Assembly (NCBI GenBank): GCA_016187925.1 | Contig: JACPIS010000006.1 | Coordinates: 1-64,000 of the forward strand | DNA length: 64,000 bases | Source: Opitutia bacterium | GTDB taxonomy: Bacteria > Verrucomicrobiota > Verrucomicrobiia > Opitutales > Opitutaceae | Reading direction: 5' to 3' | Part shown: piece by piece, positions 1 through 64,000 of the stretch | Layout: the number at the start of each line of letters is the position of its first letter | Position numbering within the stretch: the first letter of the stretch is position 1 | Position numbers and translations under genes: made by a program | The notes under the pieces: model-generated | Seen by the model: the letters and a program-made list of their open reading frames with translations, nothing else | What the model was told of the DNA's origin: nothing | The model's database searches: none

Positions 1-42
1 GTTCTTGTTTTGTGAGGTTGATCGTCTCATCATTCCGTTTCA

Positions 43-114
43 GGCGGGTCATGGTATTTTTCCTTCTGTTGGTGGTTTTTGGCTTAAGCACCAAACCACC
101 TACCATGATCCGCC
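43..114 (+). repeat. long imperfect inverted repeat followed by a T tract
   Basis: Positions 43-56 (GGCGGGTCATGGTA) pair with 101-114 (TACCATGATCCGCC) with one mismatch. An inner 8-bp stem is formed by GGTGGTTT (71-78) and AAACCACC (93-100). Five T residues follow at 115-119. It could be a terminator for a plus-strand gene that ends before the window, or the end of a small mobile element. The surrounding first 220 bases are poorer in GC than the rest of the window, and I see no gene in 1-357. Confidence 0.5.
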
Positions 115-223
115 TTTTTGCTGAACTCTTCGGACACTACCGCCCCTGCACAAAGATGAGTTTTAAAGTAAAGATCCCCGGGGCATTCAGAAAAACCTCA
201 TGCTCGTTTATCGACCCATGTGT

Positions 224-302
224 TGTAGGAGCCTGCTTGCAGGCGATATCGGTCGCACGCCGACCACGACCGTGTCGCATCGCTTGCAAGCAAGCTCCTA
301 CA
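224..302. repeat. palindromic repeat, TGTAGGAGC family
   Basis: The arms TGTAGGAGC (224-232) and GCTCCTACA (294-302) frame a longer imperfect palindrome with GCTTGCAGGCGAT on the left and ATCGCTTGCAAGC on the right. The middle has a second small inverted repeat. This resembles the widespread REP-like element with TGTAGGAGC ends known from several high-GC genomes. It lies in the space after lspA. Confidence 0.7.
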
Positions 303-357
303 AGCCGAACCAAGGTTCGAGGTATCAAACCCACCGCGAATGAACTCTTGGTCGCTT

Positions 358-870
358 TCAGCCCGCCGAGGACGGCTGTTTCAGCGACCAGAGGATGTAG
401 CCGCAGACGCCGATGAAGATGGCGGAGTCGGCGACGTTGAAGGTCGGGAAGACGTAGCCGCCGAAATGGAAGTCGAGGAAGTCGATCACATGGCCGTGGG
501 CGAGCCGGTCCACCAGGTTGCCCGCCGTGCCGCCGACGAGCAGGCCGAAGCAGATCTGGGCCGCGCGCTGCCGCAGCCCGAGGGAGTGCCGCCAGTGGAA
601 AATGGCGGCCAGCGTGGCGAGGGCGAGGAGGGCGAGCACCGTGCTCATGCCGGAGAACATGCTCCAGGCCGCGCCGGTGTTGCCCACGTGGACGATGTAG
701 AAGAAGCGCGGGAAAATCTCGATGCCGCCGAACTTCCCGTAGCTGCCGAGCGGCAGCCGGTGGTTGATCCAGAGCTTGGTCAGCTGGTCGAGGGCGAACG
801 CCGCGACGGCCAGCGCCCACAGCCAGCGGTAGGCGAGGGTGCGTTGCAGGCGTGACGCTTCGGTGGCCAA
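358..870 (-). CDS. lspA: Lipoprotein signal peptidase (signal peptidase II)
   Basis: This inner-membrane aspartyl protease removes the signal peptide of lipoproteins after diacylglyceryl transfer. The 170-residue protein has four predicted membrane segments. It shows the family motifs NTGAAW (64-69), GGTAGNLVDRLAHG around 113-126 and FNVADSAI (144-151). The catalytic aspartates are expected to be D121 and D148. The only start codon near the family N-terminus is TTG at 870, because a stop lies five codons upstream of it, so initiation is on a rare codon with no clear ribosome binding site. It begins 12 bases after the TraR/DksA gene and is the last gene of the ileS transcript, so translation may depend on coupling. 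Length is normal for the family. Confidence 0.95.
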   Translation of the reverse strand: MATEASRLQRTLAYRWLWALAVAAFALDQLTKLWINHRLPLGSYGKFGGIEIFPRFFYIVHVGNTGAAWSMFSGMSTVLALLALATLAAIFHWRHSLGLRQRAAQICFGLLVGGTAGNLVDRLAHGHVIDFLDFHFGGYVFPTFNVADSAIFIGVCGYILWSLKQPSSAG

Positions 871-882
871 GGGCGCGTGGGC

Positions 883-1791
883 TTACTCGTCGCTGCCGCC
901 GCCGCTGTCGTCATCGGCCGCCTTGCCGCCGTCTTCCTCGGTGGCGTCGCCGAACAGGCCGCCGCGCTGCTGGGCGCGGTGCGAGTGGCGCTCGACCTCC
1001 TTCTTGGCCTCGGCGGAATAGCGGGTGAACGGCACGGCGAGCAGGCGCTCCTTGGAGATGGGCTTCTGCGTGGACTCGCAGATGCCGTAGGTGCCGTCGC
1101 GGATGCGCTTGATGGCGGCCTCGATCTCGGAGAGGGCCTCCTGCTCGCTCGAGACGAGGCTGAGCGCGAAGTCGCGGTCGAAGGTGTCGGTGCCCGCGTC
1201 GGCCATGTGCTGGCCGTAGCCGGAGAGATCGCCGGAGTCGTCCTTGGCGGACTTGCGCAGCGTCTCCTCGGTGTGTTCCCCGAGGGAGGAGAGCACGTGG
1301 TTGCGGAGGTCGACGAGCAGGCGGTAGTAGCGTTTGAACTTCTCCGGGATGTCCTTCTCGTCGAGCTCGAGCGCGGGCTTGCGGCCCTTGTTCGGGTTGA
1401 AACCGAGGATGTCCGCCAGCGAGGCGGGTTTCACGTGGTGGGGCTTGTGCGGCCGCTCGAGCTGCGCGTGCGGGCCGGCGACCTTGCCGTTGCCGGCGGC
1501 CTTGGCGCCGTTCTTGGCGTTCTTCGCCGAGCTCTCGACCTGCTTCTCGTTCTTCTTTGCGATCTCGCGCACCTCGTCGAGGGAGAAGGCGATCGACTTG
1601 CCGTGTCCGGCGGACTTGCGCTCGAGGATCATGCGCTTGAGGTCGGCGGCGGTCATGGCGGTTTTGCCTTTGGCGGGGGCCGCGCCGGTCTTGGCCGCGG
1701 GCTTGGCGGAAGTGGTTTTGGCCGGAGCGGCCTTGGCGGCCGGCTTCTTGGCGGCCGGCTTCGACGGGGAGGGTTTCTTGCTCTTGGGCAT
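883..1791 (-). CDS. TraR/DksA-family protein with long basic N-terminal tail and degenerate zinc finger
   Basis: The last ~130 residues of this 302-residue protein match the DksA/TraR fold: a coiled-coil region followed by the segment GTYGICESTQKPISKERL and RYSAE. DksA-type proteins bind the RNA polymerase secondary channel and alter initiation. A standard member has four zinc-binding cysteines; here only C238 is left, so zinc is probably not bound. The first ~110 residues are Lys, Ala and Pro rich with no recognisable fold and look disordered, and the C-terminus is acidic. It sits between ileS and lspA with gaps of 15 and 12 bases, so the three genes are probably cotranscribed. The role in transcription is inferred from the family. 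Confidence 0.85.
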   Translation of the reverse strand: MPKSKKPSPSKPAAKKPAAKAAPAKTTSAKPAAKTGAAPAKGKTAMTAADLKRMILERKSAGHGKSIAFSLDEVREIAKKNEKQVESSAKNAKNGAKAAGNGKVAGPHAQLERPHKPHHVKPASLADILGFNPNKGRKPALELDEKDIPEKFKRYYRLLVDLRNHVLSSLGEHTEETLRKSAKDDSGDLSGYGQHMADAGTDTFDRDFALSLVSSEQEALSEIEAAIKRIRDGTYGICESTQKPISKERLLAVPFTRYSAEAKKEVERHSHRAQQRGGLFGDATEEDGGKAADDDSGGGSDE

Positions 1792-1806
1792 AATCGGTAA
1801 CCTGGT

Positions 1807-4656
1807 TCAGGAGTTAAGGGCTTCTACGCAGCGAGGGCAAACTTCTCCGTGGGAAGTTGCTGACAGCGCCGGCACCCAGCGCCAGCAGCGCGGGCACCGG
1901 TGGTGGCCGCCGGTTTCGGCGCGTTGGGCGCCGATTTCGACGGCCGCGCCGGCCTTGGGTTCCAAGGCGACGCGGGAAACAATGAAAAATTCGGGCAGAA
2001 ACGTCCGGTGCTTCTCCAGCACGCGGAAAGCGTCGTCTGCGGCGGCGCCCGTGAAGGCGAGTGCGGCGTCGAGCGATTTGCCGATGGTGCCGGCCTGGCG
2101 CAGCGGCTCGAGCGTCTCGGTGGCCTTGGCGCGGAGCTTGAAGAGCTGGTCGAACTCGGCGGCGAGGGCCGCGTTGGCCCACTCGGCGGGCGCGACCGGC
2201 CAGTCCTGCAGATGGATGGAATCCTCGCTGTATTCCTTGCCGGTGGTCGCGTAGCTCCAGGCCTCGTCGGCGGTGAAGGTGAGGACGGGCGCGAGGAGCT
2301 TCACGAGCGCGTTGAAGATGGCGTGGAAGGCGGTCTGCGACGAGCGGCGGAGCGGGTGGGCGGCGCCGAGCGTGTAGAGGCGGTCCTTCAGGATGTCGTG
2401 ATACGTCGCCGACAGCGTGACTGCGCAGAACTGGTTGCAGAGCTGGTAGACGCGGTGGAACTCGTAGGCGTCGTAGGCCTTCGTGCACTCGGTGATGAGC
2501 GCGGCGGTCTGGTGCAGCGCCCAGCGATCGAGCGCATCCATGTCCTTGACGGCGACGGCGTGCTTCTGGGCATCGAAGTCGAAGAGGTTGGAGAGCTGGA
2601 ACCGGAAGGTATTGCGGAAAAGCCGGTAGGCCTCGCCCACGTTCTTCAGGATCTCGTCGTCGACCGGGATGTCGTCGCGGAAATCCTGCGAGGCGATCCA
2701 GAGCCGGATGACGTCGGCGCCGTGCTGGGCGATGTAGGCGTCGGCGGTCTGGGGCTTTTGGTAGGTCGAGCTCTTGGAGATTTTCTGGCGGTTCTTGTCG
2801 ACGATGAAGCCGTGGGTGAGCACGGCCTTGTAGGGCGCGCCGCCGAAGGCGATGACGCTGCACCAGAGCGAGGACTGGAACCAGCCGCGGTGCTGGTCGC
2901 TGCCCTCGAGGTAGAGGTCGGCGGGCCAATGCGTGCCGCCTTGGCCGCGCTTGAGCACGGCGGCTTGCGTCGAGCCGGAGTCGATCCAGACGTCGAGCGT
3001 GTCGCGGCCGCAGGTGAGGGACGCGGCGGCCGGCCAGCCGGCGGGCAATGTCACGCCGTCGAGGATCTGCGCGGCGGTGGAGGCGTACCAGAAGTTGGTG
3101 CCCTGGGTGGCGATCTTGTCGGCCACGGCGCGGATGACGCCGGCGTCGATGTAGGCCTGTTTGTCCGGACCGTAGAACGCGATGATCGGCACGCCCCACG
3201 AGCGCTGGCGGCTGATGCACCAGTCGGGACGCGATTCGACGGCGCCGCGGATGCGGGCCTCGCCCCAGGCGGGGATCCAGCCTTGCGCCTCGGCGACCTT
3301 GGTGATCTCGGCGAGCGCGACCTGACGGTGGCCGGCCTTGTCGAGCGAGACGAACCACTGGTCGACGGCGCGGAAGATGATGGGCGTCTTCGAGCGCCAG
3401 CAGTGCGGGTAGGAGTGACTGAGATTCTGCTTCGCGAGCAGGGCGCCGGTGGCCGCGAGCTTCTTCAGCACGGCGATGTTGGCGGGCGAGGTCTTTTTGG
3501 CGGCGAGGTCCTCGACGCTTTCGAGGCAGGTCAGGCCGACGAGGTCGGCGGGCACCTTGCCGTCGTTGAGGTATTTGCCGTCATCGCCGACCGGGCAATA
3601 AACTTCGAGGCCGTACTTCAGGCCGGTCTGATAGTCCTCGGCGCCGTGACCGGGCGCGGTGTGGACGCAACCCGTGCCGCTGTCGGTCGTGACGTAGTCG
3701 GCCAACACGACGGGCGAAGCGCGGTCGATGAACGGGTGGCGGGCCTGCAGGTGTTCGAGCTTGGCGCCGTGCAGGGTGAGCACGATGACCGGTTGCGCCT
3801 CGAGCTTGGCCGCGGTGGCGACGGAGCCGAGCAACGCTTGCGCGACGAGCAGGCGCTCGGCGCCGATGTCGGCCACGACGTAGTCCACCTCCGGATGCAC
3901 CGCGATCGCGAGGTTGGCGGGAATCGTCCACGGCGTGGTCGTCCAGATGACAATGAAGAGCGGCTTGTCGGTCGGCAGGCCGAACTTCGCGGCCTCGGTC
4001 GCGGGCACGGCGAACTTCACCCAGATGGAGGGCGAGACGTGGTCCTTGTACTCGATCTCGGCTTCGGCGAGGGCGGTCTCGAAGGGGATGGACCAGTAAA
4101 CGGGCTTCTTGCTGCGGTAGACGAGACCTTGCGCGACGAAGGCCGCGAACGTGCGGAGGACATCAGCCTCGAAGGCCGGGGCCTTGGTCTTGTACTCGTT
4201 CCTCCAGTCGGCGAGCACGCCGACGCGCTTGAACTGCGCCGTCTGCTTGGCGATCCAGCTCTCGGAAAATTCGTCGCACTTGGCGCGCAGCTCGGCGGTG
4301 GTGAGGGTGAGCTTCTGCTCCTGAATTTCGCGCGAGACCTTCTGCTCGATGGGCAGGCCGTGGCAGTCCCAGCCGGGCACGTAGGGCGTGCGGAAGCCGC
4401 GCATAGACTTGTAGCGGTTGACGAAATCCTTGAGCGACTTGTTCAGCGCGGTGCCGATGTGCACGTCGCCGTTGGTGAAGGGCGGGCCGTCGTGCAGCAC
4501 GAACGCCGGGCGGCCGGCGCGCTGCTGTTGGATGCGGTTGTAGAGGCCCAGTTTCTCCCAGTGCGCAATGCGCGCCGGCTCCCGTTGAACGAGGTTCGCC
4601 CGCATGGGGAACTCGGTCTTGGGAAGCAGGAGCGTGTCTTTCAGGTCTTGCGCCAT
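1807..4656 (-). CDS. ileS: Isoleucyl-tRNA synthetase
   Basis: A class I synthetase that charges tRNA-Ile in the cytoplasm and edits valine. The 949 residues carry the HIGH-type motif HIGT at 66-69 (inside VHIGTALNKSLKDF), the KMSKS-type loop KISKS near 626, and a C-terminal zinc-binding region with two CPRC motifs (CPRCWRW and CPRCVEAL) near the end. I chose ATG 4656 (MAQDLKDTLLLPKTEFPMR) because the 15 upstream residues of the open frame are not family-like. It heads the ileS-traR-lspA string. It is most like the bacterial type with a C-terminal zinc finger, which is usually mupirocin sensitive; that last point is family knowledge, not tested. Confidence 0.97.
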   Translation of the reverse strand: MAQDLKDTLLLPKTEFPMRANLVQREPARIAHWEKLGLYNRIQQQRAGRPAFVLHDGPPFTNGDVHIGTALNKSLKDFVNRYKSMRGFRTPYVPGWDCHGLPIEQKVSREIQEQKLTLTTAELRAKCDEFSESWIAKQTAQFKRVGVLADWRNEYKTKAPAFEADVLRTFAAFVAQGLVYRSKKPVYWSIPFETALAEAEIEYKDHVSPSIWVKFAVPATEAAKFGLPTDKPLFIVIWTTTPWTIPANLAIAVHPEVDYVVADIGAERLLVAQALLGSVATAAKLEAQPVIVLTLHGAKLEHLQARHPFIDRASPVVLADYVTTDSGTGCVHTAPGHGAEDYQTGLKYGLEVYCPVGDDGKYLNDGKVPADLVGLTCLESVEDLAAKKTSPANIAVLKKLAATGALLAKQNLSHSYPHCWRSKTPIIFRAVDQWFVSLDKAGHRQVALAEITKVAEAQGWIPAWGEARIRGAVESRPDWCISRQRSWGVPIIAFYGPDKQAYIDAGVIRAVADKIATQGTNFWYASTAAQILDGVTLPAGWPAAASLTCGRDTLDVWIDSGSTQAAVLKRGQGGTHWPADLYLEGSDQHRGWFQSSLWCSVIAFGGAPYKAVLTHGFIVDKNRQKISKSSTYQKPQTADAYIAQHGADVIRLWIASQDFRDDIPVDDEILKNVGEAYRLFRNTFRFQLSNLFDFDAQKHAVAVKDMDALDRWALHQTAALITECTKAYDAYEFHRVYQLCNQFCAVTLSATYHDILKDRLYTLGAAHPLRRSSQTAFHAIFNALVKLLAPVLTFTADEAWSYATTGKEYSEDSIHLQDWPVAPAEWANAALAAEFDQLFKLRAKATETLEPLRQAGTIGKSLDAALAFTGAAADDAFRVLEKHRTFLPEFFIVSRVALEPKAGAAVEIGAQRAETGGHHRCPRCWRWVPALSATSHGEVCPRCVEALNS

Positions 4657-4753
4657 GGCGATAAAAGCGCCGGACGCTAGCCCATCACGGAGGCGAGTCA
4701 AGGGGCTAGACGGGCATTAATTCGCCCCCTATTTTCACTCTTGCTTCAGAGGG

Positions 4754-4772
4754 AAAAACGGCCGCCGGACCG
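4754..4772 (-). terminator. possible intrinsic terminator after hemG
   Basis: On the minus strand, just past the hemG stop, a 5-bp stem CGGTC/GGCCG with a CGGC loop is followed by five T. The stem is short and has one G-T pair, so the call is tentative. Confidence 0.4.
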
Positions 4773-4780
4773 CGCCCGAT

Positions 4781-6163
4781 TCAGCTCGCGGCCACGCCGG
4801 CGGCCTGCGCCAGGCGGTGCCCGGCCTTCACGCAATCCGGCACCGAGATGCCGTCGCGCACCTGCCCGCCGAGGAACAGGCCGCGATGCGCCTGCTCCAG
4901 CCGCGTCATCGTCTCGAGATGGCTCTCGTAGCCGAGCTGGTATTGCGGGATGGCCTTGGGCCAGAACGAGTGCTTCACGAACACCGGCGCGCCGCTCGCG
5001 CCGACCAGCTCGCGCAGGTCGCGGCCGATGCGCTCCAGCAGCTGCGGCGTCGCGAGCCGCGCGTGCTCGGGCTGGCGCATGCCGCCGGCGAAGACCGTGA
5101 GGCCGACGTGGCCCTCCGGCGCGCGGCCGGGAAACAGCGTCGAGGAAAAGAGGATGCCGAGCACATCGCGGTGCTCGATGCCGGGCGCGAGGCCGCCGAA
5201 GCCGTCGAGCGGATGCGCCACCTGTTCGCGCCGGTAGCCGAGGAAGAGCGAGCTGACGGGCGGATGGTGGATGGCGTCGAGCGAGGCGAGCGGCCGCTCG
5301 CCGAGCGTGCCGAAGGTCAGTTGCGCCAGCGCGGAGGCGGGCAGGGCGAGCACGATAGTGTCGAACTCTCCGCTTTGGCGCTGTCCGGCGGCGTCCTGCC
5401 AGACAATGCGATGCGGCCGGCCGGGAATGATGGTCTCGACCGCGGTGTTCAACGCGACCGCGCCGGGCGGCAGCTGGGCGACGATCGTGTCGGGCAAGGT
5501 TTGCAGGCCGCCCGCGAAGGAGACGAGCGGCGCCGGGCCGGAGCTTTCGCCGCGGGCCTTCTTGGCTTTGGCGGCAGCCAGCATGCCGCGGAGCAGCGAG
5601 CCGTGCGAGCGCTCGGCCTCCCACAGGCTGGGGAAGGCGTGCCTGACGGAAAGTTTCTCCGGGTCACCCGCGTAGATGCCGGCGATGAGCGGATCGACGG
5701 CATAGTCGACCAGCGTTTGGGAAAAATGCGAACGAACCAGCTCCGCGAGGCTGAGATCGGCCGTGCGGACGCGCGGGCGCGTGAGCAGCTCGGTGAAAAT
5801 CGAGAGCTTGGTGCGCGCGCCGAAGAGCGGGGTGGCGAGGAACGCGCCGGGCGACATCGGCACCGGCACGAACTTGCCACCGCAGACGATGAAACGCTTT
5901 TTCGCCGCGGGATTGGCGGTGAGCAGCCGCGGCTCCAAGCCGAGGTCCCTGACCAACTGCTTCAGCTCGGGTGCGCCGAACATCAGGCTGCTCGGCCCCG
6001 CCTCGGCCAGCCAGCCGTCCTCGCGGATCGTGCGGATGGCGCCGCCGACGCGGGTGCTGCGCTCGAACACCTTCACCTGCAGTCCCCGCTGATGCAGCCG
6101 GAACGCGGCCGTGAGGCCGGTGATGCCGGCGCCGATGACGGCGACTGTGGCGGGCTGGCTCAT
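4781..6163 (-). CDS. hemG: Protoporphyrinogen oxidase, HemY-type flavoprotein
   Basis: Oxidises protoporphyrinogen IX (or coproporphyrinogen III in the coproheme branch) using FAD and oxygen. The N-terminus MSQPATVAVIGAGITGL holds the dinucleotide-binding GAGITG at 11-16, and the C-terminus has the second FAD contact in LFLGGQVRDGISVPDCVKAG. Length is 460 residues, normal for this family. ATG 6163 was chosen because the glycine-rich loop starts right after it; the open frame upstream is not conserved-looking. It follows hemE by 70 bases and belongs to the hemF-hemE-hemG string. Because the neighbours are HemF and HemE, the protoporphyrin route is the more likely one. The symbol hemY is also used for this enzyme type. 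Confidence 0.93.
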   Translation of the reverse strand: MSQPATVAVIGAGITGLTAAFRLHQRGLQVKVFERSTRVGGAIRTIREDGWLAEAGPSSLMFGAPELKQLVRDLGLEPRLLTANPAAKKRFIVCGGKFVPVPMSPGAFLATPLFGARTKLSIFTELLTRPRVRTADLSLAELVRSHFSQTLVDYAVDPLIAGIYAGDPEKLSVRHAFPSLWEAERSHGSLLRGMLAAAKAKKARGESSGPAPLVSFAGGLQTLPDTIVAQLPPGAVALNTAVETIIPGRPHRIVWQDAAGQRQSGEFDTIVLALPASALAQLTFGTLGERPLASLDAIHHPPVSSLFLGYRREQVAHPLDGFGGLAPGIEHRDVLGILFSSTLFPGRAPEGHVGLTVFAGGMRQPEHARLATPQLLERIGRDLRELVGASGAPVFVKHSFWPKAIPQYQLGYESHLETMTRLEQAHRGLFLGGQVRDGISVPDCVKAGHRLAQAAGVAAS

Positions 6164-6233
6164 GCGAGCGGCATTTTCGCGGATGGGCCGCGTCCCTGCT
6201 CCGCATTTCTTGCCCGTTGCTGGGCCCGGGCCG

Positions 6234-8188
<1,955 letters not shown>

Positions 8189-8232
8189 CTAATCGGGCTT
8201 GCCCACCCGAGTCGAGGACAGGAAAGGGAGAA

Positions 8233-8265
8233 TGATAATGATTAAGCGCACGAGAAGGATTATCA
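8233..8265. promoter_or_regulatory. Fur-like inverted repeat between hemF and the metal transporter gene
   Basis: TGATAAT at 8233-8239 and ATTATCA at 8259-8265 are perfect inverted arms. In addition, TGATAAT-g-ATTAAGC (8233-8247) fits the classic 7-1-7 Fur consensus in 11 of 14 positions. The site lies between the divergent hemF and the His-rich membrane protein gene. A metal-responsive repressor of the Fur family (Fur, Zur, Mur) is a reasonable guess; the exact metal is not visible. Confidence 0.5.
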
Positions 8266-8340
8266 GCGGGGCTTGACGGGTTTGCTAGGGTTCAAGGTCG
8301 ACAGGGCGCACCGCCCCGTCTTTTCTCGTCCCTCCGCCGC

Positions 8341-9063
8341 ATGAATTCCGCCGTCCTCACGACCATCGCCGCCACCGGTTTCACCGTGGCGTTCTTTCAT
8401 GCGGCGATCCCGACCCACTGGCTGCCGTTCGTGCTGGTGTCGCGGGCGCGCGGCTGGAGCCGGGGTAAGACGCTGGCCGTGTCGGTCTTCGCCGGGCTGG
8501 GCCATGTGGCGCTGACGAGCCTGCTGGGTCTGGTGATCGCGTGGTTCGGCTTCCAACTGGGCGAGCGTGTCGGACAACTCTTCCCGTGGATCGCGGGCGG
8601 GATCCTGATCGTCATCGGACTGTTTTATTTCTGGCGCCAATTCAGCGGACGCGGCGTGCTGCATCACCATCCGCCCGGAGGGCATCACCACGAGTCGGCC
8701 GAGTGCGGCCACGAGCACGACCACAGCCACTGGGACGACGAACTGAAGGACACCGCGCTCGTCTCCGACCGGTCGGGTGACTGGGCGGCGATCACCGGCC
8801 TGTTCACGATGCTCACGCTCTCGCCGTGCGAAGGCTTCCTGCCGGTCTATCTCTCGGGCGTGCAGTTCGGCTGGCGCGGTTTCGTGATCCTCAGCCTGAT
8901 CCTCGCCGTCGGCACGCTGGCGGGCATGCTGGTGTTCACGTGGCTGACGCTGGTCGGCATGGAGAAACTGCCGGTGCGGAAGATCGAGCGCGTGGAGGCC
9001 GGGCTGCTCGGCGTGATCTTCACCGTGCTCGGCCTGCTGCTGTTCGTGTTTGAACGGGCCTGA
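8341..9063 (+). CDS. Polytopic membrane protein with His-rich loop, RcnA/NicO-like (putative metal exporter)
   Basis: The 240-residue protein has about six predicted membrane segments, arranged as three, a hydrophilic loop, then three. The first segment holds FFHAAIPTHW, and the central loop (about 104-131) is full of histidines: VLHHHPPGGHHHES, then GHEHDHSHW. After the loop comes LTLSPCEGFLPVYL. This plan resembles the nickel/cobalt exporter RcnA and related NicO/LysE-superfamily proteins, where the His-rich loop binds metal. Sequence similarity is too distant to name the substrate. It is divergent from hemF across a Fur-like repeat, which supports a link to metal balance. Confidence 0.6.
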   Translation: MNSAVLTTIAATGFTVAFFHAAIPTHWLPFVLVSRARGWSRGKTLAVSVFAGLGHVALTSLLGLVIAWFGFQLGERVGQLFPWIAGGILIVIGLFYFWRQFSGRGVLHHHPPGGHHHESAECGHEHDHSHWDDELKDTALVSDRSGDWAAITGLFTMLTLSPCEGFLPVYLSGVQFGWRGFVILSLILAVGTLAGMLVFTWLTLVGMEKLPVRKIERVEAGLLGVIFTVLGLLLFVFERA

Positions 9064-9160
9064 CGATTTCCGCCGTTACGGGAAAGACGTTGCGGGAGGC
9101 GGCGCTTATCTGGTGGATTGCCGCGTTCCGCGCCGTGCTCACAGTTGCTCTTCCACCCCC

Positions 9161-10516
9161 ATGATCCGATTCTATCCTTATTCCCTGTGCTGCGTCCTCG
9201 GTTTTGCGCTGATTGCCCAGCTCTCCGCACTCGGCGCGGTGGCGCAGGAAAGCGCCATGTTCCGCGGCGACGCCCGGCACACCGGCGTCTACCGCACCGC
9301 CGCACCGAAAAACCTGGAGGTCAAATGGACCTTCGCCACCGCCGAGCCCATCATCTCGTCCCCGGCGGTCGCCGACGGCGTCGTTTACGTCGGCAGCTCC
9401 GACAATTTCCTCTACGCTCTCGACGCCGCGACGGGAAAGCTGAAGTGGAAATTCGACGCCCAAGGCAATGTCAGTTCCTCGCCAACAGTGGCCGGGGGCG
9501 TGGTCTACGCCCTGAGCCTCGATGGCAAACTCTACGCCGTCGATGCGGCCACGGGGGCGCAGAAATGGGCCTTCGCCACCGAGGGCGAGCGGCGCCACAC
9601 ATGGCCGGGCATCGACTATTCCGCTCCCGCCACCGAGACGCAGCCCGACCCGTGGGACTTCTTTCTCTCGTCGCCCACGCTGCACGACGGCCTCATCTAT
9701 TTCGGCAGCGGCGACCACCACGTCTACGCGGTCGATGCCGCCACCGGCGCCTTGCGCTGGAAGTTCGCGACGGGCGAGGCCGTCCACGCCACGCCGGCCG
9801 TCGCCGGCGGGCGCGTCTACGTTGGCAGCTTCGACTCGTGGTTCTACGCGCTCGATGCCAAGACCGGTGCGCTCGTCTGGAAATTCAAGACCAGCGACGA
9901 GGACCGCTCCCACCTGCTGGTCGGCATCCCCGGCTCGGCGGTCGTCACCGACGACGGCCTCGTGTGCTTCGGCTGCCGCGACGCCCATGTGTACGCGCTC
10001 GACGCCGCCACCGGCGCGCTGCGCTGGAAGCATCAGACCGAAAGCTCCTGGGTCATCGCCAGCCCCGCCCTCTTTGACGGCCGCCTCTGCTACGCGACCT
10101 CCGACACCCTGCAGTTCGAGGTGCTCGAGGCGAAGACCGGTACCCTGGTGTTCGCGCTGCCGACCAATCTCTATTCGTTTTCCTCGCCCGCCGTCGCGCA
10201 GGGGCGCGCGTATTTCGGCACGTGCGACGGCCTGTTGCACGAGGTCGACCTGGCGGCGCAGCGCTACGGCGCCACGTTCGCCACTCCGAGCCGTCACCTC
10301 AACGCCCCGCGCTACCTCGATGCCGACGGCAAGCTGAAACGCGAAGCCGTCTGGATCGGTGAGACACTGGACGACACCATCGTCGGCATCCGCACGCGGC
10401 TCTTCGCGCTCGGCTCCATTATTTCGTCCCCAGTCGTGCATGAGGGTACGCTCTACGTCGGCAGCGCGGACGGCACGCTCTACGCGCTCGGCACCTCTGC
10501 AGCCGGGAAACCCTGA
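9161..10516 (+). CDS. Exported PQQ-type beta-propeller repeat protein
   Basis: The 451-residue protein starts with a signal peptide (MIRFYPYSLCCVLGFALIAQ, cleavage near AVAQES). After that come about seven repeats of the form VVYVGSSDNFLYALDAATG followed by a W-K-F ending, the mark of PQQ-dehydrogenase and BamB-type propellers. The tryptophan docking motif is regular throughout. I do not see the catalytic residues of a PQQ dehydrogenase, so it is more likely a binding or scaffold propeller in the periplasm. ATG 9161 was chosen because the signal peptide begins there. It lies 97 bases downstream of the transporter gene on the same strand. The function is not known. Confidence 0.8.
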   Translation: MIRFYPYSLCCVLGFALIAQLSALGAVAQESAMFRGDARHTGVYRTAAPKNLEVKWTFATAEPIISSPAVADGVVYVGSSDNFLYALDAATGKLKWKFDAQGNVSSSPTVAGGVVYALSLDGKLYAVDAATGAQKWAFATEGERRHTWPGIDYSAPATETQPDPWDFFLSSPTLHDGLIYFGSGDHHVYAVDAATGALRWKFATGEAVHATPAVAGGRVYVGSFDSWFYALDAKTGALVWKFKTSDEDRSHLLVGIPGSAVVTDDGLVCFGCRDAHVYALDAATGALRWKHQTESSWVIASPALFDGRLCYATSDTLQFEVLEAKTGTLVFALPTNLYSFSSPAVAQGRAYFGTCDGLLHEVDLAAQRYGATFATPSRHLNAPRYLDADGKLKREAVWIGETLDDTIVGIRTRLFALGSIISSPVVHEGTLYVGSADGTLYALGTSAAGKP

Positions 10517-10888
10517 GCCGCGCAATCCCAATAGGCTCTCCATCTTGACGTAAGCGACCGCCATGAGCGTGAACTTCGGCTGGTGACCTTTCGCCGCCTT
10601 ATGAAGGGCGGCGAAGATCGGGCGACGGCTACGATAACCCAAACAATGGTCCGGATCGATTGACCAAGCCGATGGCGTATGGGTGCTGTTTGCCGCGGGT
10701 AATTGGTCGATCTGGCAACTCTCGACGTCGAAACCGCGCGGTCGCTCTTCGCCGGTTTGGGCAGAGCGGCCCGCTCCGCCGCGAGGGTGATATCACGCTC
10801 CGGGCGCGCCGGGCCGGTGCGCCCTACCTGTCAGTCTGATGCGCGAGGCTCAACAGGCGTTCGCTGGGCCGACCGCGTTGGCGAAGGA
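10517..10888. other. gene-free stretch with atypical composition
   Basis: This 372-base gap has no convincing gene. On the minus strand around 10545-10640 a short open segment with plausible codon use can be read, but it has no start or family signature and may be a decayed gene end. The lower GC continues into the DHFR-like gene and its upstream region. Confidence 0.5.
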
Positions 10889-11458
10889 TCAGGTTCGCAG
10901 CGATCCAACATATCGGTAGGCGTTCAGGAGCACGCCCGTGGGCGTGGCCTTGGTGCTGACGAGAGCGAGTTCGCGCGCGGCAACACTCTCCGAAAAGAAG
11001 CGTTTGCCCCGGCCCAGCAGGACCGGGTAGACGATCAGCACGACCTCATCGACCAGGCCTTGCCCGAGCAGCACTGACGTAAGCGTCGAACTTCCCGCGA
11101 CGATCAGGTCAGGGCCGTCTTCCGACTTGATGCCGCGCACACCCGCTATGATGTCCGCGCCCAGGTCCTTGGCCGGCCCCCATCCGAGGCTGTCCGGCCG
11201 GTGAGTGGCGACGTATTTTGTGGCGGCGTTCAGACCGTTCGCCAGCGGACTGTTCCCGGCCTTCGGCCAGAAGCCGGACCAGATATCGTAGGTGCGGCGG
11301 CCAAGCAGCAGATCAAAGCTCGTGCCGTATGCCTCGATGACGGCCTGCAGCCCAGCCGGAGTCCGATACGGTGTCGTCCATGCGCCATACGCGTAGTCTC
11401 CGTCGTGCTCGATCACGCCGTCCAGCGAGATGTGTTCGAAGATCCTGATCTTTCTCAT
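10889..11458 (-). CDS. Dihydrofolate reductase / RibD C-terminal domain family protein
   Basis: The 189-residue protein has the short RibD-C/DHFR fold seen in YyaP-like proteins. It opens with the first strand RKIRIFEHISLDGVIE, then LLLGRRTYDIWSGFWP, then LIVAGSSTLTSVLLGQGLVDEV and YPVLLGRGKRFF. Such proteins are NADPH-binding reductases, mostly with unknown substrate; they are not the essential FolA. The gene and its upstream DNA are lower in GC than the neighbours, and the spacer at 11459-11630 has no gene, so it may have been acquired by transfer. No partner genes are evident. Confidence 0.85.
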   Translation of the reverse strand: MRKIRIFEHISLDGVIEHDGDYAYGAWTTPYRTPAGLQAVIEAYGTSFDLLLGRRTYDIWSGFWPKAGNSPLANGLNAATKYVATHRPDSLGWGPAKDLGADIIAGVRGIKSEDGPDLIVAGSSTLTSVLLGQGLVDEVVLIVYPVLLGRGKRFFSESVAARELALVSTKATPTGVLLNAYRYVGSLRT

Positions 11459-11639
11459 GACTATGCCTTGGGTTGTCTTGTTGTTCCTATCCCTTCAACG
11501 AACGAAGGATATCGTGGCGGACATCCGAAGATTGAATCGGGCATGCGATTTTGGAACCACGTAGGATACTCCGTCGGGTTCATGGCACACGCGTAGGGAT
11601 TTCAACTTCAACTTACTTCAAGAGGGGAGCCCTTTAATC

Positions 11640-11670
11640 AAAAAACGGCCCACCACATGGGTGAGCCGTT
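11640..11670 (-). terminator. intrinsic terminator of the amidohydrolase gene
   Basis: On the minus strand AACGGCTCACC and GGTGGGCCGTT form an 11-bp stem with one G-T pair and a 5-base loop, followed by a run of six T. It sits 25 bases after the stop of the amidohydrolase gene. Confidence 0.85.
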
Positions 11671-11695
11671 GATGGGAAGGTTCCTGGGGTCGCGT

Positions 11696-13036
11696 TTACT
11701 CGAACTGCTTCACCGGGTCGGCGGTGAGGTGGTTCTTGTAGATGACGCCGGCCTTCATGACGAAGTCGACCTTCTCGAAAAGTGATTGGTCGGCGAGCGG
11801 GTCGCCCTTGATGGCGATGAGGTCGGCGAAGAAGCCGGGGGCGAGCTGGCCGATCTTGCCGTTCTGACCGAGCAGGTCGGCGGCGTTCACGGTGGCGCTC
11901 TGCACGGCCTGCATGGGCGTCATGCCCCAGCGGACCATGTGGATCATCTGCTTGCCGTTCCAGCCGTGCGGATAGACGCCGGCGTCGGTGCCGTAGGCGA
12001 TCTTGCAGCCGGCCTTGACGGCCTTCTGGAAGTTCTCGCGCTGCGTGCGGCCGACGAGGCGCTCCTTGGCGATGATGTTCTCCGGGTAGCCCATCTTGGC
12101 GTAGGCATCGAGGATGTAGTCGTCGTTGTAGATGTCGGGCACGAGGTAGGTGCCGTGCTCCTTGGCGAGCTTGATGCCCTCGTCGTCGATGAAGCTGGCG
12201 TGCTCGACCGAGGCGACGCCAGCGCGGATGGCGAGCTTGATGCCCTCGGTGCCGTGGGCGTGGGCGGCGACCTTCTTGCCCCAGACGGCGGCCTCCTCGA
12301 CGGCGGTCTTCATCTCCTCGAGCGTGTATTGCGGTAGGCCGACGGATTCCTCCTCGGAGAGGACGCCCGCGGTGGCGAGGATCTTGATGACATCGGCGCC
12401 GTACTTCACGTCGTCGCGCACCTTCTTGCGCACGGCGTCGACGCCGTCGGCGATGCCGTTAATGCCGTCGATGTGGACGTAGGGCGACATGCGGTTGAGG
12501 TCGCCGTGACCGCCGGTGGCGCTGAGGGCCGGGCCGCTGGCGAGGATACGCGGGCCGGGGAGCGCGCCGCGGTTGATGGCGTTGCGCAGGGCGAGGTCCG
12601 TGTAGTTGTCCGCGCCGACGTTGCGGATGGTGGTGAAGCCGGCGAGCAACGTGCGCTTGGCGTAGATGTGGGAGACGGTCGCCTCGTCGATCGGGCTGCG
12701 GCGGAAGAGATCCTCGTAGAAGTTCTCAGGCTGACCGGTGATGTGCGTGTGACAGTCGATCAGGCCGGGCAGGAGAGTAACGTCGCCCAGGTCGATGACC
12801 TTGGCGCCCGCGGGCAGGGATTTCAGCACGTCGGCGGCGGAGCCGACGGACTTGACCTTGTCGCCCTCGATGACGACGGCTTGGTCGATGAGGACCTTGC
12901 CGGCGGCGGGGTCGACGAGGCGGGCGGCGCGGACGATGGTGATCGCGGGCGCGGATTCAGTCTTGGCGGGCTCGGCGGCGAATAGCGTGGCCGCGCAAAC
13001 GAGACCGAGGGGGAGGAGCAGACGGGGTAGTTTCAT
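11696..13036 (-). CDS. Exported metal-dependent amidohydrolase (imidazolonepropionase/prolidase-like)
   Basis: The 446-residue protein begins with a signal peptide (MKLPRLLLPLGLVCAATLFA, cleavage after AAEP). It then has the amidohydrolase TIM-barrel motifs: DCHTHITG with the HxH metal site, GADVIKILATAGV with the lysine that is often carbamylated, HAHGTEG, SVEHASF and GTDAGVYPHG with the last metal aspartate. This subgroup contains Xaa-Pro dipeptidases and related enzymes that act on peptides or N-acyl amino acids outside the cytoplasm. The substrate cannot be read from the sequence. ATG 13036 was chosen for the signal peptide. It is followed by a strong terminator, so the transcript probably ends there. 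Confidence 0.88.
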   Translation of the reverse strand: MKLPRLLLPLGLVCAATLFAAEPAKTESAPAITIVRAARLVDPAAGKVLIDQAVVIEGDKVKSVGSAADVLKSLPAGAKVIDLGDVTLLPGLIDCHTHITGQPENFYEDLFRRSPIDEATVSHIYAKRTLLAGFTTIRNVGADNYTDLALRNAINRGALPGPRILASGPALSATGGHGDLNRMSPYVHIDGINGIADGVDAVRKKVRDDVKYGADVIKILATAGVLSEEESVGLPQYTLEEMKTAVEEAAVWGKKVAAHAHGTEGIKLAIRAGVASVEHASFIDDEGIKLAKEHGTYLVPDIYNDDYILDAYAKMGYPENIIAKERLVGRTQRENFQKAVKAGCKIAYGTDAGVYPHGWNGKQMIHMVRWGMTPMQAVQSATVNAADLLGQNGKIGQLAPGFFADLIAIKGDPLADQSLFEKVDFVMKAGVIYKNHLTADPVKQFE

Positions 13037-13127
13037 GCGCTGGTGGGATGCGGCAGTGAACGGAAGCCGCGCCCAAATGCAAGTCGGCGAAAGCCGCGCT
13101 CCGGGCGTCCGCCGCGGCCCGCGCACC

Positions 13128-13370
13128 TCAATGCTGGCAGACGCGGTGCGGATCGAGGGTGAAAGCTTCCTCGGAGCCGGCGAACTTGCCGCGCGCGGCG
13201 AGGAAATCGACCAGCTCCCGCGCCGTCATGCCGGCGGCCGAGCAGGTGTGGAAGCGCGCCGCAGGGCCGAAATGCTCGGTGATGAAACTCGCGAGGCTTT
13301 CGCGGGTGAACGTGCGACCGGATGCGAGCATCAGGTCCATGACCGCGTGGCCGTGGATTTCAGGAGACAT
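13128..13370 (-). CDS. YecH-family putative metal-binding protein (DUF2492)
   Basis: An 80-residue protein very close in pattern to E. coli YecH: IHGHAVMDLMLASG near the start, RESLASFITEHFGPAARFHTC, SAAGMTARELVDFLAARGKF, and a C-terminal CQH. Conserved His and Cys residues (HGH, FHTCSA, CQH) suggest metal binding. The biochemical role of the family is not established. ATG 13370 fits the family start; the open frame upstream runs through repeat DNA and is not real. Confidence 0.85.
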   Translation of the reverse strand: MSPEIHGHAVMDLMLASGRTFTRESLASFITEHFGPAARFHTCSAAGMTARELVDFLAARGKFAGSEEAFTLDPHRVCQH

Positions 13371-13464
13371 GGGAGTGGTACCATGAAACCACAGTCCGCC
13401 GCGCGCGGCTCCGCGTGTGTTGCGTTCCGCTGCCGGGATCTTGGCGGAAGAGACGAACCGGGGT

Positions 13465-13523
13465 GGGTGGAGCGGATTGACTTCAATCCGCTCCGCACGC
13501 GCCGGGGTCAACGCGTTCCACCC
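13465..13523. repeat. palindromic repeat, GGGTGGAGCGGATTGA type
   Basis: Outer arms GGGTGGA and TTCCACCC enclose an inner perfect palindrome, GAGCGGATTGA facing TCAATCCGCTC with a 2-base centre. It lies upstream of the YecH-like gene. Confidence 0.7.
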
Positions 13524-13525
13524 AA

Positions 13526-13550
13526 GTCATTCCGAGCGCAGCGAAGAATC
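13526..13550. repeat. single arm of the GTCATTCTGAGCG repeat family
   Basis: GTCATTCCGAGCGCAGCGAA followed by GAATC matches the arms seen at 31737 and 54534. It directly abuts the preceding palindrome, so two families have landed at the same site. Confidence 0.65.
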
Positions 13551-13633
13551 ACCCCAGCCGAGCGGGACGCCACGTTCGAAAGCCGTGGATTCCCCGCGGC
13601 GTTCAGGACGGCAGAATCGTCGACTGAGGTGCG

Positions 13634-16600
13634 TCACGGTTCGCAGGGTTCCTTGGTCGAGCCCGGATCGAGGCCGAGCCGGATCTCGCGCTGGCGGATG
13701 CCCTCCATGACCTCGCGCTGGCGCTTGGCCGTGGCCTCGATGGCGCGGAGGAAGTCATCGCTGTTGCGATTGAGCTGATTCAACCGGCGCCAAGCGACGA
13801 CCTCGGAGGTGACGTCGAAGGCGGATGTCACCAGGTCGCTCGCGGCCTCCTGGAAGGCGATGACGCGCTTCAGGCCCCAGCGTTTGGAGAGGTAATCCTT
13901 GATCTTGTCCTCCACGTCGAAGACGTCGGCGATGATCTTGATGCCCTCGATGACCTCGGCGCGGGTGTATTCCTCGTGCTCGGCCCATTTCGAGAAGTCC
14001 TTCACCTTGTAGGCTTCCTTCAGGTGCTGGACCATGCGCAGGGCGCGCTCGACCTTGGCGCGCTCGGCCGGGTCGGTGAGTTTTTCCAACCGCTCGTTCA
14101 GCTTGTCCTCGGGGAAATCGACGCTGAAGTCCGCGAGCTTCTCCTTCGCGCGGTCGAGGGCGCTCTCGTAGGCGTCGTTGACGCGCTTCTCCCACTCGGC
14201 GCGCTGGTCCTGGTCCATCTGGATGGTGGCGTTGAAGCGGCGCAACTGCACCTGCACGCGGCAGAGTTCCGTGCGCAACTGCGTGATCTCGCCGCGCAGG
14301 CGGGCGCGCTCGACGGGGTCGACCTCGACGCGCACCGGCGCCGCGGGAGCGGCCGGCGGCGGCGTGGGCGCGGCGGCCACCACGGTCTGACGCGGCGGCG
14401 GCGTGGGCAACGAGCCCCAGTCGCCGTTGCGGAGGAGCTTCGTGTATTGCCGCGACTGGGCCGGCTCGCGCGCGTTGGTGGCGAGCAGGGCCTGCAGCTT
14501 GCGCAGGCGCTCCTCGGCCTGGGCGCGCTGGGCCTCGAGCTGCGCACGCAGCTCGTCGGTGTTGGGTTGGCGCAAGGCCTGTTGGGTGCGGCCCAGCTCG
14601 GTGATGTTCTGCCGGGCCTGCGCGAGCACCTCGGCTTGCAGCTCGATCTCCGTCACCGGGGTGGGCGGCGGCACTTCGGGGATCTGCCCGAGCGCCGGAT
14701 GGCCGGTGAAATCGATCGCGCCGGTCATGGCCTGCGCGCTTTGCTCGGCGAGGGCGCGCGCCTGCTCGAGGTTGCCGTCCTCGACGGCGGCCTTGACGGC
14801 GGCCTGGCCGAGGGCGTTGCTGGCGACGAGCTGCTTGAGCGCGCTGTTGCCGAGCACGGGATCCTCCTGCGTCTGCACCCAGCCGGTGCCGACCTGCGGG
14901 CTGAAGTCCACGCCGCCGATGGCGACGAGGCCGAAGAAGGTCTTCTCGGGGTTCGCGTAGAAATTACCCGTCCAGAAACCGCGCTGGAAGCTCGCGGGCA
15001 TCGGCGCCGGGGCGGCGATCGGGCCCGGGGGCACGAGCTTGACCCGGCGGGCCTGCGCCCAATGCACCAGCGCAATGACCTTCGCCGCCTCGCGCAGGCG
15101 GTGCAGGTCGGGCAACGCGCGGGCGTACTCGTCGTAGCGCCGGGTGAGTTCCTTGACGTAGCCGTCCACCGCGTCGCGCGCGAGCTGCTCGCCGGCGGCC
15201 GAGCCGCTGCGGCCGTGCGCGATGACGTTGCCGTGCACCGCCACGCGGGCGCGGCCGAAGTCGATGACGTTGCCGCCGGCGTCGTGCTTCAGCTCGACGG
15301 CGGCGGGCTCCAGCCACATGCGCGCGCGCACATCGCCGAGGTCGTAGATGCCGCGCGCGGTCTCCAGCTCGAAGGAGAACTGGCTGGGCGTGCGGTGGCC
15401 GGGCACGCGCTCGGCCAGCTCGGGCGTGACGCCGAGATTCTTCAGGATCCAATCCGCCGCGAGGAACGTGCGGGCGAGCTCCGAGTCGGCCGAGAGGCCG
15501 TTGGAACAGACTGGCGTCACCGTGAGCGGCGGCATCCGGTTCATGACCTGCAGGAACGTCTCGGAGAGCACGAGCCCGTTGAGCCAGAAATCCATGACCC
15601 TCTCGCTGACCATCTCGGTGTTGATGGCGTCGATCACGGTGCGGAACTGCGTGGTGTCGCCGATCGCGCCCGCGCGGTCGCCGGCGGCGCGCCAGCGGCT
15701 GGCGGGCACCCGGCAACGCTCATAGATGGCGGCCCAGGTGGCGACCTCGAGCCGGGCATACGCGACCGGCTGGCTGAGCGCGCCGGATTGCATGCGCGCG
15801 CGCAGATCGGTGATGGTCGGGCGCAGGCCGAGGTTGTCGAGCGCGGCCTGGAATGAGCCGGGGTCGGCGTCCTTGTTCGCGGCGGCGCGGATATACTCGG
15901 CGGCTTCGGGGGCTCCCATGTGCTGATAGAGTTTCACCCAGAAATTGACCCACGGCGGCGAGCCCATCTCGGTCCGGCCGAGCATGGCCTGCACAAACGG
16001 CGGCACCTCTTCCGGCGGCACGCGGAAAAGCTGCGCGCCGCGCGCGAGGAAGCGCCGGCGGTCCACCTCGAGCGCCGGGTTGGTCAGCAACTGGTCGAAG
16101 AGGCCGGTCATCCACGCCTTGCCGGCTTCGACGCTGCCCAGGTTGGCGGCCATCTGCTGGTCGAACTGCCGGACAAACGCCGCGCTCGCGGCGCGCGATT
16201 CCGGCGTCGGTTCCAGGCTGAAGGACGGGGCCGGGCTGCGCTGGGCGTCGCTCAACAGCGTGGAGTAGTCGATCGCGCCCGTGGCGTAGGCCGGATCGTA
16301 GCGTCCGACGAAGACCAGTTCGCCGGTGCGCGGGTCGAGAAACACGCGTTGGAGGACGTTGATGCCGTCGGGCGTCGTGGCGCGGGCCGCGAAGCCCGGG
16401 ATCTGGAACGGGTCGGTGACCTTCCCGTTAGCAAGGACGGGCGCCGTGCCGGTGACGTTGCCGCGCCGCACGTTGCGCATACGCGTCAAGCGGTCGGCAT
16501 TGCGCGTCGCCCCGTCGGCGGGCGCGGTCGGAGTCGGCGCGGGGCGGGCGGCGCCGCGTTGCGCGAGGGCCCACGGCAAGGTGGGCGCGGCGCCCAGGAG

Positions 16601-16663
16601 CAGCGCGAGCACGAGCAGGGCGCGGGGCAACCGGCCCGGACGGGGAGAGCGGATGATTTTCAT
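13634..16663 (-). CDS. Large exported protein of unknown function with C-terminal coiled coils
   Basis: A 1009-residue protein that I cannot name. A signal peptide covers about residues 1-35. Residues ~60-500 form a probable folded part with segments such as LDPRTGELVFVGRYDPAY, MWLEPAAVELKHDAGG and VHGNVIAHG. The stretch DGYVKELTRRYDEYARALPD to ALVHWAQ resembles the DUF1598-type proteins of planctomycetes, but I am not certain. Residues ~680-760 are Gln/Arg/Ala-rich and should form a coiled coil. A Pro-rich linker follows near 760-790 (TPPPRQTVVAAAPTPPPAAP), then a second charged helical region to the end. No catalytic motif is obvious. There are no close neighbours in the same orientation, so it is probably transcribed alone. 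GC is typical of the window. Confidence 0.85.
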   Translation of the reverse strand: MKIIRSPRPGRLPRALLVLALLLGAAPTLPWALAQRGAARPAPTPTAPADGATRNADRLTRMRNVRRGNVTGTAPVLANGKVTDPFQIPGFAARATTPDGINVLQRVFLDPRTGELVFVGRYDPAYATGAIDYSTLLSDAQRSPAPSFSLEPTPESRAASAAFVRQFDQQMAANLGSVEAGKAWMTGLFDQLLTNPALEVDRRRFLARGAQLFRVPPEEVPPFVQAMLGRTEMGSPPWVNFWVKLYQHMGAPEAAEYIRAAANKDADPGSFQAALDNLGLRPTITDLRARMQSGALSQPVAYARLEVATWAAIYERCRVPASRWRAAGDRAGAIGDTTQFRTVIDAINTEMVSERVMDFWLNGLVLSETFLQVMNRMPPLTVTPVCSNGLSADSELARTFLAADWILKNLGVTPELAERVPGHRTPSQFSFELETARGIYDLGDVRARMWLEPAAVELKHDAGGNVIDFGRARVAVHGNVIAHGRSGSAAGEQLARDAVDGYVKELTRRYDEYARALPDLHRLREAAKVIALVHWAQARRVKLVPPGPIAAPAPMPASFQRGFWTGNFYANPEKTFFGLVAIGGVDFSPQVGTGWVQTQEDPVLGNSALKQLVASNALGQAAVKAAVEDGNLEQARALAEQSAQAMTGAIDFTGHPALGQIPEVPPPTPVTEIELQAEVLAQARQNITELGRTQQALRQPNTDELRAQLEAQRAQAEERLRKLQALLATNAREPAQSRQYTKLLRNGDWGSLPTPPPRQTVVAAAPTPPPAAPAAPVRVEVDPVERARLRGEITQLRTELCRVQVQLRRFNATIQMDQDQRAEWEKRVNDAYESALDRAKEKLADFSVDFPEDKLNERLEKLTDPAERAKVERALRMVQHLKEAYKVKDFSKWAEHEEYTRAEVIEGIKIIADVFDVEDKIKDYLSKRWGLKRVIAFQEAASDLVTSAFDVTSEVVAWRRLNQLNRNSDDFLRAIEATAKRQREVMEGIRQREIRLGLDPGSTKEPCEP

Positions 16664-16848
16664 AAAGGAACGACGCGGCCTGGCCGCTAAGTAGGAATCA
16701 CGCCGGCCCGGTTCGGGTGGCGCCTCCGGAAGTTGTGTGGCGGCATCATACGCCTGCGGCCGGCGCCGTGCTGCGCATATCCTGCCATTGCTGCGCCATG
16801 GCGCAGATCATGCGGTCGGGCCGGACGCACGGTCCGCACCGCCGGGCT

Positions 16849-17265
16849 TTACTTGCCGCGGGCGCGGGAGCGTTTCGCGGGAGCGCGGCGCTTTTTCGGC
16901 TGCGGCACGACTCCGATGCGCGGGTCGCGGCGGCGCGCGAGCCCGACCAGCTGCGCGGCGGCGCGCTCGAACGAATCGGCCGCCTCCGGCAAATAGAGCC
17001 ATTTCGGCAAAATAGGATGGGGCACCAGCTCGGGAAACTCGGCCTGCAAGGCGGCGTGGTGGGCGCGATCGGTGCAGACGAGGACGCCGCGCCACGGCTC
17101 ATCGCCCGCGGTGAAGCACAGCATCAGCTTGCCGTCGAGGTAGGCGGCCCTCGCGCCGAACATCGCGCGCAGCACGAACGTCGCGTCCATTTCCAACGGT
17201 TCCCACAGCCACGCGTAACGGTGGACGACACGGACACGGTCGAGTTTGGCGGGGCGTTCGCGCAT
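16849..17265 (-). CDS. TfoX N-terminal-domain-like protein
   Basis: A 138-residue protein with the core RAMFGARAAYLDGKLMLCFT, which matches the TfoX/Sxy N-terminal domain pattern (MFGG..LYLDGK). The usual second glycine is replaced by alanine, and about 30 basic residues follow at the C-terminus (KKRRAPAKRSRARGK), which could bind nucleic acid. Stand-alone TfoX-N proteins have no established role, and the link to competence seen for full Sxy does not have to hold here. ATG 17265 was chosen as the first ATG with family-like sequence after it. Confidence 0.55.
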   Translation of the reverse strand: MRERPAKLDRVRVVHRYAWLWEPLEMDATFVLRAMFGARAAYLDGKLMLCFTAGDEPWRGVLVCTDRAHHAALQAEFPELVPHPILPKWLYLPEAADSFERAAAQLVGLARRRDPRIGVVPQPKKRRAPAKRSRARGK

Positions 17266-17359
17266 GGGAGGGTGGCTACCAGCAGGCACAACAATGCGCC
17301 CAAAGTCCAATCCGGACATCGCGCGCGATGGAGCTGCGCCGACTGAAACCCGAGGCCGT

Positions 17360-17872
17360 TTACTCCGTCCGGCTAAGCGGCAGCTCGTAGTAAATCAGCC
17401 TGGCCTTGCGGTAGGTGACGCGCGCCACCTCGCGGTAGCCGCACTTGGCGTAGAATGCTCCCGCACCGGCACCCGGGTGGTCGAAGGCGTCGAGCAGCAG
17501 GGCGTCGGCCGGCCACGCTTCGGCCAGTCGGCGTGCCTCGGCCATCGCCTGCCGGCCGAGACCGCGGCGCTGGTGCGCGGGATCGACGGCGAGCGACGTC
17601 AGGAAGAGCGGGCGCTGAACCGGCGTGAAATGCGCGCGGTCGATGGCCCAGGGTTTCCGTGTGGTCAGGCGCAGGGTTGCGAGCAGCAGCCCGCGATGCG
17701 TGCCGAGCAGGATTTTCGCGTCGCGCAGGTCGGGCAGCACGCCCTTGGCCGAGCCGTGGCCGGACCACCAGCCGAAACCGTGCTTGGCCGTCAGCGCGTC
17801 GGACGCGGCGTTGCGCAGCGTCGCGATGGCACCGGCGTCGGCGGTCGTGGCAAAACTCCAGTGCAGTCTCAC
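17360..17872 (-). CDS. GNAT-family N-acetyltransferase
   Basis: The 170-residue protein has the GNAT fold: LFLTSLAVDPAHQRRGLGRQ contains the acetyl-CoA pyrophosphate loop R/Q-x-x-G-x-G, and the C-terminal part has FYAKCGYREVARV. The start is GTG at 17872, which overlaps the stop of the STAS-like gene (GTGA), so the two are translationally coupled. The substrate is not known. It is the last gene of a three-gene set with a membrane protein and a SpoIIAA-like protein. Confidence 0.85.
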   Translation of the reverse strand: MRLHWSFATTADAGAIATLRNAASDALTAKHGFGWWSGHGSAKGVLPDLRDAKILLGTHRGLLLATLRLTTRKPWAIDRAHFTPVQRPLFLTSLAVDPAHQRRGLGRQAMAEARRLAEAWPADALLLDAFDHPGAGAGAFYAKCGYREVARVTYRKARLIYYELPLSRTE

Positions 17873-18249
17873 GTCTGGTCGGCGGCTACGATCCACTCCA
17901 GCGCTGCTTCCGGACTGGAGAATATTTCCACCGCGATCTGCGGGTGCTTGTTCAGGGTCTGGAACATGCGGGCCATGCCGAAGTGGACCGGCAGGGTGGC
18001 GACCACCGCCGATTTGATGAGATTGGGAAACAGGGTCGCCTTGCGGATGCGGGTGAGCTCGGCGATGTCGAGGAAGCTGACATCCCACTGCTGCACCTCG
18101 GTCAGGTTGGTTATGCGATTGGGCGCGTGGCCAAGGCTGGCTTCGAGCTTGATCACGGCCTCGGCCAGCTGAAGAAAATCCTGCGCCGTGAGCCGGCCGG
18201 AGCATTCGATCCGGAGATAATCGGCCTCCATTATCAGTCTGACGGGCAT
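17869..18249 (-). CDS. SpoIIAA/STAS-like single-domain protein
   Basis: A 126-residue soluble protein. It starts with MPVRLIMEADYLRIECSGRL, has VQQWDVSFLDIAELTRIR in the middle, and ends with FSSPEAALEWIVAADQT. This arrangement is like SpoIIAA/STAS-type domains, which often bind nucleotides or small hydrophobic ligands. The conserved phosphorylatable serine of anti-anti-sigma factors is not evident. It begins 5 bases after the membrane protein gene and overlaps the acetyltransferase gene by 4 bases. The function is inferred only from the fold-like pattern. Confidence 0.6.
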   Translation of the reverse strand: MPVRLIMEADYLRIECSGRLTAQDFLQLAEAVIKLEASLGHAPNRITNLTEVQQWDVSFLDIAELTRIRKATLFPNLIKSAVVATLPVHFGMARMFQTLNKHPQIAVEIFSSPEAALEWIVAADQT

Positions 18250-18254
18250 CGGAG

Positions 18255-18677
18255 TCAGGTGATCACCGGCGGCGCGGCGGGCTGCTCGATCCGGGCGCGG
18301 AGTTTTTGCGCATAACGGGCCGGCCCCCACGCGACGAAAAACGCCGGCGCCCAGACCATGATGACTTCGAAGGGCAGCAGGTTGTGGTTGGTCTTGTCGT
18401 GGGCAATCTCCACGGCGGCGGCCAGCGGCCAGGGTAGCATCATGCCGAGCGCGATGAATGGCGGGGTTCGCAGCAGGTAACCCAGCGCAGCCGCGACCAG
18501 CACATAGGCAAGCACGGCGCCGACGCTCAGGCAGTTGCTGATCGTCTCGGTATAATGGTAGTTCTGGCTCGTGGAGGTCTTGGCCCAGCCGAGGTGGTGG
18601 CACGCCGCCACCAGGAGAAACATGGCCGCCAAACCGGACGCTACGCCGAGAATCCGGCCGATGAGTTTGCTGCTCAT
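18255..18677 (-). CDS. Four-helix membrane protein of unknown function
   Basis: A 140-residue protein with about four predicted membrane segments: one near 8-27, then around 50-70, 75-92 and 103-117. A conserved-looking polar loop CHHLGWAKTSTSQNYHYTET lies between the first two. I do not recognise the family. It is the first gene of an overlapping set with the STAS-like and GNAT genes, so the three may act together at the membrane. The next gene upstream, prfC, ends 50 bases earlier. Confidence 0.6.
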   Translation of the reverse strand: MSSKLIGRILGVASGLAAMFLLVAACHHLGWAKTSTSQNYHYTETISNCLSVGAVLAYVLVAAALGYLLRTPPFIALGMMLPWPLAAAVEIAHDKTNHNLLPFEVIMVWAPAFFVAWGPARYAQKLRARIEQPAAPPVIT

Positions 18678-18726
18678 GCCGCCACGCTAGAGAAATCGCG
18701 GCGGCCATGGCGAGACCGGGTTGGGG

Positions 18727-20412
18727 CTACTTCGCCTGCTCCGGCGGCAGGTCGAGCAGCTTGAGTTCGGGATTCTTCTCGAGAAAGTAGCGGGTCGTCC
18801 ACTCGTTGGGGAAGAGCACGACGGGGTTGTCGAACTTGTCGGCGCCGAAGCTGACGCCGGTGGCGACGACGCAGCGGGAGAAGTCGAAACCCTTCGGGCC
18901 TTTCAGCGCGTCGGGCACCACGAGCCAGCGGAGCACGTTCCACGGCGCGGGCGTGAGACGGGACTCGGCGTTGTATTCGCTCTGCAGGCGCCATTGGACG
19001 ACTTCGAACTGCAGCGGGCCGACGGCGGCGAGCAGCGTGGCGCCGGGCGGGGCGTTTTTCGCAGTGAAGGACTGCACGACGCCTTCCTGCAGGAGCTGTT
19101 CGAGACCGGCGCGGTATTTCTTGGCGTCGCCGGCGGTGGGATTGGAGATGTAGGTGAAGACCTCGGGCGGGAAGCGCGGGATCTCGTCGTAGGCGATGGC
19201 GCGGTCCTCGGTGAGCGTGTCGCCGATGCCGAAGCTGTCGTGGCCGACCAAGCCGATGACGTCGCCCGGCCAGGCCTCGTCGACCGTCTCGCGCTCCTGG
19301 CCGAAAAGCTTGTGCGAGGACGAGAGGCGGACCGACCGGCCGGTGCGCTGGTGGGTGACGACCATGTCGCGCTCGAACTTCCCGGAGCACACGCGCAGGA
19401 ACGCGATGCGGTCGCGGTGCTTCGGGTCCATGTTGGCCTGGATCTTGAAGATGAAGCCCGAGAAGCGCGGATAATCCACGGGGATTATCCGCGAGCTGAG
19501 AGTCGAAGGTTGAGCATTGAGAGTCACAGCCACCTGCTCGGGCCGCGCGGCGGCATCGACGATGATGGCCCGACGTGGTTGCGGCGGGACGGAGTCCTGG
19601 AGGAAGCCGTCGAGCAGGAGCTGGATGCCGAAGTTGTTCACCGCGGAGCCGAAGTAGACGGGCGTCTGCTTCTCGGCGTGGACGGCGGCGAGGTCGAAGG
19701 GGTGGCCGGCGCCGTCGAGCATCTCGAGCTGCTCCTTCACCTGCTCGTAGGTGTCGTCATCGAGCTTGGCGCGGACGGCGGGGTCGTCGAGCGAGGTGAC
19801 GTTGACCGGAGCCTGGAACGCGCCGCCGGGCACGCGTTCGAAAAGGTGCACCTGCTTCGTGCGGCGGTCGAACACGCCCTTGAACGTCGGGCCGTTGCCG
19901 AGCGGCCAGATGACGGGCGAGGCCTGCAGGCCGAGGACGGTCTCCAACTCGTCGAGCAGCTCGATCGGGTTGCGCGTCGGCCGGTCGCATTTGTTCATGA
20001 ACGTGAAGATCGGCACGCCGCGGCGGCGGCAGACCTCGAAGAGCTTGCGCGTCTGCGCCTCCACGCCCTTGGCGGCGTCGATGACCATCAGCGCGGCGTC
20101 GACGGCGGTGAGCACGCGGTAGGTGTCCTCGGAGAAGTCCTTGTGGCCGGGGGTGTCGAGCAGGTTGACCGCGCAGCCGGCGTAGTCGAACTGGAGGACG
20201 GTGGACGAGATGGAGATGCCGCGCTGTTTCTCGAGCTCCATCCAGTCGGAGGCGGTGGCGCGCTGGTTTTTGCGGTCCTTGACGGCGCCGGCGAGGTGGA
20301 TGGCGTTGCCGTAGAGCAGGAACTTCTCGGTCAGCGTCGTCTTGCCCGCATCGGGGTGCGAGATGATCGCGAAGGTGCGGCGACGGGCGATTTCCTGGGC
20401 GGCGGTGGACAT
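18727..20412 (-). CDS. prfC: Peptide chain release factor 3
   Basis: A translational GTPase that recycles RF1 and RF2 from the ribosome after peptide release. The 561 residues show all G motifs: SHPDAGKTT (P-loop), the switch region with RGISISSTV, DTPGHKDF and NKCDR, then the RF3-specific FSGFIFKIQANMDPKHRDR. E. coli RF3 has 529 residues. Most of the extra length is an insertion of about 25 residues just before that last segment. It includes TLNAQPSTLSSR, encoded by a repeat-like DNA at about 19494-19527. The insertion is in frame and falls at a likely domain junction, so the protein is probably still active. ATG 20412 matches the family N-terminus. Confidence 0.95.
   Translation of the reverse strand: MSTAAQEIARRRTFAIISHPDAGKTTLTEKFLLYGNAIHLAGAVKDRKNQRATASDWMELEKQRGISISSTVLQFDYAGCAVNLLDTPGHKDFSEDTYRVLTAVDAALMVIDAAKGVEAQTRKLFEVCRRRGVPIFTFMNKCDRPTRNPIELLDELETVLGLQASPVIWPLGNGPTFKGVFDRRTKQVHLFERVPGGAFQAPVNVTSLDDPAVRAKLDDDTYEQVKEQLEMLDGAGHPFDLAAVHAEKQTPVYFGSAVNNFGIQLLLDGFLQDSVPPQPRRAIIVDAAARPEQVAVTLNAQPSTLSSRIIPVDYPRFSGFIFKIQANMDPKHRDRIAFLRVCSGKFERDMVVTHQRTGRSVRLSSSHKLFGQERETVDEAWPGDVIGLVGHDSFGIGDTLTEDRAIAYDEIPRFPPEVFTYISNPTAGDAKKYRAGLEQLLQEGVVQSFTAKNAPPGATLLAAVGPLQFEVVQWRLQSEYNAESRLTPAPWNVLRWLVVPDALKGPKGFDFSRCVVATGVSFGADKFDNPVVLFPNEWTTRYFLEKNPELKLLDLPPEQAK
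19494..19527. repeat. repeat-derived in-frame segment inside prfC
   Basis: The sequence has alternating short units: CTGAGAGTCGAAGG then TTGAGCATTGAGAGTC. It encodes LNAQPSTLSSR on the minus strand and is absent from the standard RF3. Such GAGAGT/TTGAG unit repeats look like intergenic simple elements that have entered a gene. Confidence 0.5.
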
Positions 20413-20587
20413 GAAGCGCCCACGCAATGCCGCAATGGCGCGGAGGGAAAGACTATTTTGGAGCGGCGGGCGAGGAGCGGCGTGGCCTGCGTCGCGGGGC
20501 AGCGCAGGGGCCGAAAGGCGAAGACGCCGGGGCTTGATGCGGCGGAGAGGGGTTTCAGAAAGGACGCATCCCGCCGATATACTTCTT

Positions 20588-20674
20588 ATGACCCTCGCCA
20601 TCCTCATCCTCCTGTGCGTGCCGATTGGCGGGCTGTTGCTCGTGGCGGTACGGCAGTATCGGGTTTCGCGCTGA
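20588..20674 (+). CDS. possible 28-residue single-span membrane protein
   Basis: ATG 20588 opens a frame of 28 residues (MTLAILILLCVPIGGLLLVA then VRQYRVSR). It has one strong membrane segment and a basic tail. There is no clear ribosome binding site. It lies in the 370-base space between prfC and the next likely gene, where I see no other coding sequence. It could be chance. Confidence 0.3.
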   Translation: MTLAILILLCVPIGGLLLVAVRQYRVSR

Positions 20675-20780
20675 GCGAACGGGGCAGGGATGACATAAAA
20701 ATTCCGGGATATGTCACGCCGGGCGGTTGAGGCGCGTCGTCGTTGTGTCGATACAGGGATTGTGGACCCCACCATTCCCC

Positions 20781-20954
20781 ATGGAAACCACGGTCACCTC
20801 ACACACTACACCCACCCCCAAACCCATCGTTAGCCAAAATCCCCTCGTCACCAAACTGCTCTCCGACTGCCGCATCGTGCTGCACGACCTGTTCCGGGCC
20901 ATATTGGGACTGCCGTCAGACCGCCGCGCCGCCAAGCCGGAGAAAGTGACCTGA
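20781..20954 (+). CDS. Small hypothetical protein
   Basis: A 57-residue frame with Thr/Pro-rich start (METTVTSHTTPTPKP) and an amphipathic middle (LLSDCRIVLHDLFRAILGLP). The codon use is reasonable but there is no family signature and no good ribosome binding site. It lies 82 bases upstream of the RlmI-like gene. Confidence 0.4.
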   Translation: METTVTSHTTPTPKPIVSQNPLVTKLLSDCRIVLHDLFRAILGLPSDRRAAKPEKVT

Positions 20955-21036
20955 ATCGCAACGATCGAGTGCCCGAGAGAAGCGAATTTTCATTTTAGCC
21001 TTCTCTGGCGGAGCCTTCGCCCCTGATGATGACGGG

Positions 21037-22263
21037 GTGACGACCGCTGCTGCTCTTAAACTCAAACCCAACGCCAAGGGGCGCGTGCTCTCCGGCCATC
21101 CGTGGGTGTTCGCCAACGAGGTCGAGGCCCTGCTGCCCGCCGAACACGATGGCGAGGTCGTCGAATGCCGCGACCGCACCGGCCGCCTGCTCGGCACCGG
21201 CATCTACAACTCGAAGTCGCAGATCGTCTGGCGCCGGCTCGGCCGCGACCGGGTGACGCTCGACGCCGCCTACCTGCGCGGTGCGCTGGAGCGGGCGATC
21301 AAGCGGCGCGATGCAGGGCGGGGTCGCCTGACCCCGCCTGAGACGGGCGCGGCGGGGTCAGGCGGCTCCGCCCTACATGAACGCTTTCAGCGCCTCGTCT
21401 GGTCCGAGTCGGACGAGCTGCCCGGCGTGGTGGTCGACCAGTTCGGCGACACGCTCGTCGTGCAGATCCAGACGCTCGCGATGGACAAGCGCGGCGCGGT
21501 CCTCGGCGACCTGCTCGCGGAGCTGACCGGCGCGCGGGAAATCATCTTCCGCAACGACTCGAACCTGCGCAAACTTGAGGGCCTCGCGCCCGGGGTGCAC
21601 ACGCGCAGCGGCCAGCCGTGGGCGCCGCGCTGGGCGAAGATCGACGGCTTCGACTACTGGCTCGATCTCCAGCACGGCCAGAAGACCGGGTTCTACCTCG
21701 ACCAGCGTCTGCAGCACGCCGCCGTAGCGAAATATGCCTCCGGCCAGCGCGTGCTCGATGCGTTCTGCAACCAGGGCTCGTTCGCGCTGCACTGCGCGCG
21801 CGCCGGGGCCGCGAGCGTGCGCGGGCTCGACAGCGCGTTCGACGCCATCGGCCAGGCGAAGAAGAACGCCGAGCGCAACGGCGTCACGGCCGAGTTCGTC
21901 GCCGTGAACGTCTTCGACTGGTTCACCGAGCAGCGCGACGCCGCGCCCGCGTGGGACCTGATCATCCTCGATCCGCCGCCGTTCGCGAAGTCGAAGAGTT
22001 CGCTCGAGAACGCCCTCCGCGGCTACAAGGAACTCAATCTCCGCGCCATGAAGGCCCTTGCGCCCGGCGGCCTGCTCGCCACCTACACCTGCTCGCACCA
22101 CATGGGCGATCGTGAGCTGCGCGACGTCCTCGCGGCCGCGGCCCACGACGCCAAGCGCCGCGTGCACGTGCTCGAATGGTGCCACCAGCCGCCCGACCAC
22201 CCGGTGCTGGCCACGATGCCCGAGAGCGAATACCTCCGCGGCTACATCCTGCGGGTGGAGTGA
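21037..22263 (+). CDS. rlmI: Class I SAM-dependent rRNA methyltransferase, RlmI-like
   Basis: Probably methylates a cytosine in 23S rRNA. The 408-residue protein has an N-terminal PUA domain (LKPNAKGRVLSGHPWVFANE), then LPGVVVDQFGDTLVVQ, the SAM-binding segment VLDAFCNQGSFALHCARAGA and the catalytic region ILDPPPFAKSK, with the family TCSHHMG later. The start is GTG 21037. A run of about 22 residues near 92-114 (AGRGRLTPPETGAAGSGGSA) is encoded by a palindromic repeat of the GTAGGGC family that is otherwise intergenic. It keeps the frame and sits in the linker between PUA and the central domain. The RlmI assignment is by family; the exact base modified is not shown. Confidence 0.85.
   Translation: MTTAAALKLKPNAKGRVLSGHPWVFANEVEALLPAEHDGEVVECRDRTGRLLGTGIYNSKSQIVWRRLGRDRVTLDAAYLRGALERAIKRRDAGRGRLTPPETGAAGSGGSALHERFQRLVWSESDELPGVVVDQFGDTLVVQIQTLAMDKRGAVLGDLLAELTGAREIIFRNDSNLRKLEGLAPGVHTRSGQPWAPRWAKIDGFDYWLDLQHGQKTGFYLDQRLQHAAVAKYASGQRVLDAFCNQGSFALHCARAGAASVRGLDSAFDAIGQAKKNAERNGVTAEFVAVNVFDWFTEQRDAAPAWDLIILDPPPFAKSKSSLENALRGYKELNLRAMKALAPGGLLATYTCSHHMGDRELRDVLAAAAHDAKRRVHVLEWCHQPPDHPVLATMPESEYLRGYILRVE
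21315..21376. repeat. palindromic repeat inside the rlmI-like gene
   Basis: Left arm GGGCGGGGTCGCCTGACCCC and right arm GGGGTCAGGCGGCTCCGCCC, followed by TAC, form a double hairpin. The outer ends AGGGC and GCCCTAC match the intergenic copies at 22301, 32665 and 50034. The element is in frame and without stops. Confidence 0.7.
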
Positions 22264-22300
22264 GGAAGGCCTCTTCGTCTCCCTGCCGAATAATTCCGTC

Positions 22301-22356
22301 GTAGGGCGCGACCTCGTGTCGCGCCGGAAAGGCCTGACGCAAGGTCAGGCCCTACG
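22301..22356. repeat. palindromic repeat, GTAGGGC/GCCCTAC family
   Basis: GTAGGGCGCGACCTCGTGTC then GCGCC forms a first hairpin, and GGCCTGACGCAAGGTCAGGC then CCTAC forms a second. The outer ends GTAGGGC and GCCCTAC also pair. It lies just after the rlmI-like gene. Confidence 0.75.
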
Positions 22357-22373
22357 GGAAGCGGGCGGCCAAA

Positions 22374-22406
22374 TAAAAACGGCCGCGCCTTGCGGCGCGG
22401 CCGTTT
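22374..22406 (-). terminator. intrinsic terminator after eno and the coiled-coil gene
   Basis: A perfect 9-bp stem GGCCGCGCC/GGCGCGGCC with a 4-base loop, extended by C-G and A-T pairs. On the minus strand it is followed by TTTTT. It could also slow plus-strand transcription from the rlmI-like gene, as it has TTT on that side. Confidence 0.85.
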
Positions 22407-22467
22407 CTGGTGTGTGTGCTATCTCCGGCGTTTTCGGCAGGGGTAGGGTCGGAAACGCCGGAAAGTC

Positions 22468-22968
22468 TCAGCGCAGGGTGATATCGAGTTCGCGCCGGTA
22501 GGTGCGCTGGTCGGTGACGAGTTTCTCCATCAGTGCGCGGTCTTCATTGGTGAGCGGGGTCCGGAGCGTCTCCAGCAGGGAGATTTCCTTTTCCATGGAC
22601 TCGATGCGCACGGCGGCGACCGAGGCGCGCTGGACGGTGGATTTGCCGCCGAAGAGTGCCGCGGCTTTCGAGACCTTCTCGTTGTTCAGCGTATCATCCA
22701 CGGCCGACTTCTCGAGCAGCTTGGTCTCGCGCGCGATGAGTTTCTCGAGCTTCTTGATCGTGAGATCGATCTCGCGGAGGCGGTTGGCGCTGACCTCGAA
22801 CTTGGGCAGCGCGACGGTGGGGCCTTCGGTCTTGACGGCGGAGACGGGAGCCGCAGCGGGTTTGGTCGCTGCGGCCGGCTGGGCTGAGGTGGCTTCAGCC
22901 GCGAAAACGGCCGCCGTCACGAGGACGGCGGCGGCGCAGGCGGCGAGGAAGCGGAGCGACAGCGCCAT
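22468..22968 (-). CDS. Exported coiled-coil protein of unknown function
   Basis: A 166-residue protein with a signal peptide (MALSLRFLAACAAAVLVTAA, cleavage near VFAAEA). A Pro/Ala-rich part follows, then a helical region from about residue 70 (RLREIDLTIKKLEKLIARET) with heptad-like spacing that should form a coiled coil. I do not recognise the family. ATG 22968 lies 5 bases after the eno stop, so it is cotranscribed with enolase, and a strong terminator follows it. Confidence 0.75.
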   Translation of the reverse strand: MALSLRFLAACAAAVLVTAAVFAAEATSAQPAAATKPAAAPVSAVKTEGPTVALPKFEVSANRLREIDLTIKKLEKLIARETKLLEKSAVDDTLNNEKVSKAAALFGGKSTVQRASVAAVRIESMEKEISLLETLRTPLTNEDRALMEKLVTDQRTYRRELDITLR

Positions 22969-22972
22969 GACG

Positions 22973-24325
<1,353 letters not shown>

Positions 24326-25354
24326 TTAAGTATAAGGCGGGCGGCTGAGGCCTATGCTGACGAGGAGGCGGCGGAGCGGGCCGGGGGGCTTCGGGCGGAA
24401 TTCCTCGGGCAGCTGGTCGGCGTGGCCGTGGCGGAGGGCGGCGCCGATGGGGGTGCCGCCGTTATAGTTGCGGATGAGCAGCGTGGTGCGGTTGAAAAAC
24501 TCGCGGGGGATCTGGTCGAGGTGGCCCTCGACGGCGGCGGCGTGCAGCGGAGTGTCGCCGAATTCGTTACGGGCGATGAGCAGATCGATGCTCAGGCGGT
24601 CGCGCGGGATCTGGCTGAGGAAGCCACCCTCGGCGGCCGCGTGGATGACGGTATAGCCGGCCTTGCTCGCCATGAGAAGATTGTCGTGCGTGAGCACTGT
24701 GGGCGGGATCTGGTCGAGGTGGCCGGCGATGGCGGCGGCGTGCAGCACGGTGTCGTGGTTGGCCGTCTGCAGCGTGAGATTCTCGGCGGTGAGAAACTCG
24801 GCGGGGACCTGGTCGAGGTGGCCGTTGAACACCGCGACATGCAGGACGGTTTCGCCGCTGATGTTCGGGTTGGTGAGCGTTTCGTGCGTGACGAACTCGC
24901 GGGGGAAGCGGTCGAGCGTGCCGGCCTCGGCGGCCTCGTGCAGGAGCGTGTTGCCGTGGTCGGTCTTGGTGAGCACGTGCTCCAGCGTGACGAGCGCGGG
25001 CGGGAGCTGGTCGAGCGCGCCGGCGCTGGCGAGGAGGTGAAAGGGCGTGTAGCCGCTGTTCGAGCGCAGCAGCATAAGGTCGCGCGTGATGAGGGCGGGT
25101 GGCAGCTGGTTCAGCCGGCCGGCGCGGGCGGCGAGATGGATGGGCGTATAGCCGGCGTCGTTCTTGAGCGTGAGCAGCTCGGGCGTGAGGATTGACGCCG
25201 GGAGCAGATCGAGCGTGCCGTATTTGGCCGCGAGGTGGAGCGCGGTATTGCCCGAGGCGTTGCGGCGCGAAAGGTTGGCCGCGGTAATTTCCTCGACGGG
25301 AATCAGCGGGAAGGTCCCTTCGCGGGCTGCGACATGAAAGTCGAAATTTTCCAT
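24326..25354 (-). CDS. Ankyrin-type repeat protein with variant 33-residue unit
   Basis: A 342-residue protein made almost entirely of about nine 33-residue repeats. The consensus is G-x-T-x-L-H-x-A-A-x-x-G-x-L-D-Q-I-P-x-x-x-L-T and then a variable loop such as LLIARNEF or LTLQTAN. The first half is the classic ankyrin helix pair. The usual LLxxGADVN turn is replaced by an hhP-x-x-x-hT block. There is no signal peptide or membrane segment, so it is probably cytoplasmic and binds proteins. It is divergent from the receiver genes, 113 bases away. Confidence 0.85.
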   Translation of the reverse strand: MENFDFHVAAREGTFPLIPVEEITAANLSRRNASGNTALHLAAKYGTLDLLPASILTPELLTLKNDAGYTPIHLAARAGRLNQLPPALITRDLMLLRSNSGYTPFHLLASAGALDQLPPALVTLEHVLTKTDHGNTLLHEAAEAGTLDRFPREFVTHETLTNPNISGETVLHVAVFNGHLDQVPAEFLTAENLTLQTANHDTVLHAAAIAGHLDQIPPTVLTHDNLLMASKAGYTVIHAAAEGGFLSQIPRDRLSIDLLIARNEFGDTPLHAAAVEGHLDQIPREFFNRTTLLIRNYNGGTPIGAALRHGHADQLPEEFRPKPPGPLRRLLVSIGLSRPPYT

Positions 25355-25467
25355 GCGAAACGGTTTCAGGGAATCATGCGGCTCCCGCGGCATGCAAACC
25401 AAAACCCCGGCCGCACCGGTGTGTTTGGGTTTGCCAAGGCCATACGGCCCCCCAGCATCATTGAGCG

Positions 25468-25887
25468 ATGACTGAGCCGGCCACACCGAACACGAGCAGC
25501 AAGCTAGGCAGTGTCCTGCTGATCGACGACGAGAAACCGCTGCTGCAGCTTTTTGCCGAGGCGCTCGAACCCTATTTTGAGGTGGAAATGGCCTCCTCCG
25601 CGCGCGAGGCCGGCTTCCTGATGCACAAGAAGACCTACAAGGTCGTCGTGTGCGACCACCTGATGCCCGGCGGCAACGGCCTGAGCTTTCTCGTGCATGC
25701 GCGCGAGGAATATCCGAACACCCAGCGCGTCCTCGTCACCGGCTACATGAAACCCGAGATGCTGCTCCGCAGCGTGAACGAGGCGGCGCTCTACCGCTAC
25801 CTGCTCAAGCCCGTGTCGCTCCCCGAGCTCATCAAGACGGTGCAGGAGGCGGCCAAGCTTTACGACCAGTCGGTCGCGGCGAGCTGA
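25468..25887 (+). CDS. Stand-alone response-regulator receiver protein
   Basis: A 139-residue protein consisting only of a receiver domain. VLLIDDEKPLLQLF gives the acidic pocket, VVVCDHLMPGGNG the phospho-acceptor aspartate, VLVTGYMKPE the switch threonine and YRYLLKPVSLPEL the conserved lysine. The pattern is closest to the REC domains of HD-GYP/RpfG-type regulators, but no output domain is present. There is no histidine kinase nearby. The second receiver gene starts 10 bases downstream. Confidence 0.9.
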   Translation: MTEPATPNTSSKLGSVLLIDDEKPLLQLFAEALEPYFEVEMASSAREAGFLMHKKTYKVVVCDHLMPGGNGLSFLVHAREEYPNTQRVLVTGYMKPEMLLRSVNEAALYRYLLKPVSLPELIKTVQEAAKLYDQSVAAS

Positions 25888-25897
25888 GACCACCGCC

Positions 25898-26287
25898 ATG
25901 GCAGACGAGAAGAAACGGCGGCCGGTCGTCCTGCTCGTGGAGGATGAGGGACCACTGGCCGGCGCCGTGTGCGACAATCTCGAGGACGACTTCGAGTTCG
26001 AGGTGGCGGGCAACGCCGACGAGGCCTTGCTGCTGCTCGGCACGCGGCAGTTCGACGCAATCGTCAGCGACCAGATGATGCCGGGCAAGAAACAGGGGCT
26101 GGATTTCCTCGTCGAGGCGATGGAGCGGCAGCCGAACGCGAAGCGCATCCTTATCACCGGCTATGTGAATCCCGACCTGCTCGTGCGCAGCGTGCCGCTG
26201 GCCAATCTCAGCGCGTGCCTGATGAAGCCGATGAGCATGGCCGAACTGCGGCAGGCCCTGCACACCGCGCTGGGACTCAGCGCCTGA
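25898..26287 (+). CDS. Second stand-alone receiver protein
   Basis: A 129-residue single receiver domain: VVLLVEDEGPLAGAV with the acidic pair, DAIVSDQMMPGKKQGLDF with the phospho-acceptor, RILITGYVNPD with the switch Thr and ACLMKPMSMAEL with the lysine. It is related to the preceding receiver (shared TGY.(K/N)P.(M/L)L(L/V)RSV) and probably arose by tandem duplication. It is convergent with rpoN, 32 bases apart. The output of the pair is not visible in the window. Confidence 0.9.
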   Translation: MADEKKRRPVVLLVEDEGPLAGAVCDNLEDDFEFEVAGNADEALLLLGTRQFDAIVSDQMMPGKKQGLDFLVEAMERQPNAKRILITGYVNPDLLVRSVPLANLSACLMKPMSMAELRQALHTALGLSA

Positions 26288-26288
26288 C

Positions 26289-26306
26289 GCGCCGCGCTCG
26301 CGGCGC
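26289..26306. terminator. hairpin between converging receiver and rpoN genes
   Basis: GCGCCGCG and CGCGGCGC form a perfect inverted repeat with a very short centre. It lies in the 32 bases between the two stop codons. There is no T tract, so it may only work weakly as a two-way terminator. Confidence 0.35.
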
Positions 26307-26319
26307 CCGTCCGCCGGAC

Positions 26320-27777
26320 TCAGTCGTAACGCCGGCGCAGATTGCTCGGCAGCAGGCCGAGTTCCTCGCGGTACTTCGCGACCGTGCGCCGGGCGATCGT
26401 CAGACCCTTCTGCGTGAGCAAGCCGACGATGTCCTGATCGCTCAACGGCGCGCCCGGATCCTCGTTGGCGACGATGTCGGCGATCATCTCCTTCACGCTG
26501 GTGTTCGCCACGGACACGCCGGCCTGCGACTGGTAGCCGGAGGTAAAAAAGAACTTCATCTCGAAGACGCCGTGCGGGGTCTTGATGTATTTGTTGGCGA
26601 GCGCGCGGCTGACGGTCGTCTCGTGCACGCCGATGATGTCGGCGATCTGCGTCATCGTGAGCGGCTTCAGCTTCGAGACGCCCTCCTCGAAGAACTCGCG
26701 CTGGTGCTTGAGGATTTCGCGGGTGATGCGCTCGATGGTGCGCTGGCGTTGCTCGATGGCGTTGATGATGAATTTGCCGGAGCGGAGCTTCTCGCGCAGG
26801 TAGTCGCGCTCGTTCTTGCCCAGGGTGCCCTTGGCGATGAGGTCCTTGTAGGTGTTGCTGAGGCGCAGCCGGGGGATGTAGTCGCCGTTGAGGATGATTT
26901 TCCACTCGTCGCCGTCCTGCTCGACCGTGACGTCGGGCACGACGACGCGGTTGGAATCGTCGGCAAAGCGGCGGCCGGGCGCGGGATCGAGTCCGCCGAT
27001 CTCGCCGAGGGATTCCTGGATGATCTCGGGAGAGAGGCCCATCTTGCGGGCGATGTCGGGAATGCGGCGGCGCACCAGCAGGTCGAAATGGTCGCGGACG
27101 ATGCGGGCGGCGACGGATTTGTCGCGGCCCTTCTGGGCGAGTTGCAGGAGCAGGCAGTCGGAGAGGTTCTCGGCGCCGATGCCGGCGGGCTCGAAGCCGC
27201 GCAGGAGCTTGGCGCCGTTTTGCACGGTCTCGAGTGACAGGTGCGAGATGAGCGCGATGTCGGAGAGCGAGGTGGTGAGAAAGCCGCGGTCATCGAGGCT
27301 GCCGACGAGGTAGCGGACGGCTTCGCGCACTTCCGGCGGGCAGTCGGTCATCTCGGCCTGCTGCATGAGGTGCTCGGCGAGCGAGGTCTCCGTCGTGAGC
27401 GAGTCGAAGAAGTGCTGGCGGCGCTCCTCGTCCTCGGAGGAGCTGGCGCGGACGCCGCCGGTGTCGCTCATCGAGTCGCGCCAGTCCTGCCCGATCTTCT
27501 CGAGCATCTGGAAGTCCTGCTTGAACTCCATTTCCTCGCGCGCGTCGGTCTCCGGGCCGGAGTTGTCGGCGCCGCTGCCGGCGTTTTTCTCGAGGGAGAC
27601 GCCGTCCATCGGCAGTTCCTCGAGGGCGGGGTTGGACTGGAGTTCTTCCTGGATGGCGGCGCGGAGATCGAGCGCGGCGACTTGCAGGATCTTCAGCGAC
27701 TGCCGCATCTGCGGCGCCAGCACGAGTTGCTGCGTCTGCCGCTGTTGTAAGCTCTGTTGAAAGCCCGGACCGCTCAT
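26320..27777 (-). CDS. rpoN: RNA polymerase sigma-54 factor
   Basis: The 485-residue protein has the full sigma-54 plan. Region I is glutamine-rich (SLQQRQTQQLVLAPQMRQSL), an acidic region II follows, then the core-binding domain, then the helix-turn-helix TQIADIIGVHETTVSRALAN, and the RpoN box ARRTVAKYRE near the C-terminus, which reads the -24 element. No activator ATPase gene is seen in this window. It starts 12 bases after a Ser/Thr protein kinase gene and is surely in one transcript with it. Confidence 0.97.
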   Translation of the reverse strand: MSGPGFQQSLQQRQTQQLVLAPQMRQSLKILQVAALDLRAAIQEELQSNPALEELPMDGVSLEKNAGSGADNSGPETDAREEMEFKQDFQMLEKIGQDWRDSMSDTGGVRASSSEDEERRQHFFDSLTTETSLAEHLMQQAEMTDCPPEVREAVRYLVGSLDDRGFLTTSLSDIALISHLSLETVQNGAKLLRGFEPAGIGAENLSDCLLLQLAQKGRDKSVAARIVRDHFDLLVRRRIPDIARKMGLSPEIIQESLGEIGGLDPAPGRRFADDSNRVVVPDVTVEQDGDEWKIILNGDYIPRLRLSNTYKDLIAKGTLGKNERDYLREKLRSGKFIINAIEQRQRTIERITREILKHQREFFEEGVSKLKPLTMTQIADIIGVHETTVSRALANKYIKTPHGVFEMKFFFTSGYQSQAGVSVANTSVKEMIADIVANEDPGAPLSDQDIVGLLTQKGLTIARRTVAKYREELGLLPSNLRRRYD

Positions 27778-27789
27778 GGGGGCGTGGGA

Positions 27790-28794
27790 TTACCGCTGGC
27801 TTTCGAGGGTGGAAATCGGCGGCGGGGGCGAGACCGGAGGGAAGCTGGTGGGGGCGGAGGGGGTGGACGCGAAAACTTCCTGAAGGTAGACGGCGAGCTT
27901 CTCGTTGGTGGGCCCGTAGCGATCGCTGTAGAGATAAAGCTCGAGGTCGGTCATCATCTCGGCGGCGCTCTGGTAGCGCTGGGCACGGTCGCGCTGCAGG
28001 GCGCGCTGGATGATGGCCTCGAGCTTGGGGTCGATGTCGGCCCGCAGGGAGGAGAACTGCGGGATGGGCATGGAAAGGATGTTGCGGCGCGACTCGATGC
28101 GGTTGGCCGAGCGGAAGACGTTTTTGCCGAGCAGCAGCTCGGTCAGCACGATGCCGAGCGAGAAGAGGTCCGAGCGGCCGTCGGTCACGGCGTAGCTGGC
28201 ACCCTCGGGGGAGAGGTACTCGTCCTTGCCCGGGATGACCTTGCCTTCCTCGTTGTACATGAGGTTAAGGGCCTTCGCTATGCCGAAGTCCGTGAGCTTC
28301 ACGTCGCCTTCGTAGGCGAGCAGGACGTTCTTCGGGTTCACGTCGCGGTGGACGATGCCGAGCAGATGGCCGTCGGTATCGCGCTTGGCGTGGGCGTAGC
28401 TGAGACCGCGGCAGACGCGGGAGATGATGAACGCCGCCATGTCGATCGGGATGGGGCGGGCGAGCTCGGCGTGGCGGTCGAGGAACTGCTCGAGATTCAT
28501 GCCGCGCACGAATTCCATCGTCATGAAATACTGCCCACCGATCTGACCGAGGTGGTAGGTCTGGACGATGTTGGTGTGGATGAGATCGGCCACGAGGCGG
28601 GCCTCGCCGATGAAGTTTTTCTGGAACTCCTCGATGCTCGAGTATTCCTCGCGAATCAGCTTGATCGCGACAATCTTGCGGAACTGGCCGGCCCCGCGTT
28701 GGACCGCTTCGTACACCACGCCCATGCCGCCCTCGGAGATTTTCCGGGTCAGCTCGTAATGGAGCTCGTTGAAGATGTGCTTGAGCGAAGCCAC
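27790..28794 (-). CDS. Hanks-type Ser/Thr protein kinase
   Basis: The 334-residue protein has a complete kinase domain from about 14 to 290: glycine loop [20 protein letters not shown] with the ATP lysine, [15 protein letters not shown] with the C-helix glutamate, catalytic loop HRDVNPKNV and DFG, and KDEYLSPEG in place of the usual APE. A Ser/Pro-rich tail follows. There is no membrane segment or sensor domain, so it is cytoplasmic. The start is GTG 28794. Placement 12 bases ahead of rpoN suggests a shared transcript and possibly a functional link to sigma-54; that link is inference. Confidence 0.93.
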
Positions 28795-28892
28795 GTAGAA
28801 ACAAAAACGCCGGCTTCGGTCGCTGGCAAGAACTCAGCGCGGGAATTTGCACGCTTCCTGCTACAGGATTGACACGCGGCTCTTGCCGCCGG

Positions 28893-28920
28893 TTGACAAG
28901 AAGGTCCCGCGGCCTACGGT
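28893..28920 (+). promoter_or_regulatory. possible sigma-70-type promoter of erpA
   Basis: TTGACA (28893-28898), a 16-base spacer and TACGGT (28915-28920) lie close upstream of the ATG at 28928. If used, the mRNA would be almost leaderless. Confidence 0.35.
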
Positions 28921-28927
28921 CCGCCTT

Positions 28928-29245
28928 ATGATCACGCTCACTCCCCGTGCCGCGCAGCAGGTGCGCACCATGCAGGCCGGACTCGGCGATGCGCAGAAAA
29001 AGTTGCGCGTCTTTGTCGAGGGCGGCGGCTGCTCGGGTTTCCAATACGGCATGTCGTTCGACGCGCCGAAGGAGGGTGATCAGGAATTTGTCAGCGAGGG
29101 CGTGCCGGTGCTCGTCGATCCGACGAGCCTCGCCTACCTGAACGGCTCGAGCGTGGACTTCGACGACGGCCTTCAGGGCAAGGGTTTCGAGATCAAGAAT
29201 CCCAACGCGCAGAGCACCTGCGGTTGCGGCAAGTCCTTTAACTAA
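28928..29245 (+). CDS. erpA: A-type iron-sulfur carrier protein (ErpA/IscA family)
   Basis: A 105-residue protein that carries and inserts iron-sulfur clusters into target enzymes. The three cluster cysteines are present: one in VEGGGCSGFQY and two in CGCGKSF at the C-terminus. Length is normal. ErpA and IscA are hard to tell apart from sequence alone. It is convergent with ubiE, and the stop codons overlap by 4 bases. There are no isc or suf genes in the window. Confidence 0.88.
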   Translation: MITLTPRAAQQVRTMQAGLGDAQKKLRVFVEGGGCSGFQYGMSFDAPKEGDQEFVSEGVPVLVDPTSLAYLNGSSVDFDDGLQGKGFEIKNPNAQSTCGCGKSFN

Positions 29246-29937
29246 ACCCGCGCCTCATGCAGCGCGACGATGCCGCAGGTCAGCGGCGTGGCGCGCACTG
29301 ACTTGAAGCCCGCGCGCAAAATCTCGCCGCTCATCGCCTCGCGCCCGGGGAACTGCTCGATGGAGCCGCAGAGGTATTCGTAGGCGGATTTGTCGCCGGT
29401 CACGACGCCTGCGACGGTGGGCAGGATGAACTTCAGGTAGAAATAGTAGAACGGCCGGAACCAGAGGAACGGCTGCGAGAACTCCAGCACGAACAGCCGC
29501 CCGCCCGGCCGCAGTACGCGGCGCATCTCGGCGAGCGATTTGTGCCGGTCGGCCATGTTGCGCAGGCCGAAGGAAATCGTGACCGCGTCGAAGCCCCGGT
29601 CGGGCAGGGGCAGGGCCATGCCGTCGCCCTGCTTGAACTCGATCAGTGCCCAGCGCGGACTGCCGGTGCGCTTTTTCACGGCCTCGTCGAGCATCGGTTG
29701 GCAGAAATCCATGCCGGTGATCCGCACCGTCGGCGGCAGGCCGTCTGCGAGGGCAAACGCCACGTCGCCACTGCCGGTGGCGAGGTCCAAAATAGCGTCC
29801 GGATGGGCGTCGTGGACGGCGCGGACGAGCTTTTTTCGCCACCAAATATCCACGCCGCCACTCAGCAAACGGTTGGCCACGTCATAGCGCCCGGCGATGC
29901 GGGCGAACATGCTGCGGACTGCGTTGGGATCGGGCAT
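29242..29937 (-). CDS. ubiE: Demethylmenaquinone/ubiquinone C-methyltransferase
   Basis: SAM-dependent methylation of the quinone ring, the last step of menaquinone synthesis (and a step of ubiquinone synthesis where present). The 231-residue protein has the family start MFARIAGRYDVANRLLSGGV, SAM site LDLATGSGDVAF, DAVTISFGLRN and MRRVLRPGGRLFVLEFSQP. Because other ubiquinone genes are not seen, the menaquinone role (menG) is more likely. ATG 29937 fits the family. Confidence 0.93.
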   Translation of the reverse strand: MPDPNAVRSMFARIAGRYDVANRLLSGGVDIWWRKKLVRAVHDAHPDAILDLATGSGDVAFALADGLPPTVRITGMDFCQPMLDEAVKKRTGSPRWALIEFKQGDGMALPLPDRGFDAVTISFGLRNMADRHKSLAEMRRVLRPGGRLFVLEFSQPFLWFRPFYYFYLKFILPTVAGVVTGDKSAYEYLCGSIEQFPGREAMSGEILRAGFKSVRATPLTCGIVALHEARV

Positions 29938-29969
29938 GGATAAGGTAAATCACTTAGGCGGGTTTGCGG

Positions 29970-29997
29970 TTGACGCAAGCGCAGGGTAGTGAATTAT
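29970..29997 (+). promoter_or_regulatory. probable promoter of the HU-like gene and hisS
   Basis: TTGACG (29970-29975), a 16-base spacer and AATTAT (29992-29997) lie about 45 bases ahead of the HU-like ATG. The AT-rich spot stands out in this GC-rich DNA. Confidence 0.5.
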
Positions 29998-30041
29998 TTG
30001 TGCCGTAACCAAACTGCGTAAACTTTAACCCCCGCCACGCC

Positions 30042-30383
30042 ATGTCGACTAATCTAACCAAACGAGAAATCGTCCTGGAGATCTACGAGAAGACCGGCTT
30101 CCCGCAGAAGCAGATTCAGGATACCGTCCAAATGACCCTCGATATCGTCATGGATGCACTGGCCGCCGGCCGCAACGTCGAGCTCCGCAACTTCGGCGTC
30201 CTCGAAGTTCAGGTGCGCAAGGCCCGTGTCGGCCGCAATCCGAACAAGCCCGAGACCGAGGTCGTCATCCCGGAGCGCGCCGTCGTGAAGTTCAAGTCCG
30301 GCAAGATTCTCAAGCAGAAGATCAAGCAGCTCAGCCTTGAGAAACTGAAGAACAACCCGCCGCCTCCGGCCTCGGCCGAGTAA
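30042..30383 (+). CDS. HU/IHF-family DNA-binding protein
   Basis: A 113-residue histone-like protein that bends DNA. The HU/IHF core is complete: LTKREIVLEIYEKTGFPQKQ, VELRNFGVLEVQVRKARVGR, then the arm tip RNP in GRNPNKPET and VVKFKSGKILK. A short Lys/Pro-rich tail (KLKNNPPPPASAE) extends beyond the standard ~90 residues. It starts the transcript that continues into hisS, 23 bases downstream. Whether it acts as HU or IHF cannot be decided here. Confidence 0.92.
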   Translation: MSTNLTKREIVLEIYEKTGFPQKQIQDTVQMTLDIVMDALAAGRNVELRNFGVLEVQVRKARVGRNPNKPETEVVIPERAVVKFKSGKILKQKIKQLSLEKLKNNPPPPASAE

Positions 30384-30406
30384 GCGCCCCGCGCGTCCCC
30401 CCAGGC

Positions 30407-31720
30407 ATGGCCGGTTTTCAGTCGCTCCCCGGCTTCCGGGAGTTTTACCCGGAAGACTTCTCCCGCCGTCAGCAAATCTTTCGCACCTGGCGCCAGGCTG
30501 CCCAAGCCTACGGCTTCCAGGAATACGATGCGCCCGTGCTCGAGCCACTCGAGCTCTACACGACCAAGTCGGGCGACGAGATCGAGGGCCAGCTCTTCAG
30601 CTTCACCGACAAGGGCGGCCGCGACGTCGCGCTGCGCCCCGAGATGACCCCGACCGTCTGCCGCATGGTCGGTGCCAAGGCCGGTGCGCTCAAGCGCCCG
30701 ATCAAATGGTTCAGCATCGCGGAATTCTACCGCTACGAGCGCGCGCAAAAGGGCCGCCTCCGCGCCTTCAACCAATTTAACGCCGACATCTTCGGCGAGG
30801 CCGGCCCGGAGGCCGAGATCGAGCTCATCGCGCTGCTCATCCAGTGCCTCGCCGGCTTCGGCCTGACGAAGGACGATTTCTACGTCCGCCTCTCCGACCG
30901 CGACCTCTGGTTCTTCTACCTCGAGGCGCTCGGCTTCAACGACGCCCAGGCGCGCGGCATCCTCGGCGCCATCGACCGCTACGAGAAGATGGGCGACGAC
31001 GCCTTCAAGGGCTACGCCGAGACGCACGGCGAACTCGATGCCGACCGCAAGGCCAAGGTGCTCGCTTTCCTGAAAATCAAGAGCCTCGGCGAACTCGAGG
31101 CGGCGCTGGCGCCCTACCAATCCGACAAGCTCGCTGCCCGCCTCGCCGACTGGCGCAAGGTGCTCGATGGCGTCGGCGCGATGGGTCTGGCGGATTTCAT
31201 CACGGTCGACCTCGGCGTCGTGCGCGGCTTGGCCTACTACACGGGTTTCGTCTTCGAGGCCTTCGACCGCAAGGGCGACCTGCGCGCGCTGGCCGGCGGC
31301 GGTCGCTACAACGATCTCATCAAGAAGCTCGGCTACGCCGATCTGCCGGCCGTCGGCTTCGCCATCGGCGACGTGACGACCGGCCTGCTCATCGAGCAGC
31401 GCGGGCTGGCGCCGAAGCATGCCACCGCTCCCGATGTCTTCGTCGTCCTCGGCGGCGAAGCGGAGCGCAAGGCGGCCTTCGCCGACATCCGGGCGTTGCG
31501 CGCGGCCGGTTGGCGCGTCGAATATCCCTTCAAGGACGCCGCCTTCGGCAAGCAGTTCAAGGCGGCGGCCGAGTCCGGCGCCAAGCTGGCGCTCATCTAC
31601 GGCGGCGACGAACTCGCCAAGGGCGTCGTCAAGATCCGCGACATGTCCGACCGCTCCGAACGCGAGGTTCCGCGCGCCGAAGTGGTCGACGCCGTCCGCA
31701 CCGCGCTGGCGGGGCGTTGA
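30407..31720 (+). CDS. hisS: Histidyl-tRNA synthetase
   Basis: A class II synthetase of 437 residues. The motif 2 region FYRYERAQKGRLRAFNQFN is complete, the HisA loop reads VVRGLAYYTGFVFEAF, and the motif 3 region begins GGGRYNDLI. The C-terminal anticodon-binding domain covers about the last 95 residues (DVFVVLGGEAERK onward). It is cotranscribed with the HU-like gene, an unusual but plausible pairing. Length is normal. Confidence 0.97.
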   Translation: MAGFQSLPGFREFYPEDFSRRQQIFRTWRQAAQAYGFQEYDAPVLEPLELYTTKSGDEIEGQLFSFTDKGGRDVALRPEMTPTVCRMVGAKAGALKRPIKWFSIAEFYRYERAQKGRLRAFNQFNADIFGEAGPEAEIELIALLIQCLAGFGLTKDDFYVRLSDRDLWFFYLEALGFNDAQARGILGAIDRYEKMGDDAFKGYAETHGELDADRKAKVLAFLKIKSLGELEAALAPYQSDKLAARLADWRKVLDGVGAMGLADFITVDLGVVRGLAYYTGFVFEAFDRKGDLRALAGGGRYNDLIKKLGYADLPAVGFAIGDVTTGLLIEQRGLAPKHATAPDVFVVLGGEAERKAAFADIRALRAAGWRVEYPFKDAAFGKQFKAAAESGAKLALIYGGDELAKGVVKIRDMSDRSEREVPRAEVVDAVRTALAGR

Positions 31721-31736
31721 AGACTCGCTCAAACCG

Positions 31737-31820
31737 ATCATTCTGAGCGCAGCGAAGAATCCAGAATGACCGTTCGCCACCCGTCTCACCGGATGGATCC
31801 TTCGCATCGCTCAAGATCAC
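31737..31820. repeat. palindromic repeat, GTCATTCTGAGCG family
   Basis: The left arm GATCATTCTGAGCGCAGCGA with AGAATCC pairs imperfectly with the right arm GGATCCTTCGCATCGCTCAA with GATCAC. It fills most of the space between hisS and the hydrolase gene. Confidence 0.65.
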
Positions 31821-31829
31821 ATTCACGAT

Positions 31830-32621
31830 ATGGCCGCCTCCGCCTTGAGTCTCGGTCGTCTCGCGCTGCTCCTGCTCGGGCTCTACGCCGCCGTCGTCGT
31901 GCTGGCATATTTCTATTCGGACAGCGTGATGTTCCAGCCGGACTACGGTTCACGGCGTGCACCGGAGGACATGCGCCGCATCCCGCTGCCGGGTGGCGGC
32001 TCGCTCGCCGCGCTCTACCTGCCGAATCCGACGGCGAAGCACACGCTTTGGTTCTTCCACGGCAACGCCGAGGATCTCGGCGACCTTGAGCCGTTCCTGC
32101 GCGAGATGCATCGGCGCGGCTTTGCGGTGTTCGCCGTGGATTATCCCGGCTACGGGCTGAGCTCCGGCGCGCCGTCGGAGAGGTCAGTCTACGCCGCGAC
32201 GGATGCGGCCGCGCGCTATCTGCAGAGCGAACTCAAGGTGCCGCTCGCTCGGGTTATCCTCTACGGCCGTTCGCTCGGTGGCGGGGCGGCGGTCGAGCTG
32301 GCAACACACGAACCGGTCGCCGGGCTGGTGCTGCAATCGGCGTTCACGAGCAGCTACCGCGTCATGACCGGCCGACGGCTGCTGCCTTTCGACAAGTTCG
32401 AGAACCTCCGCAAGCTGCCTCGCGTGACGTGTCCGGTGCTGGTCATGCACGGACGCGACGACGAGGTCATCCCCTTTGCGCACGGCGAGGCCTTGCTCGC
32501 CGCGGCACCGGGCCGCAAGTCGCACCTGTGGGTCGACGGCGCGCACCACAACGATTTCACGGAAGTCACCGGCGAGCGTCTCTGGCAGGCCTTGCGCGAT
32601 TTCTCGGAGCAATTGCCGTGA
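31830..32621 (+). CDS. Membrane-anchored alpha/beta hydrolase
   Basis: A 263-residue protein with one N-terminal membrane segment (LGRLALLLLGLYAAVVVLAY) and an alpha/beta-hydrolase domain facing out. The motifs are WFFHGNAEDLGD (oxyanion region), ILYGRSLGGGAAVE with the nucleophile serine, MHGRDDEVIP with the acid and DGAHHNDFTEV with the histidine. It resembles the BEM46/YfhR group, whose substrates are not established. Family membership is clear, the substrate is not. Confidence 0.88.
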   Translation: MAASALSLGRLALLLLGLYAAVVVLAYFYSDSVMFQPDYGSRRAPEDMRRIPLPGGGSLAALYLPNPTAKHTLWFFHGNAEDLGDLEPFLREMHRRGFAVFAVDYPGYGLSSGAPSERSVYAATDAAARYLQSELKVPLARVILYGRSLGGGAAVELATHEPVAGLVLQSAFTSSYRVMTGRRLLPFDKFENLRKLPRVTCPVLVMHGRDDEVIPFAHGEALLAAAPGRKSHLWVDGAHHNDFTEVTGERLWQALRDFSEQLP

Positions 32622-32664
32622 ATTTTTGGAGGGCTCACGTCCTCGTGAGCCGGGGCATGAAGCC

Positions 32665-32737
32665 GTAGGGCCCGACCTTGTGTCGAGCCTGACAGACATG
32701 GCAAGAAAGGGCGGCCTCACGCGAGGTGAGGCCCTAC
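32665..32737. repeat. palindromic repeat, GTAGGGC/GCCCTAC family
   Basis: The ends GTAGGGCCCGACC and GGTGAGGCCCTAC frame two hairpins (GACCTTGTGTCGAGCC and GGCCTCACGCGAGGTGAGGC). A truncated relative (GAGGGCTCACGTCCTCGTGA) precedes it at 32630-32656. A third small palindrome (GTGCGCCGGTCGGAACGCCG) follows near 32788-32812, so the whole 32622-32826 space is repeat DNA. Confidence 0.75.
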
Positions 32738-32826
32738 GATTTGCTCTGCGGCTGTTCCGTGCCGTTTGGTTTGTGGTGGGCAGTGGTGCGCCGGTCGGAA
32801 CGCCGGCTCCACCGCGAAACGGGCGC

Positions 32827-34848
32827 TCACCAGATCGCTGGCCAGGTTTCCTTGGGCGGCGGGCAATTGAACGCTTCGTAGAACTCCGGGAACACCGCGA
32901 CCGGGCCGAGCACCCGCCAGCGGATGGGACTGTGCACGTCGCTCGTGACCTGCAGGCGCAACTGCTCGGGGCGCTGGTTGGTGCGCCAGCCCTGCGCAAA
33001 GGCGATGAAGAAGCGCTGTTCCGGGGTGAAGCCGTCGATGGAGGCGAGCTGTTTCCCCGCGGTGGCGAGTTTCCACGCCTCGAAGGCGACGCGCAGCCCG
33101 CCGATGTCGGCGATGTTCTCGCCGAGCGTCTGGTGTCCCTCGATGTGCAGGCCGGGCAGCACTTCGTAGGCCTCGTATTGCTGGGCGACCAGCTCGGCGC
33201 GTTCCTTGAATTTCCTGGCGTCCTCGTCGGTCCACCAGCTCTTCAGGTTGCCCTGCGCATCGTATTGGCTGCCCTGGTCGTCGAAGCCGTGCGTCAGTTC
33301 GTGGCCGATGGTGGAGGCGAGGGCGCCATAGTTGGTGGCGTCGTCGGCCTTCTCGTCGAAGAACGGCGGCTGCAGGATGCCGGCGGGAAAGCACATCTCG
33401 TTCTGCGTCGGGTCGTAGTAGGCGTTGTTGGTCTGCGGGGTCATGAACCACTCGGTGCGGTCCACGGGCTGGCCGAGTTTGGCGAGCTGGCGGCGGAACT
33501 CGAAGGCCGAGGCGGCGATGGCGTTGCCGACGTAGGAATCGCGCGTGATCTCCAACGAGCTGTAGTCGCGCCACTTGTCGGGATAGCCGACTTTGGTGCG
33601 CATGCTGTCGATTTTCCTGTAGGCCTGCTGCTTCGTCGCCTCGCTCATCCACCCGGCGGACTTGATGCGGTTGCGCATGGCCTCGAGGTGGAACTTCACC
33701 ATCGCGAGCGCGCGGCTCTTGGCCTCGGGGCTGAAGGCGCGCTTCACGTAGAGCTGGCCGAGGTCCTCGCCGATGGCGCCGTCCGCCGCGGCCATCACGC
33801 GCTTCCAGCGCGGGCGCAGCTCCGTGCGGCCGGAGAGCTTCTTGCCGTAGAAGGCGAAGGCCTCGTCGACGAACGCGCGCCCGAGGTAGTTCGCCGACTG
33901 GTGGAGCAGCGCCCAGCGGAGGTAGGTTTTCCACGTGTCGAGCGGCTCGGACTTGGTCAGCTCGGCGAAGGCCTGGAAGAATTCCGGCTGGCCGACGAGC
34001 ACGCTTTCCTCGCTGGCGGGCAGCGCCACCGCGGCCAGGAAACCCTTCCAGTCGAAGCCGGGCACAACGCCGGCGAGTTCGGACACCTTGAACTTGTTGT
34101 AGTTTTTCTCCGGGTCGCGGAGGTCGACCAGCTTGCGCGAGGCGGCGGCGAGCTTCGTCTCGAAGGCGAGCACGGTGGCGGCCTGCGCCTTGGCCTGCTC
34201 GGGTGGGCCGCCGGCGAGGGCGAACATCCGCGCGATATGCGCCTCGTAGGCCTGCCGGATGTCGGCGGATTTTTCGTCGGGACGGAAATAATATTCGCGC
34301 TCGGGCAGGCCGAGGCCGCCCTGGGCGAAGCCCGCGATCATCGCGGTGCTGTTCTTGTCGTCGATCTGTACGCCAAAACGGAAGCCGCTATCGACGCCCT
34401 CGGTGAAGAACCGGCCGAGCGCCGGCGCGATGTCGGCCGGTGCGGCGAGCGCCTCGATCTGCGCAAGGTAGGGTGCGAGCGGCTTGAGGCCGGCCGCCTC
34501 GATCGCGGCCTCGTCCATGCCCGCGGCGTATAAGTCACCGACGCGCTGGGCGATGCTGCCCTTGGGGCCGCCGGTCTGCGCCGAGGTTTCCAGGATGTCC
34601 TTCAGAATGGCAAAACTCCGTTCGTCGATCTCCTGGTTCACGCCGTAGGAGGCGTATTCCCCGGGGATGGCGACGTGGTTGAACGCGCCGTTGGCGTAGT
34701 CGTAGAAATCCTTGGCCGGCGAGACGGCGAGGTCCATGTAGGCGCGGTCGACGCCGAGGATGGGACGGGTGGGCGCCGGGGCCGGCTCGGCGGCGAACAG
34801 CGTGACGGTGACGGCCAACAGGGCCGCGAGGGAGGCGTGGTATTTCAT
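32827..34848 (-). CDS. Exported M13-family zinc metallopeptidase (neprilysin/PepO type)
   Basis: A 673-residue endopeptidase with a signal peptide (MKYHASLAALLAVTVTLFAA). The N-terminal helical domain is followed by the catalytic part, with the zinc motif GHELTHGFDDQG (HExxH) and the third ligand in ENIADIGG. The substrate-binding segment NAYYDPTQNEM is also present. These enzymes cut peptides of up to about 40 residues in the periplasm or outside. Length is typical. It is probably transcribed alone, since a hairpin with A/T tracts lies just upstream. Confidence 0.95.
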   Translation of the reverse strand: MKYHASLAALLAVTVTLFAAEPAPAPTRPILGVDRAYMDLAVSPAKDFYDYANGAFNHVAIPGEYASYGVNQEIDERSFAILKDILETSAQTGGPKGSIAQRVGDLYAAGMDEAAIEAAGLKPLAPYLAQIEALAAPADIAPALGRFFTEGVDSGFRFGVQIDDKNSTAMIAGFAQGGLGLPEREYYFRPDEKSADIRQAYEAHIARMFALAGGPPEQAKAQAATVLAFETKLAAASRKLVDLRDPEKNYNKFKVSELAGVVPGFDWKGFLAAVALPASEESVLVGQPEFFQAFAELTKSEPLDTWKTYLRWALLHQSANYLGRAFVDEAFAFYGKKLSGRTELRPRWKRVMAAADGAIGEDLGQLYVKRAFSPEAKSRALAMVKFHLEAMRNRIKSAGWMSEATKQQAYRKIDSMRTKVGYPDKWRDYSSLEITRDSYVGNAIAASAFEFRRQLAKLGQPVDRTEWFMTPQTNNAYYDPTQNEMCFPAGILQPPFFDEKADDATNYGALASTIGHELTHGFDDQGSQYDAQGNLKSWWTDEDARKFKERAELVAQQYEAYEVLPGLHIEGHQTLGENIADIGGLRVAFEAWKLATAGKQLASIDGFTPEQRFFIAFAQGWRTNQRPEQLRLQVTSDVHSPIRWRVLGPVAVFPEFYEAFNCPPPKETWPAIW

Positions 34849-34854
34849 GGCGAC

Positions 34855-34888
34855 AAAAAAACGGCGCCACCGGGCGCCGCCAAAAAAA
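34855..34888 (-). terminator. intrinsic terminator after cdd
   Basis: A 7-bp stem CGGCGCC/GGCGCCG with loop ACCG is flanked by seven A on each side, giving a seven-T run on the minus strand. It separates the tdh-kbl-cdd transcript from the M13 peptidase gene that starts at 34848. Confidence 0.85.
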
Positions 34889-35302
34889 TCAGGCGAGATC
34901 CTGCGGGCCGAAGGCGCCGGGCAGCAGGTCCTTGATGGTGGTGTCGGTGCGCGCCTTGCCGTCGCAGACGGAGATGACGCGCACGCCGGGGCCGAATTCG
35001 TAGATGACCTGCCGGCACGCGCCGCAGGGGGCCGTGGCGGTCGGGGTGGGCGTGTAGACGACGACGCAGCGCAGCTTGCGCTCGCCGTGGGCGGCGGCGG
35101 CGAAGATGGCGGTGCGCTCCGCGCAGTTGGTCAGGCCGTAGGAGGCGTTCTCGACGTTGCAGCCGGAGTAGATCTTCCCGGACGACGTGAGGATCGCGGC
35201 GCCGACGGCGAAGCCGCTGTAGGGCGCGTAGGCATTGCCGGCGGCCTGGCGGGCGGCTGCCTCGAGGCGGCGCAACTGGGCGGGGGTGAGTTCTTCGGCC
35301 AT
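34889..35302 (-). CDS. cdd: Cytidine deaminase
   Basis: Deaminates cytidine and deoxycytidine to uridine forms. The 137-residue protein is the short tetrameric type: AYAPYSGFAVGAAI, GCNVENASYGLTNCAERTA with the zinc Cys and the proton-shuttle Glu, and APCGACRQVIYEF with the other two zinc cysteines. Its start overlaps the kbl stop by one base (TGATG), so it is translated by coupling with kbl. Confidence 0.95.
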   Translation of the reverse strand: MAEELTPAQLRRLEAAARQAAGNAYAPYSGFAVGAAILTSSGKIYSGCNVENASYGLTNCAERTAIFAAAAHGERKLRCVVVYTPTPTATAPCGACRQVIYEFGPGVRVISVCDGKARTDTTIKDLLPGAFGPQDLA

Positions 35303-36492
35303 CAGAGGCCCAATTCTTTCTTCACCTCGGTGAATTTCTCAATCGCAAAGGCGAGGTCCTCGCGGCTGTGCGCGGCGGAGACCTGCGTGCGGATGCGCGC
35401 CGTGCCCTGCGGCACGACCGGGTAGAAGAAGCCGATGACGTAGACGCCCTTCTCGAGCATGCGCGCCGCGAACTTCTGCGAGAGCGCGGCGTCGCCGAGC
35501 ATGACGGGCACGATCGGGTGCGTGCCGGGCTTGATGGTGAGACCGGCCTTGGTGAGGCCGTCGCGGAAGAACTTCGTGTTGGCCTCGAGCTTGTCGCGCA
35601 ACTCGGTCGAGCGGCTGAGCATCTCGAGGCACTTCAGCGACGCGGCGGCGATTGACGGCGCGACGGTGTTGGAGAACAGGTAGGGGCGGGAGCGCTGGCG
35701 CAGCAGATCGATGATCTCCTTCTTGCCGGAGGTGTAGCCGCCGCTGGCGCCGCCGAGCGCCTTGCCGAGCGTGCCGGTGAAGACGTCGATGCGGCCCATG
35801 ACGCCGCAGTGTTCGTGCGTGCCGCGGCCGGTCTGGCCCATGAAGCCGACAGCGTGCGAGTCATCGACCATGACGAGCGCATGGTACTTGTCGGCGAGGT
35901 CGCAGATGCCCTTCAGGTTGGCGATGAAGCCGTCCATCGAGAACACGCCGTCGGTGGCGATCATTTTGAAGCGGGCGCCGGCGGCGTCGGCCTCCTTGAG
36001 CTTGCCCTCGAGGTCGGCGAGGTCGTTGTTCTTGTAACGGTAACGCTGCGCCTTGCAGAGCCGGATGCCGTCGATGATCGAGGCGTGGTTGAGTTCGTCG
36101 GAGATGATGGCGTCCTCCGCGCCGAGCAGCGTCTCGAACAGGCCGCCGTTGGCGTCGAAGCACGACGAGTAGAGGATGGTGTCCTCGGTGCCGAGGAACC
36201 GGGCGATGGCGGCCTCGAGGTCCTTGTGCAGCTGCTGCGTGCCGCAGATGAAGCGCACGGAGGCAAGGCCGTAGCCCCAGCGGTCGAGCGACGCGCGCGC
36301 GGCGGCGATGAGCTCGGGGTTGTCGGCGAGGCCGAGGTAGTTGTTCGCGCACATGTTCAGCACCTTCTGTCCGCTCGCCACGGCGATGTGCGCGGTCTGG
36401 TGCGTGGTGATGATGCGCTCGCGCTTGTAGAGCCCGGCGGCGTCGATCTCGGCGAGTGTCTTCTTCAGGTGGTCGTAGTAGGCGGAATTCAT
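35302..36492 (-). CDS. kbl: Glycine C-acetyltransferase (2-amino-3-ketobutyrate CoA ligase)
   Basis: A PLP enzyme that splits 2-amino-3-ketobutyrate with CoA into glycine and acetyl-CoA, the second step of threonine breakdown through Tdh. The 396 residues show [41 protein letters not shown] and [14 protein letters not shown] with the PLP lysine (GK in [11 protein letters not shown]). It is very close in pattern to E. coli Kbl. The neighbour tdh, 90 bases upstream across a palindromic repeat, carries an in-frame stop, so the substrate supply may be lost unless another threonine dehydrogenase exists. Confidence 0.95.
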
Positions 36493-36511
36493 AGGCAGAG
36501 GATTGGTTGGG

Positions 36512-36563
36512 TGGAGGGCTCAGCTCCGGCTGAGCCGCGGTCCGGCGGGAGCCGGGCCCTCCA
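36512..36563. repeat. palindromic repeat, TGGAGGGCTC family
   Basis: The ends TGGAGGGC and GGCCCTCCA pair, and inside are two hairpins, GGCTCAGCTCCGGCTGAGCC and GGTCCGGCGGGAGCCGGGCC-like arms. It fills the tdh-kbl space and could act on mRNA stability or termination there. Confidence 0.7.
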
Positions 36564-36581
36564 GAAAGGCAGGCGTGTGGT

Positions 36582-37622
36582 TCACTCCCAGTTCAGGACG
36601 ATCTTGCCGGACTTGCCGGCGCCCATGAGCTCGAAGCCTTCCTGGAACTGGGCGACAGGCAGGCGGTGGGTGATGACGGGGGTGATGTCCATGCCGCCGA
36701 GCACGAGCTGGGTCATCTTATACCACGTCTCGAACATCTCGCGGCCGTAAATGCCCTTCAGGTGAAGCATCTTGAAGACGATCTTGTTCCAGTCGACGGT
36801 GGCTTCGCCCGGATGCACGCCGAGCAGAGCGATGCGGCCGCCCATGACCATGTTGTCGATCATCTGGTTCAGCGCGGCGGAGCTGCCCGACATTTCCAAG
36901 CCCACGTCGAAACCCTCGGTCATGCCGAGCTCCTTGTGCCAGACGTCGGCGAGGTTCTCCTTCGCGACGTTCACGGCGCGGATGGGGCCGAGCTTTTTGG
37001 CGAGCTAGAGGCGGCCGTCGTTGATGTCGGTGATGACGATGTGGCGTGCGCCGGCGTGCTGGGCGACGGCGATGGCCATGCAGCCGATGGGGCCGGCGCC
37101 GGTGATGAGCACGTCCTCGCCGACCATGTCGAACGAGAGGGTGGTGTGCACGGCGTTGCCGAGCGGGTCGAAGCACGAGACGACGTCGAGATCGAGGCCG
37201 GCAGGCACCTTCCAGACGTTGGAGGCGGGCACGACGACGTAGTCGGCGAACGCGCCGTCGCGGTTCACGCCGACGCCGATGGTGTTGGGGCACAGGTGGC
37301 GGCGGCCGGCGCGGCAGTTGCGGCAATGCCCGCAGACGATGTGGCCCTCACCGGTGACGATCTGGCCCTTGGCGAAGCCGGTGACGCCGGCGCCTACGTC
37401 CTCGACGGCACCGACATACTCGTGGCCGATGATGAGCGGCGGCTTGATGGTGCGCGCGGCCCACTTGTCCCATTTGTTGATGTGCACGTCGGTGCCGCAG
37501 ATGGACGTCTTCTTGATCTTGATGAGGACGTCGTTGACGCCGGGCGTGGGGACCGGAGCTTCGGTCATGATGAGGCCGGGACCGGCGGTGGGTTTGACGA
37601 TGGCGCGCATTTTGGCGGGCAT
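36582..37622 (-). pseudogene. tdh: L-threonine 3-dehydrogenase interrupted by an in-frame amber codon
   Basis: Both halves together match E. coli Tdh along the whole length (346 codons). The first half has [27 protein letters not shown] with the catalytic zinc site, four cysteines in [15 protein letters not shown], and the NAD site [13 protein letters not shown]. The second half has [22 protein letters not shown] and [13 protein letters not shown]. At 37005-37007 a TAG codon falls between ITDINDGRL and [12 protein letters not shown], where E. coli has glutamate (YRLELARK), so one G-to-T change from GAG explains it. No frameshift is present. It is either a recent loss of function, a sequencing error, or readthrough. 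Start ATG 37622 or 37610. Confidence 0.85.
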
Positions 37623-37755
37623 GGCGAGTAGGGTTGAGGGCAAGTTATGACACGCCGGTCCCGCTACAACCCCGAACGTCCGCAGCCGTGCGCTTTAAGC
37701 GCGTTTAACTGTGCCGCCGCGCCGGCTAATTTCGCCGCGCGGGGCTTGGCCCGGT

Positions 37756-37863
37756 GTGGGAGGGGCTTTACGCCCGACGGAGATTGGATGGGAATGCCTG
37801 GAGCTGCGGCGCCCTCGCCGCGGTCGAGCGCCATGACGCGCCGGGGCGTAAAGCCCCTCCCGC
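37756..37863. repeat. long palindromic repeat, GGGAGGGGCTTTACGCCC family
   Basis: The arms GGGAGGGGCTTTACGCCC (37758-37775) and GGGCGTAAAGCCCCTCCC (37844-37861) are perfect inverted copies of 18 bases with a 68-base middle that holds further short inverted segments. It lies between tdh and the alkA-like gene. Confidence 0.85.
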
Positions 37864-37886
37864 ATTCTATCTTCCGCCCGCGCCGC

Positions 37887-38525
37887 TTATTCCTGCGCCG
37901 GTCCGAGCGAGCGCCAGAGATACCAGCTCGCCACGCTGCGGTAGGGCGACCAACGCCGGGCATGCTGGAGGATGACCTCGGGTTTCGGATCGCGGCGTTT
38001 GCGATAGAGATTTTTGAAGGCAAGCCGGATGGCGAAATCCCCCGTCGGCATCACGTCGGGCCGGCCGAGGTGGAAGATGAGCAGCATGTGCACCGTCCAC
38101 GGGCCGATGCCGCGCACTTCGGTCAGACGCGTCACGAGCTCGTCGTCCGCCAGCTTGTGCGCCTCGCGCAGCGAGGGCACGACGCCCGCGCCGCACTTGG
38201 CCGCGAGGTCGCGCGTCGCCGCGAGCTTGGCGCGCGAGAGCCCGGCGCCGCGCAACTCCTCGTCGCTCACCGCGGCGAGCGATGAGGCGTTCGGTCCGCC
38301 GTGGCGGTCGAGCAGGGCGAGCACGCGGGCGTGGATCGTCGCTGCGGCCTTGCCGTGCAGCTGCTGGTAGACGATCGAGCGCAGCAACGCCTCGAACAGG
38401 CTGTCGGCCTTGAGCAGTTTCAGTTCGAACGGTCCGGTGCGGTCGATCAGCGCGGCCAGCACGTCGTCGTTGGTGCGGAGGTGTGCGACGGCCTCCGCCG
38501 GGTCGTAACGGTGACGAGGCCTCAT
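37887..38525 (-). CDS. DNA-3-methyladenine glycosylase (AlkA-type HhH-GPD)
   Basis: Removes alkylated purines from DNA. The 212-residue protein has the helix-hairpin-helix LTEVRGIGPWTVHMLLIF and, ~20 residues later, the catalytic aspartate in MPTGDFAIRLAFK. The segment LLRSIVYQQLHGKAAATIHARV is typical of the compact AlkA group without the N-terminal domain. The next gene downstream is an alkylguanine-DNA methyltransferase, so the two form a small repair neighbourhood, though a repeat separates them. Confidence 0.92.
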   Translation of the reverse strand: MRPRHRYDPAEAVAHLRTNDDVLAALIDRTGPFELKLLKADSLFEALLRSIVYQQLHGKAAATIHARVLALLDRHGGPNASSLAAVSDEELRGAGLSRAKLAATRDLAAKCGAGVVPSLREAHKLADDELVTRLTEVRGIGPWTVHMLLIFHLGRPDVMPTGDFAIRLAFKNLYRKRRDPKPEVILQHARRWSPYRSVASWYLWRSLGPAQE

Positions 38526-38533
38526 TTCCGCAC

Positions 38534-38608
38534 GTCATCGCGAGCCCGGCTTGGCCGGGCGTGGCGATCCAGATAGATTGCTTCGTCGCTCACGCTCCTC
38601 GCAATGAC
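38534..38608. repeat. palindromic repeat, GTCATTGCGAG family
   Basis: The ends GTCATCGCGAG (38534-38544) and CTCGCAATGAC (38598-38608) are inverted. Inner parts include CCCGGCTTGGCCGGG and ATTGCTTCGTCGC. Related copies lie at 41622 and 63563. It fills the alkA-ogt space. Confidence 0.75.
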
Positions 38609-38616
38609 AGTAATGT

Positions 38617-39141
38617 TCATTCCGAAATCAGCTCCGCGCCCTCGAGGGCGAGCAGGCGGGTCTTGGTGCGGACGCCGCCGTGGGCCGAGAAGCCCGTCAT
38701 CTTGTCGCTGGCCGACACCACGCGGTGGCACGGCACGATCAGCGGCCAGGGATTGGTCGCCAGCGCCACGCCGACGGCGCGCGCGGCGTCGCTGCCGAGC
38801 GCCATCTGTTTCGCGATCTCGCCGTAGCTTATCTTGTAGCCGGGCTTGATGGCTTGCGCGTGCAGGTAGACGGCGCGCTGGAAATCGCTCACGCGCGACC
38901 AGTCGATCGGGACATCCGCGAAATCCTGCAGCTTGCCTTCGAGGTGCTGTTGCACGCGCTCGACCGTGCGGCGCACCCACTCGGGCCGCGGCTCGTCGGC
39001 CGGCCTGGAGTGCGCCTTGGTGGCGAGGTGTTTTTCCGTCCGTTCAACGTCGTTCTCGGGAAGCTGGAAGCCCGTCAGACCTTTGTCGTTCCAGGCGAGG
39101 CCGCAGGTGCCGTAGGCGGTCGGAAACAGCGTGTGGGGCAT
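38617..39141 (-). CDS. ogt: Methylated-DNA-[protein]-cysteine S-methyltransferase
   Basis: A suicide repair protein that takes the methyl group from O6-methylguanine onto its own cysteine. The 174-residue protein has the active site IVPCHRVVSASDKMTGFSAH, the helix-turn-helix region VYLHAQAIKPGYKISYGEIA and the wing. There is no N-terminal Ada domain. Two in-frame ATG codons exist, 39168 and 39141, and neither has a ribosome binding site; I chose 39141 (MPHTLFPTAYG). It forms a DNA-alkylation repair pair with the glycosylase gene. Confidence 0.92.
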   Translation of the reverse strand: MPHTLFPTAYGTCGLAWNDKGLTGFQLPENDVERTEKHLATKAHSRPADEPRPEWVRRTVERVQQHLEGKLQDFADVPIDWSRVSDFQRAVYLHAQAIKPGYKISYGEIAKQMALGSDAARAVGVALATNPWPLIVPCHRVVSASDKMTGFSAHGGVRTKTRLLALEGAELISE

Positions 39142-39221
39142 GGCGGGACTGATAGGCGCGAACGGCATCGGCTGCAAGTCAGCCGGAACTGTTTTACGGG
39201 ACGATGACGAAAACCGGGCGC

Positions 39222-41492
39222 TTAATTCTCCCCGATGTAGCGGCGGAAGAACTCCTCGTAGCGCACGAGGCTGTCGAGCCGCTGCTTGGGCTCGCCGCTG
39301 CGGCTCATCTCGTGCGTGGCGCGCGGGTAGCGGACGGATTCGACGTCGCGGCCCAGGACCTTGAGGGCCTTGAGCAGCATCTCGCTCTGGCCGAAGCCGG
39401 TGCGGCGGTCGTTGTCGCCGTGCTGGATGAGCAGGGGCGTCTTGATCGCCTCCACGTAGTTGAAGGGCGAGTCGCGTTCGAGGATGCGGCGCGTCTCCTC
39501 CTGCCACGGGTAGCCGCCGAACGCGATCGGCACGAGCCGCCACGCGTTGGCCTCGCCGAAGAACGTCGGCAAATGGTACACGCCGCGCTGCGCGACGGCC
39601 GCCTTGAAGCGCTGGTCGTGGCCGACGAGCCACGCGACCATGTAGCCGCCGTAGGAGCCGCCGGTGACGACCTGGCGGGCCTTGTCGATGTAACTCTCCT
39701 TCGCCACAAAATCGGCCGCGCTCAGGATGTCGCCCGCCGGGCCGATGCCCCAGTCCTTGTGGTTGGCGTGTTGGAAATCGTAACCGTAGCCGCCGGAGCC
39801 GCGCGGATTGGAGAACACGATGGCGTAGCCGCGCGCCGCGAAATACTGGAACTCGAACCACATGCTGTCCTCGCCCGGGCCCCACATCGCCGCGGGGCCG
39901 CCGTGGATCTCGACGAGCAGCGGATACTTCTTCTTCGCGTCGAACTCGGTGGGCGGCATCGTCCAATACTGGATCGTGAGCCCTTCCTTGTTCACGAGGC
40001 TGTGCGGCGTGATGGCGCTGAGTTTCTTGCCGGCGATCCACGCGCTGTTGTGCGCGGTCAGCGGATGGGAGTCGCGGGCGCCGACAGGGCCGGCGTGCAA
40101 TTCGTAGGGGTTGGCCGGCGATGTGAGCACCTGCACCAGCACTTCGCGGCCGAGCGCGTAGTCGCGCACGCCGAGTTCGGCTTTGTCCGTGAGCTTCTCG
40201 ACGGTGCCGCCGGCGGCCGGAACGCGGTAGAGGGGGAAGCCGCCATCGGTCGCCGCAACGAAGTAGATGAAACGATTGTCGGCCGACCACTGGAGGTTGC
40301 CGGCACTGCGGTCGAGTTTCTCCGTCAGCAGCTTCGGCTCGACTCCACCGGCCGCGGGCACGATGGCCACGACGGTCTGACCGTAGCCGAACGCCTCGCC
40401 GGGCGTCGCGGTGAGCGCGACCCACTTGCCATCGGGCGACGGAGTGGCGTTGCCCAGCGAGTAGTCGGCCAGTGCGGCGAAGGGCTTCACGCCGCCGCCG
40501 GCCGCGTCGACCTGATAGAGGCTGAACGCCGTGCTGCGGTCCGGGTGCTCGTCGAGCTTCTTGGCGCCGGCGCAGACGATGCTCTTGCCGTCGGCCATCC
40601 ACTCGGCGGCGGCGAAGCCGTTGTAGCCGGGCGTGAGGTCCGTCGCCGGGGCGTCCTCGCGCGCCTCCTGCACAAAGACATGCGAGAAGGTCAGGTTGGG
40701 GTTGATGTCGAACTCGTTGAGAAACGCCAGCCGGTCGAGCGGGCGCGGGTTGCCGTCGGCCTCGTTCTTCGCGAGCCACTCGCGGCGTTCCTGCAGCGAG
40801 CCGTCGGGAGATGCGGCCGGTTTCTTCGCGTCCTTGTCCTCGCTCTTGGCCTTGTCGCCGTTCTTCAAGCCCCAGTTGCCGGTGTCGTTGGCCGTGCGGC
40901 CGGGCTTCTCGAAGCTCCACTTCGGCTTCGGGTCGGCGCCGGATTTCTCGAGCGCATCGCGCACCTGCGCGTAGCTGAGCGCGGTGGTGAAGAGTATCTT
41001 GGAGCCGTCGGGCGACCAGCGCGGATTGCCGGCGCCGAACTCGGACTTCGTGAGCTGCACGGCCTCGCCGCCGGCGAGCGCGAGCGTGTAGATCTGCGCC
41101 TTGTCGGTCGGGGCGCTGCCGCCGCGCACGAACGCGATGCGCGTGCCGTCGGGGCTCCAGGCTGGGGCCGTGTTGCTGTGGGCGCTGTGCGTGAGCTGGC
41201 GCGGGGGCGCGGAGCCGTCGGTAGCGGCGAGCCAGAGATGCGTGTGGTAAACCCAGTCGTCCTTCGCGTCGGGCTTGGGTTCGATGGAGTTGACGACGTA
41301 GACGACCCACTTGCCGTCGGGCGAGAGGGCGGGGGACGACAGCTGTTTCAGTTTCAGCAGGTCGGTGGCTTGGATGAGCGGGGAATCCTTGGCGGCCGCG
41401 GGAGCGTCGGTGGCGACGGCGAGACGCGGCAGCGCGGCCAGCACGAACAACGAGGTAACCAGGGCCAGGCGGAGCAGGGGGAGGCGTGGCAT
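39222..41492 (-). CDS. Exported S9-family peptidase (DPP/acylaminoacyl peptidase-like)
   Basis: A 756-residue serine peptidase. A signal peptide (MPRLPLLRLALVTSLFVLAA) is followed by a WD40-like beta-propeller with repeated SPDG motifs (LSPDGKWVVYV, WSPDGTRIAFV, WSPDGSKILFT). The C-terminal alpha/beta-hydrolase domain has the nucleophile in VTGGSYGGYMVAW, the acid in QHGDNDRRTGF and the histidine in RATHEMSRSG. It probably trims peptides in the periplasm. ATG 41492 was chosen for the signal peptide; the frame upstream runs into repeat DNA. Subfamily S9C is most likely. Confidence 0.93.
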   Translation of the reverse strand: MPRLPLLRLALVTSLFVLAALPRLAVATDAPAAAKDSPLIQATDLLKLKQLSSPALSPDGKWVVYVVNSIEPKPDAKDDWVYHTHLWLAATDGSAPPRQLTHSAHSNTAPAWSPDGTRIAFVRGGSAPTDKAQIYTLALAGGEAVQLTKSEFGAGNPRWSPDGSKILFTTALSYAQVRDALEKSGADPKPKWSFEKPGRTANDTGNWGLKNGDKAKSEDKDAKKPAASPDGSLQERREWLAKNEADGNPRPLDRLAFLNEFDINPNLTFSHVFVQEAREDAPATDLTPGYNGFAAAEWMADGKSIVCAGAKKLDEHPDRSTAFSLYQVDAAGGGVKPFAALADYSLGNATPSPDGKWVALTATPGEAFGYGQTVVAIVPAAGGVEPKLLTEKLDRSAGNLQWSADNRFIYFVAATDGGFPLYRVPAAGGTVEKLTDKAELGVRDYALGREVLVQVLTSPANPYELHAGPVGARDSHPLTAHNSAWIAGKKLSAITPHSLVNKEGLTIQYWTMPPTEFDAKKKYPLLVEIHGGPAAMWGPGEDSMWFEFQYFAARGYAIVFSNPRGSGGYGYDFQHANHKDWGIGPAGDILSAADFVAKESYIDKARQVVTGGSYGGYMVAWLVGHDQRFKAAVAQRGVYHLPTFFGEANAWRLVPIAFGGYPWQEETRRILERDSPFNYVEAIKTPLLIQHGDNDRRTGFGQSEMLLKALKVLGRDVESVRYPRATHEMSRSGEPKQRLDSLVRYEEFFRRYIGEN

Positions 41493-41621
41493 AAGCGGGT
41501 CCCGCACTCTGTCCAAGCCCCGGGCTCTGTCGAAGGCATTTTGGCCGGCGCGCCGGGGAAAACGACGAACTGTGCCGGAGCTGCGCCCGGCGCCGTCCGC
41601 GGAGCCGTATCTTCCACCCCT

Positions 41622-41708
41622 GTCATTGCGAGGCGTGCCGCGGAGCGGCGCGATGAAGCAATCCCGCCGACTGGATCGCCACGCCCGGCGGCGCGGGCCC
41701 GCGATGAC
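41622..41708. repeat. palindromic repeat, GTCATTGCGAG family
   Basis: It starts GTCATTGCGAGGCG and ends CGGGCCCGCGATGAC, with ATGAAGCAATCC and GGATCGCCACG inside. It lies between the divergent S9 peptidase and dGTPase genes and is a relative of the copy at 38534. Confidence 0.7.
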
Positions 41709-41775
41709 ACCCAACTCAGTGCGGGAGGTTTTTGCGTTGCCGCGCGGCGGCTTTTGCGGGACGACCGTGGTTCCG

Positions 41776-43047
41776 ATGCCGCAAAACCGATTCTACAACG
41801 CCTTCGACCTGCAGGAGTGGGGCAGCTCCCGGAAGCCCGACTACCGCAGCCCGTTCCAGATCGACCGCGACCGCATCATCCACGCGCACGCCTTCCGCAA
41901 GCTCCAGTCGAAGACGCAGGTTTTCCTCAGCGGCGAATACGATTTCTACCGCACGCGCCTCACGCACTCGATGGAGGTCGCGCAGATCGGCCGCTCCATC
42001 TGCCACTTCCTGCAGAGCCGCGGCGGGCCGCTGACGGACGACTTCTACATCGACGACGCGCTCGTCGAGGCCAGCTGTCTCGCGCACGACATGGGCCACC
42101 CGCCGTTCGGCCACTCGGGCGAGCGCACGCTGCAGGAGCTGATGAAGCGCCGCGGCGGCTTCGAGGGCAACGCCCAGACGCTCCACCTGCTCTGCGAGAC
42201 CATGTACCAGAACGAGTCGGGTGTGCGCGGCATGCAGCCGACCCGCGCGCTGCTCGACGGCGTGCTCAAGTACAAGAAACTCTACACCGAGTGGCCCACG
42301 CCGCCGGTCAACCACTTCATCTACGACGGCCAGGAGCCGATCCGCGCCTGGGTCTTCGGCGGCGAGCGCATCCCCGGCGCGCTCATGCGCGGCGGCGCCC
42401 TCAACGACTTCAAGAGCGTCGAGTGCCAGATCATGGACTGGGCCGACGACGCGGCTTATTCGCTCAACGACATCGTCGACGGCGTGCGCGCGGGCTTCCT
42501 CACCATCGAGCGCGTCGAGCACTGGGCCGCCGGCGAGCAGGTCGGCGCCGCCGAGCAGCGCCACATGGATTCGCTTTTCGACGCCCTCCGGAAGGACAAG
42601 CTTGAGAACACCTTCTCCAAGAAGATCGGCGCCTTCATCCAGGCCTGCCGCCTGAAGGAGCGCGACAATTTCATGGCCGCCAAGACCAACCGCTACCGCT
42701 ACGAGCTCGTGGTCGAGGAGCCCGCGCTGGCCGAGGCGGCGTTCTTCAAGAAGATGGCCAACGACATCATCTTCGAGAGCCCGCAGCTCGAGCAGCTCGA
42801 GCACAAGGCGCGCGTCATCTTCAACGCGCTCTTCGCCGCCATCTGGGAGAACTACGCCGAACGCAACGAGCGCGTCATCCACATCCTCCCGCCCAACGTC
42901 AGCCGCCTGATCAACGCCGAGAAATCGCTCGACGGCAAAGCCCGCCGCCTCTGCGACTACCTCGCCGGCCAGACCGACGGCATGATCGTGCGGACGTACC
43001 GGCGGCTCTTTGATCCGGAATTCGGCTCGTTTCGGGATTTGAGCTGA
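41776..43047 (+). CDS. dgt: Deoxyguanosinetriphosphate triphosphohydrolase (dGTPase), HD domain
   Basis: Splits dGTP (or other dNTPs) to the nucleoside and triphosphate. The 423-residue protein shows the HD-domain metal site: FYRTRLTHSMEVAQIGRSI with the first His, then CLAHDMGHPPFGHSGE with the HD pair, and MDWADDAAYSLNDIVDG with the last Asp. The family start RSPFQIDRDRIIHAHAFRKL is present. ATG 41776 (MPQNRFYNAFD) was chosen; longer frames exist upstream, but they pass through repeat DNA. Such enzymes control dNTP pools and can limit phages. Confidence 0.92.
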   Translation: MPQNRFYNAFDLQEWGSSRKPDYRSPFQIDRDRIIHAHAFRKLQSKTQVFLSGEYDFYRTRLTHSMEVAQIGRSICHFLQSRGGPLTDDFYIDDALVEASCLAHDMGHPPFGHSGERTLQELMKRRGGFEGNAQTLHLLCETMYQNESGVRGMQPTRALLDGVLKYKKLYTEWPTPPVNHFIYDGQEPIRAWVFGGERIPGALMRGGALNDFKSVECQIMDWADDAAYSLNDIVDGVRAGFLTIERVEHWAAGEQVGAAEQRHMDSLFDALRKDKLENTFSKKIGAFIQACRLKERDNFMAAKTNRYRYELVVEEPALAEAAFFKKMANDIIFESPQLEQLEHKARVIFNALFAAIWENYAERNERVIHILPPNVSRLINAEKSLDGKARRLCDYLAGQTDGMIVRTYRRLFDPEFGSFRDLS

Positions 43048-43065
43048 GGGCGGGCGATTTTTTTG

Positions 43066-43096
43066 ACCACGGATGGCGCGGATGAGCACGGATTAT
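43066..43096. repeat. short tandem-like repeat (ACCACGGAT units)
   Basis: ACCACGGATGGCGCGGATGA followed by GCACGGATTATG has the GGAT-based unit that is common between genes in related genomes. It lies between dgt and hicB. Confidence 0.45.
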
Positions 43097-43163
43097 GACC
43101 GTCGCTCGACCACGCCCAGGGCGGTCGGTTGACAATCCCGAATCGGAATGCTTTGGTCGCGAC

Positions 43164-43370
43164 ATGAAATTTACGGTGACAGTCGACCGCGATGAATCCG
43201 GCACATGGGTTGTGGAGTGTCCCGCGATTCCGGGCTGCGTCAGCCAAGGCAAGACCAAGAAGGAGGCGCTGAAGAACATCGAGGAGGCGATCGAACTGTG
43301 TCTCGAAGTTCGCGCCGAGCGCGGCCTGCCGCTGACGATTGAGACGAAGCAAGTGACCGTCGCTGTCTGA
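43164..43370 (+). CDS. hicB: HicB-family antitoxin
   Basis: A 68-residue protein with the HicB partial RNase-H-like fold: MKFTVTVDRDESGTWVVECP, then AIPGCVSQGKTKKEALKNIE and AIELCLEVRAERG. No helix-turn-helix or ribbon DNA-binding domain follows, so control of its own promoter would need another part. It overlaps hicA by one base (TGATG). The antitoxin comes first here, the reverse of the classical hicAB order but common in other bacteria. Confidence 0.9.
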   Translation: MKFTVTVDRDESGTWVVECPAIPGCVSQGKTKKEALKNIEEAIELCLEVRAERGLPLTIETKQVTVAV

Positions 43371-43597
43371 TGCCGCAGGTGCCCAAACTGAGCGGGCGCA
43401 ATGTCGTGAAGGCCTTCGGCCGGGCCGGATGGGGCGTGGCGCGCCAGAAGGGCAGCCACATCATTTTGGTGAAGGACGGGCACTGGGCGACGCTGTCCGT
43501 GCCCGACCACCGCGAAATCGCCCCAGGAACGCTCCGCAGCCTCATTCGCGCCAGTGGGTTGACCGTCGACGAGTTCATCGAGTTGGCCCGCAAGTAG
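43370..43597 (+). CDS. hicA: HicA-family mRNA interferase toxin
   Basis: A 75-residue protein with the double-stranded-RNA-binding-like HicA fold: LSGRNVVKAFGRAGWGVARQ, then KGSHIILVKDG with the catalytic histidine, and TLRSLIRASGLTVDEFIELA. HicA cleaves mRNA without ribosomes when not held by HicB. The key GSH motif is intact, so the toxin is likely functional. It is translated by coupling with hicB. Confidence 0.92.
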   Translation: MPQVPKLSGRNVVKAFGRAGWGVARQKGSHIILVKDGHWATLSVPDHREIAPGTLRSLIRASGLTVDEFIELARK

Positions 43598-43677
43598 GCG
43601 CGCGACACCAGCAGGCGCAGCTTTGAGTGGCATTCCGGGCCTTTGTCGTATCAGCATGGCGGCACACTTTTCTCCCC

Positions 43678-43761
43678 GTGCCGAAATTCGTCCTTATCAT
43701 GGCAATCCTTCTGGTGCTCTTTACGCTGCTGGCCACCTTCAAGGACCGGCTGTTCAAGTGA
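43678..43761 (+). CDS. possible 27-residue single-span membrane protein
   Basis: A frame starting with GTG 43678 encodes MPKFVLIMAILLVLFTLLAT followed by FKDRLFK: one membrane segment and a charged tail. An internal ATG lies at 43699. It is similar in plan to the small frame at 20588 but not in sequence. It ends just ahead of the next gene. No ribosome binding site is obvious, so the call is tentative. Confidence 0.4.
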   Translation: MPKFVLIMAILLVLFTLLATFKDRLFK

Positions 43762-43771
43762 CCGTTTCCCC

Positions 43772-44482
43772 TTGGGCGCGCCTTCGTTCACTCTCCCTGA
43801 CTATCCCTGCATCAAGCGGGTGAACAGCTTTGCCGAGCTGGTCGCGACGCCGATGACCGGTGACGTCAACGCCCTCTGCTGGCCGCGTGCGTTGCCGGGG
43901 GACTTCGGCGAGGTGGTGGTGCGGTTGGGCGCGGGCGAGGGGATCGACATGCTGGACGAGGCGCGCCTGCGCGCGCTTCCGCTGAGCGCGGCGGGCCGGA
44001 CAGCCGTGGAGGTGATGCTCGCGGACCTGCGGCTGCTGCGGACGCACGACCTCGATCCGGTGCTCAACTGCATTCATGGCTATCCGGGCGACGACACCGC
44101 CGGGCCGGTGCCCACGGACGTTTTTTCCTTCCACGCCGACAGCGCGCCGGTGCCGGCCGACACCTGGCTGTGCACCTACCACGGCGCGGCGAGCGAAGGC
44201 GTGCGCAACGAGGAGGCGCAGCGCCGCGTGGACGTTCCCGCGACCCGCGCCGAGCTGCTCAAGCTCCACGGCGGCGCGGACGACGAGAGCTTCCGCGAAT
44301 TCCTGCGCGAGCACTGCTACGACCTCCACTACGCCACCGTGCCGGGCGCGAAGCCGTATTCCTTCGGCCTGGGCAACCTTTGGCGCATCGCGCTCGATTA
44401 TCCCGGCAACCCGGTGCTCCCGTGCCTCCACCGCGCCCCCGCCACCGTGCCCGGCCAGCCGCGCCTGCTGCTGATCAGTTAG
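43772..44482 (+). CDS. DUF1826-like protein of unknown function
   Basis: About 236 residues if started at TTG 43772; GTG 43820 is another choice and no ATG is at hand. The sequence has NALCWPRALPGDFGEVVVRL, then VFSFHADSAPVPADTWLCTY with an HxD-like pair, and later FGLGNLWRIALDYPGNPVLP ending CLHRAPATVP. This pattern resembles the DUF1826 group, which may have a double-stranded beta-helix fold with a metal site; that is inference. The C-terminus overlaps the deacetylase gene on the other strand by 8 bases. Confidence 0.65.
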   Translation: MGAPSFTLPDYPCIKRVNSFAELVATPMTGDVNALCWPRALPGDFGEVVVRLGAGEGIDMLDEARLRALPLSAAGRTAVEVMLADLRLLRTHDLDPVLNCIHGYPGDDTAGPVPTDVFSFHADSAPVPADTWLCTYHGAASEGVRNEEAQRRVDVPATRAELLKLHGGADDESFREFLREHCYDLHYATVPGAKPYSFGLGNLWRIALDYPGNPVLPCLHRAPATVPGQPRLLLIS

Positions 44483-45179
44483 GCGGTTGAAGATTGGTCA
44501 GATCGTTTAAGTCGCCGAATTCATAGCCGGCGTCCTTGAGTGCAGGGATGATCTTGTCGAGAACTGCCGCAGTTCTGGCTCCGCGAGTTTCGCCATCGTG
44601 CATGATCAAGATGCCACCGGGAATCGCCAGCCACTTGACAAGCATGGAGAGCAGCCACGGATCGTTTATCCAGTGATCGAGTGGGAAAACGGTGCCAAGC
44701 ACAGGTATGCAGCCCTTGCTTCGCGCATAGTCTAGTTGACCTGCGGAGCCGAAGTCTGATGGAGGGCGAAAGAACTTGGCGGCTTCGACTCGTTTCAGAG
44801 CGGCGGCGGTTGAGTCGAAATCTGCTGTGAAATTTTCCCAGCCCAGCTTCGAACAGGCGACAGTCGTGCGCAGGTGATTTCCCAAGTGATGTCCAGCTTC
44901 GACGATCTGTCTCAGGGCTGCGTCCGATTTGATGCGACCGGAAATGACAAAGAACGTGGCTTTGACCTTATGTCTGGCGAGTACGGTCAATATTTCCCCT
45001 GTCGCCGTGGTCGGCGCATCGTCAATCGTGAGATAAATCACTTTCCGTGACGCATCGCCGCGAAACAAAATTCTCGGCTGCCACCAGCTCAATAAACTGG
45101 GAAGCAGATAGGGTGTAACCACACAGACTACCCAAGCTGATAGACTAAGCAGGACAATAATCCAAATCACTCTGCGCAC
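44475..45179 (-). CDS. Polysaccharide deacetylase family protein, low GC
   Basis: A 234-residue protein with an N-terminal membrane segment (VIWIIVLLSLSAWVVCVVTP) and a NodB-homology domain: IYLTIDDAPTTATGEI with the catalytic and metal aspartates, HHLGNHL with the two metal histidines, FFRPPSDFGSAG and ILIMHDGETRGARTA. The members deacetylate N-acetyl sugars in peptidoglycan or other polymers. The gene is visibly poorer in GC (near 50-55% by eye) than its flanks, suggesting transfer. The start is GTG 45179, with another GTG 9 bases further in. Confidence 0.88.
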   Translation of the reverse strand: MRRVIWIIVLLSLSAWVVCVVTPYLLPSLLSWWQPRILFRGDASRKVIYLTIDDAPTTATGEILTVLARHKVKATFFVISGRIKSDAALRQIVEAGHHLGNHLRTTVACSKLGWENFTADFDSTAAALKRVEAAKFFRPPSDFGSAGQLDYARSKGCIPVLGTVFPLDHWINDPWLLSMLVKWLAIPGGILIMHDGETRGARTAAVLDKIIPALKDAGYEFGDLNDLTNLQPPN

Positions 45180-45224
45180 GGGATAGGTTTCAGGGGGCCT
45201 CGATATTCTGGATTGGGAGAGAAC

Positions 45225-46283
45225 TCAATCCACCCCCTGATTCGCGTTAAACGCGCGGGAGCGGAGCGGGGCGTGGCGGATGAGGTCGGCGTGGGGCAGG
45301 CCGCGGACGGTGTCGGGGCCGGGCGGGGCGTATTCGATGCGGAAACTGGCGGACCAGCCGTCTTGGATTTTCTCGAAGGGCACGGGGGCGGCGTCGGGCT
45401 TGTTCGTGTCGGTGACCCACCACTCGGGCTGCGTGAAATCCAAGTGCACGGCGTGCGTGGCACCGGGCTTGAGCACGAGGATGTCCTCGGCGTGCGGTGC
45501 GGGTGGGTCGGTGCGGCTTTCGCCGGCCCACGCGTAGTGTCCGGCCGTGAAGCGCTGGTTGCGCACGAGACGGAACGAGCGCGCGCCGGGCAGGGTGACA
45601 AGGGCGAGGTCCTTGTCGCCGTAGTTGTGCAGCGTGACGGTGAGGCCGGTGAGCGTCTGCGGCTGCCACGGCTGGCCGGGCACGCGGGTTTGTTGCGGAC
45701 GCGGCGGCCGGTCGAACGCGATGGTCAGACCAAGCGGCTCCCACGCGAAATCCTTGAGCACGGCTATGCCGGAGGAGCCGACGGCGATGTGCGCGTTCAT
45801 CGGGGCGCCGGCGCGCTCGTTGAGCGCGGTGCTCTCGGTCTTCAACGCGGCCTGCTGCGACATGAAGAACGCCTCGATGCCGTAGCGCACACGCACGCCA
45901 AAGGAGTCGGCGCTCTGCACGCGTCCGCGCAGGAACGGCCCGCGGGCGGGCGCGATGTCGCTGAGGTAGGCCAGTTCGGCGATGCCGTGCGGGTTGACCT
46001 GCAAGGCGGCGTAGACGACGCGGTCGCGCAGGGTCTGCAGCAGGCGATAGTCGGTGTCCTTGACCCACTTGGCCGGCTCGCCGCGGCAGAGGGCGGGCGG
46101 GACGAAGCTGATCTCGTAGTCGAGCCGCACGTAGGCGCCGCGCATGGGATCGCCCGGGTCGATGGGGGCGTTGCGCAGCGTGAGCGGCGTGCCGGTGCGC
46201 GCGATCCACTCGCGTTGCCCGGCCATGAAGGCCAGCACGAGCACCTGCAGGGCAACGACAGCGAGGGCGAGGCGCGTTTTCAT
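45225..46283 (-). CDS. GDYXXLXY-domain protein, membrane anchored
   Basis: A 352-residue protein with an N-terminal membrane segment or signal (MKTRLALAVVALQVLVLAFM). The GDYXXLXY-type motif reads GDPMRGAYVRLDYEI, and it is followed by RVVYAALQVNPHGIAEL. The C-terminal half is beta-rich and of unknown family. It overlaps the DUF2157 gene stop as ATGA. This pairing is common: the DUF2157 membrane protein and the GDYXXLXY protein occur together in many bacteria, but the function is not known. Confidence 0.85.
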   Translation of the reverse strand: MKTRLALAVVALQVLVLAFMAGQREWIARTGTPLTLRNAPIDPGDPMRGAYVRLDYEISFVPPALCRGEPAKWVKDTDYRLLQTLRDRVVYAALQVNPHGIAELAYLSDIAPARGPFLRGRVQSADSFGVRVRYGIEAFFMSQQAALKTESTALNERAGAPMNAHIAVGSSGIAVLKDFAWEPLGLTIAFDRPPRPQQTRVPGQPWQPQTLTGLTVTLHNYGDKDLALVTLPGARSFRLVRNQRFTAGHYAWAGESRTDPPAPHAEDILVLKPGATHAVHLDFTQPEWWVTDTNKPDAAPVPFEKIQDGWSASFRIEYAPPGPDTVRGLPHADLIRHAPLRSRAFNANQGVD

Positions 46284-47596
46284 GCGGCCCCTCCCGTTTC
46301 CCGCCGCACTTTCCGGTAATACATCGCCTCGGCCACGAAGATGCCGCCGAGGACGATGAACGCCAGCCCGCGCGCCGCGAGGCTGTGAAAGAGGTCGAAG
46401 TAGCGCGCGAGCACCACGGCGCTGAGCAACAGCGAGCCGAGCACCGTCGGCCGCAGCCGGCTCTGCTGGCAACCACGCCACATCCACATGATCGCCAGGC
46501 TGAGCAGCACGAGGTTGAACGACCACGAGACGAACAGCTCCCAGCCGCGCGTGTCCGTGGCGGCGAGGCCGTAGCCGTAGAGGAGCGCGATGGGCAGCAG
46601 CCATTCCTCGCGCTGCACGCCCGCCTCGTGCCGGGAAAACGCCCGCTGGAGCAGCCAGAGCCAGCCGGCCAGCCCGCCCGTGAAGAGCGACCAGCCGAAG
46701 ACCGTCGCCACCTCGGGATTCCGCTCGTATTGGCGCGACCAGTTCAGGAGGTCGTGCACGGCGTCGTGGAAGGAGAGCAGGTAGGCGCAGACGAGAAACG
46801 CACCGTAGCCGAAGAACGACATCACGGCCGCGCCGCCGGCGAAGTCGGGCCGGTCCGCCGCGGTCAGCCGTGCCGCCGCGACGAGCAGCACGCCGAGCGC
46901 GAGGCTGGCGGTGAAGGCGTGCGAGGCGCTGCCCCACGTCACGAGGTTGAGCGCGATGAGCAGTTGGAGCGCGGCCAGCGCCGCGGTGAGCAGCAGCGCG
47001 GAACGCTGCGCCCACGCGAGCGTCACGACGCCGCCGGCGACGAGCAGGGCCGACCAGTATTCCGGTTGGTGGAAAGCCGTCGTCTCGCAACAGCCCCAGA
47101 TCGCGAGCAGCACGACGGCCAGCAGGCCGTTGGCCGTGGAGCGGATGGCCCACGCCATCGCCAGCGCGCCGAGCGCCCAGAAGAGGAAGCCGTTGGGGTA
47201 ATGCTCGTCGATGTTGTAGATTTGCGCCACGAGCCAGATGCCCGCGCCATAGAACATGGTCCCGAGCGCGGCGAGCGCCTCGCCGAGCTTCGGCTGCCAG
47301 CCCGCGCGCGCGCGCAGACGGAGGCCGCCGGCGTGCGTCGCGATGATCGCGCCGAAGACCAGCGCGAGTTTGCCGGCCTTGGGAATCTCGTCCCAGTTGT
47401 AGGCGAAGAGCAGGATGACCCCGAGGCCGATGACGATGGCGCCGGCGGTGGCGAAGACCAGCAGGCCCCACGGCACGGCGCCGGCGGGTTCGGCGGTATA
47501 GCGGCTGCGCAAGGTGGCGGCCTGCTCCGGCGTGATGAGCCTCTCCTCCGTCCAGCGCTCGATCTCGCCCAGTAACCAGCGGGAATGTTTGTTCAT
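46280..47596 (-). CDS. DUF2157-domain polytopic membrane protein
   Basis: A 438-residue protein. The soluble N-terminus (LLGEIERWTEERLITPEQAA) is the DUF2157 helical hairpin, followed by about 11-12 membrane segments starting with LLVFATAGAIVIGLGVILLF. It is the first gene of a pair with the GDYXXLXY protein and is coupled by an ATGA overlap. No transport or enzyme motif is evident. ATG 47596 starts right at the family N-terminus (MNKHSRW). Confidence 0.85.
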   Translation of the reverse strand: MNKHSRWLLGEIERWTEERLITPEQAATLRSRYTAEPAGAVPWGLLVFATAGAIVIGLGVILLFAYNWDEIPKAGKLALVFGAIIATHAGGLRLRARAGWQPKLGEALAALGTMFYGAGIWLVAQIYNIDEHYPNGFLFWALGALAMAWAIRSTANGLLAVVLLAIWGCCETTAFHQPEYWSALLVAGGVVTLAWAQRSALLLTAALAALQLLIALNLVTWGSASHAFTASLALGVLLVAAARLTAADRPDFAGGAAVMSFFGYGAFLVCAYLLSFHDAVHDLLNWSRQYERNPEVATVFGWSLFTGGLAGWLWLLQRAFSRHEAGVQREEWLLPIALLYGYGLAATDTRGWELFVSWSFNLVLLSLAIMWMWRGCQQSRLRPTVLGSLLLSAVVLARYFDLFHSLAARGLAFIVLGGIFVAEAMYYRKVRRETGGAA

Positions 47597-47717
47597 TGGT
47601 CGATGGCCCGTTGCGTTCACAGCCAAACCGCGCGGGCGGCGGGTCACAAACGAATTCCGCCTGGAGCCGGGGCGGCGCGGCAGAGCACCGGTGGGCGGCG
47701 CCGGATCGCGGAAAGGC

Positions 47718-48161
47718 TCAGGATGTGCGGGCCATATGCCCGGCCCATTGCCGGACCACCGCTTGCAAGGCGGCCTGCTTGGACTTCACGTCGGCGAGGC
47801 TGAAAAACTTGGCGATGCAGCGGCGCTCGTCGAGCCACTCCAACAGGCCGGTGTCTTCCGTGATGGCGATGCGGCCTGGCTTGGGCTTCGCGCCCCGGTG
47901 AAACACGATGAGGATGTGATCGGTGCGCCTGACGTGAAAGGTCGCAAACCAGTCATGGCAGAAAAAGCTCGGGGCATTCCACTTGATGCCTTCCGTGATC
48001 TGCGGGTCGGCGGCGAGGATGATTTTGCGGAGGGCAGTCATCACGGGTTTGAGCGGATGATTGCTGTGTGCGATAAGCTCGGTCACGGCGTCGGGATTGT
48101 CCCATTCCGCCGGGCGACCGGAGGGGAGCTTCTTTGCGGGGGCGGTTTTGCGGGTTTTCAT
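47718..48161 (-). CDS. DUF1801-domain protein
   Basis: A 147-residue protein with the core MTALRKIILAADPQITEGIK followed by WNAPSFFC, typical of DUF1801 (YdhG-like, related in fold to iron chaperones such as frataxin). The role is not known. Its ATG overlaps the stop of the methyltransferase gene by four bases (ATGA), so the two are coupled. Confidence 0.85.
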   Translation of the reverse strand: MKTRKTAPAKKLPSGRPAEWDNPDAVTELIAHSNHPLKPVMTALRKIILAADPQITEGIKWNAPSFFCHDWFATFHVRRTDHILIVFHRGAKPKPGRIAITEDTGLLEWLDERRCIAKFFSLADVKSKQAALQAVVRQWAGHMARTS

Positions 48162-48637
48162 CGGGCGGTAGATTTTCCGCGGATCGCCGGCCTCCAGCGC
48201 GGGACGGAGGCCGCATAGGATTCCCACTCGGCGCCGAACTGCCCGTGCAACCAGGGTTCCTCGAAACGGGTGACACGCAGATGGAAGATCACGGCGAGCA
48301 GCGCGGCGTAGCCGGCGGTCCACGGCGAGGCATAAAGCACGCTCCATCCGGCGACCAATGTCAGCACGGCGAGATACATGGGGTTCCGGACGTGGCGGTA
48401 GAGGCCGACGATCACGAGGTGCTTCGGCGGATCCCACGGGGCGAGCGTGCCGCGGCCGGCCACAAAGAAATCCCGCACGCACCAGAGCAGCAGCGCCGCC
48501 CCGAGCGCGAGCAGCCCCGCGCCGGGCAAGACCAGCGCCGGATGAGGCGGATCGTGACGCACGAGAAACGCCGGCACCACGCCGGCGACGATCCCAGGGC
48601 AGGCGAGCACGGCAAACAAGGCGCGAAGGACTCTCAT
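48158..48637 (-). CDS. Isoprenylcysteine carboxyl methyltransferase (ICMT)-family membrane protein
   Basis: A 159-residue protein with about four membrane segments. The C-terminal signature is LYRHVRNPMYLAVLTLVAGW and then TRFEEPWLHGQFGAEWESYA, the SAM-binding part of the ICMT/PEMT-type methyltransferases. Bacterial members methylate lipids or other membrane substrates, mostly unknown. It is translationally coupled to the DUF1801 gene. Confidence 0.87.
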   Translation of the reverse strand: MRVLRALFAVLACPGIVAGVVPAFLVRHDPPHPALVLPGAGLLALGAALLLWCVRDFFVAGRGTLAPWDPPKHLVIVGLYRHVRNPMYLAVLTLVAGWSVLYASPWTAGYAALLAVIFHLRVTRFEEPWLHGQFGAEWESYAASVPRWRPAIRGKSTAR

Positions 48638-48683
48638 CGGTTGGAGCGGCAGGGTGGCGAGGGGTGCGGCCGGACGCGGCGAC

Positions 48684-49304
48684 TCATTTCCGTCCGGCGG
48701 GGGCGGGCGGCAGGTGACCCTGCGCGACGGATTCTCCGATCATGCGCGTGGCGTATTCCCAGATGGCCTGCGAGCCGTCCTGCACCGCCGCGTTGCGGGC
48801 GAGCACACGGTCGTGCGTGACGCCGTGCTTCTTCCACGCGTGGCCTTCGGTGCGGGCGTTGAGCAACATCGCCTGGAAGCGGTCGCAAGCGAGGGCGAAC
48901 TGCGCCTCCGGCGTCGTGTGCGCCTCGAATTCGTCCCACAGCGCGCGGTACTCGGCGGTCTGGTCGGGCGGCAGCAGGCCGAAGATGCGCTCGGCGGCGC
49001 GGGCCTCGCGCTCGTGCTGGCCGACCATCGCGGCCGCGTCGTAGGCGAACGTGTCGCCGGCATCGATCTCCACGAGATCGTGGATGAGCAGCATGCGCAG
49101 GACGCGCAGCAGGTCGAGCTGCGGGGCGTTGGCGTGCTCGGCGAGCGTGACGACCACGAGGCAGAGGTGCCAGGTGTGCTCGGCGCTGTTCTCGGCGCGG
49201 CGGCTCTGCGTCACGACGGTGCGGCGCAGGACTTCCTTGAGCTTGTCGACCTCGACGAGAAATTCGATCTGCCGGGCGAGCCGGTCGGCGGTGGCGGAGC
49301 TCAT
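48684..49304 (-). CDS. HD-domain phosphohydrolase, YfbR-like
   Basis: A 206-residue HD-domain protein: VTQSRRAENSAEHTWHLCLV with the first His, MLLIHDLVEIDAGDTFAYD with the HD pair, and ALACDRFQAMLLN with the last Asp. This plan fits the YfbR/HDDC2 group, which remove phosphate from deoxyribonucleoside 5'-monophosphates. The actual substrate is not shown. It overlaps the SGNH hydrolase gene by four bases (ATGA). Confidence 0.88.
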   Translation of the reverse strand: MSSATADRLARQIEFLVEVDKLKEVLRRTVVTQSRRAENSAEHTWHLCLVVVTLAEHANAPQLDLLRVLRMLLIHDLVEIDAGDTFAYDAAAMVGQHEREARAAERIFGLLPPDQTAEYRALWDEFEAHTTPEAQFALACDRFQAMLLNARTEGHAWKKHGVTHDRVLARNAAVQDGSQAIWEYATRMIGESVAQGHLPPAPAGRK

Positions 49305-49978
49305 GGCGCGAGGAGCGGGGTCAGGATTTTCACCCAGAGGGCGTAGCCGGCCGGCTTCATGTGCAGCTGGTCCTCGCGGAAGAGCACGGGGCGCGGGTGG
49401 CCGGCGGTATCGAGCATGGCGGAGTTGACGTCGACGAAGCGGCAGCGCGGGTCGGTGGCGCACTCGGCGGCGATGAGGGCGTTGGTGCGGCGCATGGCCT
49501 CGCCGATGCGGGCGCGCGACGGGCTTTCCTTGATCGACACGTAGAACAGGCGTGCTTGCGGCAAGGCGGCGTGGAGCTTCGTGCGGAACGCGCGGAAGTC
49601 GGCCGCGACCTGCTCGGGCGTCTTGCCGTTCCAGAGGTCGTTCTCGCCGGCGTAGAGCACGACGGTGCGCGGCTGATAGGCGAGCACGATGCGGTCCGCG
49701 TAGAACGTGCTGTCGGCCAGCTCGGAGCCGCCGAAGCCGCGGTTGACGACGGGAAGGCCGGGAAAGTCCTGCGCGAGCGTGCTCCAGAGCCGGATCGACG
49801 AGCTGCCGACGAACACGATGCCGCCGCGTGCGGGCGGGTGAGTGGTGTCGGTTGCCGTGAGCTGGGCAATCTCAGCGGCCCAGTCGGCGGGTTTGGCGAG
49901 GGCGGGGGAGACGAGCAGCAGCCCGGCGAAGAGCGCGAGCGTGGAGAGACGAAGACGGCGGGGTAAGGAAGTGGGCAC
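49301..49978 (-). CDS. Exported SGNH/GDSL hydrolase
   Basis: A 225-residue hydrolase with a signal peptide (LRLSTLALFAGLLLVSPALA). The blocks are GIVFVGSSSIRLWS with the nucleophile serine, NRGFGGSELADS, VLYAGENDLWNG and the C-terminal FREDQLHMKPAGYALW with the D-x-x-H pair. Substrates of this subgroup are acetyl esters of sugars or lipids. No ATG lies near the start. I chose GTG 49978, because the frame further upstream (a TTG at 50017) is repeat DNA with CACGAAA units. Confidence 0.87.
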   Translation of the reverse strand: MPTSLPRRLRLSTLALFAGLLLVSPALAKPADWAAEIAQLTATDTTHPPARGGIVFVGSSSIRLWSTLAQDFPGLPVVNRGFGGSELADSTFYADRIVLAYQPRTVVLYAGENDLWNGKTPEQVAADFRAFRTKLHAALPQARLFYVSIKESPSRARIGEAMRRTNALIAAECATDPRCRFVDVNSAMLDTAGHPRPVLFREDQLHMKPAGYALWVKILTPLLAP

Positions 49979-50005
49979 CACGAAACACACGAAAGACACG
50001 AAAGG
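49976..50005. repeat. short CACGAAA-unit repeat
   Basis: CACCACGAAACACACGAAAG followed by ACACGAAAGG shows three to four tandem-like CACGAAA units. It touches the start of the SGNH hydrolase gene and confuses its start-codon choice. Confidence 0.6.
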
Positions 50006-50033
50006 AGCCAAGCGCAAGACGCGGCGCGGAAAT

Positions 50034-50086
50034 GTAGGGCTCGGCCTGGCGTCGAGCCTGAGGCCTCACACGAGGTGAGGCCCTAC
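50034..50086. repeat. palindromic repeat, GTAGGGC/GCCCTAC family
   Basis: The ends GTAGGGCTCGGCC and GGTGAGGCCCTAC frame hairpins GGCCTGGCGTCGAGCC and GCCTCACACGAGGTGAGGC. It is close to the copy at 32665, including the CGAGGTGAGGCCCTAC end. Confidence 0.8.
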
Positions 50087-50267
50087 GCACTACACCACAC
50101 CCTGTGCGGGTGACAGCGTGAGGCCCTGCACGCTACACGCTCTGCGGGTGGCCGCGCGCGGTCCGGCGCGCGCGGCGCGGGCAACCTGGGAGGCGCCGCT
50201 GATCGCGACGAGCGACCGTTCGGCGGCCGGGGCTTGCGCGGGGGGCGATTTGGGTTTTTGTCGCCCC

Positions 50268-52406
50268 ATGCGAAATGTTGCCCGTCTTACCCTGATGATG
50301 GCGGCCCCGAGCCTCGCGCTCGCCGCCTGGAACTATCCCGCCAGCAAGACCGTCGAGCACGTCGACGATTATCACGGCACGAAAGTGTCCGATCCCTACC
50401 GCTGGCTGGAGGAACTCGACTCGGCCGACACGAAGGCCTGGGTCGCCGCGCAGAACGGGTTCACCGACGCCGAGCTGGCGAAGATGCCCGAGCGCGCGCT
50501 GGTGAAGCAGCGCCTCACCGAGCTCTGGAACTATCCGCGCACAGGCGTGCCGTTCAAGGAGGCCAACTGGTATTTCTTCACCAAGAACGATGGCCTGCAG
50601 AACCAGTCGCCGCTCTATGTGCAGGACGGCCTGCACGGCACGCCCCGCGTGCTCATCGACCCGAACGCGCTGTCGAAGGACGGCACCGTGGCCGTGACGG
50701 CCACCTCGCCGTCGCCCGACGGCAAGTGGCTCGGCTACGGCCTGGCCAGCGCGGGGTCCGACTGGAACGAGTTTCACCTGCGCGACATCGCGACCGGCCA
50801 GGACGCCGCCGACACCGTGAAGTGGGTGAAGTTTTCCGGCCTCAGCTGGACGCACGACAGCAAGGGCTTCCTCTACTCGCGCTACCCGGCGCCCGAGGGC
50901 GGCAACCCGAAAGTCTTCACCAAGCTCGCCAACCGCCAGCTCTACTACCATCGCCTCGGCACGCCGCAGGGTGACGACAAACTGGTCTTCGAGATGCCGG
51001 AGCATCCGGAGTGGTTCCTGGGCGGCTCCGTCTCTTCCGACGGACGCTACCTCGTCATCTCCGTCTCGCAGCCGGGCAAGCTCGGCAATTCCGTGTACTA
51101 CATCGATCTCGCGGACGAGCACGCGCCCGTGCTGGGCGGCGCGGTCAACAAGCTGGTCGACTCCTTCGTGTCGACCTATGCGTTCATCGGCAACGTCGGG
51201 CCCACGTTCTATTTCTTCACCGATGCCGGCGCGCCGCGCGGCAAGGTCATCGCGGTCGACCTCGGCGCGCCCGACCTCGCGCAGGCGAAGACGATCATCC
51301 CGGAGTCGGGTGACACGCTCGAAAACATCCGGATCTCCGCGGGCAAGTTCGTCGTGACCTACATGCACGATGCCACGAACCGCGTCGCGCTGTTCGGCCT
51401 CGACGGCCAGCCGGCGGGCGAAATCCCGCTGCCGGGCATCGGCTCGGTCGCGACCGTCAGCGGCAAGTTCAAGGATTCCGAGCTGTTCGTCGGCTTCTCG
51501 TCGTTCCTCGCGCCCGGCACGATCGTCCGGCACGACCTCGCGACGGGCAAAACCGAGACGTTCCACGCGACGAAGACCGCCTTCGACACGGACAAGTTCG
51601 AGGTGAAGCAGGTGTTCTTCCCCTCGAAGGACGGCACGAAAATCCCGCTGTTCCTCGTGCACAAAAAGGGCCTGAAGCTCGATGGCTCGGCGCCCACGTG
51701 GCTTTACGGCTACGGCGGCTTCAACATCTCCTTCAAGCCGGCGTTCGCGGTGCCGCCGCTCGTCTGGATCGAGCGCGGCGGCGTTTATGCCTACGTCTGC
51801 CTGCGCGGCGGCGGCGAATACGGCGAGGAGTGGCACAAAGCCGGCACGAAAGAGCGCAAGCAAAACGTCTTCGACGACTACATCGCCGCCGGCGACTGGC
51901 TCGTGGCCAACGGCTACACTTCACACTCGCGGCTCGTGCTCGACGGCCGCTCCAACGGCGGCCTGCTGCTCGGCGCCGTCGTCAATCAGCGCCCCGACCT
52001 CGCCGCCGCGGCCGTGCCCGCCGTCGGCGTGATGGACATGCTGCGCTACCACAAGTTCACCGTCGGCGCCGCGTGGGCGAGCGACTACGGCAACTCCGAC
52101 ACGCCCGAGGGTTTCGCCTATCTGCGCGCCTACTCGCCGGTGCACACGGTGAAACAGGGCGCCAAGTATCCGGCCGTGCTCGTGACGACCGGCGATCACG
52201 ACGACCGCGTCTTCCCCGCGCATTCCTACAAGTACACCGCCACCGCGCAGGCCGGCGCCGATCCGGCGGGCGGCCCGATCCTCATCCACATCGAGGCCAA
52301 CGCCGGCCACGGCGGCTCGAGCGGCACCTCGCCGGTCTCGAAGACCATCGAGGACTGGGCGCTGCGCATGGGCTTCGGCGCGCACTTCACGGGTTGGGGC
52401 AAATAG
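50268..52406 (+). CDS. Exported prolyl oligopeptidase (S9A family)
   Basis: A 712-residue serine peptidase that cuts short peptides after proline. A signal peptide (RLTLMMAAPSLALAA) precedes the family start DDYHGTKVSDPYRWLEELDS. The beta-propeller follows, and the catalytic domain has LVLDGRSNGGLLLGA with the nucleophile, VTTGDHDDRVFPAHS with the acid and EANAGHGGSSGTS with the histidine. Length matches prolyl oligopeptidases plus a signal. ATG 50268 was chosen for the signal peptide. Confidence 0.95.
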   Translation: MRNVARLTLMMAAPSLALAAWNYPASKTVEHVDDYHGTKVSDPYRWLEELDSADTKAWVAAQNGFTDAELAKMPERALVKQRLTELWNYPRTGVPFKEANWYFFTKNDGLQNQSPLYVQDGLHGTPRVLIDPNALSKDGTVAVTATSPSPDGKWLGYGLASAGSDWNEFHLRDIATGQDAADTVKWVKFSGLSWTHDSKGFLYSRYPAPEGGNPKVFTKLANRQLYYHRLGTPQGDDKLVFEMPEHPEWFLGGSVSSDGRYLVISVSQPGKLGNSVYYIDLADEHAPVLGGAVNKLVDSFVSTYAFIGNVGPTFYFFTDAGAPRGKVIAVDLGAPDLAQAKTIIPESGDTLENIRISAGKFVVTYMHDATNRVALFGLDGQPAGEIPLPGIGSVATVSGKFKDSELFVGFSSFLAPGTIVRHDLATGKTETFHATKTAFDTDKFEVKQVFFPSKDGTKIPLFLVHKKGLKLDGSAPTWLYGYGGFNISFKPAFAVPPLVWIERGGVYAYVCLRGGGEYGEEWHKAGTKERKQNVFDDYIAAGDWLVANGYTSHSRLVLDGRSNGGLLLGAVVNQRPDLAAAAVPAVGVMDMLRYHKFTVGAAWASDYGNSDTPEGFAYLRAYSPVHTVKQGAKYPAVLVTTGDHDDRVFPAHSYKYTATAQAGADPAGGPILIHIEANAGHGGSSGTSPVSKTIEDWALRMGFGAHFTGWGK

Positions 52407-52542
52407 GCTCCGCCCGGTTCACGGCAAGCCGCTTGCAGCTCCGGGGTGCGGAACTTTCGCCGCCGGAGTTTTCTTTGGCGGACTCCGCTGTTGACCAGCC
52501 GCCGGCGCGTCGCGCAGGCTAGAAGAGGTTACCTTCTCCCGG

Positions 52543-53193
52543 ATGAGCAATTTCTGGATTATCTCCACCGCCATCGCCGGCTACCTGCTCGGCGCTCTGC
52601 CCTTCGGCTACCTCGTGGCCAAGGCGCACGGGGTGGATATCTTCAAGGCCGGCAGCGGCAACCCGGGCGCGACCAACGTCAAGCGCGTGCTCGGCGCCAA
52701 GGCGGGCAACACCGTCCTCGTGCTCGACATGCTCAAGGGTGCGGTGGCGACGGGCTGGCCGATGCTGCCGTTTGTCCACACCGAGCATCAGTGGATCCTC
52801 TCGCTCATCGGCGTCGTGGCCGCCGTGATCGGCCACGCGTTTTCGGTTTTCACCCGCTTCAAGGGTGGCAAGAGCGTCGCGACCGCCGCTGGCGGCCTCG
52901 TGGTGCTCATCCCCGAGGCGTGCGGCATCGCGGCTGTGACCTGGGTGGTGGTCTTCTACGCGCTCCGCTACGTTTCGCTGGCTTCGATCCTCGCGGCGGC
53001 TGCAGTGATCGTCGCCAGCTGGCTGCTGCATTACCATCTCGCGGTCTCGATCATCACGACCGTGCTGGGGACGTTCGTCATCCTCCGGCACCACGAGAAC
53101 ATCCGGCGGCTGCTCAACGGCACCGAGAGCCGCTTCGTCAAGAAACCGGCCGCCAACGCGGCCGAAACCAAAAAACCGGACACGCAACCCTGA
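52543..53193 (+). CDS. plsY: Glycerol-3-phosphate acyltransferase PlsY
   Basis: Inner-membrane enzyme that moves the acyl chain from acyl-phosphate to glycerol-3-phosphate, the first step of phospholipid synthesis. The 216-residue protein has five predicted membrane segments and the motifs GSGNPGATNVKRVLG, FKGGKSVATAAGG and HHENIRRLLNGTE. A polar C-terminal tail extends a little past the family norm. It lies upstream of lysC on the same strand, 101 bases apart. Confidence 0.95.
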   Translation: MSNFWIISTAIAGYLLGALPFGYLVAKAHGVDIFKAGSGNPGATNVKRVLGAKAGNTVLVLDMLKGAVATGWPMLPFVHTEHQWILSLIGVVAAVIGHAFSVFTRFKGGKSVATAAGGLVVLIPEACGIAAVTWVVVFYALRYVSLASILAAAAVIVASWLLHYHLAVSIITTVLGTFVILRHHENIRRLLNGTESRFVKKPAANAAETKKPDTQP

Positions 53194-53294
53194 CGCCCTC
53201 TCCCGAGTGGCGCGGCGGTTGCGGTATGACGCACGGTGCGGAGTCGCGCCTTGCCAAACCCGCCCCCGGCGCGCCATGTAACCCGATTGGAATT

Positions 53295-54515
53295 ATGGCA
53301 CTCATCGTCCAAAAATACGGCGGCACCTCGGTCGGCGACACCGACCGCATCAAGAACGTCGCCGCCCGCATCAAGGCCTCTCACGACGCGGGGCACCAGT
53401 TGGTTGTCGTGGTCTCCGCCCGCGCGGGCGTGACCAACGAACTCACGGCCCGCGCCAAAGCCGTCAACCCGCGCCCCGACAACCGCGAGATGGACATGCT
53501 GCTGGCCGTCGGCGAGCAGGAGACGATCGCCCTCACCGCCATGGCCCTGCACGCGATCGACGTGCCCGCCGTTTCCTACACCGGCCCGCAGGCCGGCATC
53601 TTCACCGACCTCGTCCACACCAAGGCCAAGATCAAGAACATCGTGCCGACCGCCCTCCGCCATGACCTCAAGGCCGGCAAGGTCGTCATCGTCGCCGGTT
53701 TCCAGGGCGTGAACGAGCACGGCCAGATCACCACGCTCGGCCGCGGCGGCTCCGACCTCACCGCCATCGCGCTCGCCGCCGCCCTCAAGGCCGACAAGTG
53801 CGAGATCTACACCGACGTCGACGGTGTCTACACCGCCGACCCGCGCGCCGTGAAGGACGCCCGCAAGCTCGCCGAGATTTCGTACGACGAGATGCTCGAG
53901 CTCGCCTCGCAGGGCTCCAAGGTCATGCAGTCGCGCTCCGTCGAGTTCGCCAAGAAATACGGCGTCGTTTTCGAAGTCCGCAGCAGTTTCAACCACAACC
54001 CGGGAACCATCGTGAAAGAAGAAGTCGCCTACATGGAAAAGGTCGTCGTGCGCGGCGTCGCCGTCGACAAGGATCAGGCCAAGGTCGTCATCAGCAACCT
54101 GCCCGACAAACCCGGCAGCGCCGCCGCCGTGCTCCGCGCCCTCGCGGAGGCCAGCATCAACGTCGACATGATCGTCCAGAACGTCGGCCACAACGGCGTC
54201 GCCAGCGTCACCTTCACCGTGCCGAAGGACGATGCGCATGCCGCCGTCAAGGTGCTCCCGTCCGTCTTCAAGAAACTCGGCGGCGGCGAGGTCGCCGCCT
54301 ACGACAACATCGCCAAGCTCTCCGTCGTCGGCGTCGGCATGCGCACGCATGCCGGTGTCGCCGCGCAGATGCTCGAGGCGCTCGCCGAGCAGAAGATCAA
54401 CGTCGAACTCATTGCCACCTCCGAGATCAAGGTCACGCTCGCCGTCCCGCGCGACCGCGCCGACGACGCCCAGCGCGCCGTCCACACGGCGTTCGGGCTG
54501 GGGAAGAAGGATTGA
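53295..54515 (+). CDS. lysC: Aspartate kinase
   Basis: Phosphorylates aspartate, the first step toward lysine, threonine and methionine. The 406-residue protein shows IVQKYGGTSVGDTDRIKNVA, TLGRGGSDLTAIALAAAL and EIYTDVDGVYTADPR, then two C-terminal ACT domains (SNLPDKPGSAAAVLRALAEA and VGMRTHAGVAAQMLEALAEQ) that sense the end product. This is the short monofunctional type without homoserine dehydrogenase. It is followed by thrC after a repeat, so it probably serves threonine synthesis. Confidence 0.96.
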   Translation: MALIVQKYGGTSVGDTDRIKNVAARIKASHDAGHQLVVVVSARAGVTNELTARAKAVNPRPDNREMDMLLAVGEQETIALTAMALHAIDVPAVSYTGPQAGIFTDLVHTKAKIKNIVPTALRHDLKAGKVVIVAGFQGVNEHGQITTLGRGGSDLTAIALAAALKADKCEIYTDVDGVYTADPRAVKDARKLAEISYDEMLELASQGSKVMQSRSVEFAKKYGVVFEVRSSFNHNPGTIVKEEVAYMEKVVVRGVAVDKDQAKVVISNLPDKPGSAAAVLRALAEASINVDMIVQNVGHNGVASVTFTVPKDDAHAAVKVLPSVFKKLGGGEVAAYDNIAKLSVVGVGMRTHAGVAAQMLEALAEQKINVELIATSEIKVTLAVPRDRADDAQRAVHTAFGLGKKD

Positions 54516-54533
54516 GGCGGATATTCGCCCTGT

Positions 54534-54614
54534 GTCATCCTGAGCGAAGCGAGCAGCATCGTCACAAAGCATGGGCGGAGATAGGACTGGATTCTTCGCT
54601 GCGCTCAGAATGAC
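54534..54614. repeat. palindromic repeat, GTCATTCTGAGCG family
   Basis: The arms GTCATCCTGAGCGAAGCGAG (54534-54553) and TTCGCTGCGCTCAGAATGAC (54595-54614) are inverted and nearly complementary. It fills the lysC-thrC space. Confidence 0.8.
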
Positions 54615-54625
54615 ATGCTAAGGAG

Positions 54626-55990
54626 ATGAAGTACCTCAGCACCCGCGGTCAGACCGATTCCGTCTCCTTCAGCGAGGCGGTGGCCCTCGGCCTCGCGCCC
54701 GATGGCGGCCTGTTCCTGCCGGAGCACCTGCCGGACGTCTCGCCGCGACTGCGCGCCTGGCAGAACCTGAGCTACGCCGAACTTTGCACGGAATTTCTCA
54801 AGGTCTTCGCGACCGACATCCCCGAGGACGTGCTCGGCCGGCTCGTGCGCCGCTCCTACGCGGCTTTCACGCACCCGGAGATCGCGCCGCTGCGGCAGCT
54901 CGACGAGCGCACCTATGTGCTCGAACTTTTCCACGGACCGACGCTCGCGTTCAAGGATTTCGCCCTGCAGTTGCTCGGCAACCTCTATGGCTGGCAATGC
55001 GAACGGACGGGGCAGGGGATCAACGTGCTCGGCGCGACCTCTGGTGACACCGGCGCGGCGGCCATCCACGGCCTGCTGGGCAAGCCGCGCACCGCCATCT
55101 TCATCCTTTATCCGGACGGCCGTGTCTCGCCGCTGCAGGAACGGCAGATGGCCTGCACCGGCGCGGCCAACGTCCACGCGCTGGCCATCGACGGCTCGTT
55201 CGACGACGCGCAACGCGTGCTGAAGGAAGTCTTCGGCGACCGCGCTTTCGCGGCGCAGCACCATCTCTCCGCCGTCAATTCCATCAACCTCGCCCGCGTG
55301 CTGGCCCAGTGTGTCTATTATCTGTACGCTTGGCTGCGGTTGCCCGAGGCGCAGCGCGCGAACGTCGAGTTTGTCGTTCCGACCGGCAATTTCGGTAACG
55401 TGCTGGCGGGTTGGATGCTCGGGCGCATGGGCGTGGCGATCCGCGGCTTCAAGGTCGCGACGAATCGGAACGACATCCTCCACCGCTTCTTCACGACCGG
55501 CGAGTATCGCGTCGGCGACGTCCACCCGAGTCTCGCGCCGTCGATGGACATCCAGGTGGCGTCGAACTTCGAGCGCTTCCTCTATTACGTCGTCGGGGAG
55601 GATGCCGCCCGTGTCCGCCAGATCATGGCGCAACTCAAGGTGGATGGCGGCTATCGCCTCGCGAATCTCGATCGCGACACCTTCAGCTCCTCCTGCGCGA
55701 CGGACGCCGACATCGTGCGGCTCATCCGCGAGGTGCACCAGCGTTACGACTACGTCATCGATCCGCACACGGCCTGCGCGTTTCAGTCGCTCAATCCCGA
55801 GCGCACCAGCATCGTGCTCTCTACGGCGCATCCGGCGAAATTCCCCGACGTGCTGCGCAGCGCCATCGGCCTCGGGCCGGTGCATCCTTCGCTCGAGGCG
55901 CTCAAGAGCCGCCCGGTCGTCAAGCAGCGCATCGCGGCGGACACCGCGGCAGTCGAAGCCTACATCACGCAGCACGGTACCCCGGTCTGA
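54626..55990 (+). CDS. thrC: Threonine synthase
   Basis: PLP enzyme that makes threonine from O-phosphohomoserine. The 454 residues show the family start MKYLSTRGQTDSVSFSEAV, then the PLP lysine motif LFHGPTLAFKDFALQ, LGATSGDTGAAAIHGL and FVVPTGNFGNVLAGWM (read as VEFVVPTGNFGNVLAG). This is the longer E. coli/fungal-like type. The AGGAG at 54621-54625 touches the ATG directly, which is too close for a normal ribosome binding site. The start nevertheless fits the family N-terminus. Confidence 0.95.
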   Translation: MKYLSTRGQTDSVSFSEAVALGLAPDGGLFLPEHLPDVSPRLRAWQNLSYAELCTEFLKVFATDIPEDVLGRLVRRSYAAFTHPEIAPLRQLDERTYVLELFHGPTLAFKDFALQLLGNLYGWQCERTGQGINVLGATSGDTGAAAIHGLLGKPRTAIFILYPDGRVSPLQERQMACTGAANVHALAIDGSFDDAQRVLKEVFGDRAFAAQHHLSAVNSINLARVLAQCVYYLYAWLRLPEAQRANVEFVVPTGNFGNVLAGWMLGRMGVAIRGFKVATNRNDILHRFFTTGEYRVGDVHPSLAPSMDIQVASNFERFLYYVVGEDAARVRQIMAQLKVDGGYRLANLDRDTFSSSCATDADIVRLIREVHQRYDYVIDPHTACAFQSLNPERTSIVLSTAHPAKFPDVLRSAIGLGPVHPSLEALKSRPVVKQRIAADTAAVEAYITQHGTPV

Positions 55991-56094
55991 ACTGCACCGG
56001 GCGCCTGTGTCTGGCCGGTGTTTTCGCCTGCTGTGCCGGTGCACGGCACAATTCTCGTGAGAAGCGGCCGGCCGCACGCTAGACCGTCGGCGCA

Positions 56095-56439
56095 ATGAAA
56101 CCCGTCAGCACTGAGAATTCCGAACACTACACCTGGGGCGGCGTCTGCGACGGCTGGCATCTGGTCCGCCACGAGCAGCTGAGTGTCATCCAGGAACGCA
56201 TACCGCCCGGCGCCACCGAGGCGGAGCACTATCACGAGCGCGCCCGGCAATTTTTCTTCGTCCTGCGCGGCGTGCTGTCGCTGGCCGTCGGTGGTGAAGT
56301 TGTCCAAATCGGCGTGCGACAGGGGTTGGAGATCGCCCCGGGCGTGCGGCACCGGGCCTTCAACGATGGCGACGCCCCGGTGGAGTTCATCCTTTCCTCC
56401 ACGCCGCCGACCAAGGGCGACCGCATTAACGTAACTTAA
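56095..56439 (+). CDS. Single-domain cupin protein
   Basis: A 114-residue cupin. Motif 1 is PPGATEAEHYHERARQFFFV with the metal histidines and glutamate pattern, and motif 2 is GQGLEIAPGVRHRAFNDGD-like with the last histidine. Such small cupins bind a metal and either a sugar or another small ligand. The actual role is not known. No obvious partner gene. Confidence 0.87.
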   Translation: MKPVSTENSEHYTWGGVCDGWHLVRHEQLSVIQERIPPGATEAEHYHERARQFFFVLRGVLSLAVGGEVVQIGVRQGLEIAPGVRHRAFNDGDAPVEFILSSTPPTKGDRINVT

Positions 56440-56533
56440 CCAGCCCTCACCGGCCCCATAACCTTCGCTGCAATACGACCAAGCGGCGAAGTCCGGCTGG
56501 CGTCGGCAGCGCAGCGATGCAACCGGTAGAGGC

Positions 56534-57271
56534 ATGAGCTTTCAGGATCATTTCTCCACGCAGGCGTCGACTTATGCGAAGTCCCGGCCCACGTATCCGC
56601 CGGCGTTGTTCGCGGAACTGGCCCGGCTCGCGCCCGGCCGTTCGCTGGCCTGGGACTGCGGCGCGGGCAACGGGCAGGCGTCGGCCGGACTCGCGGAATT
56701 TTTCGAGCGCGTCGTGGCGACGGAGCCCAGCGCCGCGCAGTTGGCGGAGGCGGTGCGGCACCCGCGGGTCTCGTACGTGCAGAGCGCCGAGCTGGCGCCG
56801 GGCATCGCCGACGGTTCGGCGGATCTCGTGACGGCGGCACAGGCGGCGCACTGGTTCAACCGCGGGGCGTTTTACGCCGAGGTGCGCCGCGTGTTGCGGC
56901 CGGGCGGAGTGGTGGCGCTGTGGAGCTACGGAATCTGCCGGATCGATCCGGCAGTGGACGAGCTGGTGCACCACTTCTACGCGGAGACGGTCGGCCCGTT
57001 CTGGCCGCCCGAGCGGCGGCACGTCGAGGCGGGTTATCGCGAGTTCGAGTTTCCCTTCGCGGAGTTCGTTTTTCCTCGGGCGGCCATCGAGCACGACTGG
57101 ACCGCGGATGAATTCGCGACCTACCTGCGCTCCTGGTCGGCGACGGTGCGCTATGCCACGGCGCATGGCGCCGACCCGGTTGATGCGCTCGTGGCGCCGC
57201 TGGCCGCAGCGTGGGGTCCGGGCCGCCGGCACATCGTCTGGCCGCTGGCCGGCCGCATCGGCCGGGCGTAA
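56534..57271 (+). CDS. Class I SAM-dependent methyltransferase
   Basis: A 245-residue protein like the trans-aconitate/Coq5-type small-molecule methyltransferases. It begins FQDHFSTQASTYAKSRPTYP, then has the SAM site LAWDCGAGNGQASAGLAEFF, VVATEPSAAQL, LVTAAQAAHWFN and VLRPGGVVALWSYG. The substrate is not evident. It is convergent with the cardiolipin synthase gene with only 2 bases between the stops. Confidence 0.88.
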   Translation: MSFQDHFSTQASTYAKSRPTYPPALFAELARLAPGRSLAWDCGAGNGQASAGLAEFFERVVATEPSAAQLAEAVRHPRVSYVQSAELAPGIADGSADLVTAAQAAHWFNRGAFYAEVRRVLRPGGVVALWSYGICRIDPAVDELVHHFYAETVGPFWPPERRHVEAGYREFEFPFAEFVFPRAAIEHDWTADEFATYLRSWSATVRYATAHGADPVDALVAPLAAAWGPGRRHIVWPLAGRIGRA

Positions 57272-57273
57272 GC

Positions 57274-58725
57274 CTACAGCAGCGGCGCGAGCAGCCGGCT
57301 GATCTCCTCGCCGATGGCGGGCATGAGGCGGTGGTTGTGGCGCGGCTCGGTCATCGGTTTCGACTGGGTGAAAACTTCATGCGCCCAGCGCGCCATGGCG
57401 GCGGCGTCCGTCGGCGAATAGGTGACGAGACCGACCTCGAAATTCACGAAGAGGCTGCGCAGATCCATGTTGGCCGAGCCGAGCAGGCCGGTGTGCTCGT
57501 CGACGAGGAGCATCTTGGCGTGGCTCATGCCCGGCTGGTAGAAAAGGATTTTGGCGCCGGCCCGGCGCAGCTCGCGCAGGTAGTGCCGGCGCGCGAGGTC
57601 GGTGATCGGATGGTTCGATTTCGCCGGGACCACGATGCGGACGTCGAGGCCCGTGCGCGCCTGCAGGAGCAACGAGCGGAACAGCACCTCGTCGGGAATG
57701 AAGTAGGGCGTGACGATCCAGATGCTGTGCTGGGCCTGCTGCACGAGCGAGAGGATGCCCTCGTAGAGCGGGTCGCCGCGCACATCCGGGCCGCTGGCCA
57801 CGACCTGCACCTCGCTGTGGCCGGCGGCGGCGGGCGCCGGAGGCGGCAGTTCGTTGTGCAGTTTTTCCAGCGACTGGCCGCTGGCGAAAGCCCAGTCGGC
57901 GAGAAAAATCTCGTTCAGCAGGCTGACAGCCGGACCCTCGACGATCGCGCCGAAGTCGCGCCAGCGGCGCCGGGAATGCACCGGGCCCATGTATTCGAGG
58001 GCGAGGTTGTGGCCGCCGAGTCCGGCGACGCGGTGGTCGAAGATCGCGATTTTCCGGTGATTGCGGAGATTGGCGGACCAGCGCGTCTGCAGCGGGAGCA
58101 CCGGCATGAATTTCACCACCTCGCCGCCGGCCGCGCGGATGGGGTCGCAGAAGCGGCGGCTGCTCACGAAGCAGCCGAGCGAATCGAGCAGCAGGCGGAC
58201 CTTCACGCCCTCGCGCGCGCGCTGCGCGAGCAGCCGCACGATCCGTTTGCCCACGGCATCGCGGGACAGGATGAAGGTCATCAGGTGGATCGTGTGCTTG
58301 GCGCCGAGGATGCCGCGCTCCAGTTCGGCGTAGGCTTCCTCGCCCGAGGTGATGAGGCGCACGCGGTTGCCGCCGACGGGCGGGCCGGCGCCGTTCAGCG
58401 TGAGCACCTTGGCGGTGGGATTCGCCCGGGCGGGCGAGGGCGGGGCGCCGGGGATGATCGGGGAAAGCTGGGCCTTGCGCGCGGCGAGCCGGCGGACCTT
58501 GCGGCCGCCGAACATCAGATAGAGCGGCACGCCGAGATAGGGGATGAAGGCGATGGCGAGCAGCCACGCCATCGTGTTGCCTGGCTGCTTGCGGTCGCTC
58601 ATCAGGCGCGCGATGGCGAAGAACGCCAGCAGGAAGCCCGCGACGGTCAGCAAGTGTGGCAGCACGCCGTTGACGAACGGGTGCGCGACGACCGAGTCGT
58701 AAGCCTGGCTCAGCCACTCTTTCAC
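57274..58725 (-). CDS. cls: Cardiolipin synthase (phospholipase D family)
   Basis: Joins two phosphatidylglycerol molecules (or related donors) into cardiolipin at the inner membrane. The 483-residue protein has two N-terminal membrane segments (VLPHLLTVAGFLLAFFAIAR and MAWLLAIAFIPYLGVPLYLM), and two HKD motifs: NHRKIAIFDHRVAGLGGHN and SHAKMLLVDEHTGLLGSANM. The start is GTG 58725, as no ATG is near the first membrane segment. Divergent from nifJ with a 136-base space. Confidence 0.93.
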   Translation of the reverse strand: MKEWLSQAYDSVVAHPFVNGVLPHLLTVAGFLLAFFAIARLMSDRKQPGNTMAWLLAIAFIPYLGVPLYLMFGGRKVRRLAARKAQLSPIIPGAPPSPARANPTAKVLTLNGAGPPVGGNRVRLITSGEEAYAELERGILGAKHTIHLMTFILSRDAVGKRIVRLLAQRAREGVKVRLLLDSLGCFVSSRRFCDPIRAAGGEVVKFMPVLPLQTRWSANLRNHRKIAIFDHRVAGLGGHNLALEYMGPVHSRRRWRDFGAIVEGPAVSLLNEIFLADWAFASGQSLEKLHNELPPPAPAAAGHSEVQVVASGPDVRGDPLYEGILSLVQQAQHSIWIVTPYFIPDEVLFRSLLLQARTGLDVRIVVPAKSNHPITDLARRHYLRELRRAGAKILFYQPGMSHAKMLLVDEHTGLLGSANMDLRSLFVNFEVGLVTYSPTDAAAMARWAHEVFTQSKPMTEPRHNHRLMPAIGEEISRLLAPLL

Positions 58726-58808
58726 GCGCCCATCCAAGCGGCCCGCGGCGATTTGGCAAGTAGCGGCAGAGCGCGCGGGCCGGATTCGCGGCCCCAAGAT
58801 ATGCACAG

Positions 58809-58830
58809 GCTTCGCCAAGTTCGGCGAAGC
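58809..58830. promoter_or_regulatory. perfect inverted repeat upstream of nifJ
   Basis: GCTTCGCC and GGCGAAGC are perfect 8-base arms around AAGTTC. The site ends 31 bases ahead of the nifJ start, where a repressor or activator could act. It may also be just a hairpin in the leader. Confidence 0.4.
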
Positions 58831-58861
58831 AGACCGCATTAGCGCGCGGTAAAGTGAACCC

Positions 58862-61800
58862 GTGATCAAGACCCACGCGCCTGTCGCCATCACCCTGGAT
58901 GCGAACGAAGCTGTCGCATCCGTCTCCTATCGCCTGAGCGAGCTCTTCGCCATCTACCCGATCACCCCGTCGTCCCCCATGGGCGAGTGGGTCGACGAGT
59001 GGGCGGCCAAGGGCCAGAAGAACCTCTGGGGCCATGTGCCCGAGGTCATCGAGATGCAGTCGGAGGGCGGCGCCGCCGGCGTGCTCCACGGCGCGTTGCA
59101 GGCGGGCTCGCTCGCGAGCTCGTTCACGGCGTCGCAGGGGCTGCTGCTGATGATCCCCAATCTCTACAAGATCGCGGGCGAACTGCACCCGTTCGTGCTG
59201 CACGTCACCGCGCGCACGCTGGCCACGCACGCGCTCTCGATCTTCGGCGACCACGGCGACGTCATGGCCTGCCGCCAGACCGGCGTGGCGATGCTGTGCT
59301 CCAACTCCGTGCAGGAGGCGCAGGATTTCGCCGCCGTCTCGCACGCCGCCACCCTGGCGACGCGCGTGCCGTTCATGCATTTCTTCGACGGCTTCCGCAC
59401 CTCGCACGAGGTGCAGAAGATCGCCCGGCTCGACGACGACGACCTGCGCGCCCTGCTCGACGAGACCCGCATCGCCGCGCACCGGCTGCACGGACTCTCG
59501 CCCGACCGGCCCGCCATCCGCGGCACCGCGCAGAATCCCGACGTGTTCTTCCAGGCCCGCGAGGCCGCGAATCCCTTCTACGACCGGGTGCCCGCCGCGG
59601 TGCAGGCGGCGTTCGACGATTTCGCCGCGCGCACGGGCCGCAGCTACAAGCTTTTCGACTACGAGGGACACCCCGAGGCCGACCGCGTCGTCATCATCAT
59701 GGGTTCGGGCGCCGAGACGGTGGCCGAGACCTCCGCGTGGCTGAACGCCCACGGCGCGCGCACGGGCGTGCTCAAGGTGCGCCTCTATCGTCCCTTTGAC
59801 GCCAAGGCGCTGCTCGCGGCGCTGCCGGCGACGGTCAAGCGCATCGCCGTGCTCGACCGCACCAAGGAGCCCGGCGCGCTGGGCGAGCCGCTCTTCCTCG
59901 ACGTGGCCGCGGCGCTCTACGAGAGCAACCGCGTCGGCCGCGTGCAGCTGATCGGCGGCCGTTACGGGCTCGGTTCGAAGGAGTTCACCCCCGGCATGGC
60001 CAAGGCGGTCTTCACCGAGCTCGAGCACGTCGAGCCGAAGCCGCGCTTCACGGTCGGCATCAACGACGACGTCACGCACCTCTCGCTCAAGTACGACGAG
60101 CAGTTCGATCTCGAGAGCGCCGACACGCGGCGCGCCATCTTCTTCGGTCTCGGCTCCGACGGCACCGTCGGCGCGAACAAGAATTCCATCAAGATCATCG
60201 GCGAGGGCACCGACCTCAACGCGCAGGGCTACTTCGTCTACGACTCCAAGAAGAGCGGCGCGATGACGGTCTCGCACCTGCGTTTCGGCCCGCACGCGAT
60301 TCGCGCGCCGTATCTGATCTCCCGCGCCGGCTTCGTCGCCGTGCACCATTTCCCGTTCGTCGAGCGCATGGAAGTGCTCGGGCAGGCCGCGCCCGGCGCC
60401 ACGCTGCTGCTCAACGTCGCCGCACCGCCGGACCAGGTCTGGAACCGCCTGCCCGCCGAGATGCAGGCGCGCGTGCTCGAGCTGAAGCTCAAGGTCTACG
60501 CGATCGACGCCTACGCCGTGGCCCGCGCCGCGGGCATGGGCGGCCAGATCAACACCATCATGCAGACGTGCTTCTTCGCGCTGGCGCAGGTGCTGCCCCG
60601 CGCGGAGGCCATCGAGGCCATCAAGAAAGCCATCCGCAAAACCTACGGCAAGAAGGGCGAGGCGGTCGTCGCCAAGAACGAGGCGGCGGTCGACGCCGCG
60701 CTCGCGGGGATGCACGAGATCGCGCTGCCCGGCGCCGTCACGGCCAAGTTCCAGCGCCCGCCGGTCGTGCCGCCGGAGGCGCCCGATTTCGTCCAGCGCG
60801 TCACGGCGATGATGCTGGCCGGCCGCGGCGACGAGCTGCCCGTCAGCGCGTTCCCTGTCGACGGCACCTGGCCGATGGCGACCACGCGCTGGGAGAAGCG
60901 CAACATCGCGCAGGAAATCCCGGCGTGGGATCCCGACCTTTGCATCCAGTGCAACAAATGCGTGCTGGTCTGCCCGCACGCCGCCATCCGCGCCGCCGCC
61001 TATCCGGTGGCCGAGCTCGCCGGTGCGCCCGCCACCTTCAAGCACGCCAAGCTCCGCAGCAACGACGCGCCCGGCCACGCCTTCACCATTCAGGTGGCGG
61101 CCGAGGACTGCACCGGTTGCACGCTCTGCCACAAGGTCTGCCCGGCCCGCGACAAGAGCGACCTCAAGCGCAAGGCGCTCATGATGGTCCCGCAGGAGCC
61201 GCTGCGTGACGCCGAGCGCGACAACTTCGGCTTCTTCCTGAAACTGCCGCCGCCGCCCGCCGCGCTCCTGCGCGCCGACGTGAAGGGCTCGCAGTTCCGC
61301 GAGCCGCTCATCGAGTTCTCCGGCGCGTGCGCCGGTTGCGGCGAGACGCCTTACCTCAAGCTGCTCACCCAGCTCTTCGGCGACCGGCTGATCATCGCCA
61401 ACGCCACCGGCTGCTCCTCCATCTACGGCGGCAACCTGCCGACGACACCCTACAGCACCAACCGCGAGGGCCGCGGCCCGGCGTGGTCCAACTCGCTCTT
61501 CGAGGACAACGCCGAATACGGCCTCGGCCTCCGCGGCGGTGTCGACCAGCACGCCGCGCAGGCGCAGCGCCTGCTCACGGAGTTCGCCCCGCGGCTGCCC
61601 GCCGAGCTCGTCACGGCGATCCGCGACGCCGACCAGTCGACCGATGCCGGCCTGGCCAGGTTGCGCGTCCGCATCGAGGACCTGCGCAAGGAGCTGACTC
61701 ATTTCCCCGAGGAGGAGGCCCGCGTGCTCGACCAGCTGGCCGATTACCTCGTGAAGAAGACGGTCTGGATCGTCGGCGGCGACGGCTGGGCCTACGACAT

Positions 61801-62479
61801 CGGCTACGGCGGCCTCGACCACGTGCTCGCGAGCGGCCGCAAGGTGAACATCCTCGTGCTCGATACGGAGGTCTACTCCAACACCGGCGGCCAGTGCTCC
61901 AAGTCCACGCCGCTCGGCGCCGTGGCGAAGTTCAGCGCCGCGGGCAAGGGTTCCGACAAGAAGGACCTCGCGCTCATGGCCACGCATTACGGCAACGTCT
62001 ATGTGGCGCGCGTGGCCTACGGCGCCAAGGACAGCCAGACCGTGCAGGCGCTCCTCGAAGCCGAGGCTCACCCCGGACCCTCGCTCATCATCGCTTACTC
62101 GCACTGCATCGCGCACGGCTACTCGCTGGCCAACGGCCTCGATCAGCAGAAGCTCGCCGTCGAGACCGGCTACTGGCCGCTCTTCCGGCACGACCCGGCC
62201 CGCCCGGCGCGCGGCCTCGCCACCACCGTGCTCGACTCGGCCCCGCCGAAGCAGCCGCTCAACGCCTACACGCGCAACGAGCTTCGTTACCAGGTGCTCC
62301 ACAAGTCCGACCCGGAGCGCGCCGCCATGCTGGCCAAGCTAGCCCAGGAGGCCGTCAACACCCGGTTCGCCACCTACCAATATCTGGCCGGGCAGGACGC
62401 TCCGCCAGTCGCGCCGGCCCCGGCACCGGCCAAGCCCGCGGCGACTCCGCCCGCGCCACCGCCGCCGGCTTCCGCCTGA
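58862..62479 (+). CDS. nifJ: Pyruvate:ferredoxin (flavodoxin) oxidoreductase
   Basis: Converts pyruvate and CoA to acetyl-CoA and CO2 with reduced ferredoxin or flavodoxin. The single-chain 1205-residue form has all domains: YRLSELFAIYPITPSSPMGE, then VIEMQSEGGAAGVLHGALQA, two 4Fe-4S clusters in CIQCNKCVLVCP and CTGCTLCHKVCP, the third cluster start CAGCGETPYLKLLTQLFG, and the thiamine-diphosphate site GGDGWAYDIGYGGLDHVLAS. The start is GTG 58862. The last 28 residues are Pro/Ala rich (VAPAPAPAKPAATPPAPPPP), a tail not usual in the family. A dihydroorotate-dehydrogenase-like gene follows at 25 bases. Confidence 0.96.
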   Translation: MIKTHAPVAITLDANEAVASVSYRLSELFAIYPITPSSPMGEWVDEWAAKGQKNLWGHVPEVIEMQSEGGAAGVLHGALQAGSLASSFTASQGLLLMIPNLYKIAGELHPFVLHVTARTLATHALSIFGDHGDVMACRQTGVAMLCSNSVQEAQDFAAVSHAATLATRVPFMHFFDGFRTSHEVQKIARLDDDDLRALLDETRIAAHRLHGLSPDRPAIRGTAQNPDVFFQAREAANPFYDRVPAAVQAAFDDFAARTGRSYKLFDYEGHPEADRVVIIMGSGAETVAETSAWLNAHGARTGVLKVRLYRPFDAKALLAALPATVKRIAVLDRTKEPGALGEPLFLDVAAALYESNRVGRVQLIGGRYGLGSKEFTPGMAKAVFTELEHVEPKPRFTVGINDDVTHLSLKYDEQFDLESADTRRAIFFGLGSDGTVGANKNSIKIIGEGTDLNAQGYFVYDSKKSGAMTVSHLRFGPHAIRAPYLISRAGFVAVHHFPFVERMEVLGQAAPGATLLLNVAAPPDQVWNRLPAEMQARVLELKLKVYAIDAYAVARAAGMGGQINTIMQTCFFALAQVLPRAEAIEAIKKAIRKTYGKKGEAVVAKNEAAVDAALAGMHEIALPGAVTAKFQRPPVVPPEAPDFVQRVTAMMLAGRGDELPVSAFPVDGTWPMATTRWEKRNIAQEIPAWDPDLCIQCNKCVLVCPHAAIRAAAYPVAELAGAPATFKHAKLRSNDAPGHAFTIQVAAEDCTGCTLCHKVCPARDKSDLKRKALMMVPQEPLRDAERDNFGFFLKLPPPPAALLRADVKGSQFREPLIEFSGACAGCGETPYLKLLTQLFGDRLIIANATGCSSIYGGNLPTTPYSTNREGRGPAWSNSLFEDNAEYGLGLRGGVDQHAAQAQRLLTEFAPRLPAELVTAIRDADQSTDAGLARLRVRIEDLRKELTHFPEEEARVLDQLADYLVKKTVWIVGGDGWAYDIGYGGLDHVLASGRKVNILVLDTEVYSNTGGQCSKSTPLGAVAKFSAAGKGSDKKDLALMATHYGNVYVARVAYGAKDSQTVQALLEAEAHPGPSLIIAYSHCIAHGYSLANGLDQQKLAVETGYWPLFRHDPARPARGLATTVLDSAPPKQPLNAYTRNELRYQVLHKSDPERAAMLAKLAQEAVNTRFATYQYLAGQDAPPVAPAPAPAKPAATPPAPPPPASA

Positions 62480-62504
62480 GTCGCAATCTTCCGGAGGATC
62501 CGCC

Positions 62505-63497
62505 ATGAACCTCACGACCACTTACCTCGGCCTGAAACTCAAGAGCCCGCTCATGCCGGGCGCCTCGCCTCTGACCGAGAACCTCGACAGCATCCGCCAG
62601 CTCGAGGATGCCGGGGCCGGCGCCATCGTCATGAGTTCGCTCTTCGCCGAGCAGATCGAGCGCAGCGAGGCCGCCTTCGCCCGCCACGTCTCCCGTTGGA
62701 ACGAGAACTTCGCGGAGGCCACGACGATCTTCCCGCAGCAGGACGACTACTCCGTCGCCCCCGCCGAATATCTCGACCGCATCGCGCACATCAAGGCCGC
62801 CACCAAGTTGCCCGTCATCGCCTCGTTGAACGGCAGCCACCCGGGCAACTGGGTCTCGCACGCCCGGCTCATCGCCGACGCCGGGGCCGACGCGCTGGAG
62901 TTGAACACGTATTTCCTCGCGACGCTGCGCAGCGTCTCCGGCCCGGAAATCGAGGAGCGCGTCATCGAGATCGCCCGCGCCGTGCGTGGCGCCGTGAAGA
63001 TTCCCGTCACGGTGAAGCTCTCGCCATTCTACTCGTCGGTGGCGCACCTCGTCGGCCGGCTGGAGGACGAGGGGATCGACGGCGTCGTGCTCTTCAACCG
63101 CTTTTTCCAACCCGAGATCGACGTCGACACCCTCGAGGTGAATCCGAAGCTCGACCTCTCGACGCGTGAGGACCTGCGCCTGCGACTGCGCTGGCTCGGC
63201 CTGTTGCGCGACCAGGTGAAACTCAGCCTCGGCTGCAGCGGTGGCGTGCATGCCTCGACCGACGTCGTGCGCGCGCTGCTCGCCGGCGCCGACGGAGTGC
63301 AGGTCGTCTCGTCCCTGCTCGGACACGGCGCGGCCCAGCTCGGCGGGTTGCTCACCGGCCTCAAGCACTGGATGGAGCAGAACGAATACTCTTCCGTCGA
63401 CCAGATGCGCGGCGCGCTCAGCGTGCGCAACTGCCCGGACGCCGAGGCCTACGAGCGCGGCAACTACCTGAGGACGCTGCAACTCTGGCGACCCTGA
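62505..63497 (+). CDS. Dihydroorotate-dehydrogenase-like protein
   Basis: A 330-residue FMN barrel: TTTYLGLKLKSPLMPGASPL, PVIASLNGSHPGNW, ADALELNTYF, VTVKLSPFYSSVAHLV and LSLGCSGGVH. It is related to PyrD but belongs to the group that is found next to nifJ in many bacteria, whose reaction is not established. It is unlikely to be the real PyrD. A strong GGAGGA lies 7 bases ahead of the ATG. It is cotranscribed with nifJ. Confidence 0.9.
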   Translation: MNLTTTYLGLKLKSPLMPGASPLTENLDSIRQLEDAGAGAIVMSSLFAEQIERSEAAFARHVSRWNENFAEATTIFPQQDDYSVAPAEYLDRIAHIKAATKLPVIASLNGSHPGNWVSHARLIADAGADALELNTYFLATLRSVSGPEIEERVIEIARAVRGAVKIPVTVKLSPFYSSVAHLVGRLEDEGIDGVVLFNRFFQPEIDVDTLEVNPKLDLSTREDLRLRLRWLGLLRDQVKLSLGCSGGVHASTDVVRALLAGADGVQVVSSLLGHGAAQLGGLLTGLKHWMEQNEYSSVDQMRGALSVRNCPDAEAYERGNYLRTLQLWRP

Positions 63498-63562
63498 ACC
63501 AATTTCCGCTCCGTGACGCCGTATGCGGTTGGGTTGCGTGGACCCACCCAACGGCGCGCGGG

Positions 63563-63610
63563 GCGGATTGCTTTTCAGGGCGAGGAGCCTGCCTTGTCAT
63601 CGCGAGCCTG
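63563..63610. repeat. degenerate copy of the GTCATTGCGAG family
   Basis: GGCGGATTGCTTTTCAGGGC and GTCATCGCGAGCC carry the same blocks as the copy at 38534 (GATTGCTT and GTCATCGCGAG) but in rearranged order. It lies between the DHOD-like gene and tRNA-Tyr. Confidence 0.5.
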
Positions 63611-63741
63611 GCGCGTTTTTCCGTCCGCGGCGAGGGCGCCGCGGTTCCAACTGAGAGCGGCCGGAGCCGGCCCGGTGATAATTGAAAAAACCGCTTGGCA
63701 AACGCGGCAAAGTCCCCTTCCTTCGCCAGTCTTATTGCGTT

Positions 63742-63828
63742 GGTGGAATAGCGAAGTGGCCAAACGCGACTGACTGTAAATCAGTTGGACATCGTCCTTC
63801 GGTGGTTCGAATCCACCTTCCACCACCA
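63742..63828 (+). tRNA. tRNA-Tyr (anticodon GTA)
   Basis: An 87-base class II tRNA with encoded CCA. The acceptor stem is GGTGGAA (63742-63748) with TTCCACC (63818-63824), then discriminator A and CCA. The anticodon stem is ACTGA/TCAGT and the loop CTGTAAA has GTA at 63776-63778. The long variable arm GGACATCGTCC, the T-arm GGTGGTTCGAATCCACC and the D-arm GCGAAGTGGCCAAACGC all fit tRNA-Tyr. Confidence 0.97.
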
Positions 63829-63897
63829 ATTTTGAAGCGGACGTCGGTCAAAATTGTCCCGCCGAAGCCCCGGCGAAGGCGGACTTTGCACCAGCGA

Positions 63898-63924
63898 TGG
63901 ATTTTTCGCTTCGCTCAGAGTGAC
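63898..63924. repeat. single arm of the GTCATTCTGAGCG family
   Basis: GGATTTTTCGCTTCGCTCAG followed by AGTGAC matches the right arm at 54595-54614. The left arm is missing or very degenerate. Confidence 0.6.
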
Positions 63925-63938
63925 AACCCGGTAGCGAT

Positions 63939-64000
63939 TCACAGCATCCCCGCCGAGCGGAAGCTGTAGAAGCCGAGGCCGTGTGGATCAGCCGATGCGC
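63939..64000 (-). CDS. possible C-terminal end of a gene cut by the window edge
   Basis: On the minus strand the frame from 64000 to the stop at 63939 reads ASADPHGLGFYSFRSAGML. It looks like a real protein end and is followed by a palindromic repeat arm, which in this window usually lies just after genes. About 20 residues are too few to name it. Confidence 0.3.
   Translation of the reverse strand, partial: ASADPHGLGFYSFRSAGML

Follow-up and report, generated by a model that had tools for sequence, protein, structure and literature searches.

A threonine 3-dehydrogenase gene with a single in-frame TAG next to an intact kbl in a draft genome of the Opitutaceae

The window, by which we mean the whole stretch of 64,000 nucleotides that was analysed, comes from an Opitutia bacterium of the Opitutaceae (Verrucomicrobiota), whose draft genome comprises 3,995,137 bases in 48 contigs, with a completeness of 100 and a contamination of 0.64; the window is part of contig C19. 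It contains a locus for L-threonine 3-dehydrogenase (Tdh), an enzyme of the zinc-dependent alcohol dehydrogenase superfamily. The features of the region, listed in the direction of reading, are as follows:

37887-38525, minus strand: HhH-GPD DNA glycosylase-like gene, the upstream neighbour of tdh (Pfam PF00730, E 6.2e-12)
36582-37622, minus strand: complete tdh locus, 346 codons, with one internal stop and a terminal TGA (from the translation)
37008-37622, minus strand: 5' part of tdh, codons 1-205 (PRK05396 profile 1-201, 334.4 bits; Pfam ADH_N), which we take to be the catalytic-domain part and the start of the NAD domain
37005-37007, minus strand: in-frame TAG, codon 206 (from the translation and a codon-by-codon comparison with relatives)
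36582-37004, minus strand: 3' part of tdh, codons 207-346 and the terminal TGA (PRK05396 profile 203-341, 195.3 bits; Pfam ADH_zinc_N)
35302-36492, minus strand: kbl, glycine C-acetyltransferase, 396 aa, intact (PRK06939, 681 bits, cut-off 460)
34889-35302, minus strand: cdd, cytidine deaminase, 137 aa, intact (PRK05578, 154.5 bits, cut-off 74)

The kbl gene starts 89 bases past the end of tdh, and its stop is overlapped by the ATG of cdd by one base. Both downstream genes pass the cut-offs of their equivalog models, which bears out the impression of an earlier note on this DNA that they look functional. A promoter scan from 36300 to 37950 found no promoter-like sites, and the two terminator-like sites in the same stretch lie on the opposite strand and are near chance level. 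It was also seen that the nearest relatives differ gene by gene across 35302-37622: tdh goes with loci L176 and L177 (93-94%), kbl is nearer to L035, L036 and L037 (92%) than to L176/L177 (87-88%), and over its first 120 bases tdh resembles the same-genus copies more closely. Judged from these identities, the mismatch across tdh and kbl may reflect recombination.

We compared tdh with NCBIfam models and with relatives rather than letter by letter with the E. coli protein. In PRK05396 (341 positions), the gap between the matches of the two halves, at profile positions 1-201 and 203-341, corresponds to the stop or its close neighbourhood only; in TIGR00692 (340 positions) the halves match 1-198 and 201-340. 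These matches and the translation confirmed what the earlier note had described, a tdh split by one TAG with its halves collinear with Tdh. With the TAG read as glutamine, the protein passes the cut-offs of PRK05396 (550 vs. 380 bits) and TIGR00692 (482.9 vs. 458.35 bits). A full-length match above the curated cut-off was obtained only with the TAG read as a residue, and the open reading frame is interrupted by it at codon 206. A chance reading frame was ruled out, since identity to relatives is high in both halves and runs on past the stop. The earlier note had described zinc and NAD motifs as intact on either side of the stop, and the cysteine and glycine motifs for zinc and NAD were also seen by eye in the translation. 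The TAG is the only lesion, and no second one was seen in the translation. The closest other family member in the same genome is only 29% identical to Tdh, so the genome holds no spare Tdh of the same type.

A Tdh match at E ≤ 1e-100 is present in 121 of 252 family genomes (partial at contig ends in some), and a stop within the match was found in one of the 121, the window's own; the threshold misses heavily decayed remnants of tdh and missed, for example, that of genome G164. In the loci examined codon by codon, the stop at codon 206 occurred only in the window's own copy, which is seen there as L001 and L005. The three nearest copies have GAA, GAA and GAG at this codon (nearest copies at 93-94% identity), copies of the same genus have GCC, GCG, GAA or GAG, and wider relatives have GAT/GAC, AAA, TCC, GGC and others, the residues at the site being Glu, Ala, Asp, Lys, Ser, Gly, Asn, Arg, Leu or Gln. 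The earlier statement that the family has glutamate (GAG) here is therefore right for the nearest copies, as GAA or GAG, and too narrow elsewhere, where Ala, Asp and others are found. Because the residues vary, glutamate is not fixed at site 206, and it is the stop that matters rather than the loss of a side chain. Two other apparent interruptions, a TAA in L027 and a stop in L072, were rejected because they precede the start codon, and L044/L192 (G083) was rejected because of an N gap.

Selection on tdh was estimated from Nei-Gojobori distances among 18 sequences, that of the window and 17 intact copies of the more than 100 found. The terminal-branch dN/dS of the window's tdh was 0.115, the intact copies giving 0.033-0.195, and the values before and after the stop were 0.093 and 0.095. 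About 138 amino-acid changes would be expected on a fully unconstrained branch and about 16 were seen; for a functional background dN/dS of 0.08-0.15, the 95% upper bound on the share of the branch that was neutral is 0.03-0.13. As the branch resembles those of intact copies, also after the stop, a real break would cover at most about 3-13% of it. In an earlier count against one near relative, the codon differences on the window's side were 26 synonymous and 9 nonsynonymous (stop included), and those on the relative's side 37 and 12. The window's changes at codons 104, 194, 214, 305 and 308 fall at positions that are little or not variable among 12 other copies and could hint at slight relaxation, though the totals do not show it.

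The window's tdh has the disabling lesion of a pseudogene, the stop at codon 206, and shows neither relaxed selection nor further lesions, which is compatible all the same with a very young pseudogene. The earlier note had left three options, a very recent loss, a base-call error or a read-through codon. That a loss would be very recent is supported by the lack of any excess of amino-acid changes before or after the stop and of a second lesion, while a dedicated decoder of UAG found no support. The low dN/dS past the stop is equally expected under a base error or read-through.

The lack of support for a decoder comes from the rest of the genome. RF1 is intact (466 bits vs. a cut-off of 423). 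We found 62 tRNA genes, with the anticodons of 60 assigned by ARAGORN and those of two weak matches missed by that program, UGU and UCG, read by eye; a CUA anticodon is absent among the 62, a set from which a tRNA may be missing as the genome is a draft. No pyrrolysyl-tRNA synthetase was found above the cut-off, the PylS model reaching at most 22 bits vs. 178; of 14 control genomes, one scored above this cut-off. In 464 kb of the genome, 345 gene-end-like stops were counted, 241 of them TGA, 64 TAA and 40 TAG (that of tdh included). The genome therefore has neither a UAG-reading tRNA nor PylS among the genes found, nor a loss of RF1, and the stop is not conserved among orthologs, no other tdh copy examined having it. 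A change of the genetic code or a suppressor tRNA was rejected on the strength of the RF1, tRNA and PylS results.

At L148 3931-7395 (G000:C9:179930-183394), at least 22 tRNA genes, or 24 if two further Rfam-model matches are counted, form a dense array within 3.5 kb. Many of its tRNA scores are low, the spacers are CCA-TTTT-like, and further tRNA-like stretches lie in between; in the part of these read by eye, no CTA loop was noticed. We take the array to resemble those carried by mobile elements or phages.

Comparison of the window with stretches from relatives revealed no recognisable interruption of any conserved gene besides tdh. The stops at 36522, 24328, 13228, 29952 and 25462 precede likely start codons, and the placements at 26269-28863 and 30032-30379 (63-64% identity, two stops each) were judged to be shadow frames, another frame matching relatives better. 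An initial scan by codon usage was overwhelmed by antisense frames; an improved scan, covering 464 kb of the 3,995 kb, gave 25 candidates among 327 gene-end-like stops. The scan detects stops only, and 22 of the 25 candidates were judged only by whether a start codon lies close by or the score past the stop is low. Two candidates proved to be boundaries of different genes (DksA-type/signal peptidase II and AAA/ScpA). The tdh stop stood out: the coding score is high to either side of it and the 24 codons past it contain no ATG, and no other break as clear was found in the 464 kb. The assembly is thus not visibly rich in errors of this sort.

At thresholds of E ≤ 1e-150 for kbl and E ≤ 1e-100 for Tdh, kbl was found in 120 of the 252 family genomes; 114 have both genes, 6 only kbl, 7 only tdh and 125 neither, so a Tdh match accompanies kbl in 114 of 120 genomes. 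This near-strict pairing makes an intact kbl beside a dead tdh unusual and counts against a null allele in the window. A Tdh match is lacking in 131 of the 252 genomes (some of them incomplete or with contig breaks), which indicates that loss of tdh is tolerated in the family. Assembly breaks account for three of the kbl-only genomes, G010 and G250, with a piece of tdh at a contig end, and G083, with an N gap; in G151 and G183, tdh was not found on the stretch examined. Of the seven tdh-only genomes, G009 proved to be truncated at the end of a contig. In G164 (L041; Lacunisphaera MAG Baikal-deep-G237, SIBQ01000005.1) a decayed tdh adjoins an intact kbl: a TAG replaces Trp codon 51, and codons from about 83 to 330 are missing. 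Tdh can thus decay first, a precedent that rests on one MAG. The tdh of the window could represent such a loss at a less advanced stage, arisen in an independent event. The remnant, with its amber codon and large in-frame deletion, lies at L041 5603-5883 (L196 about 3737-4003).

From these data tdh was probably a single-copy gene that was functional until lately and now has a recent nonsense mutation, and a recent null allele or strain polymorphism is the most likely reading of the stop. The TAG call rests on the consensus of one draft assembly, with one genome per species, and there is an appreciable, if clearly smaller, chance that the assembled base is wrong and the true tdh intact. Such a consensus error would fit a single substitution in an otherwise fully constrained gene, a stop seen in no other tdh copy of the family and the strict tdh-kbl pairing; the assembly is a draft of 48 contigs, and with 63 of the 345 sense codons one step from a stop, one wrong base easily suffices. 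The absence of other interrupted conserved genes recognised in the window, and of any comparably clear one in the 464-kb scan, speaks against it.

Functional read-through, in which a near-cognate tRNA decodes UAG-206 on some ribosomes and the stop acts as a dimmer that leaves a little full-length Tdh, seems improbable to us. Constraint is as strong past the stop as before it, relatives have Glu, Ala, Asp, Lys, Ser, Gly or other residues at site 206, so that any inserted residue might work, and a study of in-frame stops in bacteria (PMC7918605) proposes that such stops are read through; however, the sign on which that study relies, a stop common to relatives, is seen in no relative examined. 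RF1 is intact, no CUA anticodon occurs among the 62 tRNA genes found, the PylS model stays at 22 bits vs. 178, and TAG, at 40 of 345 gene-end-like stops (that of tdh included), ends ordinary genes. We give very little credence to the fuller version, that UAG-206 is real, fixed in the species and leaky, with tdh under purifying selection, its expression reduced to a small part of what it was, and kbl kept intact for it. It is scarcely credible that the C-terminal part restarts at the GTG at 36974 and complements the N-terminal part as a second protein. A 130-aa open reading frame with this GTG start exists, but the GTG lies ten codons past the stop within conserved sequence, no ribosome-binding sequence was seen at it by eye, and the break, as placed by the profile match, falls in the NAD domain, which we take to be of Rossmann type. 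We thus rank a recent null allele as most likely, then a base-call error, and read-through has the least support. All three are of known kinds.

In the case of a null allele, RF1 would end translation at UAG-206, and the resulting piece of 205 residues, which lacks the C-terminus and the greater part of the NAD-binding half, would be inactive. The cell would lose the step from threonine to 2-amino-3-ketobutyrate; kbl, which has a start of its own, would still be translated, perhaps less strongly owing to polarity, and would be left without its usual substrate. The stop might mark the onset of a fixed loss, or it might be a variant that only part of the cells or strains carry. A real stop would show the loss of the threonine dehydrogenase pathway at its first step, while kbl is still intact, in a family whose genomes mostly have both tdh and kbl or neither. 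It also calls for caution, as a single base decides whether annotation calls this pathway present. Gene breaks of this kind are common in bacteria, and the tdh case looks ordinary and opens no long-standing question.

A literature search found no publications on threonine 3-dehydrogenase pseudogenes in Verrucomicrobia. When read through, the gene agrees with known Tdh (PRK05396, TIGR00692; tdh-kbl operon) in being collinear over its full length, above both cut-offs, and in adjoining kbl, and it differs by the one in-frame TAG. According to Belinky et al. (2021, PMC7918605), in-frame stops are widespread in bacteria and mostly short-lived; the genes treated there share with the window's tdh a single in-frame stop and low dN/dS around it, whereas inclusion in their set needs the stop in at least two species and that of tdh was seen once. 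The Lacunisphaera remnant is likewise a tdh with an amber codon beside an intact kbl; unlike the window's gene, with its one lesion, it has the stop at codon 51 and about 250 codons deleted, and is clearly dead.
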